Below are positions 1 to 64,000 of a stretch of 64,000 nt of DNA, one piece after another (position 1 is the first letter of the stretch; each line of letters starts with the position of its first letter). The stretch is from Agathobacter rectalis ATCC 33656 (GTDB taxonomy: Bacteria > Bacillota > Clostridia > Lachnospirales > Lachnospiraceae), in NCBI RefSeq assembly GCF_000020605.1, contig NC_012781.1:930001-994000 (forward strand), given 5' to 3'. The notes beneath the pieces are model-generated. The model made no database searches and had not been told where the DNA came from. It worked only from the letters and a program-made list of their open reading frames with translations. The translations under genes and the position numbers were made by a program.

Positions 1-221
1 TGGTATTCGCAAAGCGTGCAGCAGGACAGATGGCGGAGCTTGGCTTTGTAAATGATGAGATAGCAGCCAAAAAGGCCGCAGATAGCATCGACCTCGCAGA
101 CTACAGCGATGAAAAAGCTGTAGAGAGAGAATACAGGAAGCTCGCCATGGAGGCAATAGAGGGCCGCACCGGCGCACAAGACATGAATGCCGAATCAGGT
201 GTCACCTACATTCAGGCATAA
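1..221 (+). CDS. nadB: L-aspartate oxidase, C-terminal end (partial)
   Basis: Only the last 72 or so codons are inside the window; the reading frame is open from base 3 and ends in TAA at 219-221. The visible start of the fragment reads VFAKRAAGQMAE, which resembles the VFGxRAA stretch near the end of the FAD-binding part of NadB. The protein then finishes in a short charged tail, so it would be a NadB without the long helical C-terminal domain of the E. coli enzyme. NadB oxidises L-aspartate to iminoaspartate, the first step of de novo NAD synthesis. The gene is 84 bp upstream of nadC in the same direction, which supports the call. With so little sequence, a related flavoprotein cannot be excluded on homology alone. 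Confidence 0.7.
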   Translation, partial: VFAKRAAGQMAELGFVNDEIAAKKAADSIDLADYSDEKAVEREYRKLAMEAIEGRTGAQDMNAESGVTYIQA

Positions 222-305
222 AAGCAAGTATCACCCCGGCACCACACAGCATAAAAAGTGCGAAACCGTAATAAATAATAATTTGAACGAAAGGAATTTA
301 AATAT

Positions 306-1160
306 ATGTACGATCAGGTAACACTGGGCCTCAACGTAGACCCATTCATATTAAGCGCATTAAAGGAGGACATCACAAGCGAGGACGTGTCCACAAACAG
401 CGTGATGCCACATCCACAGGCAGGAGAGGTGGATTTAATCTGCAAACAGGACGGAATCATCTGTGGACTGCAGGTTTTTGAGAGAGTTTTCACACTGCTT
501 GATGCAGATACAAAGGTAGAGTTTTACGTAAAGGATGGCGATAGGGTAGAAAATAAGCAGCTTATCGGCAAGGTTTACGGAGATATCAGAGTACTCTTGT
601 GCGGTGAGAGAACTGCGCTCAATTATTTACAGCGCATGAGTGGAATTGCCACATATACCAGTCAGGTTGCAGCGCTCTTAGAGGGCACCGGTATCAAGCT
701 TTTGGATACCAGAAAGACAACCCCAAACAATAGAATTTTTGAAAAATACTCGGTCAGAGTCGGTGGTGGAAACAACCACAGATACAATCTCTCGGATGGA
801 GTGCTTCTTAAGGATAACCACATCGGAGCAGCTGGCGGCGTAAAAGAGGCAATCGCCATGGCAAAGGCCTATGCTCCGTTTGTCAGAAAGATTGAGGTTG
901 AGGTAGAGAGCTTTGATATGGTGAAGGATGCGGTTGAAGCCGGTGCCGACATTATCATGCTCGACAACATGTCCACAGAGCTTTTAAAGCAGTGCATCGA
1001 CTACATTGACGGCAGAGCCGAAATTGAGGTTTCGGGAAATGTTACCAAAGAAAATATTGCAAGAATAAAGGGTCTTGGTGTAGACTATGTATCAAGTGGT
1101 GCGCTCACACATTCAGCGCCTATTATGGATTTATCACTTAAAAATCTACACGCAGTATAG
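306..1160 (+). CDS. nadC: nicotinate-nucleotide pyrophosphorylase (quinolinate phosphoribosyltransferase)
   Basis: 284 residues, the usual length for NadC. The enzyme decarboxylates quinolinate and joins it to PRPP, giving nicotinate mononucleotide, CO2 and pyrophosphate in the cytoplasm. Recognisable family stretches are LLDTRKTTP (about residues 136-144), the HRYNLSDGVLLKDNH block (about 158-172), EVEVESFD (about 198-205), IMLDNMS, and the C-terminal VDYVSSGALTHSAP. The upstream AAAGGAATTTAAATAT gives a ribosome binding site for the ATG at 306. It lies between nadB and the repressor niaR, completing a nad operon read left to right. No anomalies were seen. Confidence 0.96.
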   Translation: MYDQVTLGLNVDPFILSALKEDITSEDVSTNSVMPHPQAGEVDLICKQDGIICGLQVFERVFTLLDADTKVEFYVKDGDRVENKQLIGKVYGDIRVLLCGERTALNYLQRMSGIATYTSQVAALLEGTGIKLLDTRKTTPNNRIFEKYSVRVGGGNNHRYNLSDGVLLKDNHIGAAGGVKEAIAMAKAYAPFVRKIEVEVESFDMVKDAVEAGADIIMLDNMSTELLKQCIDYIDGRAEIEVSGNVTKENIARIKGLGVDYVSSGALTHSAPIMDLSLKNLHAV

Positions 1161-1219
1161 ATTTTAGATTGCCGGTCGCACTATGCTGTGACAGTAATGT
1201 TTTACAGAAAGGAACGAAA

Positions 1220-1783
1220 ATGAACGGTGATGAGAGAAGAAAAAAAATAATAAATATTCTATCCTCGTCAAAGTCGCCTGTGGCGGGAGTTGCGCTTGCA
1301 AAGGAGCTTGATGTGAGTCGTCAGGTGATTGTGCAGGACATAGCACTGCTTCGAGCAAACGGAGCCGCGATTTTTTCGACAAACAGAGGATATCTGATAC
1401 AGGCGGATAAGCAGTATTCGAGAGTATTAAAGGTGGTTCACGAGGATGATGAAGTAGAGGAGGAGCTTTCAACAATAGTTGATGCCGGAGGCCATGTGAA
1501 GGACGTATTTGTATACCACAAGGTCTACGGAGTGATCCGCGCTAATATGGACATCAAGTCCAGACGTGATGTCAGAAATTACCTGGAGGAAATCCGCACA
1601 GGAAAGTCCAGCCTTCTTAAAAATGTAACTTCAGGTTATCACTATCACACAATATGTGCGGAGAGTGAAGAGGTGCTTGATGCCATACAGGAGGAGCTTA
1701 AGCAGAAGGGCTTCCTTGCAAAGCTGCAGGACTATGAGCCGGTGGATTTCTGGGGAGACAACGAGGACGAGGCAAAGGCTTAA
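1220..1783 (+). CDS. niaR: NiaR (YrxA) nicotinate-responsive transcriptional repressor
   Basis: 187 residues from the ATG at 1220, chosen because AAAGGAACG lies about 7 nt upstream; an in-frame ATG at 1169 lacks a good site. Residues about 5-60 form a winged HTH (HTH_11) with VALAKELDVSRQVIVQDIALLR as the recognition region. Residues about 75-175 form a 3H domain with its conserved histidines in the HVKDVFVYH and GYHYHT stretches. Family members use nicotinic acid as corepressor with a bound metal and repress NAD synthesis and niacin uptake genes. It directly follows nadC, so autogenous control of the nad operon is likely. The operator would lie upstream of the window. A strong terminator follows. 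Confidence 0.93.
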   Translation: MNGDERRKKIINILSSSKSPVAGVALAKELDVSRQVIVQDIALLRANGAAIFSTNRGYLIQADKQYSRVLKVVHEDDEVEEELSTIVDAGGHVKDVFVYHKVYGVIRANMDIKSRRDVRNYLEEIRTGKSSLLKNVTSGYHYHTICAESEEVLDAIQEELKQKGFLAKLQDYEPVDFWGDNEDEAKA

Positions 1784-1817
1784 TTTTATCGTAAAGTTAA
1801 AGCGTAATATAATAATT

Positions 1818-1846
1818 GCCCGGGTGAAAGCCCGGGCTGTTTTTTG
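1818..1846 (+). terminator. Rho-independent terminator of the nad operon
   Basis: Perfect 7-bp GC-rich stem GCCCGGG (1818-1824) / CCCGGGC (1831-1837), loop TGAAAG, followed by a T-rich run. It lies just after niaR and before the convergent DUF4867 gene. Confidence 0.93.
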
Positions 1847-1850
1847 CTTT

Positions 1851-2468
1851 TTATTTAATTTCCAGATTTTCACCTGTAAGCCCTATGTATGATCCATCAG
1901 GAAGTCCACCTTCAGGATGTCCGATGAGCCATTTGTTTTTAGCTGCAAGAAGAGCATCTTCTCCGCCGGTGTGTGGATGTTCCAGGGCTTCATTTGTGCC
2001 TTTTGGAAGTACAACGGCTACCAGAAATCCGCCAGCAGATGCATTACATGGTGCGTAGTGCAGTGTTGTGGCATAAAGCTCGACTGCTGTTCCGGAAGGA
2101 ATCCTGAAAGCTTCCATCAAAGAGGTATCATATGTATTTTCCACGGAGATATCCTGCTGTCGGCCGAGTATCAGTATGGCATCAGTTGCGGCAATATTGA
2201 CCTCAGAGCATCTGTGATATTCAACAGCATTGAGCTTATGATTGTTGCCTATGCACCAGCCTATCTGTATAGGAAGCTCCCCGTATGTTTTCTGTTGTAA
2301 TTCTGTAGCGCATTTTAGCTTTTCAAGTGCAGAAATGGATGGCTCATAAACCACATCAGCAGGAATTTCTACTGTCTGCATTGTGCTGACCAGCTCTGTA
2401 AGATCTATAGAGTCGATCACCTTTCCATATTTCTTAAAACATTCTTCTGTTATTTCATGTATGATCAT
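1851..2468 (-). CDS. DUF4867 family protein (cupin-like, ureidoglycolate-lyase-related fold)
   Basis: 205 residues. The mid-protein block GWCIGNNHKLNAVEYHRCSE followed by ATDAILILG is typical of DUF4867, a family often annotated only by this name and thought to have a cupin-type fold. The substrate is unknown to me. The start is well supported by AGGAGG about 9 nt upstream on the minus strand. It is convergent with the nad operon and divergent from the xylo-oligosaccharide locus, so it may be part of carbohydrate metabolism, but nothing in the sequence proves this. No signal peptide or membrane segment. Confidence 0.75.
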   Translation of the reverse strand: MIIHEITEECFKKYGKVIDSIDLTELVSTMQTVEIPADVVYEPSISALEKLKCATELQQKTYGELPIQIGWCIGNNHKLNAVEYHRCSEVNIAATDAILILGRQQDISVENTYDTSLMEAFRIPSGTAVELYATTLHYAPCNASAGGFLVAVVLPKGTNEALEHPHTGGEDALLAAKNKWLIGHPEGGLPDGSYIGLTGENLEIK

Positions 2469-2583
2469 TATATGGTCCTCCTGATTTTTAAAATTGTAAA
2501 AATTATAATGTATGACAGAGAAAATGTCAGCAGGATAAATTATTGTTTTATACCCTAGTTATTAGATATATTTATTTTAGGAT

Positions 2584-2612
2584 TTGTAAAAATATTTTTT
2601 ATGGAATATAAT
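2584..2612 (+). promoter_or_regulatory. sigma-A-type promoter for the first solute-binding protein gene
   Basis: TTGTAA (2584-2589), a 17-bp spacer, and TATAAT (2607-2612), about 60 bp before the start of the downstream gene. The preceding region is very AT-rich. Confidence 0.6.
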
Positions 2613-2671
2613 GACTATTATGCAATTTTATAGCAGAGACTGAACAAAAGAAAATAGGGAGAAAACATGGT

Positions 2672-4297
2672 ATGAAAAAAAGATTGGTTTCCTCAGCGGT
2701 TACAGTGGCATTGTTTATCGGACTTATAGCCGGTGTTACTTTTCAATCGTCAGATAAAAAAGAAATAAAGCATTTTACGGCTTTTTTTTCTGTAGAAGGA
2801 GATAATATAGATCCGGATAATGATATAAAGCAGCTCATAGCAGAGCAGATCGGTGCTGAATGTGAGGAAACCTGGCTTGTTGGACAGGATAAGGACGATG
2901 CAATAAATTCTCTAATAGCAACCGGGAAATATCCGGATTTTGTATTGGGTGAGACTGCGCTGTATGAGGCAGATGCACTCATTCCAATAGATGAATACTG
3001 GGACGATTATCCGAACATAAAAGAATATCTCAGTGATGAACAATGGGAAAAGTTAAGACAGCCGGATGGACACATATATTGGATTCCACAGTTTGGAGTA
3101 TCACATGGGGATGATGTGGAGATGCTGCATAATGGTGAAGCCTTCTGGATTCAGACAAGAGTATTAAAATGGGCTGGATATCCAAAGATTACAACGATAG
3201 AGCAGTACTTTGACCTGATAGAAAGCTATGTACAGGCAAATCCAACAATGCCGGATGGAACAGAAAATATACCATTTACGATGCTTTGTGATGACTGGCG
3301 GTATTTTTGTCTTGAAAATGTACCGCAGTTTCTGGACGGATTTCCAAACGATGGAAGCTGTATGGTGGACACGGAAACCAAAAAAGTGATGGATTACAAT
3401 GTGAGCGACACAGCCAAAAGATATTTCGGAAAGCTTAACGAAGAGTTCCATAAAGGAATAATGGATCCCGGGGCGTTTAATGCCACCTATGATCAATATC
3501 TGGATAAGCTGTCAACAGGAGCTGTGCTTGGGATGGTCGACCAGTGGTGGCAGTTTTATTATACAATAGATCCTGTATTCAAAAAACAGAATCTGGCACA
3601 GCTTGGGTGTGATTATGTTCCTCTTCCTGTCACGATTGATGATGGTATTCACAACAGATGGCATACAAACAGGATGGCAGAAATAGATTATTCTTCAGGA
3701 GTGTCCATTACCACCTCCTGTAAAGATATCGAAGGTGCGATGAAGTTTGTCAGTGATCTTCTGGAATCTGATATCATAAGAGAAAGGTTCTGGGGGGAGG
3801 AGGGCAAGGACTATTCAGTCGATGAAAACGGTTTGTTTTACCTTACCAATGAGCAGGCAGAGAAAAAAAGTGACAGCTCATATCATACAGCGCATATGTG
3901 TTCGTACTCATACTTTCCAAGAGTGGAGGGAATGCTTGATGATGGTATAAATGCGTTTTCAATGGAGTTTCAGCAGAACGAGTTTTTCAGAAATCAGCCT
4001 GTGGATATTCAGGAATGTTTTAAAGCCTATGGAGTGGAAAACTATGTAGATATGCTTGGAAAAAATGAGGCTCCCGGCTCGTGGTATCCGATGTATTCAT
4101 ATTCAGATTCAATTCCTTCGACCTCTGAATGTGGGAAAGCAAAGAATAATATTGTGGCAGTAAAGAAAATATGGCTGCCGCAGGTTATCATGGCAGATGA
4201 TTTTGGTGCTGCCTGGGATCAGTATATGGAGAAGTACAATGCCTGTAATCCACAGATATATTTTGATTATTTACAGCAAAAGGTAAATGAAAATTAG
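2672..4297 (+). CDS. ABC-type solute-binding protein, secreted paralogue lacking a lipobox cysteine
   Basis: 541 residues, a clear full-length paralogue of the binding protein at 17751-19415. They share blocks such as DGHIYWIPQFG, EAFWIQ(T/A)RVLKWA, ANPTM(P/A)DGTENIP and DGSCMVD. It belongs to the LplA/YtcQ-like extracellular binding proteins of CUT1 importers, here most likely for xylo-oligosaccharides. The N-terminus has a positively charged start and a hydrophobic core, but where the paralogue has the lipobox FAGC this protein has IAGV, so it cannot be lipid-anchored in the normal way. It would be either secreted or held by an uncleaved helix. The start at 2672 has AGGGAGA 9 nt upstream. 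It opens the accessory sugar locus. Confidence 0.88.
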   Translation: MKKRLVSSAVTVALFIGLIAGVTFQSSDKKEIKHFTAFFSVEGDNIDPDNDIKQLIAEQIGAECEETWLVGQDKDDAINSLIATGKYPDFVLGETALYEADALIPIDEYWDDYPNIKEYLSDEQWEKLRQPDGHIYWIPQFGVSHGDDVEMLHNGEAFWIQTRVLKWAGYPKITTIEQYFDLIESYVQANPTMPDGTENIPFTMLCDDWRYFCLENVPQFLDGFPNDGSCMVDTETKKVMDYNVSDTAKRYFGKLNEEFHKGIMDPGAFNATYDQYLDKLSTGAVLGMVDQWWQFYYTIDPVFKKQNLAQLGCDYVPLPVTIDDGIHNRWHTNRMAEIDYSSGVSITTSCKDIEGAMKFVSDLLESDIIRERFWGEEGKDYSVDENGLFYLTNEQAEKKSDSSYHTAHMCSYSYFPRVEGMLDDGINAFSMEFQQNEFFRNQPVDIQECFKAYGVENYVDMLGKNEAPGSWYPMYSYSDSIPSTSECGKAKNNIVAVKKIWLPQVIMADDFGAAWDQYMEKYNACNPQIYFDYLQQKVNEN

Positions 4298-4337
4298 CAA
4301 TATTTGAATACTGTTTGGCAATTTATTAATAGAATAA

Positions 4338-6326
<1,989 letters not shown>

Positions 6327-6350
6327 AACAGCGACAAAAAGGAGAGAAAA

Positions 6351-7493
6351 ATGGCAGGAGCATATAAGACAGGCAAATACAGAAATATATTCAAAGAGTA
6401 TGGGTATCCGGAAGAAGAAATTCAAAAAAGAGTAGAGGATACTTTTAACACGATATTCTATGGGAATGATGATGAACGTTTTTATCATGAAGCCGGTGAT
6501 GATATGGGATATATGGAGGATACCGGCAATCATGATGTGAGAACCGAGGGAATGTCATATGGCATGATGGTATGTGTACAGCTGGACAAAAAAGCAGAGT
6601 TTGACAGACTGTGGAAATGGGTGCGCACATATATGTATATAGAAGATGGTCCGGCAAAAAATTATTTTGCGTGGTCATGTCAGACAAACGGAAAGCGAAA
6701 TGCCGATGGACCGGCACCTGATGGTGAAGAGTATTTTGCAATGGCATTATTTTTCGCCTCTAAAAGATGGGGAGATGGCGATGGTATATTCTGCTACAGC
6801 AAAGAGGCACAAAATATCTTAAGGGAGTGTGTACACAAGGGTGAGCCGGGACACAGCGGAGAGCCAATGTGGGAGCCTTCCAACAAGCTGATAAAGTTTG
6901 TCACAAATATGGATTTCAGTGATCCTTCATACCATCTGCCGCATTTTTATGAACTTTTTGCCCAAAGGGCTTATGAGGAGGACCGAGACTTCTGGAAAGA
7001 AGCAGCAGCTGCCAGCAGAGCATATCTGCACAGTGCATGCCATGAAAAGACAGGACTTAGCGCAGAATATGCAGATTATGACGGAAAGCCTCATACGGGG
7101 CATCAGGAAATATTTGGAAGACATGACTGGTATTACAGTGATGCATACCGCACGATCGCCAATATAGCGATGGATCATCTGTGGTTTGATGCAGATCCGT
7201 GGCAGATTAAAACGGCAGAAAGGCTTCAGAAGTTTTATTGTGAGGATCAGAAGGACAATTGGGATGGGGTATTTCTTATAGATGGTACACCGCTTGATGA
7301 GAAGGCACTTCATCCGGTAGCAATCATTGCTGTTAATGCAGAAGCTTCACTCGCAGCAGATGGAAAATATGCAAAGCAATGTGTTGAAAAGTTCTGGAAC
7401 ACTCCGCTTAGGACAGGTGACAGGAGATACTATGACAATTTCCTTTACATGTTTGCAATGTTAGCACTTTCAGGAAATTACAGGATTTATTGA
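6351..7493 (+). CDS. GH8 reducing-end xylose-releasing exo-oligoxylanase
   Basis: 380 residues, the length of the Rex enzymes of family GH8. The general acid is Glu66 in RTEGMSYGM and the putative base is Asp124 in APDGEEYF. The pair is spaced as in the characterised Bacillus halodurans Rex. These enzymes cut single xylose units from the reducing end of xylo-oligosaccharides. There is no signal peptide, so it acts in the cytoplasm on imported oligomers. It lies 24 bp after the esterase gene with AAAAGGAG before the ATG, and is followed by a strong terminator, so these genes form the first transcription unit of the locus. Confidence 0.92.
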   Translation: MAGAYKTGKYRNIFKEYGYPEEEIQKRVEDTFNTIFYGNDDERFYHEAGDDMGYMEDTGNHDVRTEGMSYGMMVCVQLDKKAEFDRLWKWVRTYMYIEDGPAKNYFAWSCQTNGKRNADGPAPDGEEYFAMALFFASKRWGDGDGIFCYSKEAQNILRECVHKGEPGHSGEPMWEPSNKLIKFVTNMDFSDPSYHLPHFYELFAQRAYEEDRDFWKEAAAASRAYLHSACHEKTGLSAEYADYDGKPHTGHQEIFGRHDWYYSDAYRTIANIAMDHLWFDADPWQIKTAERLQKFYCEDQKDNWDGVFLIDGTPLDEKALHPVAIIAVNAEASLAADGKYAKQCVEKFWNTPLRTGDRRYYDNFLYMFAMLALSGNYRIY

Positions 7494-7571
7494 TTTTAAT
7501 ATACAAGAACCTTAAGCTGGAATGATGAAACAGTCATAAACTATAAAAGACAGGACAAATATCTATAATTT

Positions 7572-7599
7572 CTCCCGGTGCAAAGCACCGGGAGTTTTT
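7572..7599 (+). terminator. Rho-independent terminator after the GH8 gene
   Basis: Perfect 10-bp stem CTCCCGGTGC (7572-7581) / GCACCGGGAG (7585-7594), loop AAA, then TTTTT. Confidence 0.96.
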
Positions 7600-7652
7600 G
7601 TATCATATAATCATTATAGCTGATAAAATTGACACAACAAGGAGGCAGCAAG

Positions 7653-9401
7653 ATGGCAGGTCCAAAAGCACCAAAGGATCCGGAAAGAAAAAGAGCGTAT
7701 TTCTACATCATGAAGGATAAGGATATATACGGCTCAGTACAGGAAGATGGAAGCATTATACATTTTATATATGAAAGCGATGGAAGACTGATAAACAGTG
7801 CACAGATAGCCGGAAATATAGAAAATAAAGAGGAACTGGGGCTGTTAGAGACAGTGGAAGGTTTTGGCAGGCTTGTACACAGCATAGGTGTATCTGTGGA
7901 AACAGATAATCAAAACGAACAGATCGAATTTGTGTTTCAGATGTACGGAAAGCAGGACCTGTACGGAGGCGGTACTAATCTTAAGGTAAAGCTGACGGGC
8001 GATGGAATGGAGAGAAAGATATACCTGTCAGATTATAAGTGGACACCGGATGATGATATACCGGGACAGATAAAGTTCATATTTAATACACCGGATATCA
8101 TGGGAAAAGCGAGTGTCAGACTGTATCTGAATGACGGCTATGAGGCTCCGGCAGATATTGAGGAAACAGAGGTGGATATGAACTCTGATGAATACTGCAG
8201 GATGATAAGTCATTCGCTTATGAATATGGGAAATGCATACCGCATAAGAAAAGCCATCGAAAAGACAAGAGCCGGAAAAGAGGTAACACTTGCATACATC
8301 GGTGGATCTATCACACAGGGAGCAGGTGCGGCACCTATAAATACAGAGTGCTACGCATACAAATCCTATCAGCTTTTCCAGAAGCGGTTTTCCGCAAAGA
8401 ATAATGTGAAATTCATAAAAGCCGGTGTGGGCGGCACACCATCGGAGCTGGGAATGATCAGATTTGACAGGGATGTACTAAGAGACGGACAGCAGCCTGA
8501 TATAGTAGTTATTGAATTTGCTGTAAATGATGAGGGGGATGAGACAAAGGGCGACTGCTATGAAAGCCTTGTACGTAAAGTACTTAATCTGCCATGGAAA
8601 CCGGCAGTCATATTGCTTTTTTCCGTATTTGCAAATGACTGGAACCTTCAAGACCGCCTAAGCCCGGTTGGAAAGCTCTATGATCTGCCTATGGTAAGCG
8701 TGCTGGATGCGGTTTCCCCTCAGTTTGCATTAAAAAATGACGAGGGAAGGGTAATAACCAAAAATCAGTTTTTCTATGATATGTTTCATCCGGGCAATGC
8801 AGGCCATTCCGTCATGGCAGACTGCATAGAGTATCTTTTTGAAAAAATAGATCAGGCAGGGCATGCAAGTTTGAATGCATTTGAACTGGGACTGACAGAG
8901 GAAAAAATATTGCAGGAAAAACTAAATCTTGCACCGGTAATAGGAAACAGCTTTGAAAATATAAGACTGCTCGACAAAAAGGATATATATGCAAAGGCAT
9001 ATATTGACGAGGGTGGCTTTGATTCGACAGATACACAGCTGCAAAGCGTTGAGATGGATGATCAGCTTTCGCTGACTCCGGAATTCCCGTATAACTGGAT
9101 GTATGATGGCACAAAAAATACATTAAACAGGGTAAAAGCGTATTTCGAGCTTGAGATGGAGTGCAGGGCACTTCTCCTTGTATTTAAGGATTCGGGAGAG
9201 GTAAACGTGGGAAAGGCGAAGGTATATGTGGACGGAGAATATCATTTTACGGCTGATCCACATATCAATAACTGGCAGCACTGCAATGCGGTAATAATAT
9301 TTAACAATAAGACCAGTGAAAATCATGTTGTAAGAATTGAAATTGAAGAGGAAGACAGAGACAAGCAGTTTACGATACTGGGCTTTGGATATGTATTATA
9401 G
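7653..9401 (+). CDS. SGNH/GDSL-family carbohydrate acetylesterase
   Basis: 582 residues from the ATG at 7653; AAGGAGG lies 7 nt upstream, so the longer TTG-started reading from 7629 is rejected. Residues about 195-400 are an SGNH hydrolase: Ser219 in YIGGSITQG, a glycine block GVGGT, Asn292 in FAVND, and Asp376/His379 in DMFHPGNAGH. The flanking N-terminal (about 1-180) and C-terminal (about 420-582) regions look like beta-sandwich substrate-binding modules. Similar multi-domain acetylesterases occur in Roseburia xylan and mannan loci, where they deacetylate imported oligosaccharides. No signal peptide. It starts the second block of the locus after a terminator. Confidence 0.85.
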   Translation: MAGPKAPKDPERKRAYFYIMKDKDIYGSVQEDGSIIHFIYESDGRLINSAQIAGNIENKEELGLLETVEGFGRLVHSIGVSVETDNQNEQIEFVFQMYGKQDLYGGGTNLKVKLTGDGMERKIYLSDYKWTPDDDIPGQIKFIFNTPDIMGKASVRLYLNDGYEAPADIEETEVDMNSDEYCRMISHSLMNMGNAYRIRKAIEKTRAGKEVTLAYIGGSITQGAGAAPINTECYAYKSYQLFQKRFSAKNNVKFIKAGVGGTPSELGMIRFDRDVLRDGQQPDIVVIEFAVNDEGDETKGDCYESLVRKVLNLPWKPAVILLFSVFANDWNLQDRLSPVGKLYDLPMVSVLDAVSPQFALKNDEGRVITKNQFFYDMFHPGNAGHSVMADCIEYLFEKIDQAGHASLNAFELGLTEEKILQEKLNLAPVIGNSFENIRLLDKKDIYAKAYIDEGGFDSTDTQLQSVEMDDQLSLTPEFPYNWMYDGTKNTLNRVKAYFELEMECRALLLVFKDSGEVNVGKAKVYVDGEYHFTADPHINNWQHCNAVIIFNNKTSENHVVRIEIEEEDRDKQFTILGFGYVL

Positions 9402-9420
9402 AGAATGAGAGGTAAGAGAC

Positions 9421-10992
9421 ATGGTAACAGCAAAAAATCCAATACTTTCAGGTTTTTATCCTGATCCATCAATATGTAGAGTCGGGGAAGACTATTATCT
9501 GGTGACATCAAGCTTTGTGTATGCACCGGGTGTTCCCATATTTCATAGCCGGGATCTGGCTCATTGGGAGCAGATTGGCAATATACTTGACAGACCATCG
9601 CAGCTATGCGTGGAAAATGAAGAAATATCGAGAGGTATTTTTGCACCGACCATAAGATATCATGAAGGAACTTTTTTTATGATAACGACCAATGTATCGC
9701 ATGGCGGCAATTTTATAGTGACAGCGCAGGATCCGGCAGGACCGTGGTCTGATCCGTATTATTTGGGAGAAGAAGCAGTAGGAATAGACCCAAGCCTTTT
9801 CTTTGATGATGACGGCAGATGTTATTACTGTGGCACACGCCCAAACCCTGAAGGAGTACGCTACAATGGAGACTGGGAGATATGGATACAGGAGCTTGAT
9901 CTTGGAACCATGAAGCTTAAGGGCAGGAGCATGGCCATATGGAAAGGTGCTGTAAAGGGCTGCATATGGCCGGAAGGACCACATATCTACAAGATAAACG
10001 GATATTATTATCTGATGCATGCAGAGGGCGGCACCGGACCGGAGCACAGTATAACGATAGCAAGAAGCACGGAGCTTTTTAAATGGTTTGAAGGATGTCC
10101 GAGAAATCCGATATTTACACACAGAAATCTGGGGATGGATTATCCGGTCATCTATGCAGGACATGGTGATCTGGTGGATGATATAAACGGAAACTGGTAT
10201 GTGGTCATGCTTGCGTCAAGACCATGCAAAAAGCACAGCAGTATGGGCAGGGAAACCTTTATTGCAAAAACAATATGGGAAAACGAATGGCCGGTAATAG
10301 CACCCGGGATAGGACACCTTGAGGATACGGTAGATATACCGCTTGAAGAGTGCAGATTTATAGATGAGATATCAGAAAATGATTTTATAACTTTCTGCGA
10401 AGCCAAGCCTGATAAGAGGCTGGTTGGAATAGGAAAACGCAACGAGTCTTTTTACTCCCTTAAGGAAAATCCGGGAGTACTGAGACTGTACACAAACAAA
10501 GAGCAGATCACTGATCTTGGCACAAGTGCATTTCTTGGACTAAGACAGAAGGGCTATGAGTTTACGGTAAAGACAGCAGTGCGTTTTATCCCACAGTCGG
10601 ATAATGAGACGGCAGGACTTGTACTTTTCCAGAACAATGAGAATCATCTTCGCGCTGAGATAACAATGGAAGCCCAAAGGCTGGTATTTGTGGTGACTAC
10701 ACATATTAAGGGAACTGACAAAAAGATAGCAGTGGCAGATATTATGGAGTACAGCGTTACAGAAAAAAATCCACTGTGGAATATATGTATGATCTGTAAG
10801 GAACAGGAAGCATCTATATGGATAGGTACGGCCGAAAAGAGCGTAAAAGTCGCAGAAAAAATAAGTCTGCTGCCATATACCACAGAAGAAGCAGGTGGCT
10901 TTGTGGGCTGTACGGTCGGTATGTATGCATCCTCAAATGGCAGCAATAGTGATAACTATGCAGAATTTTCATACATAATGCTCACCCAATAA
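9421..10992 (+). CDS. GH43 beta-xylosidase / alpha-L-arabinofuranosidase
   Basis: 523 residues. The five-bladed propeller domain carries the GH43 catalytic set: Asp15 in YPDPS (base), Asp123 in GIDPSLFF (pKa modulator) and Glu185 in WPEGPHIY (acid). The C-terminal 190 or so residues form the beta-sandwich common in subfamilies around GH43_11/12. The enzyme would remove xylose or arabinose from the non-reducing side of imported arabinoxylo-oligosaccharides in the cytoplasm; subfamily and side-chain preference cannot be settled by eye. It follows the acetylesterase by 19 bp with GAGAGG before its ATG. Its last 11 bp overlap the convergent AraC gene. Confidence 0.92.
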   Translation: MVTAKNPILSGFYPDPSICRVGEDYYLVTSSFVYAPGVPIFHSRDLAHWEQIGNILDRPSQLCVENEEISRGIFAPTIRYHEGTFFMITTNVSHGGNFIVTAQDPAGPWSDPYYLGEEAVGIDPSLFFDDDGRCYYCGTRPNPEGVRYNGDWEIWIQELDLGTMKLKGRSMAIWKGAVKGCIWPEGPHIYKINGYYYLMHAEGGTGPEHSITIARSTELFKWFEGCPRNPIFTHRNLGMDYPVIYAGHGDLVDDINGNWYVVMLASRPCKKHSSMGRETFIAKTIWENEWPVIAPGIGHLEDTVDIPLEECRFIDEISENDFITFCEAKPDKRLVGIGKRNESFYSLKENPGVLRLYTNKEQITDLGTSAFLGLRQKGYEFTVKTAVRFIPQSDNETAGLVLFQNNENHLRAEITMEAQRLVFVVTTHIKGTDKKIAVADIMEYSVTEKNPLWNICMICKEQEASIWIGTAEKSVKVAEKISLLPYTTEEAGGFVGCTVGMYASSNGSNSDNYAEFSYIMLTQ

Positions 10993-11839
10993 ACATTTTG
11001 CGAAATTCAGTCGGGGTGCAGCCCTTTTCAGTTTTGAACACCCTTATGAAAGTGGATGGATTTGCAAAGCCTGACTGCATTGCAGTCTCGGTGACAGATA
11101 TATTGGGATCAGCCAGAAGGGTCAGGGCAAGCTCTATTCTTTTCTGATTTAAGTATTTGTAAAAGGTATTATTGGTAAACTGCTTAAATAGCCGGGTAAA
11201 GTGATATTTACTGAATCCGGCTATTTTTGCGATTTCATCAAGTGTTATGTCCTCAGTGCAATGTGTATCGATATACTCACAGATAGACAGAAAACGCTCC
11301 AGATATTCCTGCTGCTTGTGTCTGCCTACATTAAAATGACAACTGCTGGCAGTATGATGTCTTCCAATAAGGACAAGTACTTCAAGTATTTTGGAGTAGA
11401 TCACGGCTTCTGATAGAAATGAGTCGGTCTGGTATTCATTTGATATATCAAGCAGCAGTTTACGGATATTGCTGTGGATATCACCGGAAGTTTCCGGGGT
11501 TAGCGTTATAGCAGGTGCTATAAGGGTAAGTATGGAATTTAATTCCTTTATTTTTGAGACAGCAGACCACTCAATCTGCAGGATAAGCCTTTTTCCGGTG
11601 TCAGGTGCGATAAGCCTGTGTTTTACACCGGAAGCTATAAAGATAATATCATTCTCATTAAGATGTACCAAATCATCCCCAATCTGCACTGTATAGCCGC
11701 CTTCAAGTGGCATGATAATCTCCATGGGAGTATGCCAGTGAATGGGATAATCTTCTGCTTCCGCATTTATAAAAAGCTTTACATTGCTGTATTCTTTATA
11801 TTTTACTGTCTCATGTATTCCATTCAGATTTTCGATCAT
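10982..11839 (-). CDS. AraC-family transcriptional regulator with N-terminal cupin domain
   Basis: 285 residues: an N-terminal cupin sensor (about 15-95, including HWHTPMEIIMPLEGGY) and a C-terminal double HTH of AraC type (about 185-285, with DEIAKIAGFSKYHFTRLFKQF and SVTETAMQSGFANPSTFIRVFK). It is read divergently from GH3 and tail-to-tail with GH43, so it probably controls the GH3 gene and perhaps the whole xylo-oligosaccharide locus in response to a sugar ligand. The start at 11839 has GGAGA about 9 nt upstream. Confidence 0.93.
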   Translation of the reverse strand: MIENLNGIHETVKYKEYSNVKLFINAEAEDYPIHWHTPMEIIMPLEGGYTVQIGDDLVHLNENDIIFIASGVKHRLIAPDTGKRLILQIEWSAVSKIKELNSILTLIAPAITLTPETSGDIHSNIRKLLLDISNEYQTDSFLSEAVIYSKILEVLVLIGRHHTASSCHFNVGRHKQQEYLERFLSICEYIDTHCTEDITLDEIAKIAGFSKYHFTRLFKQFTNNTFYKYLNQKRIELALTLLADPNISVTETAMQSGFANPSTFIRVFKTEKGCTPTEFRKMFIG

Positions 11840-11867
11840 ATATACTTGTCTCCATACGGCTGATATT

Positions 11868-11920
11868 TATGCGCATTTGCGTGAATATAGTTATTATAGC
11901 ACAAATAGCAATTTTTGAAC
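11868..11920 (-). promoter_or_regulatory. promoter/operator region of the AraC regulator gene
   Basis: On the minus strand a TATAAT hexamer (plus-strand 11893-11898) is preceded by a TTCAAA-like -35 about 15-17 bp away. Between it and the gene is an imperfect palindrome around GCGCATTTGCG (11871-11881), a candidate binding site in this divergent intergenic region. Confidence 0.4.
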
Positions 11921-11997
11921 ATTGTGGGGCAACAATTAGAAAGAAAATACTGCATGAATCTGGTAAAATCATTATATAAATTAAAGGAGAAGTCACT

Positions 11998-14142
11998 ATG
12001 AGTAAAAAAACTATAGAATATGCAAAAAAACTAGTATCGCAGATGACAATAGATGAGAAGATAAGTCAGATGCTGTATGAGTCACCGGCTATAGAAAGAC
12101 TGGGGATACCGGAATACAACTGGTGGAATGAGGCTCTTCATGGAGTAGCAAGAGCCGGTGTTGCTACAGTATTTCCTCAGGCGATAGGTCTTGCGGCAAC
12201 TTTTGATACTGACCTGATAGAAAAGATCGGAGATGTTGTATCAACGGAGGGTCGTGGAAAGTTCAATGAATTTTCAAAAAAGGGTGATCACGGAATATAC
12301 AAGGGACTTACCTTCTGGGCACCTAATGTAAATATATTCAGAGATCCAAGATGGGGCAGGGGACATGAGACATACGGGGAAGATCCGTACCTGACAGGTA
12401 AGCTTGGCTGCGCATATATAAGGGGATTACAGGGAGATGATCCGGATCACTTAAAATCGGCAGCCTGTGCAAAGCATTTTGCGGTACACAGCGGTCCGGA
12501 AGCCATAAGACATGAGTTTGATGCGAAAGCATCAAAGCATGATATGTATGATACATATTTGTATGCCTTCAAGCGATGTGTAAAGGATGCAAAGGTTGAG
12601 GCTGTCATGGGGGCTTACAACAGGGTAAATGGAGAACCTGCCTGCGGAAGCAGGACACTGCTTAAGGATATACTGCGTGACGAGTTTGGATTTGAAGGTC
12701 ATGTGGTGTCAGACTGCTGGGCAATACTTGATTTCCACGAACACCATCATGTGACGGATACAGTTGAGGAATCGGCTGCTATGGCTGTAAACAACGGCTG
12801 TGACTTAAACTGTGGAAGTGCATTTTTACATCTTAAGGATGCTTATGACAAGGGAATGGTTTCAGACGAGGCGATCACGGCAGCAGTAGAAAGGCTGATG
12901 GAGGTGCGTATCCGTCTGGGCATGATGAAGGATTATCCATCGCCATATGAGGACATATCGTATGAGGTTGTAGAATGTAAGGAGCATGTGGAGCTTTCTG
13001 TGGAGGCTGCCAGAAGAAGTCTTGTACTTTTAAAGAATAAGGACAATTTCCTGCCTCTTGACAGAAAAAATGTTAAAACTATTGCGGTTATCGGACCAAA
13101 TGCCAACTCCAGGGATGCGCTTATAGGAAATTATTATGGTACCTCATCAAGATATATCACTCCACTTGAGGGATTACAGCAATATCTTGGAGAGGATACA
13201 AGAGTGCTTTATGCAGAGGGCTGCCATCTTTACAAGGACAAAGTACAGGGACTTGCAGAGGAAAAGGACAGATTTAAGGAAGCCCTCATCATGGCAGAAC
13301 AGTCAGATGTGGTCGTAATGTGTCTTGGACTTGATGCAACTATAGAAGGTGAAGAGGGGGATGCCGGAAATGAATATGCAAGCGGTGACAAGCTGGGGCT
13401 TATGCTTCCGGGACTTCAGGAGGAACTTTTAGAGGCTGTTGCAGCAGTAGGAAAGCCGGTAATACTTGTGCTGTCAGCAGGAAGTGCGATAGATCTTTCC
13501 TGGGCAGAAGAGCATGTGGATGCCATTATAGACAGCTGGTATCCGGGAGCCAGAGGCGGAAAGGCTGTTGCAGAAGCTATATTCGGAGAGTATAGTCCGA
13601 ATGGAAAACTGCCGGTTACATTTTATCAGGGCACCGAAAATCTCCCGGAGTTTACGGATTATTCAATGGCTCACAGGACATATCGCTATACAAATGAGAA
13701 TGTGTTATATCCATTTGGATATGGACTGCATTATGGTGAGACAAACTATGATGGACTGTCAGTGGATAAAGCAGAAAGTGATGTAAACGAACCTGTCGAG
13801 GTGTTTGTAAATGTGACAAATGACAGCAGATATACTGTAAATGAGATAGTTCAGCTCTATATCAGGCACGTTGATGCTGCAGAGTATGAGCCGGGATATC
13901 AGCTAAAGGGGATTGAGGTTGTAAAGCTTGAGCCACATGAGACTAAGAAAGTAAAGCTGACTCTTTCGCCAAGGGACTTTGCTGTGATAGAAGAGGATGG
14001 AAGCTGTGTAGCTGTGCCGGGAATTTATGAGATATCCGCAGGAGGACAGCAGCCTGATGACAGAAGCACAAAGCTCACAGGCAAGAGGACAGAGCGCATT
14101 GAGATCGCAAGATGTGGAGAGAAAACAGGGGTAGATTATTAA
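11998..14142 (+). CDS. GH3 beta-xylosidase / beta-glucosidase
   Basis: 714 residues in the usual GH3 order: (beta/alpha)8 barrel (about 1-320), alpha/beta sandwich (about 370-570), fibronectin III-like C-terminal domain (about 625-700). The nucleophile is Asp239 in VVSDCWAI; other landmarks are APNVNIFRDPRWGRGHETYGEDP and KHFAVHSGPE. No signal peptide, so it is cytoplasmic. In this context a beta-xylosidase that finishes xylo-oligosaccharides from the non-reducing end is most likely. AAAGGAG lies 8 nt before the ATG. It is transcribed divergently from the AraC regulator. Confidence 0.95.
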   Translation: MSKKTIEYAKKLVSQMTIDEKISQMLYESPAIERLGIPEYNWWNEALHGVARAGVATVFPQAIGLAATFDTDLIEKIGDVVSTEGRGKFNEFSKKGDHGIYKGLTFWAPNVNIFRDPRWGRGHETYGEDPYLTGKLGCAYIRGLQGDDPDHLKSAACAKHFAVHSGPEAIRHEFDAKASKHDMYDTYLYAFKRCVKDAKVEAVMGAYNRVNGEPACGSRTLLKDILRDEFGFEGHVVSDCWAILDFHEHHHVTDTVEESAAMAVNNGCDLNCGSAFLHLKDAYDKGMVSDEAITAAVERLMEVRIRLGMMKDYPSPYEDISYEVVECKEHVELSVEAARRSLVLLKNKDNFLPLDRKNVKTIAVIGPNANSRDALIGNYYGTSSRYITPLEGLQQYLGEDTRVLYAEGCHLYKDKVQGLAEEKDRFKEALIMAEQSDVVVMCLGLDATIEGEEGDAGNEYASGDKLGLMLPGLQEELLEAVAAVGKPVILVLSAGSAIDLSWAEEHVDAIIDSWYPGARGGKAVAEAIFGEYSPNGKLPVTFYQGTENLPEFTDYSMAHRTYRYTNENVLYPFGYGLHYGETNYDGLSVDKAESDVNEPVEVFVNVTNDSRYTVNEIVQLYIRHVDAAEYEPGYQLKGIEVVKLEPHETKKVKLTLSPRDFAVIEEDGSCVAVPGIYEISAGGQQPDDRSTKLTGKRTERIEIARCGEKTGVDY

Positions 14143-14238
14143 TAATAAATATGTTATTTTATAATTAATGATAAGTTAAAACAGACTTTAGGAGCGGGCA
14201 TATGTCGGCTCCTTTAAGTGATTTCAGAGGAACTGTTT

Positions 14239-16005
14239 ATGAGAAAATCAATATGGAATGCCATTGAGAGAAAGCTTGATGATTATTCACTCAGAAAAAA
14301 ATTTTACATATTTTATGTACTGTGTGTCATGCTGCCGCTCATAGTGACTGATGCAGTGGTGCTTTCCATCGTAAATAATGCTGAAAAAGAAAGCAGCAGA
14401 CATGAAATGTCGAGCATAGCAAGTGCTGTGGGATATAATCTGAGCAGCATGGTCAATAACGCAGGAGAGGCAGCTAAGAGTATCTATACCAGCAAGCGCA
14501 TAGATGATTTTATATCAAAGGAATACACAAGCTCTGCTGAGTATGTATCAGAGTATCAGAGCTTCTTTCAGGATACACTTTTTGAAAACACACTTGGAAT
14601 GAGCAATATAGTGTTTTTCCTGTATGCTGACAATCCTACAATAGTAAATGGCGGAAAAGTAAATGATATGTCTGCTGTAAGAAATACGGATTCTTACAGA
14701 CTACTGGAGCAGAAGGGAAGCGGAGGACTTTTTTTTGTATATGAAAAAGGCGGAGCCGGATTGTCAGATGAAAGACGTATGATTTATATGCAAAAGCTGG
14801 ATTTTTACTCATCTGATATCGAAAAGGTACTCAAGATAGAGTTTAATTATGGCAGCATGATGCGTACTTTTAAGAATATGAATTATGATAATGAAGTGCT
14901 TATCTGCCATGGAGATGACATAGTGCTGTCAAATGGGGCCTACAGTGGAATCAACAAACCATTTAAGACATTGGAGGCGATTGGGAAAATAAGCGACTCC
15001 GTATACAGGCAGCAGCTCTCTTTGTATGGCTGTGATCTTGATATATATGTGTTTAAGACACGCAGTAATATATGGAGCATGCTTATGCACAATGCACCGA
15101 TCATTGTTTTTCTGATGCTTATAAATGTATTCTTTCCACTTTGTCTGGTCAGTATCTTTAACCATTCCTTTACGAGCAGGATATTACAGCTTTCAAAGGT
15201 GTTTAAGTCGGTTGACAGCGAAAAGCTTGTATCTATGACTGACAGGGAGAGCAAAGATGAGATCGGCAGCATGATAAAAAATTACAACAGGATGGTAAGC
15301 CGCACAAATGACCTGATCCAGACTGTATATAAGAATAAGCTAAAAGAGCAGGAGATGCTTGTAAGTCAGAAAAATGCAGAGCTTCTTGCACTGCACAGCC
15401 AGATAAATCCGCACTTTCTGTTTAATGCGCTTGAGAGCATACGAATGCACAGTCTGCTTAAAAGGGAAAATGAGACGGCTGATATGGTTGAAAAACTCGC
15501 AATCATGCAAAGACAGTATGTGGAGTGGGGAAATGATGCTGTAACCGTTGCAAAGGAATGTGAATTTGTAAAAGCCTATCTGGCATTGCAGAAATACCGG
15601 TTTGGCGAGCGGCTGAACTATAACATAGATATAGAAGCAGACTGCATGGAATGTCAGGTGCCAAAACTTACGCTTGTAACCTTTGTTGAAAATGCCTGTG
15701 TGCATGGCATAGAAAGTAAAGCTGCTCCGGGCTGGATATTTGTGCGTATATTCAAAAAAGCCGGGTTCATGCATATAGAGGTTGAGGATACAGGCAGCGG
15801 AATTGATCCGGATGCTCTTGAAAAAATGAAAAGTAACATGAAAAATGCAGATATCGATATGTTAAAGACCGGTGGCAGAGTGGGCGTGATAAATGCCTGC
15901 CTGCGTATCAAAATGGTAACGGAATCTAAAGCAGTATTTGATGTGGACAGTGAGGAAGGCTGCGGTACGACTGTGATGATAAAAATACCGGAAACATATT
16001 TATAG
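14239..16005 (+). CDS. LytS/YesM-type sensor histidine kinase
   Basis: 588 residues from the ATG at 14239, which has AGAGGAA 7 nt upstream; a GTG at 14218 is less likely. One membrane helix near residues 24-48, an extracellular sensor of about 230 residues, a second helix near 280-305, HAMP, then the His_kinase domain with phospho-acceptor His392 in QINPHFLFNALES, and an HATPase domain with ENACVHGIES and DTGSGID. This class pairs with AraC-type response regulators next to CUT1 sugar importers in Firmicutes. A small hairpin (about 14186-14218) just before the gene may modulate its expression. Confidence 0.93.
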   Translation: MRKSIWNAIERKLDDYSLRKKFYIFYVLCVMLPLIVTDAVVLSIVNNAEKESSRHEMSSIASAVGYNLSSMVNNAGEAAKSIYTSKRIDDFISKEYTSSAEYVSEYQSFFQDTLFENTLGMSNIVFFLYADNPTIVNGGKVNDMSAVRNTDSYRLLEQKGSGGLFFVYEKGGAGLSDERRMIYMQKLDFYSSDIEKVLKIEFNYGSMMRTFKNMNYDNEVLICHGDDIVLSNGAYSGINKPFKTLEAIGKISDSVYRQQLSLYGCDLDIYVFKTRSNIWSMLMHNAPIIVFLMLINVFFPLCLVSIFNHSFTSRILQLSKVFKSVDSEKLVSMTDRESKDEIGSMIKNYNRMVSRTNDLIQTVYKNKLKEQEMLVSQKNAELLALHSQINPHFLFNALESIRMHSLLKRENETADMVEKLAIMQRQYVEWGNDAVTVAKECEFVKAYLALQKYRFGERLNYNIDIEADCMECQVPKLTLVTFVENACVHGIESKAAPGWIFVRIFKKAGFMHIEVEDTGSGIDPDALEKMKSNMKNADIDMLKTGGRVGVINACLRIKMVTESKAVFDVDSEEGCGTTVMIKIPETYL

Positions 16006-16015
16006 GAGATTTAAA

Positions 16016-17611
16016 ATGCTTAAAGTATTATTGGTGGATGATGAGCCTTTTATAATACAGGGGCTTAAGGTGATCATTGATTGGGAAAATGAAGGATTTG
16101 AGATAGCAGGAATGGTCTCAAATGGAAAGGAAGCCCTGCAGTTTCTTGAAAATGAGAATGTGGATCTGGTCATAGCCGATATAAGGATGCCGGAGATGAC
16201 AGGACTTGAGCTGCTTGAGACTTTGAGAAAAGATAAAAAATCAGATGTGTATTTTGTGATATTAAGCGGTTATGCAGATTTTAGCTATGCGCAGCAGGCT
16301 ATGCAGAATGACTGTACGGATTACATACTAAAGCCGGTGGACAAGGAGATGCTGCTTAAGGTACTAAACAAGGTTCTTGTGCTCAAAAACGAGAAAAACA
16401 AGATCGACGAGGATAACAAAAAGATGAAACAGGCATACCTTGCAGGACACCTGATATCTCTGATACGGGGCAAATATGATGAAGTAAACCTGAACTATGT
16501 AAAAGAAAATATGAGGTGTGAGGGTGGAGCAAGGTATGTTGAGATACAGGTGGAGCAGTTTCCGGCAGGTGATGAGATACTCGATAGTGATATGAGAAGC
16601 TTACAGCGCAAGATGTACGAAAGCTGTGTTGCTTTTCTGGGGGCTGATTCGGCACATTGTGTATTTGATGTATCGGTAAATGAAAAAGTGTATGACATAG
16701 GCTTTATATGCTCAGATTATATGGCAGAGGAAGCCGCAAAAAACGAGAGAAAATATCTGGAGGATCTGAGAAGGTATATATGTGATAATACACAAAAGAA
16801 TATAGTTATGCTGGTCGGAAGAAAAGTATCAGATATATCAAAGATAGCCAGATCATACGGCAATGCATGTATGCTCAGGTCGTTTCAGGGATTTCGCATA
16901 GTAAAGAGCATATATTACTATGAGGATGAAGTAAAGATATCGGCAGATGGAATAGTGCTTTGTAAAGATAGTCTGGATGAGCTGCTTAGGACAGTGGAAC
17001 AGAACAACCATGTTGAGATAAGAAATGCAGTTGCCACATTTTATGATGAGATGTCCAGCATGGGTATGAATGGGGAAAGCATGAACTTAAATATCAATTA
17101 TCTGTTGTTTCAGTTCATACACCTGGCAAGTGAGCAGGATGATAATGTAAATCAGCAGGAGATTTTGCGACTCATAAGTGAGAGCAGCTTTAAGACCGGT
17201 ATTGAGAGGGGAAGCCGTGCACATATGACCAGATTTTGCTGTGAGTATGGTGATTATCTGTCGCAGCTTAGAAAAAATGTGTCAAGAGGTGTGATCGGCA
17301 TGGTAGAAAAGGAAGTAAGAGACAATTATGCCACGAACATCACGCTTAAGAGCCTGAGTGAGAAGTATTATGTAAACAGTGCATACTTAGGGCAGCTTTT
17401 CAGAAAAAAATACGGACAGTCCTTTAAGGATTATCTGAACAATTACAGGATGGAACGTGCGGCAGAGCTTCTGCTTAGGACTGATAAGAAGATAATACAG
17501 ATAGCAGAGGAAGTCGGATATCATGATATGGATTATTTTGTGAACAGGTTTATACAGGTAAAAGGCTGCACACCGGCGCGTTTCAGACGGCAGATGCAAA
17601 GTGGAGAATAA
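16016..17611 (+). CDS. YesN-type response regulator with AraC output domain
   Basis: 531 residues: receiver domain (about 1-120) with acidic pocket VDDEPF, phosphoacceptor Asp55 in VIADIRMPEMTG, and YILKPVDKE with the conserved lysine; a long central linker; and a C-terminal AraC-type double HTH (about 430-531, KSLSEKYYVNSAYLGQLFRKK and IAEEVGYHDMDYFVNRF). Ten bases separate it from the kinase stop. The pair probably senses extracellular sugar or binding-protein state and activates the binding protein-permease operon that follows. Confidence 0.95.
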   Translation: MLKVLLVDDEPFIIQGLKVIIDWENEGFEIAGMVSNGKEALQFLENENVDLVIADIRMPEMTGLELLETLRKDKKSDVYFVILSGYADFSYAQQAMQNDCTDYILKPVDKEMLLKVLNKVLVLKNEKNKIDEDNKKMKQAYLAGHLISLIRGKYDEVNLNYVKENMRCEGGARYVEIQVEQFPAGDEILDSDMRSLQRKMYESCVAFLGADSAHCVFDVSVNEKVYDIGFICSDYMAEEAAKNERKYLEDLRRYICDNTQKNIVMLVGRKVSDISKIARSYGNACMLRSFQGFRIVKSIYYYEDEVKISADGIVLCKDSLDELLRTVEQNNHVEIRNAVATFYDEMSSMGMNGESMNLNINYLLFQFIHLASEQDDNVNQQEILRLISESSFKTGIERGSRAHMTRFCCEYGDYLSQLRKNVSRGVIGMVEKEVRDNYATNITLKSLSEKYYVNSAYLGQLFRKKYGQSFKDYLNNYRMERAAELLLRTDKKIIQIAEEVGYHDMDYFVNRFIQVKGCTPARFRRQMQSGE

Positions 17612-17624
17612 TATATATTACTGC

Positions 17625-17676
17625 AAAACAGGGTAAATTATAGTTTTTTCGAGAAACTATAGTTTACCCTGTTTTT
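17625..17676 (+). terminator. long terminator after the two-component genes
   Basis: An approximately 21-bp stem with a single mismatch: the arm starting AAAACAGGGTAAA (17625) pairs with the arm ending TTTACCCTGTTTT (17675), with an inner TATAGTTT / AAACTATA. It is followed by T residues. It isolates the two-component genes from the transport operon. Confidence 0.9.
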
Positions 17677-17750
17677 GACTATAGTTACTCCGATTGTTTG
17701 AAAACTTAAAAAGTATAAAATTAAGTTATCAAAAGGGAGGACATTACAAT

Positions 17751-19415
17751 ATGAGAAGAAAAAAAATTGTAAGCATGCTGCTTGTGGCTACTATGGCAGC
17801 AACAATGTTTGCCGGATGTGGTAATGATAGTGGCAAAAAAGGTAGCTCCGGAGGTGTGAAAGAGTTTGATGCATTCTTTGCTGTACCGGGATCTGAAATC
17901 AATGATGATAATGAAATCCAGAAGATCATCGAGGAAAAGACAGGTGTAAGGGTAAAGGAAACCTGGCTTACCGGACAGACAGCAGATGAGGCAGTCGGAA
18001 CAATGATCGCAGGTGGCGAGTATCCTGATTTCATTGAAGGTGCAAGTGGACAGAAGCAGTTATATGAAGCAGGTGCACTTGTTCCACTGGATGACTACAT
18101 CGAGAAATATCCAAACATCAAAAATCTTTTCACAGAACTTGAGTGGGAAAAACTTCGTCAGGATGACGGACATATCTACTGGATACCACAGTTTAGCTGC
18201 ATAAAGGGAGACGAGAAAGTCTGCACACACAATGACGAGGCATTCTGGATCCAGGCAAGAGTACTTAAATGGGCTAACTATCCGCAGATCAAGACACTGG
18301 ATCAGTATTTTGACCTCATCGAGAAATATAATGAAGCAAATCCAACAATGGCTGATGGAACAGAAAATATTCCATATACAATCCTTTGTGAGGATTGGAG
18401 ATATTTCTGTCTTGAGAATGCACCACAGTTCCTTGACGGATATCCAAACGATGGATCATGTATGGTAGATCCTGATACAAAGAAAATACTTGACTATAAT
18501 ACATCTGATACAGCAGTTAAATATTTCAAGAAGCTCAATGAAGAGTATAATAAGGGAATTGTAGATCCTGAGTCATTCACACAGACATATGATGAATATA
18601 TCTCTAAGCTTTCTACAGGACGTGTACTTGGAATGATTGACCAGTGGTGGGATTTTGCATTCACAGCAGGTGATGCAATTAAACAGGCAGGTCTTGCTGA
18701 GCAGGGATGCGATTACATTCCGGTACCTGTAACAATCGACGGCCGTGACAATCAGTGGCACAATGCAGGCGGTGCTTTCAACGAGGCAACAGGTCTTGCT
18801 GTTACAACAGCCTGTGATGATGTAGATGCGGCCATGAAGTTTGTAAATGATCTTCTTGATCAGGATATCCACAATCTCAGATTCTGGGGTGTCAAGGGTA
18901 CTGACTATGAAGTAGATGAGAATGGTGAGTTCTACAGAACAGCAGATGAGAGAAAGCAGGCTTCTGATACAGCATACAAGGCTTCTCATTTATGCTCATA
19001 CTCATACTTCCCACAGTACAATGGAACAAGTGATGATGGAATCAATGCCAACAAACCTGATGGACAGGCAAGAGAGTTCTATGATGGTCTTAACAGTGAT
19101 GTACAAGAAGCTTTCGATGCCTATGGTGTTAAGACATATGTTGAAATGCTTGGAACAAACGATGCACCTGGAGATTGGTATCCGATGTGGTCATACTCTA
19201 ACAACTTTAACACAAGCACTCCTGGTGGAGTAGCCTGGACAAAGATTGGCGAAGTTAAGCATGAGCAGCTTCCACAGGTTGTTATGGCAAAAAACTTTGA
19301 CAAAGCATGGGATACATACATGGATGCATACAATGCATGCAATCCACAGGATTTCCTGGATGAATTACAGACTGAGCTTGATAAAAGATTAGAGCAGGCT
19401 GCTAAGTTCAAATAA
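17751..19415 (+). CDS. xylo-oligosaccharide ABC importer solute-binding lipoprotein
   Basis: 554 residues from the ATG at 17751 (GGGAGG 10 nt upstream); an upstream in-frame ATG at 17694 would destroy the signal peptide. Residues 1-21 form a type II signal peptide and FAGC gives lipidated Cys22, followed by a Gly/Ser/Lys linker. The rest is an extracellular family-1 binding protein rich in aromatic residues, as expected for sugar stacking. It is followed by two permease genes. It is the lipidated twin of the product at 2672-4297. The ligand is inferred from neighbouring GH8, GH43, GH3 and esterase genes. Confidence 0.93.
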   Translation: MRRKKIVSMLLVATMAATMFAGCGNDSGKKGSSGGVKEFDAFFAVPGSEINDDNEIQKIIEEKTGVRVKETWLTGQTADEAVGTMIAGGEYPDFIEGASGQKQLYEAGALVPLDDYIEKYPNIKNLFTELEWEKLRQDDGHIYWIPQFSCIKGDEKVCTHNDEAFWIQARVLKWANYPQIKTLDQYFDLIEKYNEANPTMADGTENIPYTILCEDWRYFCLENAPQFLDGYPNDGSCMVDPDTKKILDYNTSDTAVKYFKKLNEEYNKGIVDPESFTQTYDEYISKLSTGRVLGMIDQWWDFAFTAGDAIKQAGLAEQGCDYIPVPVTIDGRDNQWHNAGGAFNEATGLAVTTACDDVDAAMKFVNDLLDQDIHNLRFWGVKGTDYEVDENGEFYRTADERKQASDTAYKASHLCSYSYFPQYNGTSDDGINANKPDGQAREFYDGLNSDVQEAFDAYGVKTYVEMLGTNDAPGDWYPMWSYSNNFNTSTPGGVAWTKIGEVKHEQLPQVVMAKNFDKAWDTYMDAYNACNPQDFLDELQTELDKRLEQAAKFK

Positions 19416-19431
19416 AGCTTAAATGAAATTT

Positions 19432-19475
19432 AAGGCAGGCAGATGTAATAGCGTTTTATCTGCCTGCTGCCTTTT
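19432..19475 (+). promoter_or_regulatory. intercistronic stem-loop between binding protein and permease genes
   Basis: AAGGCAGGCAGAT (19432-19444) pairs with ATCTGCCTGCTGCCTT (19458-19473) with a one- or two-base bulge, then TTTT. It could act as a partial terminator or as a 3' stabiliser that raises binding-protein mRNA relative to permease mRNA. Confidence 0.65.
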
Positions 19476-19488
19476 AAGGAGTGGTGTC

Positions 19489-20445
19489 ATGTCATTAACG
19501 AGAGAAAATAAAAAAGAAAAGGTCAGAAAACCTAGAACAAAAATTACATGGAAAGAAGTCAAACGCCAGAAAGTGCTGCTGTTCTGGGCAGCAATAATGG
19601 TGGCATATGGAGTCGTATTCTATTATCTGCCGCTCGCTGGCTGGGCAATGGCATTTCAGGATTACAAACCAAGACTTGGTATATTTCATTCTGCATTTGT
19701 TGGATTGGACAAATTCAAGATGCTGTTCTCGGATATGACATTTATCCGTGTTATAAGAAATACACTCGCAATGGGCGTTATCAATCTGGTTGTAACTTTT
19801 GTCACAGCCATAGCATTTGCAATCTTACTTAATGAGATTGCATCAAAGGGTGGAAAGAAAGTAGTACAGACTATATCATATCTTCCACATTTCCTTTCAT
19901 GGATCATTGTAACAGGTATTTTACACGATATGCTTTCAGGAACAGGTATTGTAAATGAGTTCCTTGTAAATATGCATATTATAGACCAACCGATAAACTT
20001 TTTCGCACATACGGGATATTTCTGGCCGATAGTGGCATTTGCCAATGTATGGAAAGAAACAGGATGGAATGCAATCATATATCTTGCAGCCATTACATCA
20101 ATAGATCCTTCACTTTACGAAGCAGCATCTATTGATGGAGCGGGACGCTGGGCAAAGATCAAGTACGTAACACTGCCGGGAATCAAACCAACTATCATAA
20201 TCCTTCTTCTTATGAATGTAGGTAATGTTTTAAATGCAGGATTTGAGATACAGTATCTCTTAGGAAACGGTCTGATACAGAAAGTATCACAGACTATTGA
20301 TATTTATGTACTTAAATGGGGCATAAGCCAGGGAGATTATGCAATAGGTACTGCAGCAGGTATATTCAAGAGCGTGGTAAGTATAATTCTTATATTTATT
20401 GCAAATAAAATTGCCAAACATAATGGTGAAGAGCAGTTGTTTTAA
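19489..20445 (+). CDS. ABC sugar importer permease (LplB type)
   Basis: 318 residues from the ATG at 19489, with TAAGGAG 7 nt upstream; the in-frame ATG at 19423 lacks a ribosome binding site and would run through the stem-loop. Six predicted membrane helices; the cytoplasmic EAA loop is EAASIDGAGRWAKIKYVTLPGIKP. It belongs to the binding-protein-dependent transport inner membrane component family and pairs with the next gene. No ATPase gene is nearby, so a shared multisugar ATPase is presumed. Confidence 0.94.
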   Translation: MSLTRENKKEKVRKPRTKITWKEVKRQKVLLFWAAIMVAYGVVFYYLPLAGWAMAFQDYKPRLGIFHSAFVGLDKFKMLFSDMTFIRVIRNTLAMGVINLVVTFVTAIAFAILLNEIASKGGKKVVQTISYLPHFLSWIIVTGILHDMLSGTGIVNEFLVNMHIIDQPINFFAHTGYFWPIVAFANVWKETGWNAIIYLAAITSIDPSLYEAASIDGAGRWAKIKYVTLPGIKPTIIILLLMNVGNVLNAGFEIQYLLGNGLIQKVSQTIDIYVLKWGISQGDYAIGTAAGIFKSVVSIILIFIANKIAKHNGEEQLF

Positions 20446-20459
20446 GGAGGTCTTGTACG

Positions 20460-21368
20460 ATGGCAGATATAACAGCAGGCTCTGTAAAGAGCAAAAAGAA
20501 AAAGAAGATAAGTATATTTCCAATTGTAAATTGCATCATTATGGTATTGTTTTTGATCATAACGCTTTATCCGGTGCTTAATACACTTGCGATATCGCTT
20601 AATGATGGTACAGATGCATTAAGAGGTGGAATTTACCTCTTACCAAGAAAGTTTACCTGGAAGAATTATATAACGGTTTTACAAAAAGATAATCTTATAA
20701 CAGGAGCATACATTACTGTTGCCAGAACAATAATTGGAACAGTCTTAGCACTGGTGGCAAATGCAATCCTTGCTTTTATAGTCAGCAGAAAAAGATTTTT
20801 GTTCAAAAGAGGTTTATCCCTGTTTTGGGTTATCACAATGTATGTCAATGGTGGATTAATCCCTACCTTCCTCCTGTACAAGGGACTTGGGCTTACCAAT
20901 AGTTTTTGGGTTTATGTAGTCCCTGGAATGGTCAGTGCGTTTAACATGCTTGTTATCAGGACCTATATGAATGGAATTCCTGACAGCTTAGAGGAATCAG
21001 CGCAGCTTGACGGTGCAGGATATACCACCATTTTTCTGAAGATTTATTCACCTCTCTGCAAACCGGTATATGCGACAGTAGCTTTATTCGTAGCAGTAGG
21101 ACAGTGGAACTCATGGTTTGATGCAATGCTTTATAACCGTATGAATACAAAGCTTACTACATTACAGTATGAGCTTATGAAGCTTCTTTCAGCTGTAACA
21201 AATCAGGGAGGATCAGCAGAAACATTGAAAAATGCTGTAGGTGCAGTTACACCTACCTCAGTTCGTGCCGCAGCAACAATTATAACAATGCTTCCGATCA
21301 TATGTATTTACCCGTTTTTACAGAAATACTTTGTTACAGGACTTACACTTGGTGGAGTTAAAGAATAA
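20460..21368 (+). CDS. ABC sugar importer permease (YtcP type)
   Basis: 302 residues, six predicted helices, EAA loop EESAQLDGAGYTTIFLKIYSPLCKP. AAGGAGG precedes the ATG by about 8 nt, and the gene begins 14 bp after the first permease. Together with the lipoprotein at 17751 and the LplB-type permease it makes a CUT1 importer, probably for (arabino)xylo-oligosaccharides. It closes the operon before a strong terminator. Confidence 0.94.
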   Translation: MADITAGSVKSKKKKKISIFPIVNCIIMVLFLIITLYPVLNTLAISLNDGTDALRGGIYLLPRKFTWKNYITVLQKDNLITGAYITVARTIIGTVLALVANAILAFIVSRKRFLFKRGLSLFWVITMYVNGGLIPTFLLYKGLGLTNSFWVYVVPGMVSAFNMLVIRTYMNGIPDSLEESAQLDGAGYTTIFLKIYSPLCKPVYATVALFVAVGQWNSWFDAMLYNRMNTKLTTLQYELMKLLSAVTNQGGSAETLKNAVGAVTPTSVRAAATIITMLPIICIYPFLQKYFVTGLTLGGVKE

Positions 21369-21384
21369 ATATTTTTTTACAGGA

Positions 21385-21414
21385 TGCCCGGCAGGATAAC
21401 TGCCGGGTGTTTTT
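21385..21414 (+). terminator. terminator of the xylo-oligosaccharide transport operon
   Basis: GCCCGGCAG (21386-21394) pairs with CTGCCGGGTG (21400-21409), then TTTTTG. Confidence 0.93.
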
Positions 21415-21497
21415 GTGTAAATGTTTATTTGAAAGGAGAATTTTCTTCAAATCAGGAGCAAAATGAGAAAAATGGTACGTTGGCACTAAATAGTAGT

Positions 21498-21525
21498 GGA
21501 TTATTATAAAAAAATGTTGTATAAT
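21498..21525 (+). promoter_or_regulatory. probable promoter of the chemoreceptor gene
   Basis: TATAAT at 21520-21525 with a weak TGGATT -35 16 bp upstream. No clear sigma-28 motif was seen. Confidence 0.4.
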
Positions 21526-21565
21526 AAAGCTACTCTAAAAACTCAAACAAAAGAAGGGGGATTTT

Positions 21566-23065
21566 ATGAATAGTCAACAGTATAACAGAGCCAACAAACG
21601 TGTATTCCTGGCGGTAATCATAGTATTTGCATATATAGCATTTACGTTATTTGCAGCAGTTGGGACAAAAGATGCTGATATTACCAGGATAAGTATACAG
21701 CTTGTTGCGGCAATAGCAGTAATAGTAATAGCTGTAATTGCATTTATTACAAAAAGAGACAGCAGAACAGGTGCGCTTATACTTGTAAGCGCCATGACAG
21801 CAGGATATTTTATTATCGCACTGATCAATTCAACAATCGGTACATGGACATATGCCCTGCCGCTTGTTATTGCAGCGATGATATATCTGGATATAAAGAT
21901 GATGATGGTGATGAACGCAGTAATAATCATATCCAGCGTCATCAGGCTTGTAATGCAGCTTGGAATAGGGGGTACAGTTCTTCAGAATGATGTGATAGCA
22001 GTTTTTGTACTTGTACTTGTGGGATATGCGTCAGACAGCATCACGATTCTTCTTACCCATTTCTTCGATGAAAATATGGAAGAAATCAAAGAATCTGCTA
22101 TGGCACAGGTGGACAGCAATAAGAAGATGGTAATGGTTGCGGAGAATATTTCAAAGCACTTTGACGAGGCTATGACCATGTTAAATGATCTCGATGAGTC
22201 TGTTGCGGTGAGCCATAGTTCAATCCAGGAGATAGCAGACAGCACAGAGAGCACTGCGGAGGCTATCCAGAAGCAGGCAGCTATGTGTGTTGATATTCAG
22301 GGAAATACAGACAATGCAGAAAGTGGAATCAAGGCTATGATAGATGCCTCACGCCAGACTGATGAGACCGTAAAGCAGGGAGCTGATGTTGTGGAAGAAC
22401 TCAAGGAGCAGGCACACAACGTGGCAGAGGCAAGCAATGTTACAGTGTCAGTTATCCAGAGTCTTACAGCTAAGGTAGAGGAAGTAAAGAGCTTTGTTGA
22501 GTCGATTATCAATATTTCTAACCAGACAAATCTGCTTGCTCTCAATGCTTCAATTGAGGCGGCCAGGGCAGGTGAAGCAGGAAAGGGCTTTGCGGTAGTA
22601 GCAGATGAAATCAGACAGCTCTCAGAGCAGACAAAGGATGCATCAGCCAATATTACAGAGATTATAAACAAGCTCAATGAGGACACAAGGCGTGCCAACG
22701 AGAGTATCGAGAACTCAGTATCATCGGTAGAGAAGCAGAATGAGCTTATCGACGATACAAGAGACAAGTTTAATGCCATGGGAGAGGCCGTTGAGCTGTT
22801 GATGAAGGATATCAATGTGGCTGAGGAGAGTATCAAAAAGATTCTTGATTCAACAACAGTCATATCAGACAATATCACACACCTTTCAGCTACAGGAGAA
22901 GAGGTTGCAGCTTCTTCAACGGAGGGACTTCGCATGGCTGATACCACAGTCGAGAGCATGGCAAAGTGCAAGAAGGTACTGGAAAATATCTATATGCTTG
23001 CGGATGACCTCAAAAACTCTGTTGAGGAGAATGAGGAAGAGCTTAGTCAGAAATTTGATTTCTAA
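21566..23065 (+). CDS. methyl-accepting chemotaxis protein with multi-pass membrane input domain
   Basis: 499 residues. The first 165 or so residues hold about six hydrophobic segments with almost no extracellular domain, then comes a coiled-coil signalling region. The hairpin tip lies in [39 protein letters not shown], split here only by convention, and is typical of MCPs. No HAMP domain is obvious. Such receptors sense membrane or energy state rather than a periplasm-type ligand, but the stimulus is unknown. AAGGGGG precedes the ATG. It fits a flagellated gut bacterium. Confidence 0.93.
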
Positions 23066-23086
23066 GAGCAGTAATATGTTTTTTAC

Positions 23087-23117
23087 GGCAGGAGCGCATT
23101 TGCTCCTGCCATTTTTA
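23087..23117 (+). terminator. terminator after the chemoreceptor gene
   Basis: GGCAGGAGC (23087-23095) pairs with GCTCCTGCC (23102-23110), loop about 6 nt, then ATTTTTA. Confidence 0.93.
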
Positions 23118-23139
23118 TATATTTTTTATGATAAAAATA

Positions 23140-23167
23140 TTTACATTATTGTAATATATGATAAAAT
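23140..23167 (+). promoter_or_regulatory. probable promoter of the DUF4190 gene
   Basis: TTTACA (23140-23145), 16-bp spacer, TAAAAT (23162-23167). The same region has an imperfect direct repeat of ATGATAAAATATTT. Confidence 0.45.
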
Positions 23168-23223
23168 ATTTCTAACACAATAACACAATGGCTACATAAA
23201 CAATAGGATATATGGAGGAAGTT

Positions 23224-24123
23224 ATGGACGATAACAATTATATGAACAATGACAACCGGTCGTCAGGCACACCGGACAATACAGGTGTATTCGGTCAGTC
23301 TTCAGGAACAGCAAATGGCTCAGACGCATACAGCCAGCCGCAGGACACATACAGTCAGCCGACAGACACATACAGTCAGCCGACAGACACATATAATCAG
23401 TCTGTATCCCAGCAGGAAAGTGGGAATGCATATGGACAGTCATCAGACCAGACAGGCAGCACAGACGGATATGTCAATAATCCGGGCAGTGCATATGGTT
23501 ATGCAAATCAGGGTACATACAATCAGAATCCAAATGCCCAGGGTGCATACAATCAGAATCCAAATGCCCAGGGTACATACAACCAGAACACATATGATCA
23601 GGGCTCATTTAATCAGTCAGCTTACGGACAGACGCAGTATGGCCAGCAGCCAAACGGACAGGGTGGCTACAATCAGACTGCATACGGACAGACAGCCTAC
23701 AATCAGCCACAGTATGGAGCTAATCCATACAACCAGCCGCCAAAGAACAGCAATGGCTTTGGTATAGCTTCTCTGGTACTTGGAATCGCATCTATTGTAC
23801 TGTTTTGTACATGCATCAATTATGTGACAGCTCTGCTTGCTATCATTTTTGGTATTATACATATCATAAAGGGCAACAACAAGGTGTTTGGTATAGTTGG
23901 TATAGCAACAGCAGCTATCTCAGTTATAGTCAGCATCATATTCTGGGTTATAGCAGGCTCAAACGTAAGCACAGATTTTGAAAAGGAGTTCATGAAGGGC
24001 TTTGATGAGGGCTATGAGTATTATAATGATGACGATTCCTATGAGGATTACGATTATGATTATGATTCTTATGATTATGATGATTTTGATTATCAGAATT
24101 TTGAGTATGATGGCATTTATTAG
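23224..24123 (+). CDS. DUF4190 membrane protein with Gln/Asn/Tyr-rich N-terminus and Asp/Tyr-rich tail
   Basis: 299 residues from the ATG at 23224; GGAGGA sits just upstream and overlaps an earlier ATG at 23212. Residues about 1-175 are low-complexity, built from repeats such as QPTDTYS and YNQNPNAQG, rich in Q, N, G, Y and P with hardly any charge. Residues about 180-255 form the DUF4190 domain with two or three membrane helices (GFGIASLVLGIASIVLF, TALLAIIFGIIHI, VGIATAAISVIVSIIFW). The last 40 residues are an acidic D/Y repeat. No enzyme motif. It is monocistronic, between two terminators. Function unknown; a membrane protein with a long disordered arm. Confidence 0.8.
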   Translation: MDDNNYMNNDNRSSGTPDNTGVFGQSSGTANGSDAYSQPQDTYSQPTDTYSQPTDTYNQSVSQQESGNAYGQSSDQTGSTDGYVNNPGSAYGYANQGTYNQNPNAQGAYNQNPNAQGTYNQNTYDQGSFNQSAYGQTQYGQQPNGQGGYNQTAYGQTAYNQPQYGANPYNQPPKNSNGFGIASLVLGIASIVLFCTCINYVTALLAIIFGIIHIIKGNNKVFGIVGIATAAISVIVSIIFWVIAGSNVSTDFEKEFMKGFDEGYEYYNDDDSYEDYDYDYDSYDYDDFDYQNFEYDGIY

Positions 24124-24162
24124 AGTTAATTATTATCAAATTATTACAGAATCAATTACATC

Positions 24163-24192
24163 TTGACAACAGTGGCTTTTCAGTTATATACT
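24163..24192 (+). promoter_or_regulatory. promoter of the ileS T-box leader
   Basis: Consensus TTGACA (24163-24168) and TATACT (24187-24192) with an 18-bp spacer; TATATA at 24185 would give 16 bp. Confidence 0.75.
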
Positions 24193-24199
24193 TAAACAC

Positions 24200-24471
24200 A
24201 GTTAGTAAAAGGCAGTGACGAAGACAGTAGAGATGGCAGGAAAGTCAAAGAGAGCCGGGGCAGGTGAGAGCCGGTATGAGTAGAGCCGTTTTGAAAATCA
24301 CTTCTGAGCCGCAGGCTAAAATCGCCATACAGTGTTGCGAGAGTAGGTTCTGACGTATTCCCTACGTTACAGGGGCGGGTATGCAAGGGTATTTCCCTTA
24401 AGTACATTGTAATAGGTGGTATAGACGTATCAGGCACGCGTTCCTAATTACAGGAATGTGTGCCTTTTTTT
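24200..24471 (+). ncRNA. T-box riboswitch, isoleucine type, with terminator
   Basis: A leader of about 270 nt precedes ileS. The AGTAGAG stretch near 24224 fits the AG bulge of stem I. GAAAATCAC near 24294-24302 offers an AUC isoleucine specifier, and AGGTGGTATAGACG (24415-24428) is a variant T-box whose TGGT would pair with the tRNA ACCA end. The terminator at 24433-24471 pairs GGCAC..TTCCT with AGGAA..GTGCC and ends in seven T residues. Uncharged tRNA-Ile would favour the antiterminator and switch on ileS. Confidence 0.9.
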
Positions 24472-24590
24472 GTGAATATTCCATAAACCGAAAATTCTAG
24501 TGGAGTAAGCCACAAGGAAGCCTCGTAAGAGTCGAATTTGAGGTGCATGTTGGGATGTTCACGAACAATATAGAATAAGGAGAGATAGTC

Positions 24591-27500
24591 ATGTACAACA
24601 AAGTTGACACCAATATGAACTTCGTTGAACGCGAGAAGAAGACAGAGCAGTTCTGGAGAGAGAACAATATCTTCAGAAAATCTATGGAAAACAGAAAAGA
24701 AGGAGAGACATACACATTCTATGATGGACCTCCTACAGCAAACGGAAAGCCTCACATCGGACATGTTGAGACACGTACCATAAAGGATATGATTCCAAGA
24801 TTCCAGACCATGAAGGGCAAATATGTGCCACGTAAAGCAGGCTGGGATACACACGGACTTCCTGTTGAGATCGAGGTGGAGAAGCTTCTCGGCCTTGACG
24901 GCAAGGATCAGATTGAGAACTACGGACTTGAGCCATTCATCAAGAAATGTAAAGAGTCTGTATGGAAATACAAGGGTATGTGGGAGGATTTCTCCAACAC
25001 AGTAGGTTTCTGGGCTGATATGGACAATCCATACGTCACATATGACGACAATTTCATTGAGTCAGAGTGGTGGGCTCTCAAGGAAATCTGGAATAAGGGA
25101 CTTCTTTACAAGGGCTTCAAGATTGTTCCTTACTGTCCTCGTTGTGGAACACCGCTTTCTGCACAGGAGGTGGCACAGGGCTACAAGACAGTTAAAGAAA
25201 AATCAGCAGTAGTACGTTTTAAGGTAGTAGGAGAGGATGCATATTTCCTCGCATGGACCACAACTCCATGGACACTTCCAAGCAACGTGGCACTCTGTGT
25301 GAACCCTAATGACACATATGTAAAGGTAAAGGCTGTTGATGGCTACACATATTATATGGCAGAGGCACTTGCAGACAAGGTGCTCTCACAGCTTCTTTCA
25401 AAAGAGGACGCAGAAGCAGGCAAGAAGGCATATGAGGTGCTTGAGACATACAAAGGAAAGGATCTTGAGTACAAGGAGTATGAGCCGCTTTATGACTGCG
25501 CTAAGCAGGTTGCCGATAAGCAGGGCAAGAAGGGCTTTTTCGTGACATGTGACACATATGTTACTATGTCAGACGGTACAGGAATCGTTCATATCGCTCC
25601 TGCATTTGGTGAGGATGATGCCAATGTCGGAAGAAATTATGACCTTCCATTTGTACAGTTTGTAAACGACAAGGGAGAGCTTACAGCCGAGACTCCGTTT
25701 GCCGGTATGTGGGTAAAGGATGCAGATCCTGAGGTATTAAAGGACTTAAGCGGCAGAAAGCAGCTTTTCGATGCTCCGAAATTTGAGCATGAGTATCCAC
25801 ACTGTTGGAGATGTGACAAGCCTCTTATCTACTATGCAAGAGAGTCATGGTACATCAAGGAGACAGCAGTAAAGGATGATCTTATCAGAAACAACAATAC
25901 AGTAAACTGGATTCCTGAGTCTATCGGTTCAGGACGTTTCGGAAACTGGCTTGAGAATATACAGGATTGGGCTATCTCACGTAACCGTTACTGGGGCACA
26001 CCACTCAATATCTGGGAGTGTGAATGCGGACACAGAGAGTGTATCGGAAGCCGTGCAGAGCTCGCCGAAAAAGCAGGAGATCCAAAGGCAGCAGAGGTAG
26101 AGCTTCACAGACCATACATCGACGCTGTGACAATCAAGTGTCCTGAATGTGGCAAGGATATGCACCGTGTACCAGAGGTACTTGACTGCTGGTTTGATTC
26201 AGGAGCCATGCCATTTGCACAGCACCACTATCCATTCGAGAACAAGGAAGTATTTGAGAAGCAGTTCCCGGCCAAGTTTATCTCAGAGGCAGTTGACCAG
26301 ACACGTGGATGGTTCCATTCACTCATGGCTGAGTCTACACTCCTTTTCAACAAGGCCCCTTATGAGAATGTCATCGTGCTTGGACACGTACAGGATGAGA
26401 ACGGACAGAAGATGTCCAAGTCAAAGGGCAACGCGGTAGATCCGTTTGATGCACTTGAGACATACGGTGCAGATGCCATCAGATGGTATTTCTACACAGC
26501 ATCAGCTCCATGGATTCCAAAGAAGTTTTCAGGAAAGCTCGTGCTTGAGGGACAGCGTAAGTTTATGGGAACACTCTGGAACACATACGCATTCTTCGTT
26601 CTTTATGCAAATATCGACAATTTTGATGCTACAAAATACAGCCTTGAGTATGATAAGCTTGCAGTAATGGACAAGTGGATTCTTTCAAAGCTCAACTCAG
26701 CAGTGGCAGGCGTGGATGAGTGCCTGTCAAACTACAAGATTCCGGAGGCGGCAAAGTACCTTCAGGAGTTCGTAGACGACTTGAGTAACTGGTATGTACG
26801 CCGCAGCCGTGAGCGTTTCTGGGCAAAGGGCATGGAGCAGGACAAGATAAACGCATACATGACACTTTATACAGCACTTGTCACCATATCAAAGGCGGCA
26901 GCACCTATGATTCCTTTCATGACAGAGGATATCTACAGAAATCTTGTCTGCTCTATCGACAAGAGCGCACCGGAGTCAATTCATCTGTGCGACTATCCTG
27001 TAGTTGATGAGAAGCTGATTGACAAAAAGCTCGAAGCTGATATGGATGAGGTACTAAAGGTTGTAGTACTCGGACGTGCATGCCGTAACGAGGCAAATAT
27101 CAAAAACCGTCAGCCAATCGGAAAAATGTTTGTAAAGGCTCCGGAAAAACTGGATGAATTTTATGTGGATATCATCGCAGACGAGCTCAACGTAAAAGAG
27201 GTTGAGTTCACTGATGATGTATCACACTACACCACCTACAAATTCAAGCCACAGCTTAGAACAGTGGGTCCTAAGTATGGTAAATACCTTGGCCAGATTA
27301 AGGCAGTTTTAGCTGAGCTTGATGGTCATAAGGCCATGGAGGAGCTTAACAGCACCGGCTCTCTCAAGCTTGACAGCATTAGCGATGAAGTTGTATTATC
27401 TAAAGAGGATTTACTTATCGAGATGACTCAGATGGAGGGCTATGTGACACAGTCTGACAACAATATAACCGTTGTTCTTGACACCAACCTCACTCCTGAG

Positions 27501-27758
27501 CTTATCGAGGAAGGTTTCGTAAGAGAAATCATCAGTAAGATCCAGACAATGCGTAAGGACGCAGGCTTTGAGGTTATGGACCACATCGCTGTGACATACG
27601 AGGCAGATGAGAAGCTTTCAAATGTATTTGAAAAGTTTGGTGATGAAATCAAGACCGAGGTTCTTGCCGTATCAATTAAATCAGGCGAACTTAAGGGCTA
27701 TGAAAAGGATTGGAAGATTAATGGTGAGGCTGTTAAGCTTGCAGTTGAAAAACAATAA
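24591..27758 (+). CDS. ileS: isoleucyl-tRNA synthetase
   Basis: 1055 residues, class I aminoacyl-tRNA synthetase that charges tRNA-Ile. HIGH is at 55-58 in GPPTANGKPHIGH and KMSKS at 607-611. The large CP1 editing domain (about 200-420) contains the AWTTTPWTLPSN block. The total length and the GPPTANG form of the first motif fit the larger, eukaryote-like IleS clade (type 2) rather than the E. coli type. AAGGAG lies about 8 nt before the ATG. Expression is controlled by the upstream T-box. Confidence 0.97.
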   Translation: MYNKVDTNMNFVEREKKTEQFWRENNIFRKSMENRKEGETYTFYDGPPTANGKPHIGHVETRTIKDMIPRFQTMKGKYVPRKAGWDTHGLPVEIEVEKLLGLDGKDQIENYGLEPFIKKCKESVWKYKGMWEDFSNTVGFWADMDNPYVTYDDNFIESEWWALKEIWNKGLLYKGFKIVPYCPRCGTPLSAQEVAQGYKTVKEKSAVVRFKVVGEDAYFLAWTTTPWTLPSNVALCVNPNDTYVKVKAVDGYTYYMAEALADKVLSQLLSKEDAEAGKKAYEVLETYKGKDLEYKEYEPLYDCAKQVADKQGKKGFFVTCDTYVTMSDGTGIVHIAPAFGEDDANVGRNYDLPFVQFVNDKGELTAETPFAGMWVKDADPEVLKDLSGRKQLFDAPKFEHEYPHCWRCDKPLIYYARESWYIKETAVKDDLIRNNNTVNWIPESIGSGRFGNWLENIQDWAISRNRYWGTPLNIWECECGHRECIGSRAELAEKAGDPKAAEVELHRPYIDAVTIKCPECGKDMHRVPEVLDCWFDSGAMPFAQHHYPFENKEVFEKQFPAKFISEAVDQTRGWFHSLMAESTLLFNKAPYENVIVLGHVQDENGQKMSKSKGNAVDPFDALETYGADAIRWYFYTASAPWIPKKFSGKLVLEGQRKFMGTLWNTYAFFVLYANIDNFDATKYSLEYDKLAVMDKWILSKLNSAVAGVDECLSNYKIPEAAKYLQEFVDDLSNWYVRRSRERFWAKGMEQDKINAYMTLYTALVTISKAAAPMIPFMTEDIYRNLVCSIDKSAPESIHLCDYPVVDEKLIDKKLEADMDEVLKVVVLGRACRNEANIKNRQPIGKMFVKAPEKLDEFYVDIIADELNVKEVEFTDDVSHYTTYKFKPQLRTVGPKYGKYLGQIKAVLAELDGHKAMEELNSTGSLKLDSISDEVVLSKEDLLIEMTQMEGYVTQSDNNITVVLDTNLTPELIEEGFVREIISKIQTMRKDAGFEVMDHIAVTYEADEKLSNVFEKFGDEIKTEVLAVSIKSGELKGYEKDWKINGEAVKLAVEKQ

Positions 27759-27771
27759 TCTCTGCACGAGA

Positions 27772-27796
27772 GGGAGCATTAATTTGCTCCCTTTTA
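27772..27796 (+). terminator. terminator after ileS
   Basis: GGGAGC (27772-27777) pairs with GCTCCC (27786-27791), then TTTT. Confidence 0.8.
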
Positions 27797-27816
27797 GTGC
27801 CATAAGGAGGAATATG

Positions 27817-30285
27817 ATGAGAGATAATACGTTTAGCAAAAAGGTGTTTATTAAGACTGTATCAGACAATTTAAAAAATAAATATCGTAAGACTATAGAT
27901 GATGCCACACAGCAGGAACTTTATCAGGCTGTATCAGAGGCCGTAAAGGATGTCATCATGGATGAGTGGATTGCCACACAGAGAGTGATGGACAAGGACG
28001 ATCCAAAGGTTGTTTATTATATGTCCATGGAGTTTTTGATGGGAAGAGCTCTCGGCAACAACCTTATAAACCTCTCAGCATACAAGGAGGTCAAGGAGGC
28101 TCTCAATGAGATTGGTGTGGATATCAATGCTATTGAGGACCAGGAGCCTGATCCGGCACTTGGAAACGGTGGACTCGGAAGACTGGCAGCGTGTTTCATG
28201 GATTCACTTGCCACACTCGGATATCCTGCATACGGCTGTGGAATCAGATATAGATATGGTATGTTCAAGCAGCAGATTTCAGACGGCTTCCAGATTGAGG
28301 TGCCTGACAACTGGCTCAAGGACGGATATCCATTCGAGCTTCGTCGTCCGGAGTACTGCTATGAGGTCAAGTTTGGAGGATATGTGCAGGAGAGCACAGA
28401 TGAAAACGGAGAGCTTCATTTCGAGCAGAAGGACTATCAGTCGGTGCTTGCAGTGCCTTATGATATGCCTATAGTCGGTTATGACAACAATGTGGTCAAT
28501 TCTCTCATGATATGGGATGCAGAGCCCAAAAACGGCTTCTCGCTCGAGTCCTTTGACCAGGGTGACTACGACAAGGCAGTGGAGCAGGAAAATCTTGCAA
28601 GAAACCTTGTTGAGGTGCTCTATCCAAACGATAACCATGTAAAGGGCAAGGAGCTTCGCTTAAAGCAGCAGTATTTCTTTGTATCAGCAAGCATCCAGCG
28701 TGCACTTGCAAGGTTTAAAAAGCATCACAGCGATTTAAAAGATCTCCCAAATAAAGCTGTTTTCCAGATGAACGATACTCACCCTACAGTTGCAGTCGCA
28801 GAGCTTATGAGAATCCTTGTGGACGAGGAGCATCTGTCATGGGATGATGCATGGGATATCACTACAAGATGTGTAGCCTACACTAACCATACAATCATGG
28901 CTGAGGCGCTTGAGAAGTGGCCAATTGAGATATTCCAGAGACTGCTTCCTCGTGTATACCAGATTGTTGACGAGATAAACAGAAGATTTGTGATGCAGAT
29001 TAATGAGAGATATCCTGGCAATGAGGACAAGGTAAGAAAGATGGCTATCCTCTATGACGGACAGGTCAAGATGGCAAATATGGCTATCGTTGCAGGCTAT
29101 TCTGTAAACGGTGTTGCAAAGCTTCACACAGAGATACTTAAGAATCAGGAGCTTCATGATTTCTATGAGATGTTCCCTGAGAAGTTCAATAACAAGACAA
29201 ACGGAATCACACAGCGTAGATTCTTAGCACATGCAAATCCACTCCTTGCAGACTGGGCAACAAAAAAGGTAGGAGCCGGCTGGATTACAGATCTTACAAT
29301 GCTTTCAAAGCTCAAGGCTTATGCGGACAGCCCTGTTGCACAGCAGGAGTTTGCTGAGATTAAGAGAGCAAACAAGGTGCGTTTAGCAAAGTATATCAAG
29401 GAGCACAATGGTATTGATGTAAATCCGGATTCTATCTTTGATGTGCAGGTTAAGAGACTTCACGAGTACAAGAGACAGCTCATGAACATCCTTCATGTGA
29501 TGTATCTGTACAACAAGATTAAGGAAAATCCGTCTATGGATTTCTATCCTAGAACATTCATTTTTGGAGCAAAGGCAGCAGCAGGCTACAGAAATGCAAA
29601 GAAAACAATAAAGCTCATCAACAGCGTGGCTGATGTGATAAATAACGATGCTTCTATTGACGGCAAGCTCAAGGTAGTATTTATCGAGGATTACAAGGTA
29701 TCCAATGCCGAGATTATTTTTGCGGCAGCAGATGTCAGCGAGCAGATTTCCACAGCAAGCAAGGAGGCATCCGGAACAGGAAACATGAAGTTTATGCTCA
29801 ATGGAGCGCTCACTATCGGAACTATGGATGGTGCCAATGTCGAGATGTTCGATGAGGTAGGGGCTGACAATATGTTTATCTTTGGAATGAGCTCTGATGA
29901 GGTCATCTCACACGAGAACAGACATGACTACAATCCAGTTGATGTATATAATAACGATGCCGAGCTAAGAAAGGTAGTAAACCAGCTCGTAGACGGCACA
30001 TATTCACCAAATGACCATGAGCTTTTCAGGGAGCTTTACAACTCACTGCTCAATCCGCAGCAGGGACAGGTGGCTGACCGCTACTTTATCCTCGCAGACT
30101 TCCGCTCATATGCAAATGCACAGCAGAAGATTAATGATTATTACAAGAACAAGAGCGCATGGAGAAAGAGTGCACTGCTCAATATCGCACATGTAGGAAA
30201 GTTCTCTTCAGACAGAACAATCCAGGAATATGTGGACGATATCTGGCATCTTGACAGAATTACCGTAAATATGGCAGGAGTATAG
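27817..30285 (+). CDS. glgP: glycogen/maltodextrin phosphorylase
   Basis: 822 residues from the second of two adjacent ATGs; AAGGAGG leaves 6 nt to 27817 and only 3 nt to 27814. GT35 phosphorylase that releases glucose 1-phosphate from alpha-1,4-glucans with pyridoxal phosphate bound to Lys658 in GTGNMKFMLNGAL. Other blocks are EDQEPDPALGNGGLGRLAACF, NDTHPTVAVAELMR and VKRLHEYKRQL. Cytoplasmic. It could degrade stored glycogen or maltodextrins derived from the surface amylase encoded further along. The next gene starts 4 nt downstream. Confidence 0.96.
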   Translation: MRDNTFSKKVFIKTVSDNLKNKYRKTIDDATQQELYQAVSEAVKDVIMDEWIATQRVMDKDDPKVVYYMSMEFLMGRALGNNLINLSAYKEVKEALNEIGVDINAIEDQEPDPALGNGGLGRLAACFMDSLATLGYPAYGCGIRYRYGMFKQQISDGFQIEVPDNWLKDGYPFELRRPEYCYEVKFGGYVQESTDENGELHFEQKDYQSVLAVPYDMPIVGYDNNVVNSLMIWDAEPKNGFSLESFDQGDYDKAVEQENLARNLVEVLYPNDNHVKGKELRLKQQYFFVSASIQRALARFKKHHSDLKDLPNKAVFQMNDTHPTVAVAELMRILVDEEHLSWDDAWDITTRCVAYTNHTIMAEALEKWPIEIFQRLLPRVYQIVDEINRRFVMQINERYPGNEDKVRKMAILYDGQVKMANMAIVAGYSVNGVAKLHTEILKNQELHDFYEMFPEKFNNKTNGITQRRFLAHANPLLADWATKKVGAGWITDLTMLSKLKAYADSPVAQQEFAEIKRANKVRLAKYIKEHNGIDVNPDSIFDVQVKRLHEYKRQLMNILHVMYLYNKIKENPSMDFYPRTFIFGAKAAAGYRNAKKTIKLINSVADVINNDASIDGKLKVVFIEDYKVSNAEIIFAAADVSEQISTASKEASGTGNMKFMLNGALTIGTMDGANVEMFDEVGADNMFIFGMSSDEVISHENRHDYNPVDVYNNDAELRKVVNQLVDGTYSPNDHELFRELYNSLLNPQQGQVADRYFILADFRSYANAQQKINDYYKNKSAWRKSALLNIAHVGKFSSDRTIQEYVDDIWHLDRITVNMAGV

Positions 30286-30289
30286 GATT

Positions 30290-31072
30290 TTGGAAAAAGT
30301 TATCGCAAAGTCTGGTATCAGTGGAAGCACGCTTAAGCTTATAGCCATTTTTACCATGCTCATAGACCATATTGCGGCAACGGTTATTCTTCAGATGATA
30401 AATAACGGGATAGGTGGACAAACGCTTATTGATATCTACTGGGTCATGCGTTCTATAGGGCGCATGGCCTTTCCTGTTTTCTGCTTCCTGCTTGTGGAGG
30501 GCTTCAAATATACACACAGCAGGGAAAAATATGCTGCGAGGATGTTTATATTCGCGCTTATCTCTGAGATACCGTTTGACCTTGCAATAAACAATACAGT
30601 GCTCGAATTTAAGAGCAACAATGTGTTTTTTACACTGCTTTTAGGCCTGCTTGCCATCACAGTGCTTGATTGGCTTAAGTCGGTCGATAAAATAGAAAAG
30701 GCATCCTCTGCAGTCAAGTGGTTTTTTGTCACACTGATCAGGTGTATAGTAATGGTATCAGTGGTGCTTGTTATGATGATTATTGCAGAGTTTGTGCTTT
30801 GCTGTGATTATGGTGCGGCGGGTGTAGGGTGCATTGTCATGATGTACCTGCTTTCTTCAAACCGGGATGTTGCATTTGCCGTGGCAGTCATACTGCTTGG
30901 ACTTTTCTCAGGTACCATAGAGTTTTTTGCACTGTTTATGCTTATACCGCTTCGCTATTACAATGGAAAAAGAGGCATTTCACTAAAATATGTCTTTTAC
31001 GCCTTTTACCCGGTGCATCTTTTTGTACTGTATCTGATATGCAGGCTTGCTATGGCTGCTGTTCACACCTAA
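30290..31072 (+). CDS. TraX-family integral membrane protein
   Basis: 260 residues starting at a TTG four bases after the phosphorylase stop; GGAG (30277-30280) lies 9 nt upstream, so translation is probably coupled. The N-terminal SGSTLKLIAIFTMLIDHIAA, the IGRMAFPVFCFLLVEGF stretch and about seven or eight hydrophobic segments are typical of TraX proteins. That family includes the F-pilin acetylase and many chromosomal Firmicute members of unknown substrate. It may acylate an envelope component. No conjugation genes are nearby, so a role in transfer is not supported. Confidence 0.85.
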   Translation: MEKVIAKSGISGSTLKLIAIFTMLIDHIAATVILQMINNGIGGQTLIDIYWVMRSIGRMAFPVFCFLLVEGFKYTHSREKYAARMFIFALISEIPFDLAINNTVLEFKSNNVFFTLLLGLLAITVLDWLKSVDKIEKASSAVKWFFVTLIRCIVMVSVVLVMMIIAEFVLCCDYGAAGVGCIVMMYLLSSNRDVAFAVAVILLGLFSGTIEFFALFMLIPLRYYNGKRGISLKYVFYAFYPVHLFVLYLICRLAMAAVHT

Positions 31073-31107
31073 CAGAGTGACAGACAACGATTAAAATGGG
31101 GGAATAG

Positions 31108-32265
31108 ATGAAAAAGCTTTTAAAAATCATACCGGCACTTGTGTTTGCTGCCTGTTGCTTTATGTTCGCTGCAGAATGCTTAAAGGCAGGAGGGTTTACA
31201 GGTGCTATAGCTGATTTTCCTACAGCTATACACAGGGCAGTAAAGGGGCAAATGCAGACCACAACAGACTATTTAAACGGCGAACAGACAGAGTACGATG
31301 AGTCAGTATTTACAGGGGAATATCACTACTACTACGAGAAGCTGTCAGATGATGACAAGCTTATTTACAGGCAGATTTATGCGATGATGCAAAAGCGCAT
31401 GGATGGAATTTCGTTAAATACTACAGACACTGACAACGTAAGCCGTATACAGCAGTTTGTGCTGCTGGACAATCCACAGTTTTTCTACATAGAAAAGAGT
31501 CAGTATACTGTGAGAAACAGCATCATTTTTTCGCCTGTATACAATATGTCTGAGTCTGATATCGACAACGCAATAAGTACGATTTCAGGCTATGTGTCAG
31601 CCTGTATGGCAGGTATCGATGAAGGTGCATCGGATTATGACAAGGCTGTGCATTTCTATGAATATGTGATAGAGCATGCCGAGTATGAGGAAAATTCTCC
31701 TCACAACCAGGATATGTACTCAGCAGTGCTTGGAAGGACGGTCTGTCAGGGCTATGCGATGATGTTTAAGTATCTGTGTGACCGGGCCGGTATCAGCTCA
31801 CTTATTGTGACAGGCACCACATCTGATGCAAACCACGCCTGGAATATGGTATATCTGGACGGTGCGTGGTGTGCAGTGGACTGTACCTACGGTGATGGTG
31901 ATTATCTGGGAAAGGGCATATCATACAGCTGGTTCGGAGTGCCGCTTGATGTGGTAAAGCTTACACGTACATTGGACAATGAGGATATGCTGCCGCAGGA
32001 AGCGTCAGTGGAGGATGACTATTATTACAGGAATGGGCTGTATTTTACATCCTACGACCTTAAAGTCTTACAGGGCATGACAACGTCATCTAACTATATC
32101 ACGTTCAAGTTTTCGGACAGAGAAACCTATGATACTGCATGTCACAGTCTTTTCGATAAGGGTGACTACAAATATCTGATTCCGACAGCAAGAGGCGGCA
32201 CTATCACATATATGCAGGAGCCTAATTCGCTTGCAGTGTTTATACACATAGAGTTGGGAAGCTGA
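31108..32265 (+). CDS. exported transglutaminase-like protein
   Basis: 385 residues. A short charged start and hydrophobic helix (about 6-24) suggest a signal peptide or membrane anchor; there is no clear lipobox. The transglutaminase-core triad is visible: Cys213 in TVCQGYA, His243 in ANHAWNMV, Asp258 in AVDCTYGDGD. Such proteins in Firmicutes act outside the cell as proteases or cross-linking enzymes, usually on unknown targets. GGGGGAATAG precedes the ATG. The 237-bp gap to dnaE holds no gene that I can recognise. Confidence 0.85.
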   Translation: MKKLLKIIPALVFAACCFMFAAECLKAGGFTGAIADFPTAIHRAVKGQMQTTTDYLNGEQTEYDESVFTGEYHYYYEKLSDDDKLIYRQIYAMMQKRMDGISLNTTDTDNVSRIQQFVLLDNPQFFYIEKSQYTVRNSIIFSPVYNMSESDIDNAISTISGYVSACMAGIDEGASDYDKAVHFYEYVIEHAEYEENSPHNQDMYSAVLGRTVCQGYAMMFKYLCDRAGISSLIVTGTTSDANHAWNMVYLDGAWCAVDCTYGDGDYLGKGISYSWFGVPLDVVKLTRTLDNEDMLPQEASVEDDYYYRNGLYFTSYDLKVLQGMTTSSNYITFKFSDRETYDTACHSLFDKGDYKYLIPTARGGTITYMQEPNSLAVFIHIELGS

Positions 32266-32502
32266 TAAACTCTGTTTGAGGCGGCATGTAACTCCCACAC
32301 GGCACGTCATAAATCAAGCGTATGACACAGGCGAACACCACGACGCAAGTGTCCAGCTGTCGAATGAACATAAACAATCGCGGGAGCCGAAAACGACACC
32401 GACAAATTAGCAATTTGAAACGAGTTCTGCCACAGTACCCGCCGGGTGGCACAACCCATGAAGGGCGGGCGGCGATACAAAAATAAAGAAAGAGGAATCC
32501 AA

Positions 32503-35500
32503 ATGTCATTTTGTCATCTTCACACCCATACCGAGTACAGTCTGCTCGATGGGTCAAACAAGATAAAAGAATATGTAAAGCGCGTCAAGGAGCTTGGCAT
32601 GAACTCTGCCGCAATCACAGACCATGGCAATATGTACGGTGTGGTGGAGTTTTACAAGACGGCAAAGGCAAATGATATCAATCCGGTCATAGGCTGCGAG
32701 GTATATGTGGCACCAAATTCGCGCTTTGACAGGGAGACAAGCCACGGTGATGACAGGTATTATCATCTGATTCTGCTAGCTGAAAATAATACAGGCTATG
32801 CTAATCTCATGAAGATAGTGTCAATAGGGTTCACAGAGGGCTATTATTACAGGCCGAGAGTGGATTTTGAGACGCTTGAGAGATATCACGAGGGGCTTAT
32901 ATGCCTGTCTGCCTGTCTGGCAGGAGAAATCCCCAGATACATCGTAAGAGGCTTTTATGACGAGGCGAAGGAGATTGCAAGGAAGTATCAGGACTGCTTT
33001 GGAAAAGACAACTTCTTCCTTGAGCTGCAGGACCATGGCATTGATGACCAGAAGCTTGTGAATCAGCAGCTTCTTAGGATGAGCAAGGAGCTTGAAATAG
33101 GGTTAGTGTGTACTAATGATGTGCACTACACCTACGAGTCCGATGCGGAGGCACATGATGTGCTTTTGTGCATCCAGACCGGGAAAAAGGTGTCTGACGA
33201 GGACAGGATGCGCTATGATGGCGGACAGTTTTTCGTAAAGAGCGAAGAGCAGATGAGAGCGCTTTTCCCATATGCTACAGAGGCTATTGAGAATACACAG
33301 AAAATTGCCGACAGATGCAATGTGACGCTTGAGTTTGGCAATTACAAGATTCCAAAGTATGAGGTGCCAGAGGGCTATGATAGTGCCGAAGCCTTCCTTA
33401 CAGAGCTTTGCGAGAAGGGCTTTAGGGAAAAATACATAGGCTGTGGCGAGTACAGTGCTGATGAGCTTAAAAAGATACATGCAGATATGGACTATGAGCT
33501 TGGTATCATAAAGACCATGGGCTTTATAGAGTATATCCTTATCGTGTGGGATTATATCAACTGGTGCCGCACGCACGACTGCTGGGTAGGCCCGGGACGA
33601 GGCTCAGCGGCGGGAAGCAGGGTGTGCTATTGTACCGGAATCACGGATATTGATCCGGTTAAATACAATCTGCTTTTTGAAAGATTTCTTAACCCTGAGC
33701 GAGTTTCCATGCCTGATATTGATGTGGATTTCGAGTATGCGGAGAGATATCGCGCCATAGAGTATGTTCAGCAGAAGTACGGACACGATTCTGTAACACA
33801 GATAGTCACCTTTGGTACGATGGCAGCAAGAGGAGTCATAAAATCAGTCGGAAAGGCGCTGGATTTCCCATATGCAGAGACTGACAGGCTTGCAAAGATG
33901 GTGCCTCAGGAGCTTAATATCACGATTGACAAGGCTCTTCAGATGAACCCGGAGTTTAAGGGCATTTACGACAGTGATGCGAGAGTGCATGAAATGATAG
34001 ATATGGCAAAAAGGCTTGAGGGACTGCCAAACCACACGTCCGTGCATGCAGCAGGTGTGGTAATCTATCCGGGTGTGGCGAGCGATTATGTGCCTCTTGG
34101 AAGGGCAAACGACGGAAGCCCTACCGCAGAGTACAACATGGTACAGCTCGAGGAGCTTGGCCTTTTAAAGATGGATTTTCTGGGGCTTCGTACACTCACG
34201 GTGCTAAAGGATTCTGTGAAGAATATCAAGGCATCAAGGGGCATTGATGTGGATATCGACCATATTGATTTCAACGATAAGGGCACACTTGACTTTATCG
34301 GAACAGGAAAGACGGAAGGGGTATTCCAGCTAGAGTCTGCCGGTATGCAAAGCTTCATGAAGGAACTCAGTCCACAGAGCTTTGAGGACATCGTAGCCGG
34401 TATTTCGCTCTACCGTCCGGGTCCTATGGATTTCATTCCCAACTATATAAAGGGCAAGAACAATCCAAAGGAGATAAGCTATGTGACACCTGAGCTTGAG
34501 AGTATTTTAGAGCCGACCTACGGCTGTATAGTATACCAGGAACAGGTTATGCAGATAGTGCAGAAGCTCGCAGGCTATACAATGGGTCAGGCGGACAACA
34601 TCCGCCGTGCCATGAGTAAGAAGAAGCAGTATGTCATTGACGCAGAGCGCCAGAGCTTTGTGTACGGAGACGAGGAGCGCGGTATAAAGGGCTGTGTGGC
34701 AAACGGCATAGATGAAAAGGCTGCCAACAGCATATACGATTCGATGGTTGATTTTGCTAAGTATGCGTTCAACAAATCACATGCAGCCGCGTATGCGAAA
34801 ATCAGTGTTCAGACTGCATGGCTTAAAAATTACTATCCGGTCGAATTTATGGCAGCGCTCATGACTTCTGTTATAGACAATTCAGCCAAGGCGGCGCAGT
34901 ATCTTTACAGCTGTCGTGATATGGGTATTAAGGTGCTTCCGCCGGATATCAACTGTGGACAGGGCGAGTTTACCGCAGAGGGTGACCATGTCAGATATGG
35001 CATGTACGCCATCAAATCTCTAGGCAGGCCGGTAATAGACCAGATAATCGAGGAGCGGGAAAGTGGCGGCAGATACCGCACACTCTCAGATTTTATCGAG
35101 AGAACCTGCCAGAAGGAGCTTATCAACAAGCGTGCGATTGAGAATCTGATAAAGGCGGGAGCCTGCGATTCGCTTGACGGCACGAGAAAGCAGATGGCAA
35201 TGGTGTATGCATCGATTGTGGACAGGGTGCAGCATGACAAAAAGTCAACAATGGCTGGGCAGATGAGCCTGTTTGACCTGGTCTCAGATGAGGATAGGCA
35301 GTCATTTGAGCTTAAGTATCCAAATGTTGGTGAATATGACGCTGAGGAAGCCCTGGCCTATGAAAAAGAGGTGCTTGGCATCTATTTAAGCGGACACCCT
35401 CTGGAAAAATATGCAGCTACCCTAAAGAAAAACATCACAGCAAATGCGATAGATTTTGTGCTTGAAGAGGAGAGCGGTGCCGTAAAGATAGAGGACAATG

Positions 35501-36003
35501 CGCACGTGGTAATCGGAGGCATGATAGCTACAAAGACGATTAAGTTTACCAAGTACAATCAGGCCATGGCTTTTATCACGATAGAGGACCTGACAGGAAC
35601 TGTTGAGGTAATTATTTTTCCGAGAGATTACGAGCGCTACCAGAGATATTTACAGGACGATGCTAAAATATTTGTTATCGGACATGCGACAGTCGAGGAT
35701 GAGCAGAACGGCAAGATAATCTGCGAGAAAATCATACCGTTTGATGAGCTTCCGAAGCAGCTATGGCTCAGGTTTGATACGATGGAGGACTATAAGAAAA
35801 ATGAGAGCAGGCTTCTTGAGACAATCCGTGAATCTGACGGAGGAGATGAGGTCATAATTTACATCGCGGATACAAAGCAGATGAAAAAACTTGGCAGAAA
35901 TTATTCCGTAAATGCAAATAATGAGCTCATGGAGCAGCTTTTGGAATTTTTAGACAAAGAAAATGCGAAAATTGTTGAAAAGAATATTGAAAAAATGTGC
36001 TAA
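32503..36003 (+). CDS. dnaE: DNA polymerase III alpha subunit (DnaE)
   Basis: 1166 residues from the ATG at 32503 (AGAGGAATCC upstream); an earlier in-frame ATG at 32446 gives an implausible N-terminus. Order: PHP domain (HLHTHTEYSLLDGSNK at about 4-19), palm with the catalytic MPDIDVDFE, fingers, helix-hairpin-helix region and OB fold (VVIGGMIATKTIKFTKYN onwards, about 1005-1090). It is the replicative or lesion-bypass polymerase of Firmicutes, which usually also have PolC. No anomalies. Confidence 0.97.
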   Translation: MSFCHLHTHTEYSLLDGSNKIKEYVKRVKELGMNSAAITDHGNMYGVVEFYKTAKANDINPVIGCEVYVAPNSRFDRETSHGDDRYYHLILLAENNTGYANLMKIVSIGFTEGYYYRPRVDFETLERYHEGLICLSACLAGEIPRYIVRGFYDEAKEIARKYQDCFGKDNFFLELQDHGIDDQKLVNQQLLRMSKELEIGLVCTNDVHYTYESDAEAHDVLLCIQTGKKVSDEDRMRYDGGQFFVKSEEQMRALFPYATEAIENTQKIADRCNVTLEFGNYKIPKYEVPEGYDSAEAFLTELCEKGFREKYIGCGEYSADELKKIHADMDYELGIIKTMGFIEYILIVWDYINWCRTHDCWVGPGRGSAAGSRVCYCTGITDIDPVKYNLLFERFLNPERVSMPDIDVDFEYAERYRAIEYVQQKYGHDSVTQIVTFGTMAARGVIKSVGKALDFPYAETDRLAKMVPQELNITIDKALQMNPEFKGIYDSDARVHEMIDMAKRLEGLPNHTSVHAAGVVIYPGVASDYVPLGRANDGSPTAEYNMVQLEELGLLKMDFLGLRTLTVLKDSVKNIKASRGIDVDIDHIDFNDKGTLDFIGTGKTEGVFQLESAGMQSFMKELSPQSFEDIVAGISLYRPGPMDFIPNYIKGKNNPKEISYVTPELESILEPTYGCIVYQEQVMQIVQKLAGYTMGQADNIRRAMSKKKQYVIDAERQSFVYGDEERGIKGCVANGIDEKAANSIYDSMVDFAKYAFNKSHAAAYAKISVQTAWLKNYYPVEFMAALMTSVIDNSAKAAQYLYSCRDMGIKVLPPDINCGQGEFTAEGDHVRYGMYAIKSLGRPVIDQIIEERESGGRYRTLSDFIERTCQKELINKRAIENLIKAGACDSLDGTRKQMAMVYASIVDRVQHDKKSTMAGQMSLFDLVSDEDRQSFELKYPNVGEYDAEEALAYEKEVLGIYLSGHPLEKYAATLKKNITANAIDFVLEEESGAVKIEDNAHVVIGGMIATKTIKFTKYNQAMAFITIEDLTGTVEVIIFPRDYERYQRYLQDDAKIFVIGHATVEDEQNGKIICEKIIPFDELPKQLWLRFDTMEDYKKNESRLLETIRESDGGDEVIIYIADTKQMKKLGRNYSVNANNELMEQLLEFLDKENAKIVEKNIEKMC

Positions 36004-36066
36004 AACAAGTACAATAGATTGGGATTAGAATAAATGATAATTTTTTAACATATGGAGGTTATACCA

Positions 36067-37038
36067 ATGGCAAAAGAGATTAACACAATAGGTGTACTTA
36101 CAAGTGGTGGTGACGCACCGGGAATGAACGCAGCGATTCGTGCCGTTGTTCGTCAGGCTCTCTCAAAGGGCAAGAAGGTTAAAGGAATCAAGAGAGGATA
36201 CGCAGGTCTGTTAAATGAAGAAATCGTGGATATGGATTCAAAGAGCGTTTCAGACACAATCTCACGCGGTGGTACAATCTTACAGACAGCCAGATGTAAG
36301 GAGTTCGTTACAGCAGAGGGACAGCAGAAGGGTGCTGAAATCTGTAAGAAGCATGGTATCGATGCTATCGTAGTTATCGGTGGTGACGGATCTTTCCAGG
36401 GTGCGCAGAAGCTTGCTGCACTTGGCATCAATACAATCGGTCTTCCGGGCACAATCGACCTTGATATCGCATGTACAGATTACACAATCGGTTTTGATAC
36501 AGCCTGCAACACAGCTATGGAGGCTATTGACAAGGTACGTGATACATCTACATCACACGAGAGATGCTCAATCATTGAGGTTATGGGACGTGGAGCAGGA
36601 TACATTGCATTATGGTGTGGTCTTGCAAACGGCGCTGAGGAAGTATTACTTCCTGAGAAGTATGACAACAACCTTGAGGCACTCATCGAGAGAGTAGCTC
36701 ATGCAAGGGAGCTCGGCAAGCAGCATTACATCATCATCAATGCTGAGGGCGTAGGACATTCACAGGAGATGGCTAAGGAAATCGAGGCTGCTACAGGCAT
36801 CGAGACTCGAGCAACTATCCTTGGACATATGCAAAGAGGTGGAAGCCCTTCATGTAAGGACCGTGTATACGCTACAATCATGGGCGCTATGGCAGTTGAT
36901 TTACTCTGCGAGGGCAAGTCAAACAGAGTTATTGCCCACAAGGATGGCAATTTTGTAGATTTCGATATCGACGAGGCACTTGCTATGAAGAAGAGTGTAG
37001 ACGAGTACATGTACGATATCTCTAAATCTCTGGTTTAG
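36067..37038 (+). CDS. pfkA: 6-phosphofructokinase
   Basis: 323 residues from the ATG at 36067 (TGGAGG 8 nt upstream). It phosphorylates fructose 6-phosphate in glycolysis. Visible motifs are LTSGGDAPGMNAAIRAV, GGDGSFQGA (the glycine after GGD favours ATP over pyrophosphate) and GTIDLDIACTDYTIGFDTA. The last has leucine where most enzymes have asparagine (TIDND); the catalytic aspartates are kept. MGRGAGYIA follows. It stands alone between dnaE and the methylase gene, and AAAATGTGC-rich spacing precedes it. Confidence 0.97.
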   Translation: MAKEINTIGVLTSGGDAPGMNAAIRAVVRQALSKGKKVKGIKRGYAGLLNEEIVDMDSKSVSDTISRGGTILQTARCKEFVTAEGQQKGAEICKKHGIDAIVVIGGDGSFQGAQKLAALGINTIGLPGTIDLDIACTDYTIGFDTACNTAMEAIDKVRDTSTSHERCSIIEVMGRGAGYIALWCGLANGAEEVLLPEKYDNNLEALIERVAHARELGKQHYIIINAEGVGHSQEMAKEIEAATGIETRATILGHMQRGGSPSCKDRVYATIMGAMAVDLLCEGKSNRVIAHKDGNFVDFDIDEALAMKKSVDEYMYDISKSLV

Positions 37039-37064
37039 TATCTAATATATTTACGATAAATATG

Positions 37065-37128
37065 AATGCCCTTGTATCCGGCACATCAAATGCAGGTAAT
37101 TGCGTGCATGTGCCGGTGCAGGGGCATT
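37065..37128 (+). other. bipartite stem-loop in the pfkA 3' region
   Basis: AATGCCCTTG (37065-37074) pairs with CAGGGGCATT (37119-37128), and inside it CCGGCACAT pairs with ATGTGCCGG. No clear T-run follows, so it may be a 3'-end structure or a weak terminator. Confidence 0.55.
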
Positions 37129-37217
37129 TATGCATTCGGAGAAAGACGAATGTTAATCATAAATGAGGGGCAAAATACTTTTTGACCCTCATATCATCAA
37201 TATAGAAAGAGAAGAAA

Positions 37218-38009
37218 ATGATTACAAGTGCATCAAACAAAAGCATAAAAAATGTGCAGGCTCTTTTAAGCAAGGCAAAGGAGCGGAAAAAGCAGGGCGT
37301 ATTCGTGGTTGAGGGTCCAAAGATGAGCTTTGAGGCGCCATATGACTGGGTAAGTGCCGTATATATGTCTGAGTCATTTTTTAATGATGACAGGTTTAAG
37401 GAAGAGAAGAAGCGTTTCCTTGACAAAACAGAAATAGTGAGTGACTCGGTGTTTAAGAGCATGTCTGACACGCAGACTCCGCAGGGTGTGCTCGCTATAG
37501 TAAAGATGCCGCACTATGAGATAGATGAACTTTTTAAGGGCGACAAGACAGAGCTTCTTGTGCTTGAGAGTATACAGGATCCGGGAAACTTAGGCACTAT
37601 GGTCCGTACCGGTGAGGGCGCAGGTGTAAGCGGTATCATAATGAACCGTACTACGGTTGACATTTTTAATCCAAAGACTGTGCGCTCAACCATGGGCTCA
37701 CTCTACCGTGTGCCGTTTTACATCACAGATGACCTTCCGGAGACTATAGAGTATGCAAAGTCAAAGGGAGTTTCTCTCTACGCAGCTCATTTAAAGGGTA
37801 AGTGCTCTTATGACAGACCGGACTACACCGGAGCCTGTGGCTTTATGATAGGAAATGAGGGCAATGGATTATCAGATGAGATAGCTGACATGGCGGACAC
37901 ATATATCCGCATCCCTATGGAGGGAGCTGTGGAGTCGCTTAATGCCGCAATATCAGCCACTTTGCTCATGTATGAGTGCAATCGTCAGAGAAGGCTTTTG
38001 GGAGAATAA
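37218..38009 (+). CDS. SpoU/TrmH-family RNA 2'-O-ribose methyltransferase
   Basis: 263 residues. An N-terminal substrate-binding domain (about 1-95) is followed by the SPOUT knot with LESIQDPGNLGTMVRTGEGAG, FMIGNEGNGLS and IPMEGAVESLNAAISATLLMYE, the three family motifs. It probably methylates 23S rRNA or tRNA with S-adenosylmethionine; the target cannot be told from sequence alone. AGAGAAGAAA precedes the ATG. The small gene at 38011 begins one base after the stop and is probably cotranscribed. Confidence 0.92.
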   Translation: MITSASNKSIKNVQALLSKAKERKKQGVFVVEGPKMSFEAPYDWVSAVYMSESFFNDDRFKEEKKRFLDKTEIVSDSVFKSMSDTQTPQGVLAIVKMPHYEIDELFKGDKTELLVLESIQDPGNLGTMVRTGEGAGVSGIIMNRTTVDIFNPKTVRSTMGSLYRVPFYITDDLPETIEYAKSKGVSLYAAHLKGKCSYDRPDYTGACGFMIGNEGNGLSDEIADMADTYIRIPMEGAVESLNAAISATLLMYECNRQRRLLGE

Positions 38010-38010
38010 T

Positions 38011-38274
38011 ATGCGTATTTGGTTTAAGATTTATACTGACACGCACCTGATGCGTGATATTACAATAGAAAATGACAGTGACGACACACGTACACACAAG
38101 ATTTTTAAGGCACTTGAGGATGCCTGCCTTGCTTTTGACCTGGGAAAGCCCATCTGGCTTGACAGCAACGTAAGTGATTTCAAGAGGCATGGAAAGACAC
38201 GCTTTACGAAGGATAATTTTGTGGAGGATATCGACTTTGATTTTCTCGAGATGCACATCATCGAGGAGGATTGA
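38011..38274 (+). CDS. conserved small protein of unknown function
   Basis: 87 residues from the ATG at 38011 with GGGAGA about 6 nt upstream. The sequence reads like a compact alpha/beta protein (RIWFKIYTDTHLMRDITIE, KALEDACLAFDLGKPIWLD, DFDFLEMHIIEED), with no signal peptide, cysteines or membrane segment. Tight spacing to the rRNA methylase suggests cotranscription. I do not recognise a named family. The coding character and ribosome binding site make it a convincing gene. Confidence 0.75.
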   Translation: MRIWFKIYTDTHLMRDITIENDSDDTRTHKIFKALEDACLAFDLGKPIWLDSNVSDFKRHGKTRFTKDNFVEDIDFDFLEMHIIEED

Positions 38275-38318
38275 TGCCTCATTATGGATATGATGAGTTA
38301 TTATTGATATAAGGACGG

Positions 38319-38581
38319 TCCGCACACTGCAGGCACAGCGGCACACACGTACTCTCTCGTAAGCTACGCTACGCCATTAAGAATCTGTAGGAATTATGCC
38401 TTTTGGTTTTCGATGCTTGACGAAACCGGCTTTTATGCGCCGTCCATGGCGCATAACGCCTTGCCCCGGCGTCCATGCCGGTGCATTTCTGGTTGTGAAG
38501 CATAATTCAACAGATTCTAAATAGCTTCGCTATGCGCTTACGAGAGAGTACGTGTGTGCCGCCGTGCCTGCAGTGTGCGGA
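38319..38581. repeat. 263-bp near-perfect palindromic element with internal hairpins
   Basis: The outer arms 38319-38364 and 38536-38581 are complementary at 45 of 46 positions. Inside, AGAATCTGT (38380-38388) pairs with ACAGATTCT (38510-38518), and GAATTATGC (38391-38399) with GCATAATTC (38500-38508). The centre has three small hairpins: GGTTTTCG/CGAAACC (38405-38427), TTATGCGCC/GGCGCATAA (38433-38456) and CCGGC/GCCGG (38466-38481). The last two share the loop GTCCAT. No ORF fits. It is either a MITE-like mobile element or a structured RNA, and fills most of the 446-bp gap before the alarmone synthetase gene. Confidence 0.85.
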
Positions 38582-38635
38582 TCTGTGCACATATAAAATA
38601 ACAAGAATAAAAAATATATAAATAATAGGTATAAT

Positions 38636-38666
38636 TTGCCAATTACGCGAATAAATATGCTATAAT
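38636..38666 (+). promoter_or_regulatory. extended -10 promoter of the alarmone synthetase gene
   Basis: TGCTATAAT (38658-38666) is an extended -10; TTGCCA (38636-38641) is a possible -35 with a long 19-bp spacer. Confidence 0.55.
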
Positions 38667-38720
38667 TGATTAAAAGAGTCTGATAAATATACAGGCGAAT
38701 AGATCACAGGGAGGTTTTTA

Positions 38721-39395
38721 ATGGAACAAGAGTTTGCGGAGGGCATTGATAGCTGGGAGACTATGATGTTTCTATACAATTCTGCACTGAAAGAGGTCAA
38801 TACTAAGCTCGAGATACTAAATGACGAGTTTGTTCACATACATAATTATAATCCGATAGAGTACATAAAGTCGCGTATCAAGACTCCTGAAAGCATAGTT
38901 AAGAAGCTCAAAAAGGGTGGCTACGAGAGCACCATAGAGAATATGGTCACATATGTAAAGGACATAGCGGGCATCAGAATCGTGTGCTCGTTCACATCTG
39001 ATATATACCGGCTTGCTGAGATGATTGGCAGGCAGAATGATTTGACCGTCATATCGGTAAAGGACTATATGAAGCATCCGAAGGCGAGCGGCTACAAGAG
39101 CTACCACATGATTGTTTCGGTGCCTATTTTTCTTTCAAACAAGGTGGTTGACACAAAGGTTGAGATACAGATTCGTACAATAGCTATGGATTTCTGGGCA
39201 AGCCTTGAGCACAAGATATATTACAAGTTCGAGGGCAATGCACCTGAGTATATCAGCCGCGATCTGCGTGAGTGTGCAGGTATCGTAGGACAGCTTGATG
39301 CAAAGATGCTTTCGCTCAATGAGGCAATCCTTGAGGCCAAGGAGAAGCAGGAGCATGAGAGGGAGGAGAAAATACGAGAAGATGAACATCATTAA
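38721..39395 (+). CDS. small alarmone synthetase (RelQ/YjbM-type GTP pyrophosphokinase)
   Basis: 224 residues, a single RelA/SpoT synthetase domain without hydrolase or TGS domains. Blocks include SRIKTPESIVKKLKK, VKDIAGIRIVCSFTSDIYRLAEMI, KDYMKHPKASGYKSYHMIVSVP and VEIQIRTIAMDFWASLEHKIYYK. It makes (p)ppGpp from GTP or GDP with ATP, or related alarmones, in response to cell-wall or other stress. GGGAGG precedes the ATG. It ends in a charged coiled tail and overlaps the ABC-F gene by 14 bp. Confidence 0.93.
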   Translation: MEQEFAEGIDSWETMMFLYNSALKEVNTKLEILNDEFVHIHNYNPIEYIKSRIKTPESIVKKLKKGGYESTIENMVTYVKDIAGIRIVCSFTSDIYRLAEMIGRQNDLTVISVKDYMKHPKASGYKSYHMIVSVPIFLSNKVVDTKVEIQIRTIAMDFWASLEHKIYYKFEGNAPEYISRDLRECAGIVGQLDAKMLSLNEAILEAKEKQEHEREEKIREDEHH

Positions 39396-41256
39396 TGTCG
39401 AAAATATAACAAAGTCATATACTGGAAGGAAGCTTTTTTCTAAAGCTTCCTTTTATGTGCAGGAAAACGAAAAAATCGGTATCATCGGTATAAATGGTAC
39501 AGGAAAGTCTACACTTTTAAAGATTGTGGCTGGTGATGAAGAGCCGGATGAGGGAACTGTCACTACAGCGAATCATATAGTGATAAACTATCTGCCGCAG
39601 AATCCGGAGTTTGACCCGGACGAGACAGCTCTTGAGCATGTGATGAGCCGTGTGGTTACCTCGCAGCTGGATGAGGACATGCGCTGGAGTATAGAAAGTG
39701 ATGCAAAGTCACTTCTTATGAAGCTTGATATCACAGATATGGCGCAAAAGACCGGTGAGCTCTCAGGAGGGCAGAGAAAGAGGCTTGCGCTTGCAACAGT
39801 CGTACTTAAGCCGTGTGATGTGCTTATATTGGACGAGCCGACCAACCACTTAGACTACGAGATGGTGGAGTGGCTTGAGGATTATCTGCGCCGTTTCAGG
39901 GGTGCAATCATCATGATTACGCATGACCGCTATTTTCTAGACAGTGTCTGCAACAGAATCGTGGAGGTGGACAAGGGACAGACCTACAGCTATGATACAA
40001 ACTACTCGGGCTTTCTTGAGCTTAAGGCAGCCAGAGAGGAGAGTGAGAGGGCAAGTGAGCGCAAGCGCCAGTCCATCCTTAGAAAAGAAATAGAGTGGAT
40101 GCAGCGCGGCGCAAGAGCTCGTTCCACAAAGCAGAAGGCACACATCCAAAGATATGAGGCTTTACGCGATCAGAAAGGTCCACAGACAGACGCAAGGGTT
40201 GAGCTTTCATCGGTTTCATCGCGTATGGGAAGGACAACAATAGAGCTTCATGATATTTCAAAGGCGTACGGAGATATCGTCTGTGTAAAGAATTTTACGT
40301 ATATTTTCCTGAAAAATGATCGTATCGGTTTTGTAGGCAAAAACGGCTGTGGAAAGTCCACACTCATGAAGATAATCGCCGGTTTTATCGAGCCTGATTC
40401 AGGTGAGGTAGAGATAGGACAGACGATAAAGATAGGATATTTCGGTCAGGAAGTGGATATAGAGCCTGAGCTTCGAGTGATAGACTATGTGAAAGAAGCT
40501 GCAGAGTTTGTGCGCACGGCAGACGGACTTGTGTCAGCATCTGCCATGCTCGAGCGGTTTTTATTCCCACCGGAGCAGCAGTACAGCCCGGTAGGCAAGC
40601 TCTCGGGTGGAGAAAAGAGAAGACTCTATCTGCTTCGTGTGCTGATGAGTGCACCGAATGTACTGATACTTGACGAGCCGACCAATGACCTGGATGTCGA
40701 GACACTGGCTATTTTAGAGGATTATCTGGATGGCTATGACGGAATAGTCATCACGGTATCCCATGACAGGTATTTCCTTGACAGGATTGCAAAGCGTATT
40801 TTTGCATTTGAGGGAGTCGGAAAAATCGTACAGTATGAGGGCGGATACACCGACTATATGAATAAACGTCCACAGCCTGCATCAGGAAAAACCGTATCGG
40901 AAAATGCATCATCCACAGGAGCATCCGCTTCAGGAGCACAGGGAAATACTGCATCAGATGGTACAGACTCAAAAGAAGCCCGGAAGAAGAAATCCATGGA
41001 AACCTGGGGGCATGAGAAAAAGCTCAAATTTACCTACAAAGAGCAAAAAGAGTACGAGACGATAGAGGCTGACATAGAAAAGCTGGAAAACAGGCTTTCT
41101 GAGATAGATGATGAGATGGTAAAGAATGCCACTAACTTTGGTAAGTTAAACGAACTTACAAAGGAAAAGGAAGACCTCGAGGGGCAGCTGATGGAGAAAA
41201 TGGAGCGTTGGGAGTATCTTGAGGATCTGGCGCAGAAAATTGCAAATTTGACATAG
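39382..41256 (+). CDS. ABC-F family ATPase (YdiF-like)
   Basis: 624 residues from the ATG at 39382, inside the end of the previous gene; the longer reading from 39295 is an overlap artefact. Two ABC domains: Walker A GINGTGKST and GKNGCGKST, signatures LSGGQRKR and LSGGEKRR, Walker B LILDEPTNHLD and LILDEPTNDLD. Between them is the ABC-F linker. A Ser/Ala-rich stretch and a C-terminal coiled coil follow. No membrane domain. ABC-F proteins act on the ribosome as translation factors or antibiotic protection proteins; resistance is not implied. Confidence 0.94.
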   Translation: MNIINVENITKSYTGRKLFSKASFYVQENEKIGIIGINGTGKSTLLKIVAGDEEPDEGTVTTANHIVINYLPQNPEFDPDETALEHVMSRVVTSQLDEDMRWSIESDAKSLLMKLDITDMAQKTGELSGGQRKRLALATVVLKPCDVLILDEPTNHLDYEMVEWLEDYLRRFRGAIIMITHDRYFLDSVCNRIVEVDKGQTYSYDTNYSGFLELKAAREESERASERKRQSILRKEIEWMQRGARARSTKQKAHIQRYEALRDQKGPQTDARVELSSVSSRMGRTTIELHDISKAYGDIVCVKNFTYIFLKNDRIGFVGKNGCGKSTLMKIIAGFIEPDSGEVEIGQTIKIGYFGQEVDIEPELRVIDYVKEAAEFVRTADGLVSASAMLERFLFPPEQQYSPVGKLSGGEKRRLYLLRVLMSAPNVLILDEPTNDLDVETLAILEDYLDGYDGIVITVSHDRYFLDRIAKRIFAFEGVGKIVQYEGGYTDYMNKRPQPASGKTVSENASSTGASASGAQGNTASDGTDSKEARKKKSMETWGHEKKLKFTYKEQKEYETIEADIEKLENRLSEIDDEMVKNATNFGKLNELTKEKEDLEGQLMEKMERWEYLEDLAQKIANLT

Positions 41257-41266
41257 TTCAAGTAAT

Positions 41267-41710
41267 TCATTTTTTCTTAGGCTTCAACAGATTAAACAAA
41301 CTCTGCGGTATGCCAAACCCGAATATGATACCGAGCACGATGGCACCCGCCACCTCAAAGGTTTCAATACCCTTTGAGGAGGAAAGTGCCCTGTCATTCG
41401 TAAAAAGATAATATGCCGTGTAAAAAATTCCTGCTCCGGGCACAAGAGGAAAGATACCGGAAAGCAGATAAACTGTCACAGGCATAGAGCGTGCCGCAGC
41501 AAAAATGCGCGCCATTATCGTAAGGCACAGTGTCGCGATAAGCGATGGAAACACAACACCCATATCAAATTGAACCATTATATAGTAGATGATCCATCCA
41601 AGCGCTCCTGTAAAACCGCAGTAAAACAGCTCCTTTTTTGGAGCGGAAAAAATAACTGCAAATGATAATGTGGCAAAGAGAGCCACAATAAATTGTATTA
41701 TAAACTCCAT
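41267..41710 (-). CDS. threonine/serine exporter small subunit (ThrE_2, DUF3815)
   Basis: 147 residues with four or five membrane helices, including FPLVPGAGIFYTAYYLFTND, typical of the ThrE C-terminal half encoded as a separate gene. GGAGGG lies upstream of the ATG. It follows the large subunit by 3 bp on the minus strand, so both halves are made together. It is convergent with the ABC-F gene, with only 10 bp between the stops. Confidence 0.9.
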   Translation of the reverse strand: MEFIIQFIVALFATLSFAVIFSAPKKELFYCGFTGALGWIIYYIMVQFDMGVVFPSLIATLCLTIMARIFAAARSMPVTVYLLSGIFPLVPGAGIFYTAYYLFTNDRALSSSKGIETFEVAGAIVLGIIFGFGIPQSLFNLLKPKKK

Positions 41711-41713
41711 AGC

Positions 41714-42481
41714 TTAAATCCCTCCAATATATTTCATCACAACAAATGGCAGACATGCTCCCACAGCAACACACACGGCTGTGATCAGTGCATCGAGCAG
41801 ATGTATCGTACCGGACAGATAATCCCCGTTATAGATATCCCTGATAGATGTTGTAAATGCTATTCCCGGAACAAGCGGCATGATAGCTCCTATAATGATT
41901 TTATCAGATAAAAGAGAAAGCCCTGTAAGTGTACTTGCGGTGGCAAGCAGTGTCACAAAAAGACTGGCAAGAATATTGGTTATAATCCTTGTGAACTTAT
42001 ATTTTTTAAGACCAAACAAAAGCACCTGCTCCAGTGAGCCTATAACAAATGCAAAAACAAAGTCAAGCCAGTTTCCGCCAAAAAGATAGCAAAAGCAGGC
42101 ACTTCCGAGTCCACAGAAGAAAATCTGTGCGCTTTTTTTGTAATTAGAGATATTTTTGCACTGCTCAAGCCTGTCCCATGAGTCAATCAGGGAGATTTTC
42201 TGGTCACATATGTCCCTTGCGAGCTGGTTTAACGCACTGATCTTTGCCAGATTGACAGCACCAAGCGGTACGTGGCGCACGATGCTGCAGGCATCCTCCT
42301 TGTTCTCATTTGCACTTGCAAATATTCCGTTTGACAGCACATATACGTCAAATTCTTCCACCTCATATGAACTTAGTATATGAACCACAGTGTCTTCCAC
42401 TCTGTAGATTTCTGCACCGTTTCTGAGCATACAGTCGCCAATTTCCACGGCGAGAGTCAGTATTTCCTTAGTGTATGCCAT
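41714..42481 (-). CDS. threonine/serine exporter large subunit (ThrE, DUF1212)
   Basis: 255 residues. The N-terminal cytoplasmic half has the family block CMLRNGAEIYRVEDTVVHI, and the C-terminal half has about five helices with GAIMPLVPGIAFTTSIRDIYNGDYLSG. It works with the adjacent small subunit to export threonine or serine; the actual substrate here is inferred from family. GAGGT lies upstream of the ATG on the minus strand. Confidence 0.92.
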   Translation of the reverse strand: MAYTKEILTLAVEIGDCMLRNGAEIYRVEDTVVHILSSYEVEEFDVYVLSNGIFASANENKEDACSIVRHVPLGAVNLAKISALNQLARDICDQKISLIDSWDRLEQCKNISNYKKSAQIFFCGLGSACFCYLFGGNWLDFVFAFVIGSLEQVLLFGLKKYKFTRIITNILASLFVTLLATASTLTGLSLLSDKIIIGAIMPLVPGIAFTTSIRDIYNGDYLSGTIHLLDALITAVCVAVGACLPFVVMKYIGGI

Positions 42482-42541
42482 TTGTTACCTCACTTTATAA
42501 ATTGATAATAGTATACAATAAATATGAATTATTACGATATT

Positions 42542-42826
42542 TTACAGACCAAATAAGTCACTATGTGTACCTGTGCGTGCAAGTGTTAGTACTAAAACTT
42601 CGTTGTCAAAATAGTACACAAGTAGCCAATCAGGTTGTATATGGCATTCTCTGTGACCACTCCAGTTGCCGGAGAGAGGATGGTCCTTATATTTAGTATC
42701 AAGGATTTCTCCATTTGCAATTTTTGAAACAATATCTTTTAAAAGAGTGATATCAAGACCACGACGTTTTGCTAGTTTATAATCTTTTTTAAATTGTGTT
42801 GTGTATTTAATTTCATATTTACTCAT
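42542..42826 (-). CDS. YafQ/RelE-family mRNA interferase toxin
   Basis: 94 residues starting SKYEIKYTTQFKKDYKLAKRRG, with SGNWSGHRECHIQPDWLLVYYF and VLTLARTGTHSDLF, which are the core strands of the YafQ branch of the RelE superfamily. Candidate catalytic histidines are in HPLSGNW, GHREC and GTHSDLF. It cleaves mRNA on the ribosome when freed from its antitoxin. Its start overlaps the antitoxin stop by 4 bp, so translation is coupled. Confidence 0.94.
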   Translation of the reverse strand: MSKYEIKYTTQFKKDYKLAKRRGLDITLLKDIVSKIANGEILDTKYKDHPLSGNWSGHRECHIQPDWLLVYYFDNEVLVLTLARTGTHSDLFGL

Positions 42827-43104
42827 ACATCAAGGTCTGCAAAAAGCTCATCCACATTTTTATAACCATCAATAGTTGAGTCTTTTGCAATCCTTTCTGC
42901 CTCAAGCATAGCTGAAACTGTCTCTTTGTTTGGAGAACCTTCTGTTATTTTAAATGGGATACCTCGTTCTCGTAAAGATTGACGAACAAAAATGTTGAAT
43001 GCAGTGCTGATATTCATACCTAATTCTTCATATAAGGCTTCAGCAGCAGCTTTTAAATTGCTATCCATGCGAATGCTGATATTACTTGTTGTTGTTTTAG
43101 CCAT
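42823..43104 (-). CDS. RelB/DinJ-family antitoxin
   Basis: 93 residues. The N-terminal ribbon-helix-helix reads SNISIRMDSNLKAAAEALYEELGMNISTAFNIFVRQ, the standard RelB/DinJ form. The C-terminal tail wraps the toxin. GGGAGG lies 8 nt upstream of the ATG. It is the first gene of the pair and represses its own promoter in known relatives. Confidence 0.95.
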   Translation of the reverse strand: MAKTTTSNISIRMDSNLKAAAEALYEELGMNISTAFNIFVRQSLRERGIPFKITEGSPNKETVSAMLEAERIAKDSTIDGYKNVDELFADLDV

Positions 43105-43136
43105 GATAAAGTTCCTCCCTTAGATTATTTATATTT

Positions 43137-43181
43137 ATTATATGATGTTTGCACGAAAAAAACAATATATCGCACGAAAAA
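43137..43181 (-). promoter_or_regulatory. toxin-antitoxin promoter with paired operator repeats
   Basis: On the minus strand, TTGTTT (plus 43160-43165) and TATAAT (plus 43137-43142) are 17 bp apart. Two identical copies of GCACGAAAAA (plus 43151-43160 and 43172-43181) are spaced 21 bp, two helical turns, and straddle the -35. They are probable antitoxin binding sites. Confidence 0.7.
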
Positions 43182-43273
43182 TATTAATTTAATTACATGC
43201 GTGTATTTTGTGTATAAAATCAAAATAAATGGAAATTATATACATATGAATATTAATCGAAGGGAGCATGAAG

Positions 43274-43903
43274 ATGCCGGAGCATACTGATACCCCAAAA
43301 GAAAAAATTCTCGTGTATATACGCGCAGAAAAGCAGAAAACACTTCACCGCAGGCAGGTCTGCATCAATGACATAGCAAGTGTGTATTGTAAATATTCAC
43401 GCTATGAGGGACAGATAAAGGGAATAATCGTGGATAAGATACGCGGTAAAAAGAGCGTGATATCTGTAATGAAAATAATAGAGCAAATCACGGAAATCTA
43501 TGATGATGCACAGGTTATAAGCATTGGTGAGCCGGAGGTACTTGTAGAGTATGACGACAACAGCAAAAATAAGATTCTTGAAGCACTAAAGGTTGCAGCG
43601 GTGTGTATACTTATATTTTTTGGTTCAGCTTTTACAATCATGGCTTTCAATAATGATATTTCGATATCAGGTGTGTTTGAACATTTCTACAAGCAGATAA
43701 TGGGAGTGGAAAAGCCACAGGTATCGGTGCTTGAGGTGTTTTACTGCATTGGTCTGGCGGTCGGAATCATACTGTTTTTTAATCATATCGGAAAGCGTAA
43801 GCTATCCGACGATGTCACACCGATTCAGGTGGAGATGGATAAGCATAATAAAGATACGTGGAACACAATAATAGACAAGGTAAAGGAAAAGCAGGATGTT
43901 TGA
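43274..43903 (+). CDS. spoVAA: stage V sporulation protein AA
   Basis: 209 residues from the ATG at 43274, 7 nt after AGGGAG; the ATG at 43268 is too close to that site. The N-terminal soluble domain (about 5-95, KILVYIRAEKQKTLHRRQVCINDIASVYC) and two membrane helices (about 108-128 and 160-178) match SpoVAA. The protein is part of the forespore membrane machinery for dipicolinic acid uptake. The following gene is spoVAB, overlapping by 8 bp. The rest of the usual spoVA operon is not here. Confidence 0.88.
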   Translation: MPEHTDTPKEKILVYIRAEKQKTLHRRQVCINDIASVYCKYSRYEGQIKGIIVDKIRGKKSVISVMKIIEQITEIYDDAQVISIGEPEVLVEYDDNSKNKILEALKVAAVCILIFFGSAFTIMAFNNDISISGVFEHFYKQIMGVEKPQVSVLEVFYCIGLAVGIILFFNHIGKRKLSDDVTPIQVEMDKHNKDTWNTIIDKVKEKQDV

Positions 43904-44372
43904 ATATATATTGCGTGAAATATTTTTGTCAGTGATAGCGTTTTTAGCAGGGGCAGGAGTGTCAGCCGGTGTATTTGCATTCGTGCTCGTGATAGGAGTG
44001 GTGCCGCGCATACTTCGGTGCAGCAGGATAGAAAATATAATACTTATAGAAAATGTCATGATATGTGGTGTGGTGGCAGGTAATATATCATCAGTGCTTG
44101 ATACGGCATATAATCTGGGCTTTGCAAATATGCCCAAAGTACCTGTAAGCAATATCTGTGGGAATATAATTATTGCAATATATGGATTGTGTGTCGGCAT
44201 ATTTGTCGGCTGTATTGCAGTTGCACTCGCAGAAATACTGCACACATTCCCTATTATATATAAGCGCATGAAGCTTCGCGCCGGTCTTGGGATTATAGTG
44301 ATTTCTATGGCTATTGGAAAGGCACTGGGAGCACTTTATTATTTCCTGACGGGATTTGTTGCCACTTCATAG
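43896..44372 (+). CDS. spoVAB: stage V sporulation protein AB
   Basis: 158 residues with about four membrane helices (FLSVIAFLAGAGVSAGVFAFV onward) and the RILRCSRIENIILIENVMICGVVAGN stretch seen in SpoVAB. It overlaps spoVAA and is presumably its partner in the forespore inner membrane. The gene after it is a small unknown with its own promoter, so spoVAA-spoVAB form a two-gene unit. Confidence 0.88.
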   Translation: MFEYILREIFLSVIAFLAGAGVSAGVFAFVLVIGVVPRILRCSRIENIILIENVMICGVVAGNISSVLDTAYNLGFANMPKVPVSNICGNIIIAIYGLCVGIFVGCIAVALAEILHTFPIIYKRMKLRAGLGIIVISMAIGKALGALYYFLTGFVATS

Positions 44373-44412
44373 GACTCTCTTAAGTTATCTTTAGCTATAT
44401 CATGTTATACTC

Positions 44413-44818
<406 letters not shown>

Positions 44819-44871
44819 CAGCATCCTTTAGAGAAGAAATAAAGACATGGGAAGAACATCACCAGCAGTCT

Positions 44872-44908
44872 AAATGCCGCCGTAGAGCTTGCTCTGCGGC
44901 GGCATTTT
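44872..44908. terminator. bidirectional terminator
   Basis: AAATGCCGCCG (44872-44882) with AGAG pairs across a CTTG loop with CTCT and CGGCGGCATTT. T residues lie at both outer ends, so it can serve the small gene on the plus strand and the GH94 gene on the minus strand. Confidence 0.9.
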
Positions 44909-44956
44909 CGTATTCCGGGTCATATTTGAAGCAGTATAGAGGCCTGTCTGGTATCT

Positions 44957-47410
44957 CTAACCCATTGTAACCTCGACTGTAACATCGTGTCCGGTTCCGT
45001 TAATAGCCGGAATCATATTGCCATCAATAGTAGCGCCATCCACGATGAGCTTTGTCACACCCTTTTGTACGTGGGCAGGATTTCTGACCGTAATGTGGTA
45101 AGTATTGCCACGGAACTTACGCTTAGCTGTAAAGCCGTCCATAGTGTCAGGAATACAAGGATCTATGATGAGACCATCATAGTCAGGACGTATACCGAGG
45201 ATGTACTGTGAGACATCAAGGAAGGTCCATGCAGCAGTCCCTGTCAGCCAGCTGTTCTTTGCTTCACCAAAGTTAGGCGCGTCTTTTCCGGCAATCATCT
45301 GGCTGTATACATAAGGCTCGGTGCGATGAATCTCGCTGATATCCTCAATGTATGCAGGACAGGTTCGGGTGTATACCTGCCATGCTCTGTTTCCACGGCC
45401 GATAACAGTCTCAGCTATAGAAATCCAAGGATTGTTGTGGCAGAAGATGCCGGCATTCTCCTTGTATCCCGGTGGATAAGAAGAGATTTCACCAAGCTCC
45501 ACATGATATCTGTGGTAAGGCGGCTGCAAGAGCACGATGCCATATTTAGTATCAAGATATTTCTCAACAGACTGCATTGCCTTAAGGCAGAGTCCTTCAT
45601 CCTTTCCGATTTCAGCGATAACACAAAAGCCCTGTGGCTCAATAAAGATTTTTCCATCCTCACATTCCTTGGAACCAATCTTGTGCTTATAGTGGTCGTA
45701 AGCACGAAGATACCACTCGCCATCCCAGCCGGCATCCATGACGGTCTTTTCCATCTGTTCAATAGCCTTTTGGGCTGTATCAGCCTCGTCGCAAAGTCCC
45801 TTGTGTCTGCAGATTTTTACATAGTCTTTTCCATATTTTACAAACATGCCTGCGATAAAAACAGATTCGGCATTAGGTCCTTCAGATGGTCCAAAGGTCT
45901 GGAAGGACTCACCAGGCTCCTCGGAGAAGCAGTTTAAGTTCAGACAATCGTTCCAGTCAGCACGTCCAATCTGTGGCAGACCATGAGGTCCGAGATGATT
46001 GATTGTATAGTTGAAGGAGCGGCGCAGATGCTCCATAAAGTCAGTTGCCTTTGAAGGATCGCTGTCATATGGTGTTGACTCGTCAAGAATAGAGTAGTCG
46101 CCTGTCTCCTTGATGTAAGCAGCGGCAGCAGCGATAAGCCACAGAGGGTCATCGTTGAAGCCTGAGCCTATGTCGGCATTGCCCTTTTTGGTGAGAGGCT
46201 GGTACTGGTGGTAAGCAGAGCCATCCTCAAACTGTGTGGCTGCAATGTCGAGTATTCTCTCCCTGGCTCTGTCAGGAATCAGATGCACGAAGCCAAGCAG
46301 ATCCTGACAGGAATCCCTAAAGCCCATGCCTCGTCCGATGCCTGATTCAAAATAAGAAGCAGAGCGGCTCATGTTAAAGGTAACCATGCACTGATACTGA
46401 TGCCATACATTTACCATGCGGTCAAGCTTTTCCTCCGATGAAGAGATACTAAAGTGACCAAGCAGCTTATCCCAGTAAGCCTTAAGCTCTGCTAAAGCAG
46501 CGTCGGCTTTTTCGGTGGTGTCAAATCTTGCAAGGAGTGCATCGGCAGGAGCTCGGTTTATGATTCCATCCTCAGCGCGTCCAACCCATTTTTCGTTCAC
46601 AGGGTTTTCTACATATCCAAGTACAAATATATATGTTTTTTCTTCGCCCGGCTCAAGAGCTACCTTCAGGTGATGAGAGCCGACAGGAGCCCAGCCGCTT
46701 GCAACAGAGTTCTTAGACTGATCATTTACTACAACGGAAGGCGCGCTGTTTTCGCCGTAGGCACCTAAGAATGAATCCCTGTCTGTGTCAAATCCGTCAA
46801 CAGAGGCATTTACAGCATATACAGCATAGTGATTGCGGCGTTCTCTGTATTCTGTCTTGTGGAAGAGCTGAGAGCCACCGACGTGAATCTCAACCTCTCC
46901 GGTAGAGAAGTTACGCTGGAAGTTGGTCATGTCATCCATGGCATTCCACAGACAGAACTCTACATATGAGAAAACCGAAAAGTCTTTTTTCTTATCAGAT
47001 GTGTTTTTTAATGTGAGCTTATTGATCTCGCAGGTAGAGCCCATAGGAACAAAGTCGGTAAGCTGAGCCATTAAGCCGTTTTTTACTCCTGTGAAAACAG
47101 AATAGCCCATGCCATGACGGCATTCGTATGAGTCAAGCTCGGTCTTAGAAGGCATCCAGCCCGGATTCCAGATTGTGTCGCCATCCTTTATATAGTAGTA
47201 GTGTCCGTTGCTGTCGTATGGCACGTTGTTGTAGCGGTATCTGGTGAGACGCAGAAGCTTTGCATCCTTATAGAAGCTGTAGCCACCGCAGGTATTTGAT
47301 ACCAGAGAAAAGAAATTCTCACATCCGAGGTAGTTGATCCATGGTAACGGAGTCCTTGGAGAGGTGATGACGTACTCTTTGTTTTGATCATCGAAGTGTC
47401 CAAATTTCAT
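44957..47410 (-). CDS. GH94 cellobiose phosphorylase
   Basis: 817 residues from the ATG at 47410 (GGAGA 9 nt upstream), the length of cellobiose phosphorylases; a longer frame to 47497 is non-coding leader. The N-terminal beta-sandwich starts [28 protein letters not shown]. The helical barrel contains [24 protein letters not shown] and the catalytic RADWNDCLN block (DWND at 485-488). It phosphorolyses cellobiose to glucose 1-phosphate and glucose in the cytoplasm. It is divergent from a LacI regulator and close to an ABC importer, which together form a cellobiose/cellodextrin locus. Cellodextrin phosphorylase is less likely from the length. Confidence 0.93.
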
Positions 47411-47439
47411 ATATAAAATCTCCTTTTTTATTAAATATA

Positions 47440-47454
47440 CGCAAACGTTTAAGC
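47440..47454. promoter_or_regulatory. LacI-family operator candidate in the GH94 leader
   Basis: CGCAAACGTTTAAGC contains the perfect palindrome AAACGTTT and lies just downstream of the predicted GH94 start of transcription. It matches the site at 47754-47768 in 12 of 15 positions. A CcpA site is an alternative reading. Confidence 0.55.
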
Positions 47455-47468
47455 TGTTTATATATAGA

Positions 47469-47497
47469 AGTATATAATGCGAATATCTAAAAATCAA
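47469..47497 (-). promoter_or_regulatory. promoter of the GH94 gene
   Basis: Minus-strand TTGATT (plus 47492-47497), 17-bp spacer, TATACT (plus 47469-47474). Confidence 0.6.
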
Positions 47498-47718
47498 GCA
47501 TAAAACAATAAAAAATAATGCTTTTATGACATATATACAAAGAAAACTGCATATTATAGTTAAAAATGCTGATGAGATAATATCGCTTAAGTAATTATAA
47601 TTGTATAATAATTAAGATCAAAGGCGTAATAGTTTTAAATACATAACATAACACTATACAAAATGCATAATAAAAGATAATAAAAAGTGTTAAAAATGTT
47701 GAAAATGTAAATTAGGGG

Positions 47719-47746
47719 TTGCAATAATAATGAATTGTGGTATAGT
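47719..47746 (+). promoter_or_regulatory. promoter of the LacI regulator gene
   Basis: TTGCAA (47719-47724), 16-bp spacer, TATAGT (47741-47746). The remaining intergenic space from about 47500 is AT-rich with no gene. Confidence 0.65.
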
Positions 47747-47753
47747 GAAGATA

Positions 47754-47768
47754 CGAAAACGATTAAGA
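47754..47768. promoter_or_regulatory. LacI-family operator candidate at the regulator's own promoter
   Basis: CGAAAACGATTAAGA sits at the expected transcription start and resembles the GH94 leader site, suggesting autoregulation. Confidence 0.5.
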
Positions 47769-47793
47769 AACCAATTCGAAATGAGGAAACGAT

Positions 47794-48804
47794 ATGGTAT
47801 CACTGAAAGACATAGCACAAAGATGTGGTGTTTCGACAGCGACAGTAAGCAAGGCATTACATGACCAGAAGGATATTGGCGCTGAGACCAAAAACAGAAT
47901 AAAGAAGATAGCTAAGGAAATGGGATATCTTCCTAATGCTGCGGCCAGAGTTCTTAAGACAAACGAGTCGAACAACATCGGAGTACTGTATTTCGATGAG
48001 GCGGCGATGGGGCTTACGCATGAGTATTTTGCCGGAGTGCTAAACGGAATCAAGGCACAGGCTGAGATGCTTGGATATGATATTACATTTATCAATACAA
48101 GTCCGGTCGGAAAAAAATTATCATACCTGGAGCACTGTAAGTACAGAAATTTCGATGGAGTCGTAATCGTATGTGCAAGGTTTCAGGACAATGAGGTGCA
48201 GGAACTGATGAGCAGCGACATACCGGTGGTCACAATTGACTACGTACACTATAGCTGTTCGGCAGTAAGTTCCAACAATGTAAAGTGTATGGGCGAGCTG
48301 CTTGATTACATAATAAGCATGGGACATAAGAAAATCGCTTACATACATGGACAGGATTTTTCGAGTGTTACACGTGACAGGCTGGCAGCATATTACAGGG
48401 CACTTGAGAAGCATGGAATAGATATTCCTGAGGAGTATGTCAGGGAAGCAAGGTATCTGGAAACAGAGGATGTTGCAAATCAGACAGAATATTTACTCGA
48501 TTTACCTGACAAACCTACATGTATCATCTATCCGGATGACACGGCGGCAATCGGAGGCATCAATGTTATAAGAAGCAGAGGGCTTAGGATTCCGGAGGAT
48601 ATATCAATAGCAGGATACGATGGTACAAGAGTTTCACAGATGCTAAGCCCGAAGCTCACCACTATCAGACAGGACACTGACAAGATAGGCAGGGAGGCAG
48701 CGGACAGGTTGATAAGCATCATTAAAAAGCCTAAAACAGCACTTGTGGAGAGAGCTGTTGTTGAAGGAATTTTGCTGGAGGGGGAATCCGTAGGCAGAAT
48801 TTAA
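47794..48804 (+). CDS. LacI-family transcriptional regulator
   Basis: 336 residues. HTH at the N-terminus (SLKDIAQRCGVSTATVSKALHD) with the hinge helix LPNAAARVLKTN, then a periplasmic-binding-protein-like sensor domain (about 60-335) with FDGVVIVCARF, KKIAYIHGQDF and PEDISIAGYDGT. Lying between GH94 and a sugar importer, it most likely responds to cellobiose or a derivative. GAGGAA precedes the ATG. Confidence 0.95.
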   Translation: MVSLKDIAQRCGVSTATVSKALHDQKDIGAETKNRIKKIAKEMGYLPNAAARVLKTNESNNIGVLYFDEAAMGLTHEYFAGVLNGIKAQAEMLGYDITFINTSPVGKKLSYLEHCKYRNFDGVVIVCARFQDNEVQELMSSDIPVVTIDYVHYSCSAVSSNNVKCMGELLDYIISMGHKKIAYIHGQDFSSVTRDRLAAYYRALEKHGIDIPEEYVREARYLETEDVANQTEYLLDLPDKPTCIIYPDDTAAIGGINVIRSRGLRIPEDISIAGYDGTRVSQMLSPKLTTIRQDTDKIGREAADRLISIIKKPKTALVERAVVEGILLEGESVGRI

Positions 48805-48838
48805 TATATTTTACTACTTTTTTACTAACATTTACTAA

Positions 48839-48852
48839 CAGGTTTAAACCTG
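48839..48852. promoter_or_regulatory. 14-bp perfect palindrome before the binding-protein gene
   Basis: CAGGTTTAAACCTG, directly after a tandem repeat of TTTACTAACA (48821-48840). It is a possible operator; it does not match the AAACG sites. The ribosome binding site AAGGAGG follows. Confidence 0.45.
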
Positions 48853-48874
48853 AAGCGAGAAGGAGGATTTTTCT

Positions 48875-50269
48875 ATGAAAAAGAAACTCGTAAGCGCATT
48901 ACTTTGCGCAACAATGGCAGCATCATTACTGGCAGGCTGTGGCAGCGGAGATACATCCGACACAGGAAGCTCTGGCAAGAAAGGCGATGCAAAAACTGAA
49001 GTGACAAACGATGGCAAGATTCTCAATATCTATTGCTGGAATGATGAATTCCAGAGCCGTATCACAGACCACTATCCTGATTACAAGAAGGTGGATGCAA
49101 CACATGGCAAAATCGGAGATATTGATGTAGTCTGGAATATCACACCTAGTGAGAACAATGCGTACCAGAACAACCTTGATGAGACACTTTTGAAGCAGGC
49201 TGATGCATCGGCAGATGACAAGATTGACCTCTTCCTGGTAGAGGCTGATTACGCACCTAAGTATGTAGATTCTGATTACACAATGCCAATCAAGGATCTG
49301 GGAATCACAGACAGCGATATCTCTAAGCAGTATAAGTACACACAGGATGTCGTTACTGATTCTGAGGGCAACCTGAAGGGTCTTTCATGGCAGGGATGCC
49401 CGGGTGTTCTCTTCTACAACAGAGCAGCAGCAAAAGAGGTACTTGGAACAGATGATCCGGATGAGGTTCAGAAGTCAGTATCTGACTGGGATGCCTTCAA
49501 TGCTACAGCTGAGAAGATGAAAGCAGCAGGCTACAAGATGACATCTACAGCAAACGATACATACCGTGTATACTCTAACAACGTTTCTAAGAAATGGGTC
49601 AGCGATGACAAGAAAATCCAGATTGATGACAACATCATGAAGTGGGTTGATGATTCTAAGAAGCTTGTAGACGCAGGCGAGACGGGAACAGCAGATCTAT
49701 GGTCAGATGACTGGAAGAAGGGCTTCTATCCTGAAGGAAAAGTATTCTCATACTTTGGACCTGCATGGTTAGTAAACTTCTCAATGGCAGCAGATGAGTC
49801 CGGTTCTATCGGAAACCAGGGCGGCTGGGGTGCAGCTCAGGGACCACAGGGCTTCTTCTGGGGCGGCACATGGATCTGTGCAGCAGCGGGAACAGACAAT
49901 GCTGACCTTGTAAAGGACATCATGCTCAAGATGACAACAGACGATGATATCATGAAGGATATCGTTGTAAAGGATGACGATTTCGTAAACAACAGCACAG
50001 TTATGGATGGTCTTGCAGACGGAACAATCATGGGCAAGGACGACAAGCCTTACACAAGTACAATACTTGGTGGACAGAATCCATTACCAATGTATATAGC
50101 CGGTGTTAAGACTCTCGATTTAAGCAACCTTTCAGCTTATGACCAGGGCTGCAACGAGGAGTTCCAGAAGGCTATGAAGGATTACTTCGAAGGAAACTGC
50201 GATAAGGATACAGCTATTGAGACCTTCAAGAAGGCAGTTATTGAGAAATATCCTGACATCTCAGAATAA
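48875..50269 (+). CDS. ABC sugar importer solute-binding lipoprotein (probable cellobiose/cellodextrin)
   Basis: 464 residues. A type II signal peptide ends in the lipobox LAGC (lipidated Cys22 or so), then a Gly/Ser/Asp linker. Extracellular binding-protein family 1 fold with ILNIYCWNDEFQSRI, GLSWQGCPGVLFYNRAAAKE and a Trp/Gly-rich WGAAQGPQGFFWGGTWICAAAG. Neighbouring GH94 suggests cellobiose or short cellodextrins as ligand, by inference. AGGAGG precedes the ATG. Two permease genes follow after a stem-loop. Confidence 0.92.
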   Translation: MKKKLVSALLCATMAASLLAGCGSGDTSDTGSSGKKGDAKTEVTNDGKILNIYCWNDEFQSRITDHYPDYKKVDATHGKIGDIDVVWNITPSENNAYQNNLDETLLKQADASADDKIDLFLVEADYAPKYVDSDYTMPIKDLGITDSDISKQYKYTQDVVTDSEGNLKGLSWQGCPGVLFYNRAAAKEVLGTDDPDEVQKSVSDWDAFNATAEKMKAAGYKMTSTANDTYRVYSNNVSKKWVSDDKKIQIDDNIMKWVDDSKKLVDAGETGTADLWSDDWKKGFYPEGKVFSYFGPAWLVNFSMAADESGSIGNQGGWGAAQGPQGFFWGGTWICAAAGTDNADLVKDIMLKMTTDDDIMKDIVVKDDDFVNNSTVMDGLADGTIMGKDDKPYTSTILGGQNPLPMYIAGVKTLDLSNLSAYDQGCNEEFQKAMKDYFEGNCDKDTAIETFKKAVIEKYPDISE

Positions 50270-50315
50270 GATAGTTTTTGAATTGACTATAGGGCTAACA
50301 ATATAAAATAATAAA

Positions 50316-50352
50316 TACCCTGTCTGCCTTGCGTAAGCAGGCAGGCGGGGTA
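50316..50352 (+). promoter_or_regulatory. intercistronic stem-loop between binding protein and permease genes
   Basis: TACCCTGTCTGCCTTGC (50316-50332) pairs, with G-T pairs and a small bulge, with GCAGGCAGGCGGGGTA (50337-50352), followed by ATATTTTT. Same position and kind as the hairpin in the xylo-oligosaccharide operon. Confidence 0.7.
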
Positions 50353-50429
50353 ATATTTTTAAAATCAATAAAATCAGTTAACAGCATTACATAACCATTG
50401 ACTACAATACCAGTTGGGAGGTAGGTATT

Positions 50430-51347
50430 ATGAGAAAGAGTGGAGGTAAAGCGGTCAGATATAACAAATGGGGCTATATCTTTCTGATTCCGTTTATCGT
50501 TGTATACGTAGTATTTCAGCTGGTACCGTTAATCACTACCATTTACAACAGTTTTTTTGAAAATTATATGTCGGGTCTTACACAGGTAGGCCCAAACTTT
50601 GTTGGATTTGAAAACTATGAAAAATTGTTCACATCCGGTGATATCTGGCAGTATTTTAAGAACACAATGGTTCTTTGGATCATGTGCTTCATACCGCAGA
50701 TATTCTTATCACTGCTCCTTGGAGCATGGTTTTCGGATGTCAGCCTAAAGCTCAAGGGAACAAGATTTTTTAAAACAGTTATATATCTGCCAAATCTGAT
50801 TATGGCTTCAGCATTTTCACTGTTATTCTTTACATTGTTTGCTGATGGGGGACCGATAAACAATCTGCTTATACAGATAGGCTTCATCTCAGAGCCGTAC
50901 AAGTTCCTGTCGCATGTTGGCAGTACAAGAGGACTCATCGCTTTGATGAACTGTCTGATGTGGTTTGGTAATACAACCATCCTGCTTATGGCAGGTATGC
51001 TTGGAATCGATACATCACTTTTTGAGGCAGCAGAGGTGGACGGAGCAACATCCACACAGGTGTTCTTTAAGATAACACTTCCGCTCCTTAGACCGATACT
51101 GATATATGTAATCATTACATCACTTATCGGTGGCTTACAGCTCTTTGATGTACCACAGATTTTGACAAACGGAACCGGTAATCCGGTCAGATCGAGCATG
51201 ACACTTATCATGTACTTAAACAAACGTCTGTACAGTAAGGATTATGGAATGTCCGGTGCACTGTCAGTTATACTGTTTATCATCACAGCAATACTTAGTG
51301 TGGCGGTATTCAAGCTAAGCGGCAACGATGATAAGAGAAAGGAGTAG
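50430..51347 (+). CDS. ABC sugar importer permease (MalF/UgpA-like)
   Basis: 305 residues, six predicted helices, EAA loop EAAEVDGATSTQVFFKITLPLLRP. GGGAGGTAGGT precedes the ATG. It begins 160 bp after the binding-protein gene, beyond a stem-loop, and the second permease follows after 6 bp. Forms the transmembrane part of the presumed cellobiose importer. Confidence 0.94.
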   Translation: MRKSGGKAVRYNKWGYIFLIPFIVVYVVFQLVPLITTIYNSFFENYMSGLTQVGPNFVGFENYEKLFTSGDIWQYFKNTMVLWIMCFIPQIFLSLLLGAWFSDVSLKLKGTRFFKTVIYLPNLIMASAFSLLFFTLFADGGPINNLLIQIGFISEPYKFLSHVGSTRGLIALMNCLMWFGNTTILLMAGMLGIDTSLFEAAEVDGATSTQVFFKITLPLLRPILIYVIITSLIGGLQLFDVPQILTNGTGNPVRSSMTLIMYLNKRLYSKDYGMSGALSVILFIITAILSVAVFKLSGNDDKRKE

Positions 51348-51353
51348 GTCGAT

Positions 51354-52217
51354 ATGGCAGCAAATGTAAACAAAAAAAAGAAAGGTATGGGAATCCATGC
51401 CAGACGTGCATTAGCATATATCGTGCTTGTGATAATCTCTTTCTTCTGTCTGTTCTGGTTCTACGTAATGATAATAAATGCAACCAGATCAAACGGAGAG
51501 CTTCAGTCAGGATTTACGGCAATTCCGAGTACGCACCTGCTTGACAACTGGAATTCACTCTTACATGACACACTTCCGGTCATAAGAGGTATGTTTAACA
51601 GCCTTTTTGTAGCAGCCTGCAGTGCAGTACTGTGTGTATATTTTTCGACAATGACAGCATATGCCATACATGCATATGAGTTCAAGGCAAAGAAATTCAT
51701 TTCCACCTTTATACTTATGGTTATGATGATTCCTACACAGGTTACAGCTCTTGGATTTGTTAAATTGGTAACAGGCATGGGACTGATGGATTCGTTTATT
51801 CCACTTATAGTTCCGACAATTGCTTCACCTGTCACATATTTTTACATGAAGCAGTATATGGAGAGCTCACTTCCATTGTCTCTGATTGAGGCAGCGAGAA
51901 TTGACGGCTCCGGAGAGTTTAGGACGTTTAATCATATCGTGCTTCCGCTGATGAAGCCGGCAATAGCAGTACAGGCAATTTTCTCCTTTGTAAGCAGCTG
52001 GAACAATTACTTCACTCCGGCACTTATATTACACGAAAACAATAAGAAGACACTTCCAATCCTGTTAGCACAGCTTAGAAGTGCAGACTTCTTGAAGTTT
52101 GATATGGGAAAGGTATACATGATGATTACATTCTCTATCCTTCCTGTAATAGTGGTTTACCTTATTCTTTCAAAGCACATCGTAGGTGGTGTTGCCATGG
52201 GAAGTGTGAAGGGCTGA
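51354..52217 (+). CDS. ABC sugar importer permease (MalG/UgpE-like)
   Basis: 287 residues, six predicted helices, EAA loop EAARIDGSGEFRTFNHIVLPLMKP. AAAGGAG precedes the start. Partner of the upstream permease. As in the xylo-oligosaccharide operon there is no ATPase gene, so an ATPase shared between sugar importers is presumed. Confidence 0.94.
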   Translation: MAANVNKKKKGMGIHARRALAYIVLVIISFFCLFWFYVMIINATRSNGELQSGFTAIPSTHLLDNWNSLLHDTLPVIRGMFNSLFVAACSAVLCVYFSTMTAYAIHAYEFKAKKFISTFILMVMMIPTQVTALGFVKLVTGMGLMDSFIPLIVPTIASPVTYFYMKQYMESSLPLSLIEAARIDGSGEFRTFNHIVLPLMKPAIAVQAIFSFVSSWNNYFTPALILHENNKKTLPILLAQLRSADFLKFDMGKVYMMITFSILPVIVVYLILSKHIVGGVAMGSVKG

Positions 52218-52268
52218 TACAGACCATTGATTAAAACAATTTTCTCTTTATATTTTTTCCCTTCATCT

Positions 52269-52301
52269 AAAAAGGACCGCTCACCCGGGCGGTCCTTTTT
52301 T
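52269..52301 (+). terminator. terminator of the cellobiose transport operon
   Basis: AAAAAGGACCGC (52269-52280) pairs with GCGGTCCTTTTTT. The stem is flanked by A and T runs, so it may work in both directions. Confidence 0.95.
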
Positions 52302-52361
52302 ACGAGCAAAATGGCAGGCTTTTTCTCCCGCCCTCTTGACAGAATACGTTATACTATAAGT

Positions 52362-53225
52362 ATGAACGATAAGAAACAAGGAATAATATATATCATAATG
52401 GCAGGATTCTTTTTTGCCCTGATGACATTTTTTGTGAGGATGTCGGGAGATTTGCCGACCATGCAGAAGGCTTTTTTCAGGAATGCGGTAGCAGCAGTAG
52501 CGGCTGTTATCTTACTGGCAAAAAGTGATGAAGGCTTCAAAATAAAAAAGGATAGCTGGAAGGGCCTTTTTCTGCGAAGCTTCTTTGGAACAACAGGGCT
52601 TATATGCAATTTCTATGCAGTTGACCATCTGGCCATCGCAGATGCCAATATTCTAAACAAATTGTCACCGTTTTTTGCCATAATCATGTCATATTTTGTG
52701 CTTAAGGAGAAAGCAAACAAGACAGAGTGGCTGTGCGTGGTAACGGCGTTTATAGGTGCTGTTTTTGTGGTGAAACCATCTATGAATGTGCAGTTTTTTA
52801 ATGCCATGATTGGTGTAATAGGAGGTTTTGGCGCAGGTGTAGCGTATACATTTGTGCGAAAGCTCGGTAAGCAGGGAGAGAGAGGACCTGTGATAGTCAT
52901 GTGCTTTTCGGTATTTTCATGTATAGTGACGGCTCCGTTTCTGCTTGTCGGAGCAAAGCCTATGAGTGTATATCAGATTGTCATGCTGCTTTTGGCAGGA
53001 GCTGCAGCTACAGGGGGACAGCTTTCAATCACAAAGGCATACACCAAGGCACCTGCAAAGGAGATATCGGTGTTCGACTATTCGCAGGTTATCTTTGCTG
53101 CCTTGCTGGGATTTGTCTTTTTGCAACAGATACCGGACTATCTAAGTGTGATAGGATATGTTATAATAATTGGCAGTGCAATTTTTAAATGGAACTATAA
53201 TCTCAGATACGAGGAAAAAGTATGA
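52362..53225 (+). CDS. EamA/DMT-superfamily transporter
   Basis: 287 residues with ten predicted helices in two EamA repeats (about 5-135 and 150-282). The ATG at 52362 gives the usual short N-terminus; the frame is open further upstream through the terminator, which is not coding. No good ribosome binding site precedes it, and TTGACA occurs 20 bp upstream without a well-spaced -10, so the true start is uncertain. Substrate unknown; the family exports metabolites. It overlaps nrdG by 4 bp (ATGA). Confidence 0.88.
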   Translation: MNDKKQGIIYIIMAGFFFALMTFFVRMSGDLPTMQKAFFRNAVAAVAAVILLAKSDEGFKIKKDSWKGLFLRSFFGTTGLICNFYAVDHLAIADANILNKLSPFFAIIMSYFVLKEKANKTEWLCVVTAFIGAVFVVKPSMNVQFFNAMIGVIGGFGAGVAYTFVRKLGKQGERGPVIVMCFSVFSCIVTAPFLLVGAKPMSVYQIVMLLLAGAAATGGQLSITKAYTKAPAKEISVFDYSQVIFAALLGFVFLQQIPDYLSVIGYVIIIGSAIFKWNYNLRYEEKV

Positions 53226-53749
53226 ACTACGCAGGAATAAAATATTGTGACATAGCAAACGGACTGGGCTGCCGCACGGTGCTTTTTGTATCAGGCTGCA
53301 GAAATCACTGTAAGGGCTGTTTTCAGCCGCAGACATGGGAATTTGACTATGGAGAGCCGTTTGATGAACAGATACAAAACGAGATACTCGACTCGCTTAA
53401 GCCTGCCTATGTGCAGGGAATTACCCTTTTAGGCGGTGATCCTTTTGAGGAGGAGAATCAGGAGGCACTTGTGCCGTTTATGAGAAGAGTTAAGGAGCGC
53501 TATTCCAATAAGGATGTGTGGGCTTACACAGGCTATCTGTACGAAGAACTGTTAGAAAACGGACGCAAGCACACAGAGTATACGGATGAGCTTTTATCTA
53601 TGATAGATGTTCTGGTAGATGGTCCGTTTATAGAGGAACAGAAGGATATCACGCTCAAATTCAAAGGCTCTGCAAACCAGCGTGTGATAGACATGGAGAA
53701 GACAAGAGCAACAGGAGAAGTGTCTATACTGGAATTTACGAAAATATGA
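53222..53749 (+). CDS. nrdG: anaerobic ribonucleotide reductase activating protein
   Basis: 175 residues, the normal NrdG size. The radical-SAM cluster motif is CRNHCKGC, followed by LLGGDPFEEENQEALVPF. It generates the glycyl radical on NrdD under anaerobic conditions. nrdD is not in the window. Its start overlaps the transporter stop, and its stop overlaps a possible start of the next gene, so these genes are translationally coupled. Confidence 0.94.
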   Translation: MNYAGIKYCDIANGLGCRTVLFVSGCRNHCKGCFQPQTWEFDYGEPFDEQIQNEILDSLKPAYVQGITLLGGDPFEEENQEALVPFMRRVKERYSNKDVWAYTGYLYEELLENGRKHTEYTDELLSMIDVLVDGPFIEEQKDITLKFKGSANQRVIDMEKTRATGEVSILEFTKI

Positions 53750-53763
53750 TTAGAGGATTTGAA

Positions 53764-54102
53764 ATGAAGAAAAAATGCGACAGATTATTAGGAATACTGT
53801 GCTATGCGCTTGGAATTTTAGCGGCGCTTTATGTGGGAGGTTATCTTATGCTGATTAAGCCTATTCATGTGATTATCATTGCATTTGGCAATGATATGCT
53901 GACACTTCCACTCTTGCTTAAGAGTATCATAAAGATAGCATTTTCTACGACATTTGCAGGGCTTGTGTGGTGCATCGGATACATAGGCTACAACTTTTTT
54001 AAGGGAAATGAGGACCCTGACTGGGCGGCTATAGAAGCGCGCTTCAGAAATAAGCACAGTGATACAACAAACGAAGATTTACTGAAGGAGAGAGAAGTAT
54101 GA
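53764..54102 (+). CDS. small two-helix membrane protein of unknown function
   Basis: 112 residues from the ATG at 53764 with AGAGGA 8 nt upstream; an ATG at 53746 overlapping the nrdG stop is an alternative start. Two hydrophobic segments (about 9-38 and 55-80) and a charged cytoplasmic-looking tail. No known domain. Its stop overlaps the start of the fliB-like gene by 4 bp, which suggests a coupled operon. Confidence 0.75.
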   Translation: MKKKCDRLLGILCYALGILAALYVGGYLMLIKPIHVIIIAFGNDMLTLPLLLKSIIKIAFSTTFAGLVWCIGYIGYNFFKGNEDPDWAAIEARFRNKHSDTTNEDLLKEREV

Positions 54103-55148
54103 TAGTCCGTGTACCTGATTATTTTTCAGAGTTTAGCTGCATAGCCGGAGACTGCAAGGATAGCTGCTGTCTGGGCTGGGAAATTGATATTGATGAGGAT
54201 TCATATGAGTATTATCAGACATTGCCCGGAGAGGTCGGAGAGCGTCTGAGAAAGGGCATGTATGAAACGGAGGATGGCGGGCACGGCATCCGTACAAATA
54301 ATTGCGGGCGCTGCATTATGCTAAATGACAAGAATCTGTGTGATTTATACATAGCAGCTGGCGAGGCATCGCTTAGTGAGGTGTGCACCGATTTCCCAAG
54401 GTTTGGCATAGAGTACAGAAACGTGGAGCAGAAGTGCCTGAGCCTTGCGTGCGAGGAGGTCTGCCGTATATTTTTCAGCAAAACAAAGCCTGTTAAGTTT
54501 GTAGAGCAGGAGCTTTTTGGCGACAGCGATGATGACCAGGGAGTCACAGAGGAAGAGGCAGCATTTTTTGAGGAGGTGCAGCGCGAGCTGATTGCCATAC
54601 TCCAGGACAGGACAAAGCCAATCGGAGTACGCGTGGATGAGTACCTTGACAGGGCAAACGAGTACCAGAATAAGCTGAGCCAAAACGATGTTGAAAAGCA
54701 TATAGACTGGCTTTCGTTTAATGATTTTTCATTTGAGCACTTTGATATCCGCTTCGGTATCATCAATGAGATGGAGCTTTTGCGCCAGGTATGGCAGGAT
54801 TTCAAGGATGATATGCAGACAGTCCTCACAGAGGATGATTATGAAAAACGCATGAAGGAGTACATGGCTAGCGGCGATTACCGTGAAAACGATATCGAGC
54901 AGCTTCTTGTATACTTTACCTTCAGATATATCATGAATGCCATCTATGACTCAAATATCATGGTTTATGCATATTTAAGCGTCATGTTTACCATGATAGT
55001 CAGGGATATGAATGCCACTCGCTTCTACAAAAACGGTGGCAGCTTCACCATAGAGGACCAGATGGAGGTGGCAAGGATCTTCTCCAAGGAAGTGGAGCAT
55101 TCCGAGGAAAATGTGGAGGCCGCCAAGGAAGAAATTATCTGGGGATAG
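54099..55148 (+). CDS. fliB: flagellin lysine N-methylase (FliB family)
   Basis: 349 residues. The N-terminal cysteine-rich signature CxxxCCxGW (CKDSCCLGWEIDID), CGRCIML, LCDLY and the VCTDFPR block are characteristic of FliB proteins, which methylate lysines in flagellin and need a metal or cluster bound by the cysteines. The C-terminal half is helical. The host is inferred to be motile from the chemoreceptor gene. No flagellar genes are adjacent; the gene is coupled to a small membrane protein and nrdG. Other methylation targets are possible. Confidence 0.85.
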   Translation: MIVRVPDYFSEFSCIAGDCKDSCCLGWEIDIDEDSYEYYQTLPGEVGERLRKGMYETEDGGHGIRTNNCGRCIMLNDKNLCDLYIAAGEASLSEVCTDFPRFGIEYRNVEQKCLSLACEEVCRIFFSKTKPVKFVEQELFGDSDDDQGVTEEEAAFFEEVQRELIAILQDRTKPIGVRVDEYLDRANEYQNKLSQNDVEKHIDWLSFNDFSFEHFDIRFGIINEMELLRQVWQDFKDDMQTVLTEDDYEKRMKEYMASGDYRENDIEQLLVYFTFRYIMNAIYDSNIMVYAYLSVMFTMIVRDMNATRFYKNGGSFTIEDQMEVARIFSKEVEHSEENVEAAKEEIIWG

Positions 55149-55184
55149 TTGATTTAGAGATTAAATATATAATAAAATAACAAT

Positions 55185-55248
55185 ATAATTTTTTAGTTTT
55201 TGATTTTAGATTTTTAGTTTTTGGTTTTTAGATTTTAGTTTTCAAAAG
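55185..55248. repeat. AT-rich imperfect tandem repeats
   Basis: Several degenerate copies of TTTTTAGTTTTTGATTTTAGA-like units follow the fliB stop. Low complexity; probably slippage-prone intergenic DNA. Confidence 0.6.
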
Positions 55249-55249
55249 A

Positions 55250-55280
55250 AGCTTGCACAGAAATGTGCAGGCTCTTTTTT
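55250..55280 (+). terminator. terminator after fliB
   Basis: AGCTTGCACA (55250-55259) pairs with TGTGCAGGCT (55264-55273), then CTTTTTT. Confidence 0.85.
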
Positions 55281-55310
55281 GTGAAATAACTAGAGGCTTC
55301 CACCATTATG

Positions 55311-55475
55311 CCATAAGCCTCATATTTTCCGGCTTATGGGCTGAATTTTGGGAGCTGTTTTAAAAGATTTAGTGATTACAGCTCCCCAAGGTCTGCCTAC
55401 TATGCTATCAATCCCTTGTAAACCATAAATTGGTACCTTGAAAACTTCACACTTTCAAGGTACCAACCATTTTTT
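55311..55475 (+). ncRNA. candidate structured RNA: three successive stem-loops upstream of the amylase
   Basis: CCATAAGCC (55311-55319) pairs with GGCTTATGG (55331-55339). GGGAGCTGT (55350-55358) pairs with ACAGCTCCC (55378-55386). TTGGTACCTTGAAA (55430-55443) pairs perfectly with TTTCAAGGTACCAA (55453-55466) and is followed by six T residues, like an intrinsic terminator. No ORF is present. The rest of the gap up to the amylase promoter (55476-55680) is AT-rich with nothing recognised. Confidence 0.45.
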
Positions 55476-55685
55476 ATAAGGTGGTTTTGACCCTTAAATC
55501 ATGTCATATAGACTAAAAAAATAATTCACAAAATTTCAAATGAAAAATTATCTATTATATCTAGGACCTTTAGTACTAAAAAAAATTCGCATATGTTACA
55601 TAAAAATGAATAAATAGTAAAATTTACCAAAATTTTGTAAAGTAATTCTCTGTTTATCCCAATAGTCGAAAACCAACGAAAATAT

Positions 55686-55727
55686 TATAATATAAGTACG
55701 AAAACGTGCGAAAGGGGATTTTCGTAC
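55686..55727 (+). promoter_or_regulatory. amylase promoter -10 and operator-like inverted repeat
   Basis: TATAAT (55686-55691) with no strong -35. Immediately downstream is a 9-bp inverted repeat GTACGAAAA (55696-55704) / TTTTCGTAC (55719-55727), containing a LacI-operator-like CGAAAACGTGCG. A repressor bound here would block transcription start. Confidence 0.55.
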
Positions 55728-55754
55728 AAACAAAATAAGAAAAGGAGAAGAAAT

Positions 55755-58700
55755 ATGAGAAAGTTAAAAGAACGCTTTCACAGGAAACATGGCATATTCC
55801 GTCAGGTATTCAGTTTGATACTGGTATTGGCGATGATTATGACTATGATTCCGTCAATCGGAGGAAACTTGGTAAAAGCAGCTTCAACTCCGATGAATGT
55901 AACTATTCATTTTATGAAGCCAAGTAATTGGAATTGGACAGAACCGGCGGTACAGTTCTGGGGATACAATTCTATTGAAGTAAGTAATGATGCGAATGGT
56001 GGAGAATCAAAAGAGATTCCAGGCTGGGGAGTGTCTGCTTATTTTTTCAGGGAAGGAACTGAAACAAATACAAATGGAGATAAGGATTATTATCTTACAG
56101 TGAAATCAGATACTACAGGATTTCAGTTTTTAGATTATAAAAACACAAGTAATTATAAAAATCCTGCTAATGATGCAAAGTTAACACAGTATACAGAAGA
56201 TACACCAACTGATGTATATTATGTAGCAAAAGACGGAAGCAATTTTGCATATTATCTTGATCCGGAAGGAAATACACCGGTTCCTGATTTACCAGAGACA
56301 GAGACAACCTTCCTCTTGGTAGGAACACTTCCTGGAACAGGCTGGGATCAAAATGCAACTCCAAACTTTGCAAAGTCTGAAACAAATGAAAATGAATACA
56401 GCATTTCTATTAAAAATGTTCCGGCACAAACTTATGAATATAAGATTCTGGAAGATCCGGCATTAAATGGCTGGGGTAAAGCATGGACAGGCGAAAGTAA
56501 TGTCCAGCTGGAAGTGAAAGCACCGGCAGATATTACCATGAAGTTGGACAAGACAGATAATGATAAAAAGACAGATATAACAATTAGTTATATTAAAACA
56601 TTGGATGTGAAAACACCGGCACAGGTAGAAAAAGGAGTAGACATTTCACTTCCGGCAAAAGGAACCTATTATGCGGGTGATACCAAGGGAAGCAAGACTG
56701 AAGGTGTAGGTGTAACTTATACTGCTGTTTCAGAAGGTATTACAGTAAGTGGCACAACTCTTAAGGTTCCAACCTCATATAAAGGAACAGATGTAACTAT
56801 CCGTGCAGCTTATAACGGAGTGAAAAAAGATATTACCATTCCGGTAGTAGATAAAGTTTATACTTATACTATTTACTATCATGATTTCAATGCAAGTCAT
56901 ATGGCAGCAGATGCAAGTTCCCTGTGGATTTGGCAGGATGGCGGAGCTGATGGAGTTCTTTATAATTTTTCTGGAACAGAGCAGTTATCCGATGAAAATA
57001 CATGGCTTAAAGCTACAGTAAAGCTTCCATATTATAAAAATATTCGTATTATTCCAAAGAACTATGGTGATACATGGTCATGGAAGAGTGAAGAAATTTC
57101 ATATGACAACACAGCAAAAGATGAAAATGTAACTTTTTACATTACATCAAACAGCAAAGAAGCATACACAACCATTCCAGAGCTTGTAAAACCAAGAGAG
57201 CGTTATGTAATGGTAGAATATGACAGACCAGCTGGTGACTATGAAGGCTGGAATATCTTTACATGGAACAGTGGATTTGGAGAAAAGGTTACTGTTAACT
57301 TCCAGAAAATGAATGGTAAGATGGTAGCCAAGATTCCAGTAAAAGATACTACAGCAGATATGATGTTATCTTTCTGTATGAGAAGAAGCACAGCAGATGA
57401 TGAATGGGCTGATAAAGATGGTGGAGACCATTATGTAAGTGTACCGGCAAATCAGAATGTTGTAAAAGCAAAATTCGTACAGGGTGAGGGAATCACAGAG
57501 GTTCTTCCATCAAATATTGGATGTGTGTTGGATGGTGAGAATGGAAAGATTCATTTCTATTATAGAGATGATGAGATGATTGCTGCTGATAATACACAGA
57601 AATCTATTGCAGATAAGGTAAGCGTTACAATAAATGGCGTAAAGCATGCAATGACTTATGATGCTGCAAATGAGAGATTTAGCTATGACTTAACTAACAT
57701 CACAACAGGAGACTACTGTTACTATTATACAGTAGATGGAGTAGAGAAGCTTGACGCATATAATGCGGAGACAAAAGATTATGATGGAAAGACATGCAGC
57801 TATCGTTTCTATAAGAAGTTTGATGCAGCTATTACAGCAGAATTATCTAAGTCCTCTATGGATTACAATGACAATAACGTATTGACAATAAAGACAAATC
57901 CTGCTGAAGGTGCAGATATGTCTGGATTTGAAGTAGCTACAGCAACGGTAGATTTAAGCGCACTTGGCTTAAGTAGTACTTATGCAATTGACCCAGAATT
58001 AATGGAAGCAACAATTTCATGTCTTGATACTACAACTACTGGAGATAAGACCCTTCCAGTAACTGTAAAGGATATATACGGAAATGTATATAGAACAAGC
58101 ACAAATGTTACAGTAACAGAGAGAGACAAGAAGGATGGAGATTTCGACTGGGATGAGGCAGTAATTTACTTTGCCGTAACTGACCGTTTCTTCGATGGAG
58201 ATAAAAGCAACAATGATGCTTATGGAGTAGGAGACTACGATACAAGCGATAAGGGTGGTTCAAGCTATCATGGTGGAGACTTTGCCGGATTAAATGAGAA
58301 ACTGGATTACCTGAAGGATTTAGGTGTAAATACCATCTGGATTACACCAATAGTAGAGAATATCACAGATGACCAGCCTGACGCAGAGACAGGTATGCAT
58401 ACGTATGGATATCATGGTTACTGGGCTAGTGATTTCACAAAGCTCAATAAACATCTTGGAACAGAGGAAGAGTTTGCAGCACTTATTGAAGCTGCCCACA
58501 GCCGTGGAATGAAGCTTATGGTTGATGTGGTATTAAACCATGCAGGCTATGGCACAGAGAACTACTTCAATAACATTCTTAAAGATGAAGATGGAAACAC
58601 AATCAAGATGCTTCGTGACAGCAGCAATACTGTTTCAGGAGATGACAAGCAAGATGCACTTTCAGACCTTCCGGACTTCGTAACTGAGGATGCAGAAGTA

Positions 58701-59861
58701 AGAAATCAGTTGATTAAGTGGCAGACAGACTGGATGGAAAAATATAAAATTGACTATTATCGTGTAGATACTGTAAAGCATGTTGATTCTACTACATGGT
58801 CAGCTTTTAAGAACTCTCTTACAATAGTAAATCCAGACTTCAAGATGATCGGAGAGTACTCTGGAGCCGGATATGCTAATACAGCTGGAGAGCTTGGAAC
58901 AGGAAGTATGGATGCACTCCTTGACTTCGATTTCAACGATTTTGCAAAGGATTTTGTAGGCGGAAAGATTTCTACAGTTGAAAATTCATTGTTAAAGCGT
59001 AATGCGGCATTAAACAATACAGCAACAATGGGTAATTTCTTAAACAACCATGATGATGATACGCTTCAGGAGCTGCTTGTAAAAAAGAGTGGATTCTCAG
59101 AGGAAGAGGCTTATAACCTGATGAAGGTAGCAGCTACTCTTCAGATTACAGCCAAGGGACAGCCGATTATTTACTATGGAGATGAGCTTGGTCAGGCAGG
59201 AGCTAATGACTGGCCATACCAGACAAATCGTCGTGACTTTGATTGGAAAGAGTTAGAAGCACAGAAGGCAGACAGCAATAGTATTTACAATCATTACAAG
59301 ACCATGCTTTCAATCCGTAACGCATATACAGATGTATTCGCAAGAGGAAGCAGGACATCAGTCCTTTCATCAGATGAAGGTGGCTATGATGTAATCGCAA
59401 GAAGCTATGGTGATACTACATTATATGTAGGAATGAATATCAATGAAAAAGCCACTGAGGTTACTATTCCAGTAAGCGCAGAGGCAGGAAGCAAGATGGA
59501 GAATCTTTATGATGGAAACGAGTATACTGTATCAGCAGACAAGACTGTAACAGTAAGCATTCCAGCAGCAAAGGATGGTGGAACAGTTATTCTTACTGAG
59601 GTGAAGAAAACAGTAGATCCAACACCGGCAGACCCGGGCAAGAAAGATCCAACACCAGCACCAGCAAAGAAAGATCCAACACCAGCACCAGCAAAGAAAG
59701 ATGGAGTTATTTCCGTAACAGATAAGGCAGCTATTGAAACCAAAAAAGCAGCTCCAAAGAGTGGCGATGACAATGAAGCAGCTACATATGTATGCTTACT
59801 TGGACTCGCAATGGTTGCAATCACAGCAGCTACATATCGCAAGAAAAAAGCTTGCAAATAA
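55755..59861 (+). CDS. cell-wall-anchored multi-CBM GH13 alpha-amylase (Amy13K-like)
   Basis: 1368 residues. A long signal peptide (about 1-38, charged start and VFSLILVLAMIMTMI core), then about five carbohydrate-binding modules and Ig-like linkers up to about residue 790: a CBM26-like module (about 45-140), a second beta-sandwich (about 180-285), CBM41-like modules (about 375-480 and 490-590) and a further module (about 600-690). The GH13 barrel follows (about 795-1190) with nucleophile Asp1005 in YRVDTVKHVD, acid/base Glu1034 in MIGEYSG, and Asp1100 in NNHDDD. A Pro/Ala/Lys repeat linker leads to a sortase signal APKSGD (PKSGD at 1334-1338), a hydrophobic segment and a basic tail. This matches the published E. 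rectale surface amylase that binds and degrades starch; the module order is my estimate. Confidence 0.93.
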   Translation: MRKLKERFHRKHGIFRQVFSLILVLAMIMTMIPSIGGNLVKAASTPMNVTIHFMKPSNWNWTEPAVQFWGYNSIEVSNDANGGESKEIPGWGVSAYFFREGTETNTNGDKDYYLTVKSDTTGFQFLDYKNTSNYKNPANDAKLTQYTEDTPTDVYYVAKDGSNFAYYLDPEGNTPVPDLPETETTFLLVGTLPGTGWDQNATPNFAKSETNENEYSISIKNVPAQTYEYKILEDPALNGWGKAWTGESNVQLEVKAPADITMKLDKTDNDKKTDITISYIKTLDVKTPAQVEKGVDISLPAKGTYYAGDTKGSKTEGVGVTYTAVSEGITVSGTTLKVPTSYKGTDVTIRAAYNGVKKDITIPVVDKVYTYTIYYHDFNASHMAADASSLWIWQDGGADGVLYNFSGTEQLSDENTWLKATVKLPYYKNIRIIPKNYGDTWSWKSEEISYDNTAKDENVTFYITSNSKEAYTTIPELVKPRERYVMVEYDRPAGDYEGWNIFTWNSGFGEKVTVNFQKMNGKMVAKIPVKDTTADMMLSFCMRRSTADDEWADKDGGDHYVSVPANQNVVKAKFVQGEGITEVLPSNIGCVLDGENGKIHFYYRDDEMIAADNTQKSIADKVSVTINGVKHAMTYDAANERFSYDLTNITTGDYCYYYTVDGVEKLDAYNAETKDYDGKTCSYRFYKKFDAAITAELSKSSMDYNDNNVLTIKTNPAEGADMSGFEVATATVDLSALGLSSTYAIDPELMEATISCLDTTTTGDKTLPVTVKDIYGNVYRTSTNVTVTERDKKDGDFDWDEAVIYFAVTDRFFDGDKSNNDAYGVGDYDTSDKGGSSYHGGDFAGLNEKLDYLKDLGVNTIWITPIVENITDDQPDAETGMHTYGYHGYWASDFTKLNKHLGTEEEFAALIEAAHSRGMKLMVDVVLNHAGYGTENYFNNILKDEDGNTIKMLRDSSNTVSGDDKQDALSDLPDFVTEDAEVRNQLIKWQTDWMEKYKIDYYRVDTVKHVDSTTWSAFKNSLTIVNPDFKMIGEYSGAGYANTAGELGTGSMDALLDFDFNDFAKDFVGGKISTVENSLLKRNAALNNTATMGNFLNNHDDDTLQELLVKKSGFSEEEAYNLMKVAATLQITAKGQPIIYYGDELGQAGANDWPYQTNRRDFDWKELEAQKADSNSIYNHYKTMLSIRNAYTDVFARGSRTSVLSSDEGGYDVIARSYGDTTLYVGMNINEKATEVTIPVSAEAGSKMENLYDGNEYTVSADKTVTVSIPAAKDGGTVILTEVKKTVDPTPADPGKKDPTPAPAKKDPTPAPAKKDGVISVTDKAAIETKKAAPKSGDDNEAATYVCLLGLAMVAITAATYRKKKACK

Positions 59862-59898
59862 AACAGCTTTTAAACTAAACATTTTATAAACCTCTTAG

Positions 59899-59926
59899 AT
59901 GCCGCACCTTCGGGTGCGGCATTTTG
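59899..59926 (+). terminator. terminator after the amylase gene
   Basis: Perfect stem ATGCCGCACC (59899-59908) / GGTGCGGCAT (59913-59922) with a TTCG tetraloop, then TTTG. Confidence 0.9.
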
Positions 59927-60004
59927 CTATAAATTGGGAAAGAAGTCGTATTGCTATCATCATGTTAAATACATTATAATAAGAAGAAAACAGCTAAGGC
60001 TGTC

Positions 60005-60011
60005 AAGGAGG
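60005..60011 (+). promoter_or_regulatory. orphaned Shine-Dalgarno sequence at the left IS junction
   Basis: AAGGAGG at 60005-60011 has no start codon at proper distance. Joining its end to base 62031 places it 9 nt before the ATG of the Sel1-repeat gene. Confidence 0.6.
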
Positions 60012-60049
60012 AAAAAATAAGTAATTGAATATATTGTCAAATGTGATTA

Positions 60050-60071
60050 AATGTGTTTAAATATACTCAAA
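60050..60071 (+). repeat. left subterminal inverted repeat of the IS607 element
   Basis: Matches the inverted copy at 62001-62022 at 21 of 22 positions. It is preceded by a related half-copy (ATGTGATTAA then ATGTGTTTAA). Probable TnpA binding site; it also carries the tnpA ribosome binding site region. Confidence 0.8.
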
Positions 60072-60084
60072 GGAGTAAATTATT

Positions 60085-60735
60085 ATGAATACATCAAATA
60101 TCACAAATTATAAGCCAAAAGATTTTGCTGAACTGTTAGGTGTGTCTGTTAAGACATTGCAACGCTGGGACAGAGAAGGAACTTTAAAGGCAAATCGAAC
60201 TCCAACTGATAGGCGCTATTATACCTATGACCAGTACCTTCAATTCAAAGGCATAAATATTGAAAATGATAAACGTCAGGTAGTTATTTATGCCAGAGTG
60301 TCTACAAGAAATCAAAAAGATGATTTACAGAATCAAGTTGCATTTTTGCGACAGTTTTGTAATGCTAAAGGTATTATTATAGACCAGTGTATTGAGGATT
60401 ATGGAAGTGGTCTTAATTATAATCGTAAAAAGTGGAATGAATTATTAAATGAAGTAATGGAACAGAAAATAAAAACCATAATAGTAACTCATAAAGATAG
60501 ATTTATCAGATTTGGTTACGATTGGTTTGAAAAATTCTGTATGAAGTTTAATACAAGCATTGTGGTAGTGAACAACGAAGAACTATCACCACAGGAAGAA
60601 CTCGTACAGGATATTGTTTCTATACTTCATGTGTTCTCTTGCAGGTTGTATGGACTTCGTAAGTATAAAAAACAAATAGAAAGGGATGAGGAAATTGCTA
60701 AAGAGCTTCAAGACGGAAATAAGTCCGACGATTGA
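60085..60735 (+). CDS. tnpA: IS607-family serine transposase TnpA
   Basis: 216 residues. MerR-like HTH at about 9-56 (KDFAELLGVSVKTLQRWDREGTL, RTPTDRRYYTYDQY) followed by a serine recombinase domain with catalytic Ser73 in YARVSTRNQKDDLQNQ and RFIRFGYDWFEKFC. This N-terminal HTH plus short resolvase order is diagnostic of IS607 transposases. AAAGGAG precedes the ATG. The frame is complete, so the enzyme could be active. Confidence 0.95.
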   Translation: MNTSNITNYKPKDFAELLGVSVKTLQRWDREGTLKANRTPTDRRYYTYDQYLQFKGINIENDKRQVVIYARVSTRNQKDDLQNQVAFLRQFCNAKGIIIDQCIEDYGSGLNYNRKKWNELLNEVMEQKIKTIIVTHKDRFIRFGYDWFEKFCMKFNTSIVVVNNEELSPQEELVQDIVSILHVFSCRLYGLRKYKKQIERDEEIAKELQDGNKSDD

Positions 60736-61846
60736 GCAAAAAATCAAGATTAACAAGACTATTGGCACTTGTAGGTATGTCTATAACTTCTATCTCGATC
60801 ATAACAAAACTTTATATGATAACGGTGAAAAGTTTATGACTGGCAAGAGTTTCAGCGTATGGCTTAATAATGAGTATATTCCTAATAATCCTGATAAAAT
60901 ATGGATTAAAGAAGCATATTCAAAAGCTGTAAAAAAGTCTATTGAGGATGGATGTACTGCATTTACAAGATTTTTTAAACATCAAAGCGCTTTTCCTAAT
61001 TTCAAAAAGAAAGGTAAATCTGATGTAAAAATGTATTTCGTAAAGAACAATACTAAAGACTGTAGATGTGAGAGACATAGGTTGAACATACCCACTTTAG
61101 GTTGGGTACGCATTAAAGAAAAAGGTTATATACCAACAACTAAAGACGGATGGAAAATCAAAAGCGGTACAGTATCCGTCAAAGCAGACAGATACTATGT
61201 GTCAGTTCTTGTAGAAATTCCCGACGTTAAGATTGCTAATAATAGCAATGGTGGTATAGGAATTGACTTGGGTTTAAAAGACTTGGCGATTGTTTCCAAT
61301 GGTAAAACTTATAAAAATATCAATAAGTCAACAAGAATTAAAAAATTGGAAAAGAAACTGCGTAGAGAACAAAGATGTCTCTCACGAAAATATGAGAATT
61401 TAAAGAAAGGAGAGTCCACTCAAAAGAATATACAAAAGCAAAAGCTCAAAGTACAAAGACTTCATCATAAAATAGATAATATCCGTACTGATTATATCAA
61501 TAAATCAATAGCTGAGATAGTGAAAACCAAGCCATCTTATATAACTATTGAAAATTTGAATGTATCAGGAATGATGAAGAACAGACATCTTTCAAAAGCT
61601 GTTGCGTCACAGAAGTTCTATGAATTTAGAACCAAGCTTAAAGCAAAATGTGATGAAAATGGTATTGAATTAAGAGTCGTAGACAGATGGTATCCGTCAT
61701 CTAAAATATGTCACTGCTGTGGTGCTATCAAGAAAGATTTGAAACTTTCAGACAGAATATACCATTGTGATTGTGGCTATGTCGAGGATAGGGATTTTAA
61801 CGCTGCTCTTAATCTAAAAGATGCTTTAACTTACGAGGTTGCATAA
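60686..61846 (+). CDS. tnpB: TnpB RNA-guided nuclease (IS607 type)
   Basis: 386 residues, overlapping tnpA by 50 bp. The split RuvC catalytic triad is intact: Asp194 in GIGIDLGLKD, Glu289 in ITIENLNVSGM, Asp370 in EDRDFNAALNL. A zinc ribbon holds CHCC and CDC between about residues 343 and 362. Characterised TnpB proteins are omega-RNA-guided DNA endonucleases that cut the empty donor site and so help the element persist. Full length with no frameshift, so it is likely functional. AAAGGG lies upstream of the ATG. Confidence 0.95.
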   Translation: MRKLLKSFKTEISPTIEQKIKINKTIGTCRYVYNFYLDHNKTLYDNGEKFMTGKSFSVWLNNEYIPNNPDKIWIKEAYSKAVKKSIEDGCTAFTRFFKHQSAFPNFKKKGKSDVKMYFVKNNTKDCRCERHRLNIPTLGWVRIKEKGYIPTTKDGWKIKSGTVSVKADRYYVSVLVEIPDVKIANNSNGGIGIDLGLKDLAIVSNGKTYKNINKSTRIKKLEKKLRREQRCLSRKYENLKKGESTQKNIQKQKLKVQRLHHKIDNIRTDYINKSIAEIVKTKPSYITIENLNVSGMMKNRHLSKAVASQKFYEFRTKLKAKCDENGIELRVVDRWYPSSKICHCCGAIKKDLKLSDRIYHCDCGYVEDRDFNAALNLKDALTYEVA

Positions 61847-62050
61847 TCAACGCAAACGTAAGTATGTACTGCGGGCTATCGCAGGAATTTACGACTGTGG
61901 AGTGTACAAGAACTTGTGAGTAGCGTATTGTTTACAATCGCCAAAGCATACACAATGAAGCAGTAAGAAGTATCCGCAAGGACTTTAATTTCTCGATGTG
62001 TTTGAGAATATTTAAACACATTTTGAGTGGCAGAACAATATGAAAAGTAC
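61847..62050 (+). ncRNA. probable TnpB omega-RNA (reRNA) with guide from the flanking gene
   Basis: From the tnpB stop to the right end lie about 180 structured, non-coding bases, including hairpins CTGCG/CGCAG (61869-61884) and ATTGT/ACAAT near 61927-61938. In this position known elements transcribe the omega-RNA scaffold, with the guide starting at the first flanking base, here about 62031. The 5' end and the exact guide length are not determined. Confidence 0.6.
62001..62022 (-). repeat. right subterminal inverted repeat of the IS607 element
   Basis: Inverted copy of 60050-60071 (21 of 22). It also forms a local hairpin with ATGTGTTT at 61996-62003 against AAACACAT at 62014-62021. Confidence 0.8.
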
Positions 62051-62948
62051 AGCGTTTGATATGGCTATGATGGCATACAGACAAAATGATATGGAGGGAG
62101 CATTCCGTCAATTTCTGCCACTGGCAGAGACTGGCGATGCAGATGCCATGAATATGGCTGCAAATATGTTTGAAAGAGGTCAGGGCACACACAGAGATCC
62201 CGGGCGAGCAGTGTTTTGGTGGAAGAAAGCGGTGGAGCTTGGAAATGTGGATGCACTTGCCGATTACGGACAGTATCTGGTCACTACCTTTTTTGATGGC
62301 AAGGAGCAGAAGCTTGGTGCAGGGTATCTGGTTACTGCGACGGAGCGTGGCAACAACAGAGCAGGAGAGAGCCTAGTGGAGTTTGCTCTTAAAAATAACG
62401 ATGCCGGAGTCAAAGTATACAGGACAGCAGCCGAGTACTGCGACAGGGCTATTGCCTCTGCGACAGATTCTTATCTGCGTACACAGTATGTGCAGAAAAA
62501 GGGTATGCTTAAATATAAGCTCAGACAGCACAGGATTGGAAACAATTATGTATATCTGGCAGCGGTATTTTCGACAATAGGAGCAGTATTGCTCATGATA
62601 GCATCAGTGGATTTGTTTCTTGAGCTGCATATGGAGTATCGTGATATGTTTAAGCTGTTTTCGTATAGTAAAATGATACCGTGGGAGGCAGATATAGCGA
62701 TGTTCTTTGGTGCGATGCTTTTATTTACGCTTGGCAAGGTAACAAATAAGCTTCATGTGGCGAGCTTTTTGCAGCTTCTTGCATCTGTATTTTCAGTGGC
62801 AGTTGTTGCCATGCACTTTATCTGTGTGATAAATGATGGCAGGGTGTGGTATGACAAGCTGCTGTGGTATGTGGTGCTTGTTGTCATTCCGCTTATGCTC
62901 GGAAAGCTGCTTGGTGAGATACTGAGAAAGATTATCGGCATACAGTAA
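62040..62948 (+). CDS. Sel1-repeat membrane protein, leader interrupted by the IS element
   Basis: 302 residues. Residues about 5-110 hold Sel1/TPR-like helical repeats (AYRQNDMEGAFRQFLPLAETGDADAMNMAANMFERG split here by the family pattern; ERGQGTHRDPGRAVFWWKKAVELGN). The C-terminal half has four or more membrane helices (about 178-200, 222-240, 248-270, 280-298). Sel1 proteins act as adaptors; no specific partner is known here. Only a poor GAGTGG precedes the ATG, because the native AAGGAGG seems to lie on the other side of the IS607 insertion. The coding sequence itself is intact, but expression is probably reduced or now depends on the element. Confidence 0.78.
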   Translation: MKSTAFDMAMMAYRQNDMEGAFRQFLPLAETGDADAMNMAANMFERGQGTHRDPGRAVFWWKKAVELGNVDALADYGQYLVTTFFDGKEQKLGAGYLVTATERGNNRAGESLVEFALKNNDAGVKVYRTAAEYCDRAIASATDSYLRTQYVQKKGMLKYKLRQHRIGNNYVYLAAVFSTIGAVLLMIASVDLFLELHMEYRDMFKLFSYSKMIPWEADIAMFFGAMLLFTLGKVTNKLHVASFLQLLASVFSVAVVAMHFICVINDGRVWYDKLLWYVVLVVIPLMLGKLLGEILRKIIGIQ

Positions 62949-62984
62949 AATAATATTTTGATATGTAACAAAAGGAGAACGAAT

Positions 62985-63884
62985 ATGACTCTGCAACAAT
63001 TAAAATACGTGGTGACAGTGGCAGAATGCGGCAATATAACAGAGGCTGCAAAGCAGCTTTTTGTCTCACAGCCCACTGTGACCAGCGCTATACATGACCT
63101 GGAAAAAGAGATGCAGATAGTTATTTTCATCAGGACAAACAAGGGAGTGATACTATCAGAAGATGGTGAGAGATTTCTCGGTCATGCCAGACAGGTGCTC
63201 GAGCAGGTGGATCTCATAGAGGGAATCTACAAGGATGATGTGGTGAGTAAGCCGCACTTTGCAGTATCGTGTCAGCACTATTCCTTTGCGGTGAATGCAT
63301 TTGTGGATGTAATCAGAGAGTTTGATGCATGTCAGTATGATTTTACCATCAGGGAGGAGCAGACTCACGAAATTATTGAGGATGTCACGAATTTAAAGAG
63401 TGAGCTGGGAGTCATATATCTAAGCTCCAAGAATACGGAGGTGCTTTCAAAGATGCTAAAGCGTAATGAACTCGAGTTCACAGAGCTTTTTACAGCCACA
63501 CCGCATGTATTCATATGTGACAGTCACCCGCTTGCTTCAAAAAAGAGCATCACGATGGATGATCTGCAGGACTATCCGTACCTGACGTATGAGCAGGGAG
63601 AGTACAATTCACAGTACTTTTCGGAGGAGTTTGTCAGCACTCTTGACAGCAGAAAGAATATCAGAGTAAGAGACAGAGCTACACTTTTTAATCTGATAAT
63701 TGGCTTAAATGGCTACACAGTGTGCTCAGGAGTGATTTCCGCTGAGCTGAATGGAAGGAATATTATATCAAAGCCACTTGATGTGGAGGAGTATATGAGG
63801 ATAGGCATTATCAGCAGAAAGGGTGTGGTACTCTCGCGATATGCAAGGGAGTATATCGAAGCATTGAAGGCTCACTGTATGTGA
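62985..63884 (+). CDS. LysR-family transcriptional regulator
   Basis: 299 residues from the ATG at 62985 (AAAGGAGAA upstream); an in-frame ATG at 62958 lacks such a site. N-terminal winged HTH (TLQQLKYVVTVAECGNITEAAKQLFVSQPTVTSAIHDLEKE) and a LysR effector domain (about 90-295). The target and ligand are unknown. It is 36 bp after the Sel1-repeat gene. The last 116 bases of the window after it contain a GATGCAT/ATGCATC-type inverted repeat and AT-rich sequence but no recognised gene. Confidence 0.94.
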   Translation: MTLQQLKYVVTVAECGNITEAAKQLFVSQPTVTSAIHDLEKEMQIVIFIRTNKGVILSEDGERFLGHARQVLEQVDLIEGIYKDDVVSKPHFAVSCQHYSFAVNAFVDVIREFDACQYDFTIREEQTHEIIEDVTNLKSELGVIYLSSKNTEVLSKMLKRNELEFTELFTATPHVFICDSHPLASKKSITMDDLQDYPYLTYEQGEYNSQYFSEEFVSTLDSRKNIRVRDRATLFNLIIGLNGYTVCSGVISAELNGRNIISKPLDVEEYMRIGIISRKGVVLSRYAREYIEALKAHCM

Positions 63885-64000
63885 CGTTACAATAATATAA
63901 TATGATTAAAGGGTCGTATCATCGATGCATACTTGCATGCAATTCGATGTATACCTTAGTGCCCACACTATATATAAGGTCTAAATATATACAAACATTT

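Follow-up and report, generated by a model that had tools for sequence, protein, structure and literature searches.

A near-perfect palindrome in Agathobacter rectalis is a member of the dispersed TwoAYGGAY RNA family, the loops of which look like candidate CsrA-docking sites

The palindrome studied here, which lies in a window of 64,000 nucleotides of the Agathobacter rectalis ATCC 33656 genome, is a member of the known RNA family RF01731 (TwoAYGGAY RNA), extended by long outer arms that fall outside the Rfam model. TwoAYGGAY RNA was reportedly first described in 2010, and no tested function was found for it in the largely open-access literature that was searched. In A. rectalis the family acts as a dispersed repeat, the loops of which match the binding motif of the translational regulator CsrA and look like candidate docking sites for this protein. 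From comparison of the sequences we lean, with some reserve, towards the reading that TwoAYGGAY is a dispersed CsrA-binding, sponge-like RNA element.

The two 46 nt arms of the inverted repeat are 98% complementary and are separated by a spacer of 171 nt (Table 1). The minus strand of the element folds at −177.3 kcal/mol, with none of 200 shuffled sequences folding equally well, and the plus strand, with its flanks included, reaches −170.4 kcal/mol (z −15.8). The near-perfect palindrome of the original prediction is therefore real, with a fold far below those of the shuffles on both strands. The minus strand matches RF01731 over the full length of the model and has in common with the family the P1 stem and both terminal AYGGAY loops, which read AUGGAC twice. 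It differs from the family as modelled in that the near-perfect stem runs 46 nt further on each side, the anatomy being a core of approximately 168 nt, made up of stem P1 with two hairpins, and an outer stem extending past the Rfam model. The centre holds two hairpins that share one six-base loop (GTCCAT on the plus strand, ATGGAC on the minus strand) and a weaker third hairpin. The identical loops noticed previously are the two AYGGAY loops of the family; they had been placed on stems of opposite polarity, which is wrong, as both read in the same direction on one strand. The palindrome is flanked by an SpoU-type RNA methyltransferase gene with a small ORF (no Pfam match) and by a RelA_SpoT-domain gene. 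Elsewhere in the window, a RAGATH-18 RNA (RF03064; 75.7 bits) is found at positions 61894–61966 of the plus strand.

Table 1. Positions in the window of the hairpin element, its parts and its surroundings.
Feature	Position	Strand	Basis
Whole hairpin element (outer arms and TwoAYGGAY core)	38319..38581	− (RNA sense)	Inverted repeat; fold z −20.5
RF01731 TwoAYGGAY core, full model 1–168	38366..38532	−	151.8 bits, gathering score 43
5′ outer arm (RNA sense), beyond the Rfam model	38536..38581	−	Inverted repeat, 45/46 paired
3′ outer arm (RNA sense), beyond the Rfam model	38319..38364	−	Inverted repeat
Hairpin 1	38462..38485	−	Loop AUGGAC 38471–38476, C-G closed, CsrA-type motif; fold and Rfam alignment
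Hairpin 2	38428..38460	−	Loop AUGGAC 38442–38447, C-G closed, CsrA-type motif; fold and Rfam alignment
Candidate sigma-70-like TTGGCA-18-TATATT	38613..38642	−	Approximately 30 bases upstream of the RNA
RelA_SpoT-domain neighbour gene, outside the element	38721..39395	+	Pfam PF04607, E 2e-32

A mobile element had been suggested and a search for further copies proposed, and the palindrome does belong to a repeat family. The A. rectalis genome (one contig of 3,449,685 bases) contains 49 copies that score above the RF01731 cut-off with the covariance model, a BLAST search with the element returns 43 match rows in the same genome (the two strands of the element itself included) and the sister genome G312, which is 86% complete, contains 33 copies. 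In a sample of 299 Lachnospiraceae genomes, comprising approximately one per genus and searched with strict filters and at most nine scored candidates per genome, 45 genomes have an RNA match (E 0.001), 43 of them above the cut-off; the 26 RNA-bearing genomes that were fully scored hold from 1 to 25 matches apiece. At the level of the class, matches occur in 36 of 391 genomes, in 27 of these above the cut-off, and 30 of the 36 lie outside Lachnospiraceae, spread over 11 other families. Among named genomes a scan with a pattern found 34 loci, every one with a title naming Lachnospiraceae or Roseburia, and no match was obtained among phages or in viral_contigs, the latter searched with one pattern. 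An origin from a phage or plasmid was rejected, since there is no phage match and the sole plasmid record looks like chromosome: this 252 kb record (NZ_CP143948.1; L283–L287), which bears the label of an A. rectalis plasmid, encodes ribosomal proteins and contains rpoB/rpoC and further housekeeping genes. Nothing was found in the literature on TwoAYGGAY as a repeat or MITE, and no earlier description was found of its many copies, of self-complementary arms private to each copy or of clusters linked to parS, most subscription papers lying outside the search.

Divergence of the outer arms between copies is close to saturation, and complementarity within each copy has been retained. Among the A. 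rectalis copies identity is 52% for the left arms (47% in a shuffled control) and 74% for the cores, and the two arms of one copy agree at 81% over a fixed window. Pairing of the arms extends to 15 positions or more in 122 of 135 copies (seven broken A. rectalis copies and L067 being left out of the arm and loop counts), as it does in 15 of 20 copies from other families, and only one of 42 controls that joined left and right arms from different A. rectalis copies reached this figure. The core stems vary in the same compensated manner: in 43 sequences 90.5% of cells are paired, against 58.8% in shuffles and 36–42% when the strands are slid, and 413 cells have changed on both sides, against 116 in shuffles. 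A published covariation analysis from 2020 also lengthened a TwoAYGGAY helix (PMC7657543). The covariance check proposed earlier has thus revealed strong compensatory change in the stems. Two outcomes had been named that would speak against the original prediction, namely that the palindrome is part of a larger annotated element, or that it is unique and varies without compensatory changes; it does belong to an annotated Rfam family, but it is not unique and compensatory changes are present, and the interpretation as a whole is partly supported.

Whether this pairing is maintained in RNA or in DNA can be addressed through the mismatches, since a DNA-level process should yield equal numbers of G·U and A·C and an excess of G·U consequently points to constraint at the RNA level. 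On the TwoAYGGAY strand the outer arms show 127 G·U against 67 A·C mismatches (52 against 20 by copy) in the stricter alignment, but 164 against 157, without bias, in the looser first alignment. In the core stem the two are approximately equal (7:5 in A. rectalis copies and 8:8 in others), and in hairpin 1 the ratio is 6:0 in A. rectalis copies and 1:1 in others. Comparison of A. rectalis with G312 over 819 arm pairs (21 comparisons, excluding L190, where one flank matched and the core differs at 53 of 166 positions) gave ten compensatory double changes, five other double changes and 59 single changes, of which 23 produce G·U, 15 A·C and 21 other mismatches. The mismatches within copies are moderate evidence for a constraint on the outer arms at the level of RNA, in the sense of the TwoAYGGAY strand. 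The original prediction had read the near absence of decay in the arms as recent movement or selection as RNA; constraint as RNA is apparent, but the arms look fresh because their pairing is maintained and not because they are young.

In 131 copies (42 from A. rectalis, 30 from G312 and 59 others) 205 of the 262 loops have the form C(ANGGAN)G, in which the second and sixth positions are free, in a motif-guided count for which the search presupposes the motif in six-base loops; of the remainder, 43 have five bases, with GGA in 28 and no GGA in 15, and 14 belong to neither class. In 20 orthologous pairs compared between species, positions A1, G3, G4 and A5 have changed at one of 152 sites and N2 and N6 at six of 76 (p 0.006); the flank divergence of 10.6% in this comparison is probably inflated by misalignment and was set aside. 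The published SELEX consensus of CsrA is RUACARGGAUGU, with the GGA preferentially in a hairpin loop (PMC4347634). TwoAYGGAY RNAs were proposed in 2015, from motif matches, to be CsrA-binding sRNAs of Clostridia (PMC4333381), and a preprint describes unequal stability of the two hairpins (PMC11661157). TwoAYGGAY and Escherichia coli CsrB also carry the same Rfam clan number (CL00106).

Within the 299-genome sample every genome with the RNA is that of a flagellated member of Lachnospiraceae, and nearly all of these genomes encode CsrA. CsrA is found in 44 and flagellin in all 45 of the RNA-bearing genomes, compared with 154 and 156, respectively, in the whole sample (Fisher p 2e-13 for CsrA and 9e-15 for flagellin, with kinship ignored and the overlaps read from lists); these counts cover the Lachnospiraceae sample. 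The sole RNA-bearing genome without a CsrA match (G168) is 93% complete and in approximately 110 contigs. Since the genomes with CsrA are almost the same ones that have flagellin, the link to CsrA is inseparable from motility. A. rectalis itself has two CsrA genes (PF02599), one beside fliW, with a product of 75 amino acids, and a second that is divergent. The divergent gene adjoins an ORF (L060, 2010–3068) that by eye resembles the group II intron reverse transcriptase described below. According to PMC4894983, many CsrA-bearing bacteria are without known antagonist sRNAs, and FliW binds CsrA in Bacillus subtilis.

In the reading that we favour, the long stem, in a sequence private to each copy, would present the conserved two-hairpin head as RNA, and the ANGGAN loops closed by C-G would bind CsrA, either with one dimer per RNA or by bridging RNAs. 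Copies that are transcribed would jointly titrate CsrA, which is encoded here beside FliW, its likely protein antagonist, and this titration may influence flagellar and other CsrA targets. Transcription, CsrA binding, titration and a physiological effect are the steps that we infer. CsrB/CsrC and RsmX/Y/Z have in common with TwoAYGGAY the GGA in hairpin loops, the Rfam clan and CsrA as the expected partner. They differ in that they carry many sites per RNA and are encoded by one or few genes, whereas TwoAYGGAY has two putative sites and occurs as dozens of scattered copies with no consistent promoter or terminator found. Several observations count against a CsrA sponge: the absence of a group promoter signal, the rarity of T-runs, the near-random orientation, the minority of loops that lack GGA or fit neither class, and two copies with GGA in neither loop, namely the sole copy of G096 and one copy of the A. 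rectalis parS cluster. The genome without a CsrA match, the inseparability from motility and the lack of G·U bias in the looser arm alignment belong to the same account.

The main competing explanation is a non-autonomous mobile element of MITE or REP type with no cellular role, in which a transposase or reverse transcriptase recognises the hairpin and the conserved loops are its site. The 49 dispersed intergenic copies, near-random in orientation and without a promoter, would suit such an element. TwoAYGGAY shares with REP/BIME sequences and their RAYT enzymes and with MITEs the form of palindromes scattered between genes in tens of copies, and it is likewise a target of another mobile element, a group II intron; it differs in its length (approximately 260–300 nt), its conserved structured head and its private arms. 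Many A. rectalis copies also share short conserved-looking ends outside the palindrome, with a 5′ sequence of approximately CCACARCGTAAGG and a 3′ sequence of approximately CCGTACTA; these ends could be a promoter element or the ends of a mobile element. Mobilisation by RAYT was rejected because the A. rectalis genome has no Y1/RAYT transposase gene (no match to PF01797, with positive controls).

Recent transposition was examined at orthologous G312 sites and in the A. rectalis DFI.5.28 record. The site of the window copy is occupied in G312 as well (at the 15 other loci of the genus that were inspected, out of 18, the element was not seen), and for 24 of the 30 G312 copies examined a flank matches sequence next to an A. 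rectalis copy, although two of these matches are weak (L190, with one flank only, and L208, with a 92 nt match); one of the A. rectalis partners carries an intron. Absent alleles are readable at six of the eight sites aligned. At five of these sites a remnant of one arm or of both is left, the sixth is clean but ambiguous, and the target duplications that had been sought were not seen. The DFI.5.28 record is 95.6–99.5% identical around four A. rectalis copies; among five copies with flanks there, four are shared (476777, 471418, 424204 and 512070), and at the fifth, 495876, the intergenic sequence differs, which is the one within-species difference in favour of mobility. Since sister copies stand mostly at shared sites and the readable absences are mostly deletions, the recent movement suggested by the original prediction is not supported, and we conclude that the family is old and, in this comparison, mostly vertically inherited, with losses. 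Together with the lack of phage or viral_contigs matches for the queries used and with the confinement to flagellated genomes, which mobility leaves unexplained, these results make a purely mobile element unlikely.

Some copies have been altered by other events. At L221 (G312:C15:42050–42850) both outer arms are kept and the entire core is gone, leaving a plain palindrome, and the A. rectalis copy 2455686 is complete. At L231 (C1:2039000–2043200) other DNA takes the place of the 5′ part in two copies, which have an intact copy between them, and the stretch contains Transposase_31 (YhgA-like) ORFs. A group II intron of approximately 1.9 kb (RVT_1 and maturase domain; L230, 749–2143) interrupts the A. 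rectalis copies 2053357, 2184758, 2406493 and 1468841 at the same site of the core, on the opposite strand and just past the stem-loop of hairpin 1; the G312 partner of 2053357 is intact. Group IIC introns target hairpins, and the intron site in TwoAYGGAY resembles this.

The surroundings of the copies bear on a second alternative, a 3′-end element in which a strong hairpin stabilises, processes (through RNase III) or terminates transcripts that enter from either side. The great stability of the fold and the closeness of many copies to a gene end (within approximately 50–200 bases) fit this explanation, but T-runs of six or more follow only five of 101 copies within the stretch examined, and six of 42 A. 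rectalis copies lie between genes that point away on both sides. No T-run terminator site was found after the window hairpin, and with T-runs also rare in the family an intrinsic terminator is not supported. The ANGGAN loops and the link to flagellated genomes would also be left unexplained, and we regard a 3′-end role as improbable. The candidate promoter of the window copy has the best promoter-like score of the 101 copies, in a region with two promoter-like sites against 1.6 in shuffles, which is not above chance. Over the 101 copies there is no excess of sigma-70 promoter score at the 5′ over the 3′ end (9.63 versus 9.58, p 0.58), and the 5′ score is marginal against shuffles (9.63 versus 9.33, p 0.05); a sigma-70 promoter as a feature of the family is not supported by these scores. 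The upstream gene is co-directional in 26 of 42 A. rectalis copies, and around the copies in 20 low-copy genomes no protein neighbour recurs beyond a few generic families. Cis-regulation of a fixed gene was rejected for this reason; the Rfam type 'Cis-reg' is thus not supported by the neighbours, and the pattern suits action in trans.

A further feature of the family is its clustering with parS-like sites. Three tandem A. rectalis copies alternate with four perfect parS-like sites (L039, 8226–9440; C1:3438225–3439440); parA lies on one side of them and a LuxR-family response regulator with a histidine kinase on the other. In G116, G022 and one Lachnospiraceae MAG (loci L102, L269 and L176), parS-like sites with 0–2 mismatches likewise have two or three copies among them, near parA. 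On rough assumed numbers 0.36 such cases are expected by chance (p of approximately 5e-4). Among 20 low-copy genomes only G116 has parS-like sites in the contexts examined, which cover G180, G170 and G190 in part. A DNA-level structure tied to chromosome segregation, be it a cruciform or a protein-bound palindrome, would account for these clusters in four genomes, but nearly all copies lie elsewhere, 19 of the 20 low-copy genomes are without a parS-like site in those contexts, and the G·U bias and loop pattern indicate RNA, so that it is very improbable.

The same cluster may be viewed from the side of CsrA titration. GacA/UvrY (BarA–UvrY) controls CsrB-type sRNAs, and the position of the A. 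rectalis parS cluster beside a LuxR-type regulator recalls this control. One may speculate that flagellated Clostridia, in place of one or a few sRNA genes, have dozens of CsrA decoys with two sites each scattered over the chromosome, the stems of which diverge as their arms co-evolve, that the amount of free CsrA is set by transcription all over the genome and that the cluster near the LuxR-type system is a regulated master locus in A. rectalis; this distributed form of the sponge is a tentative and rather doubtful extension.

The family offers many natural inverted repeats with concerted evolution of their arms, and could serve to separate compensatory selection from correction by template switching. 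Its loops are constrained at the positions that CsrA should recognise, its occurrence in the sample is confined to flagellated Lachnospiraceae and a human gut bacterium carries dozens of copies; this evidence makes the suggestion of 2015 directly testable. Were the sponge reading true, RNA would be a further titrant of CsrA in Clostridia that have FliW, in an architecture different from that of CsrB or RsmZ.
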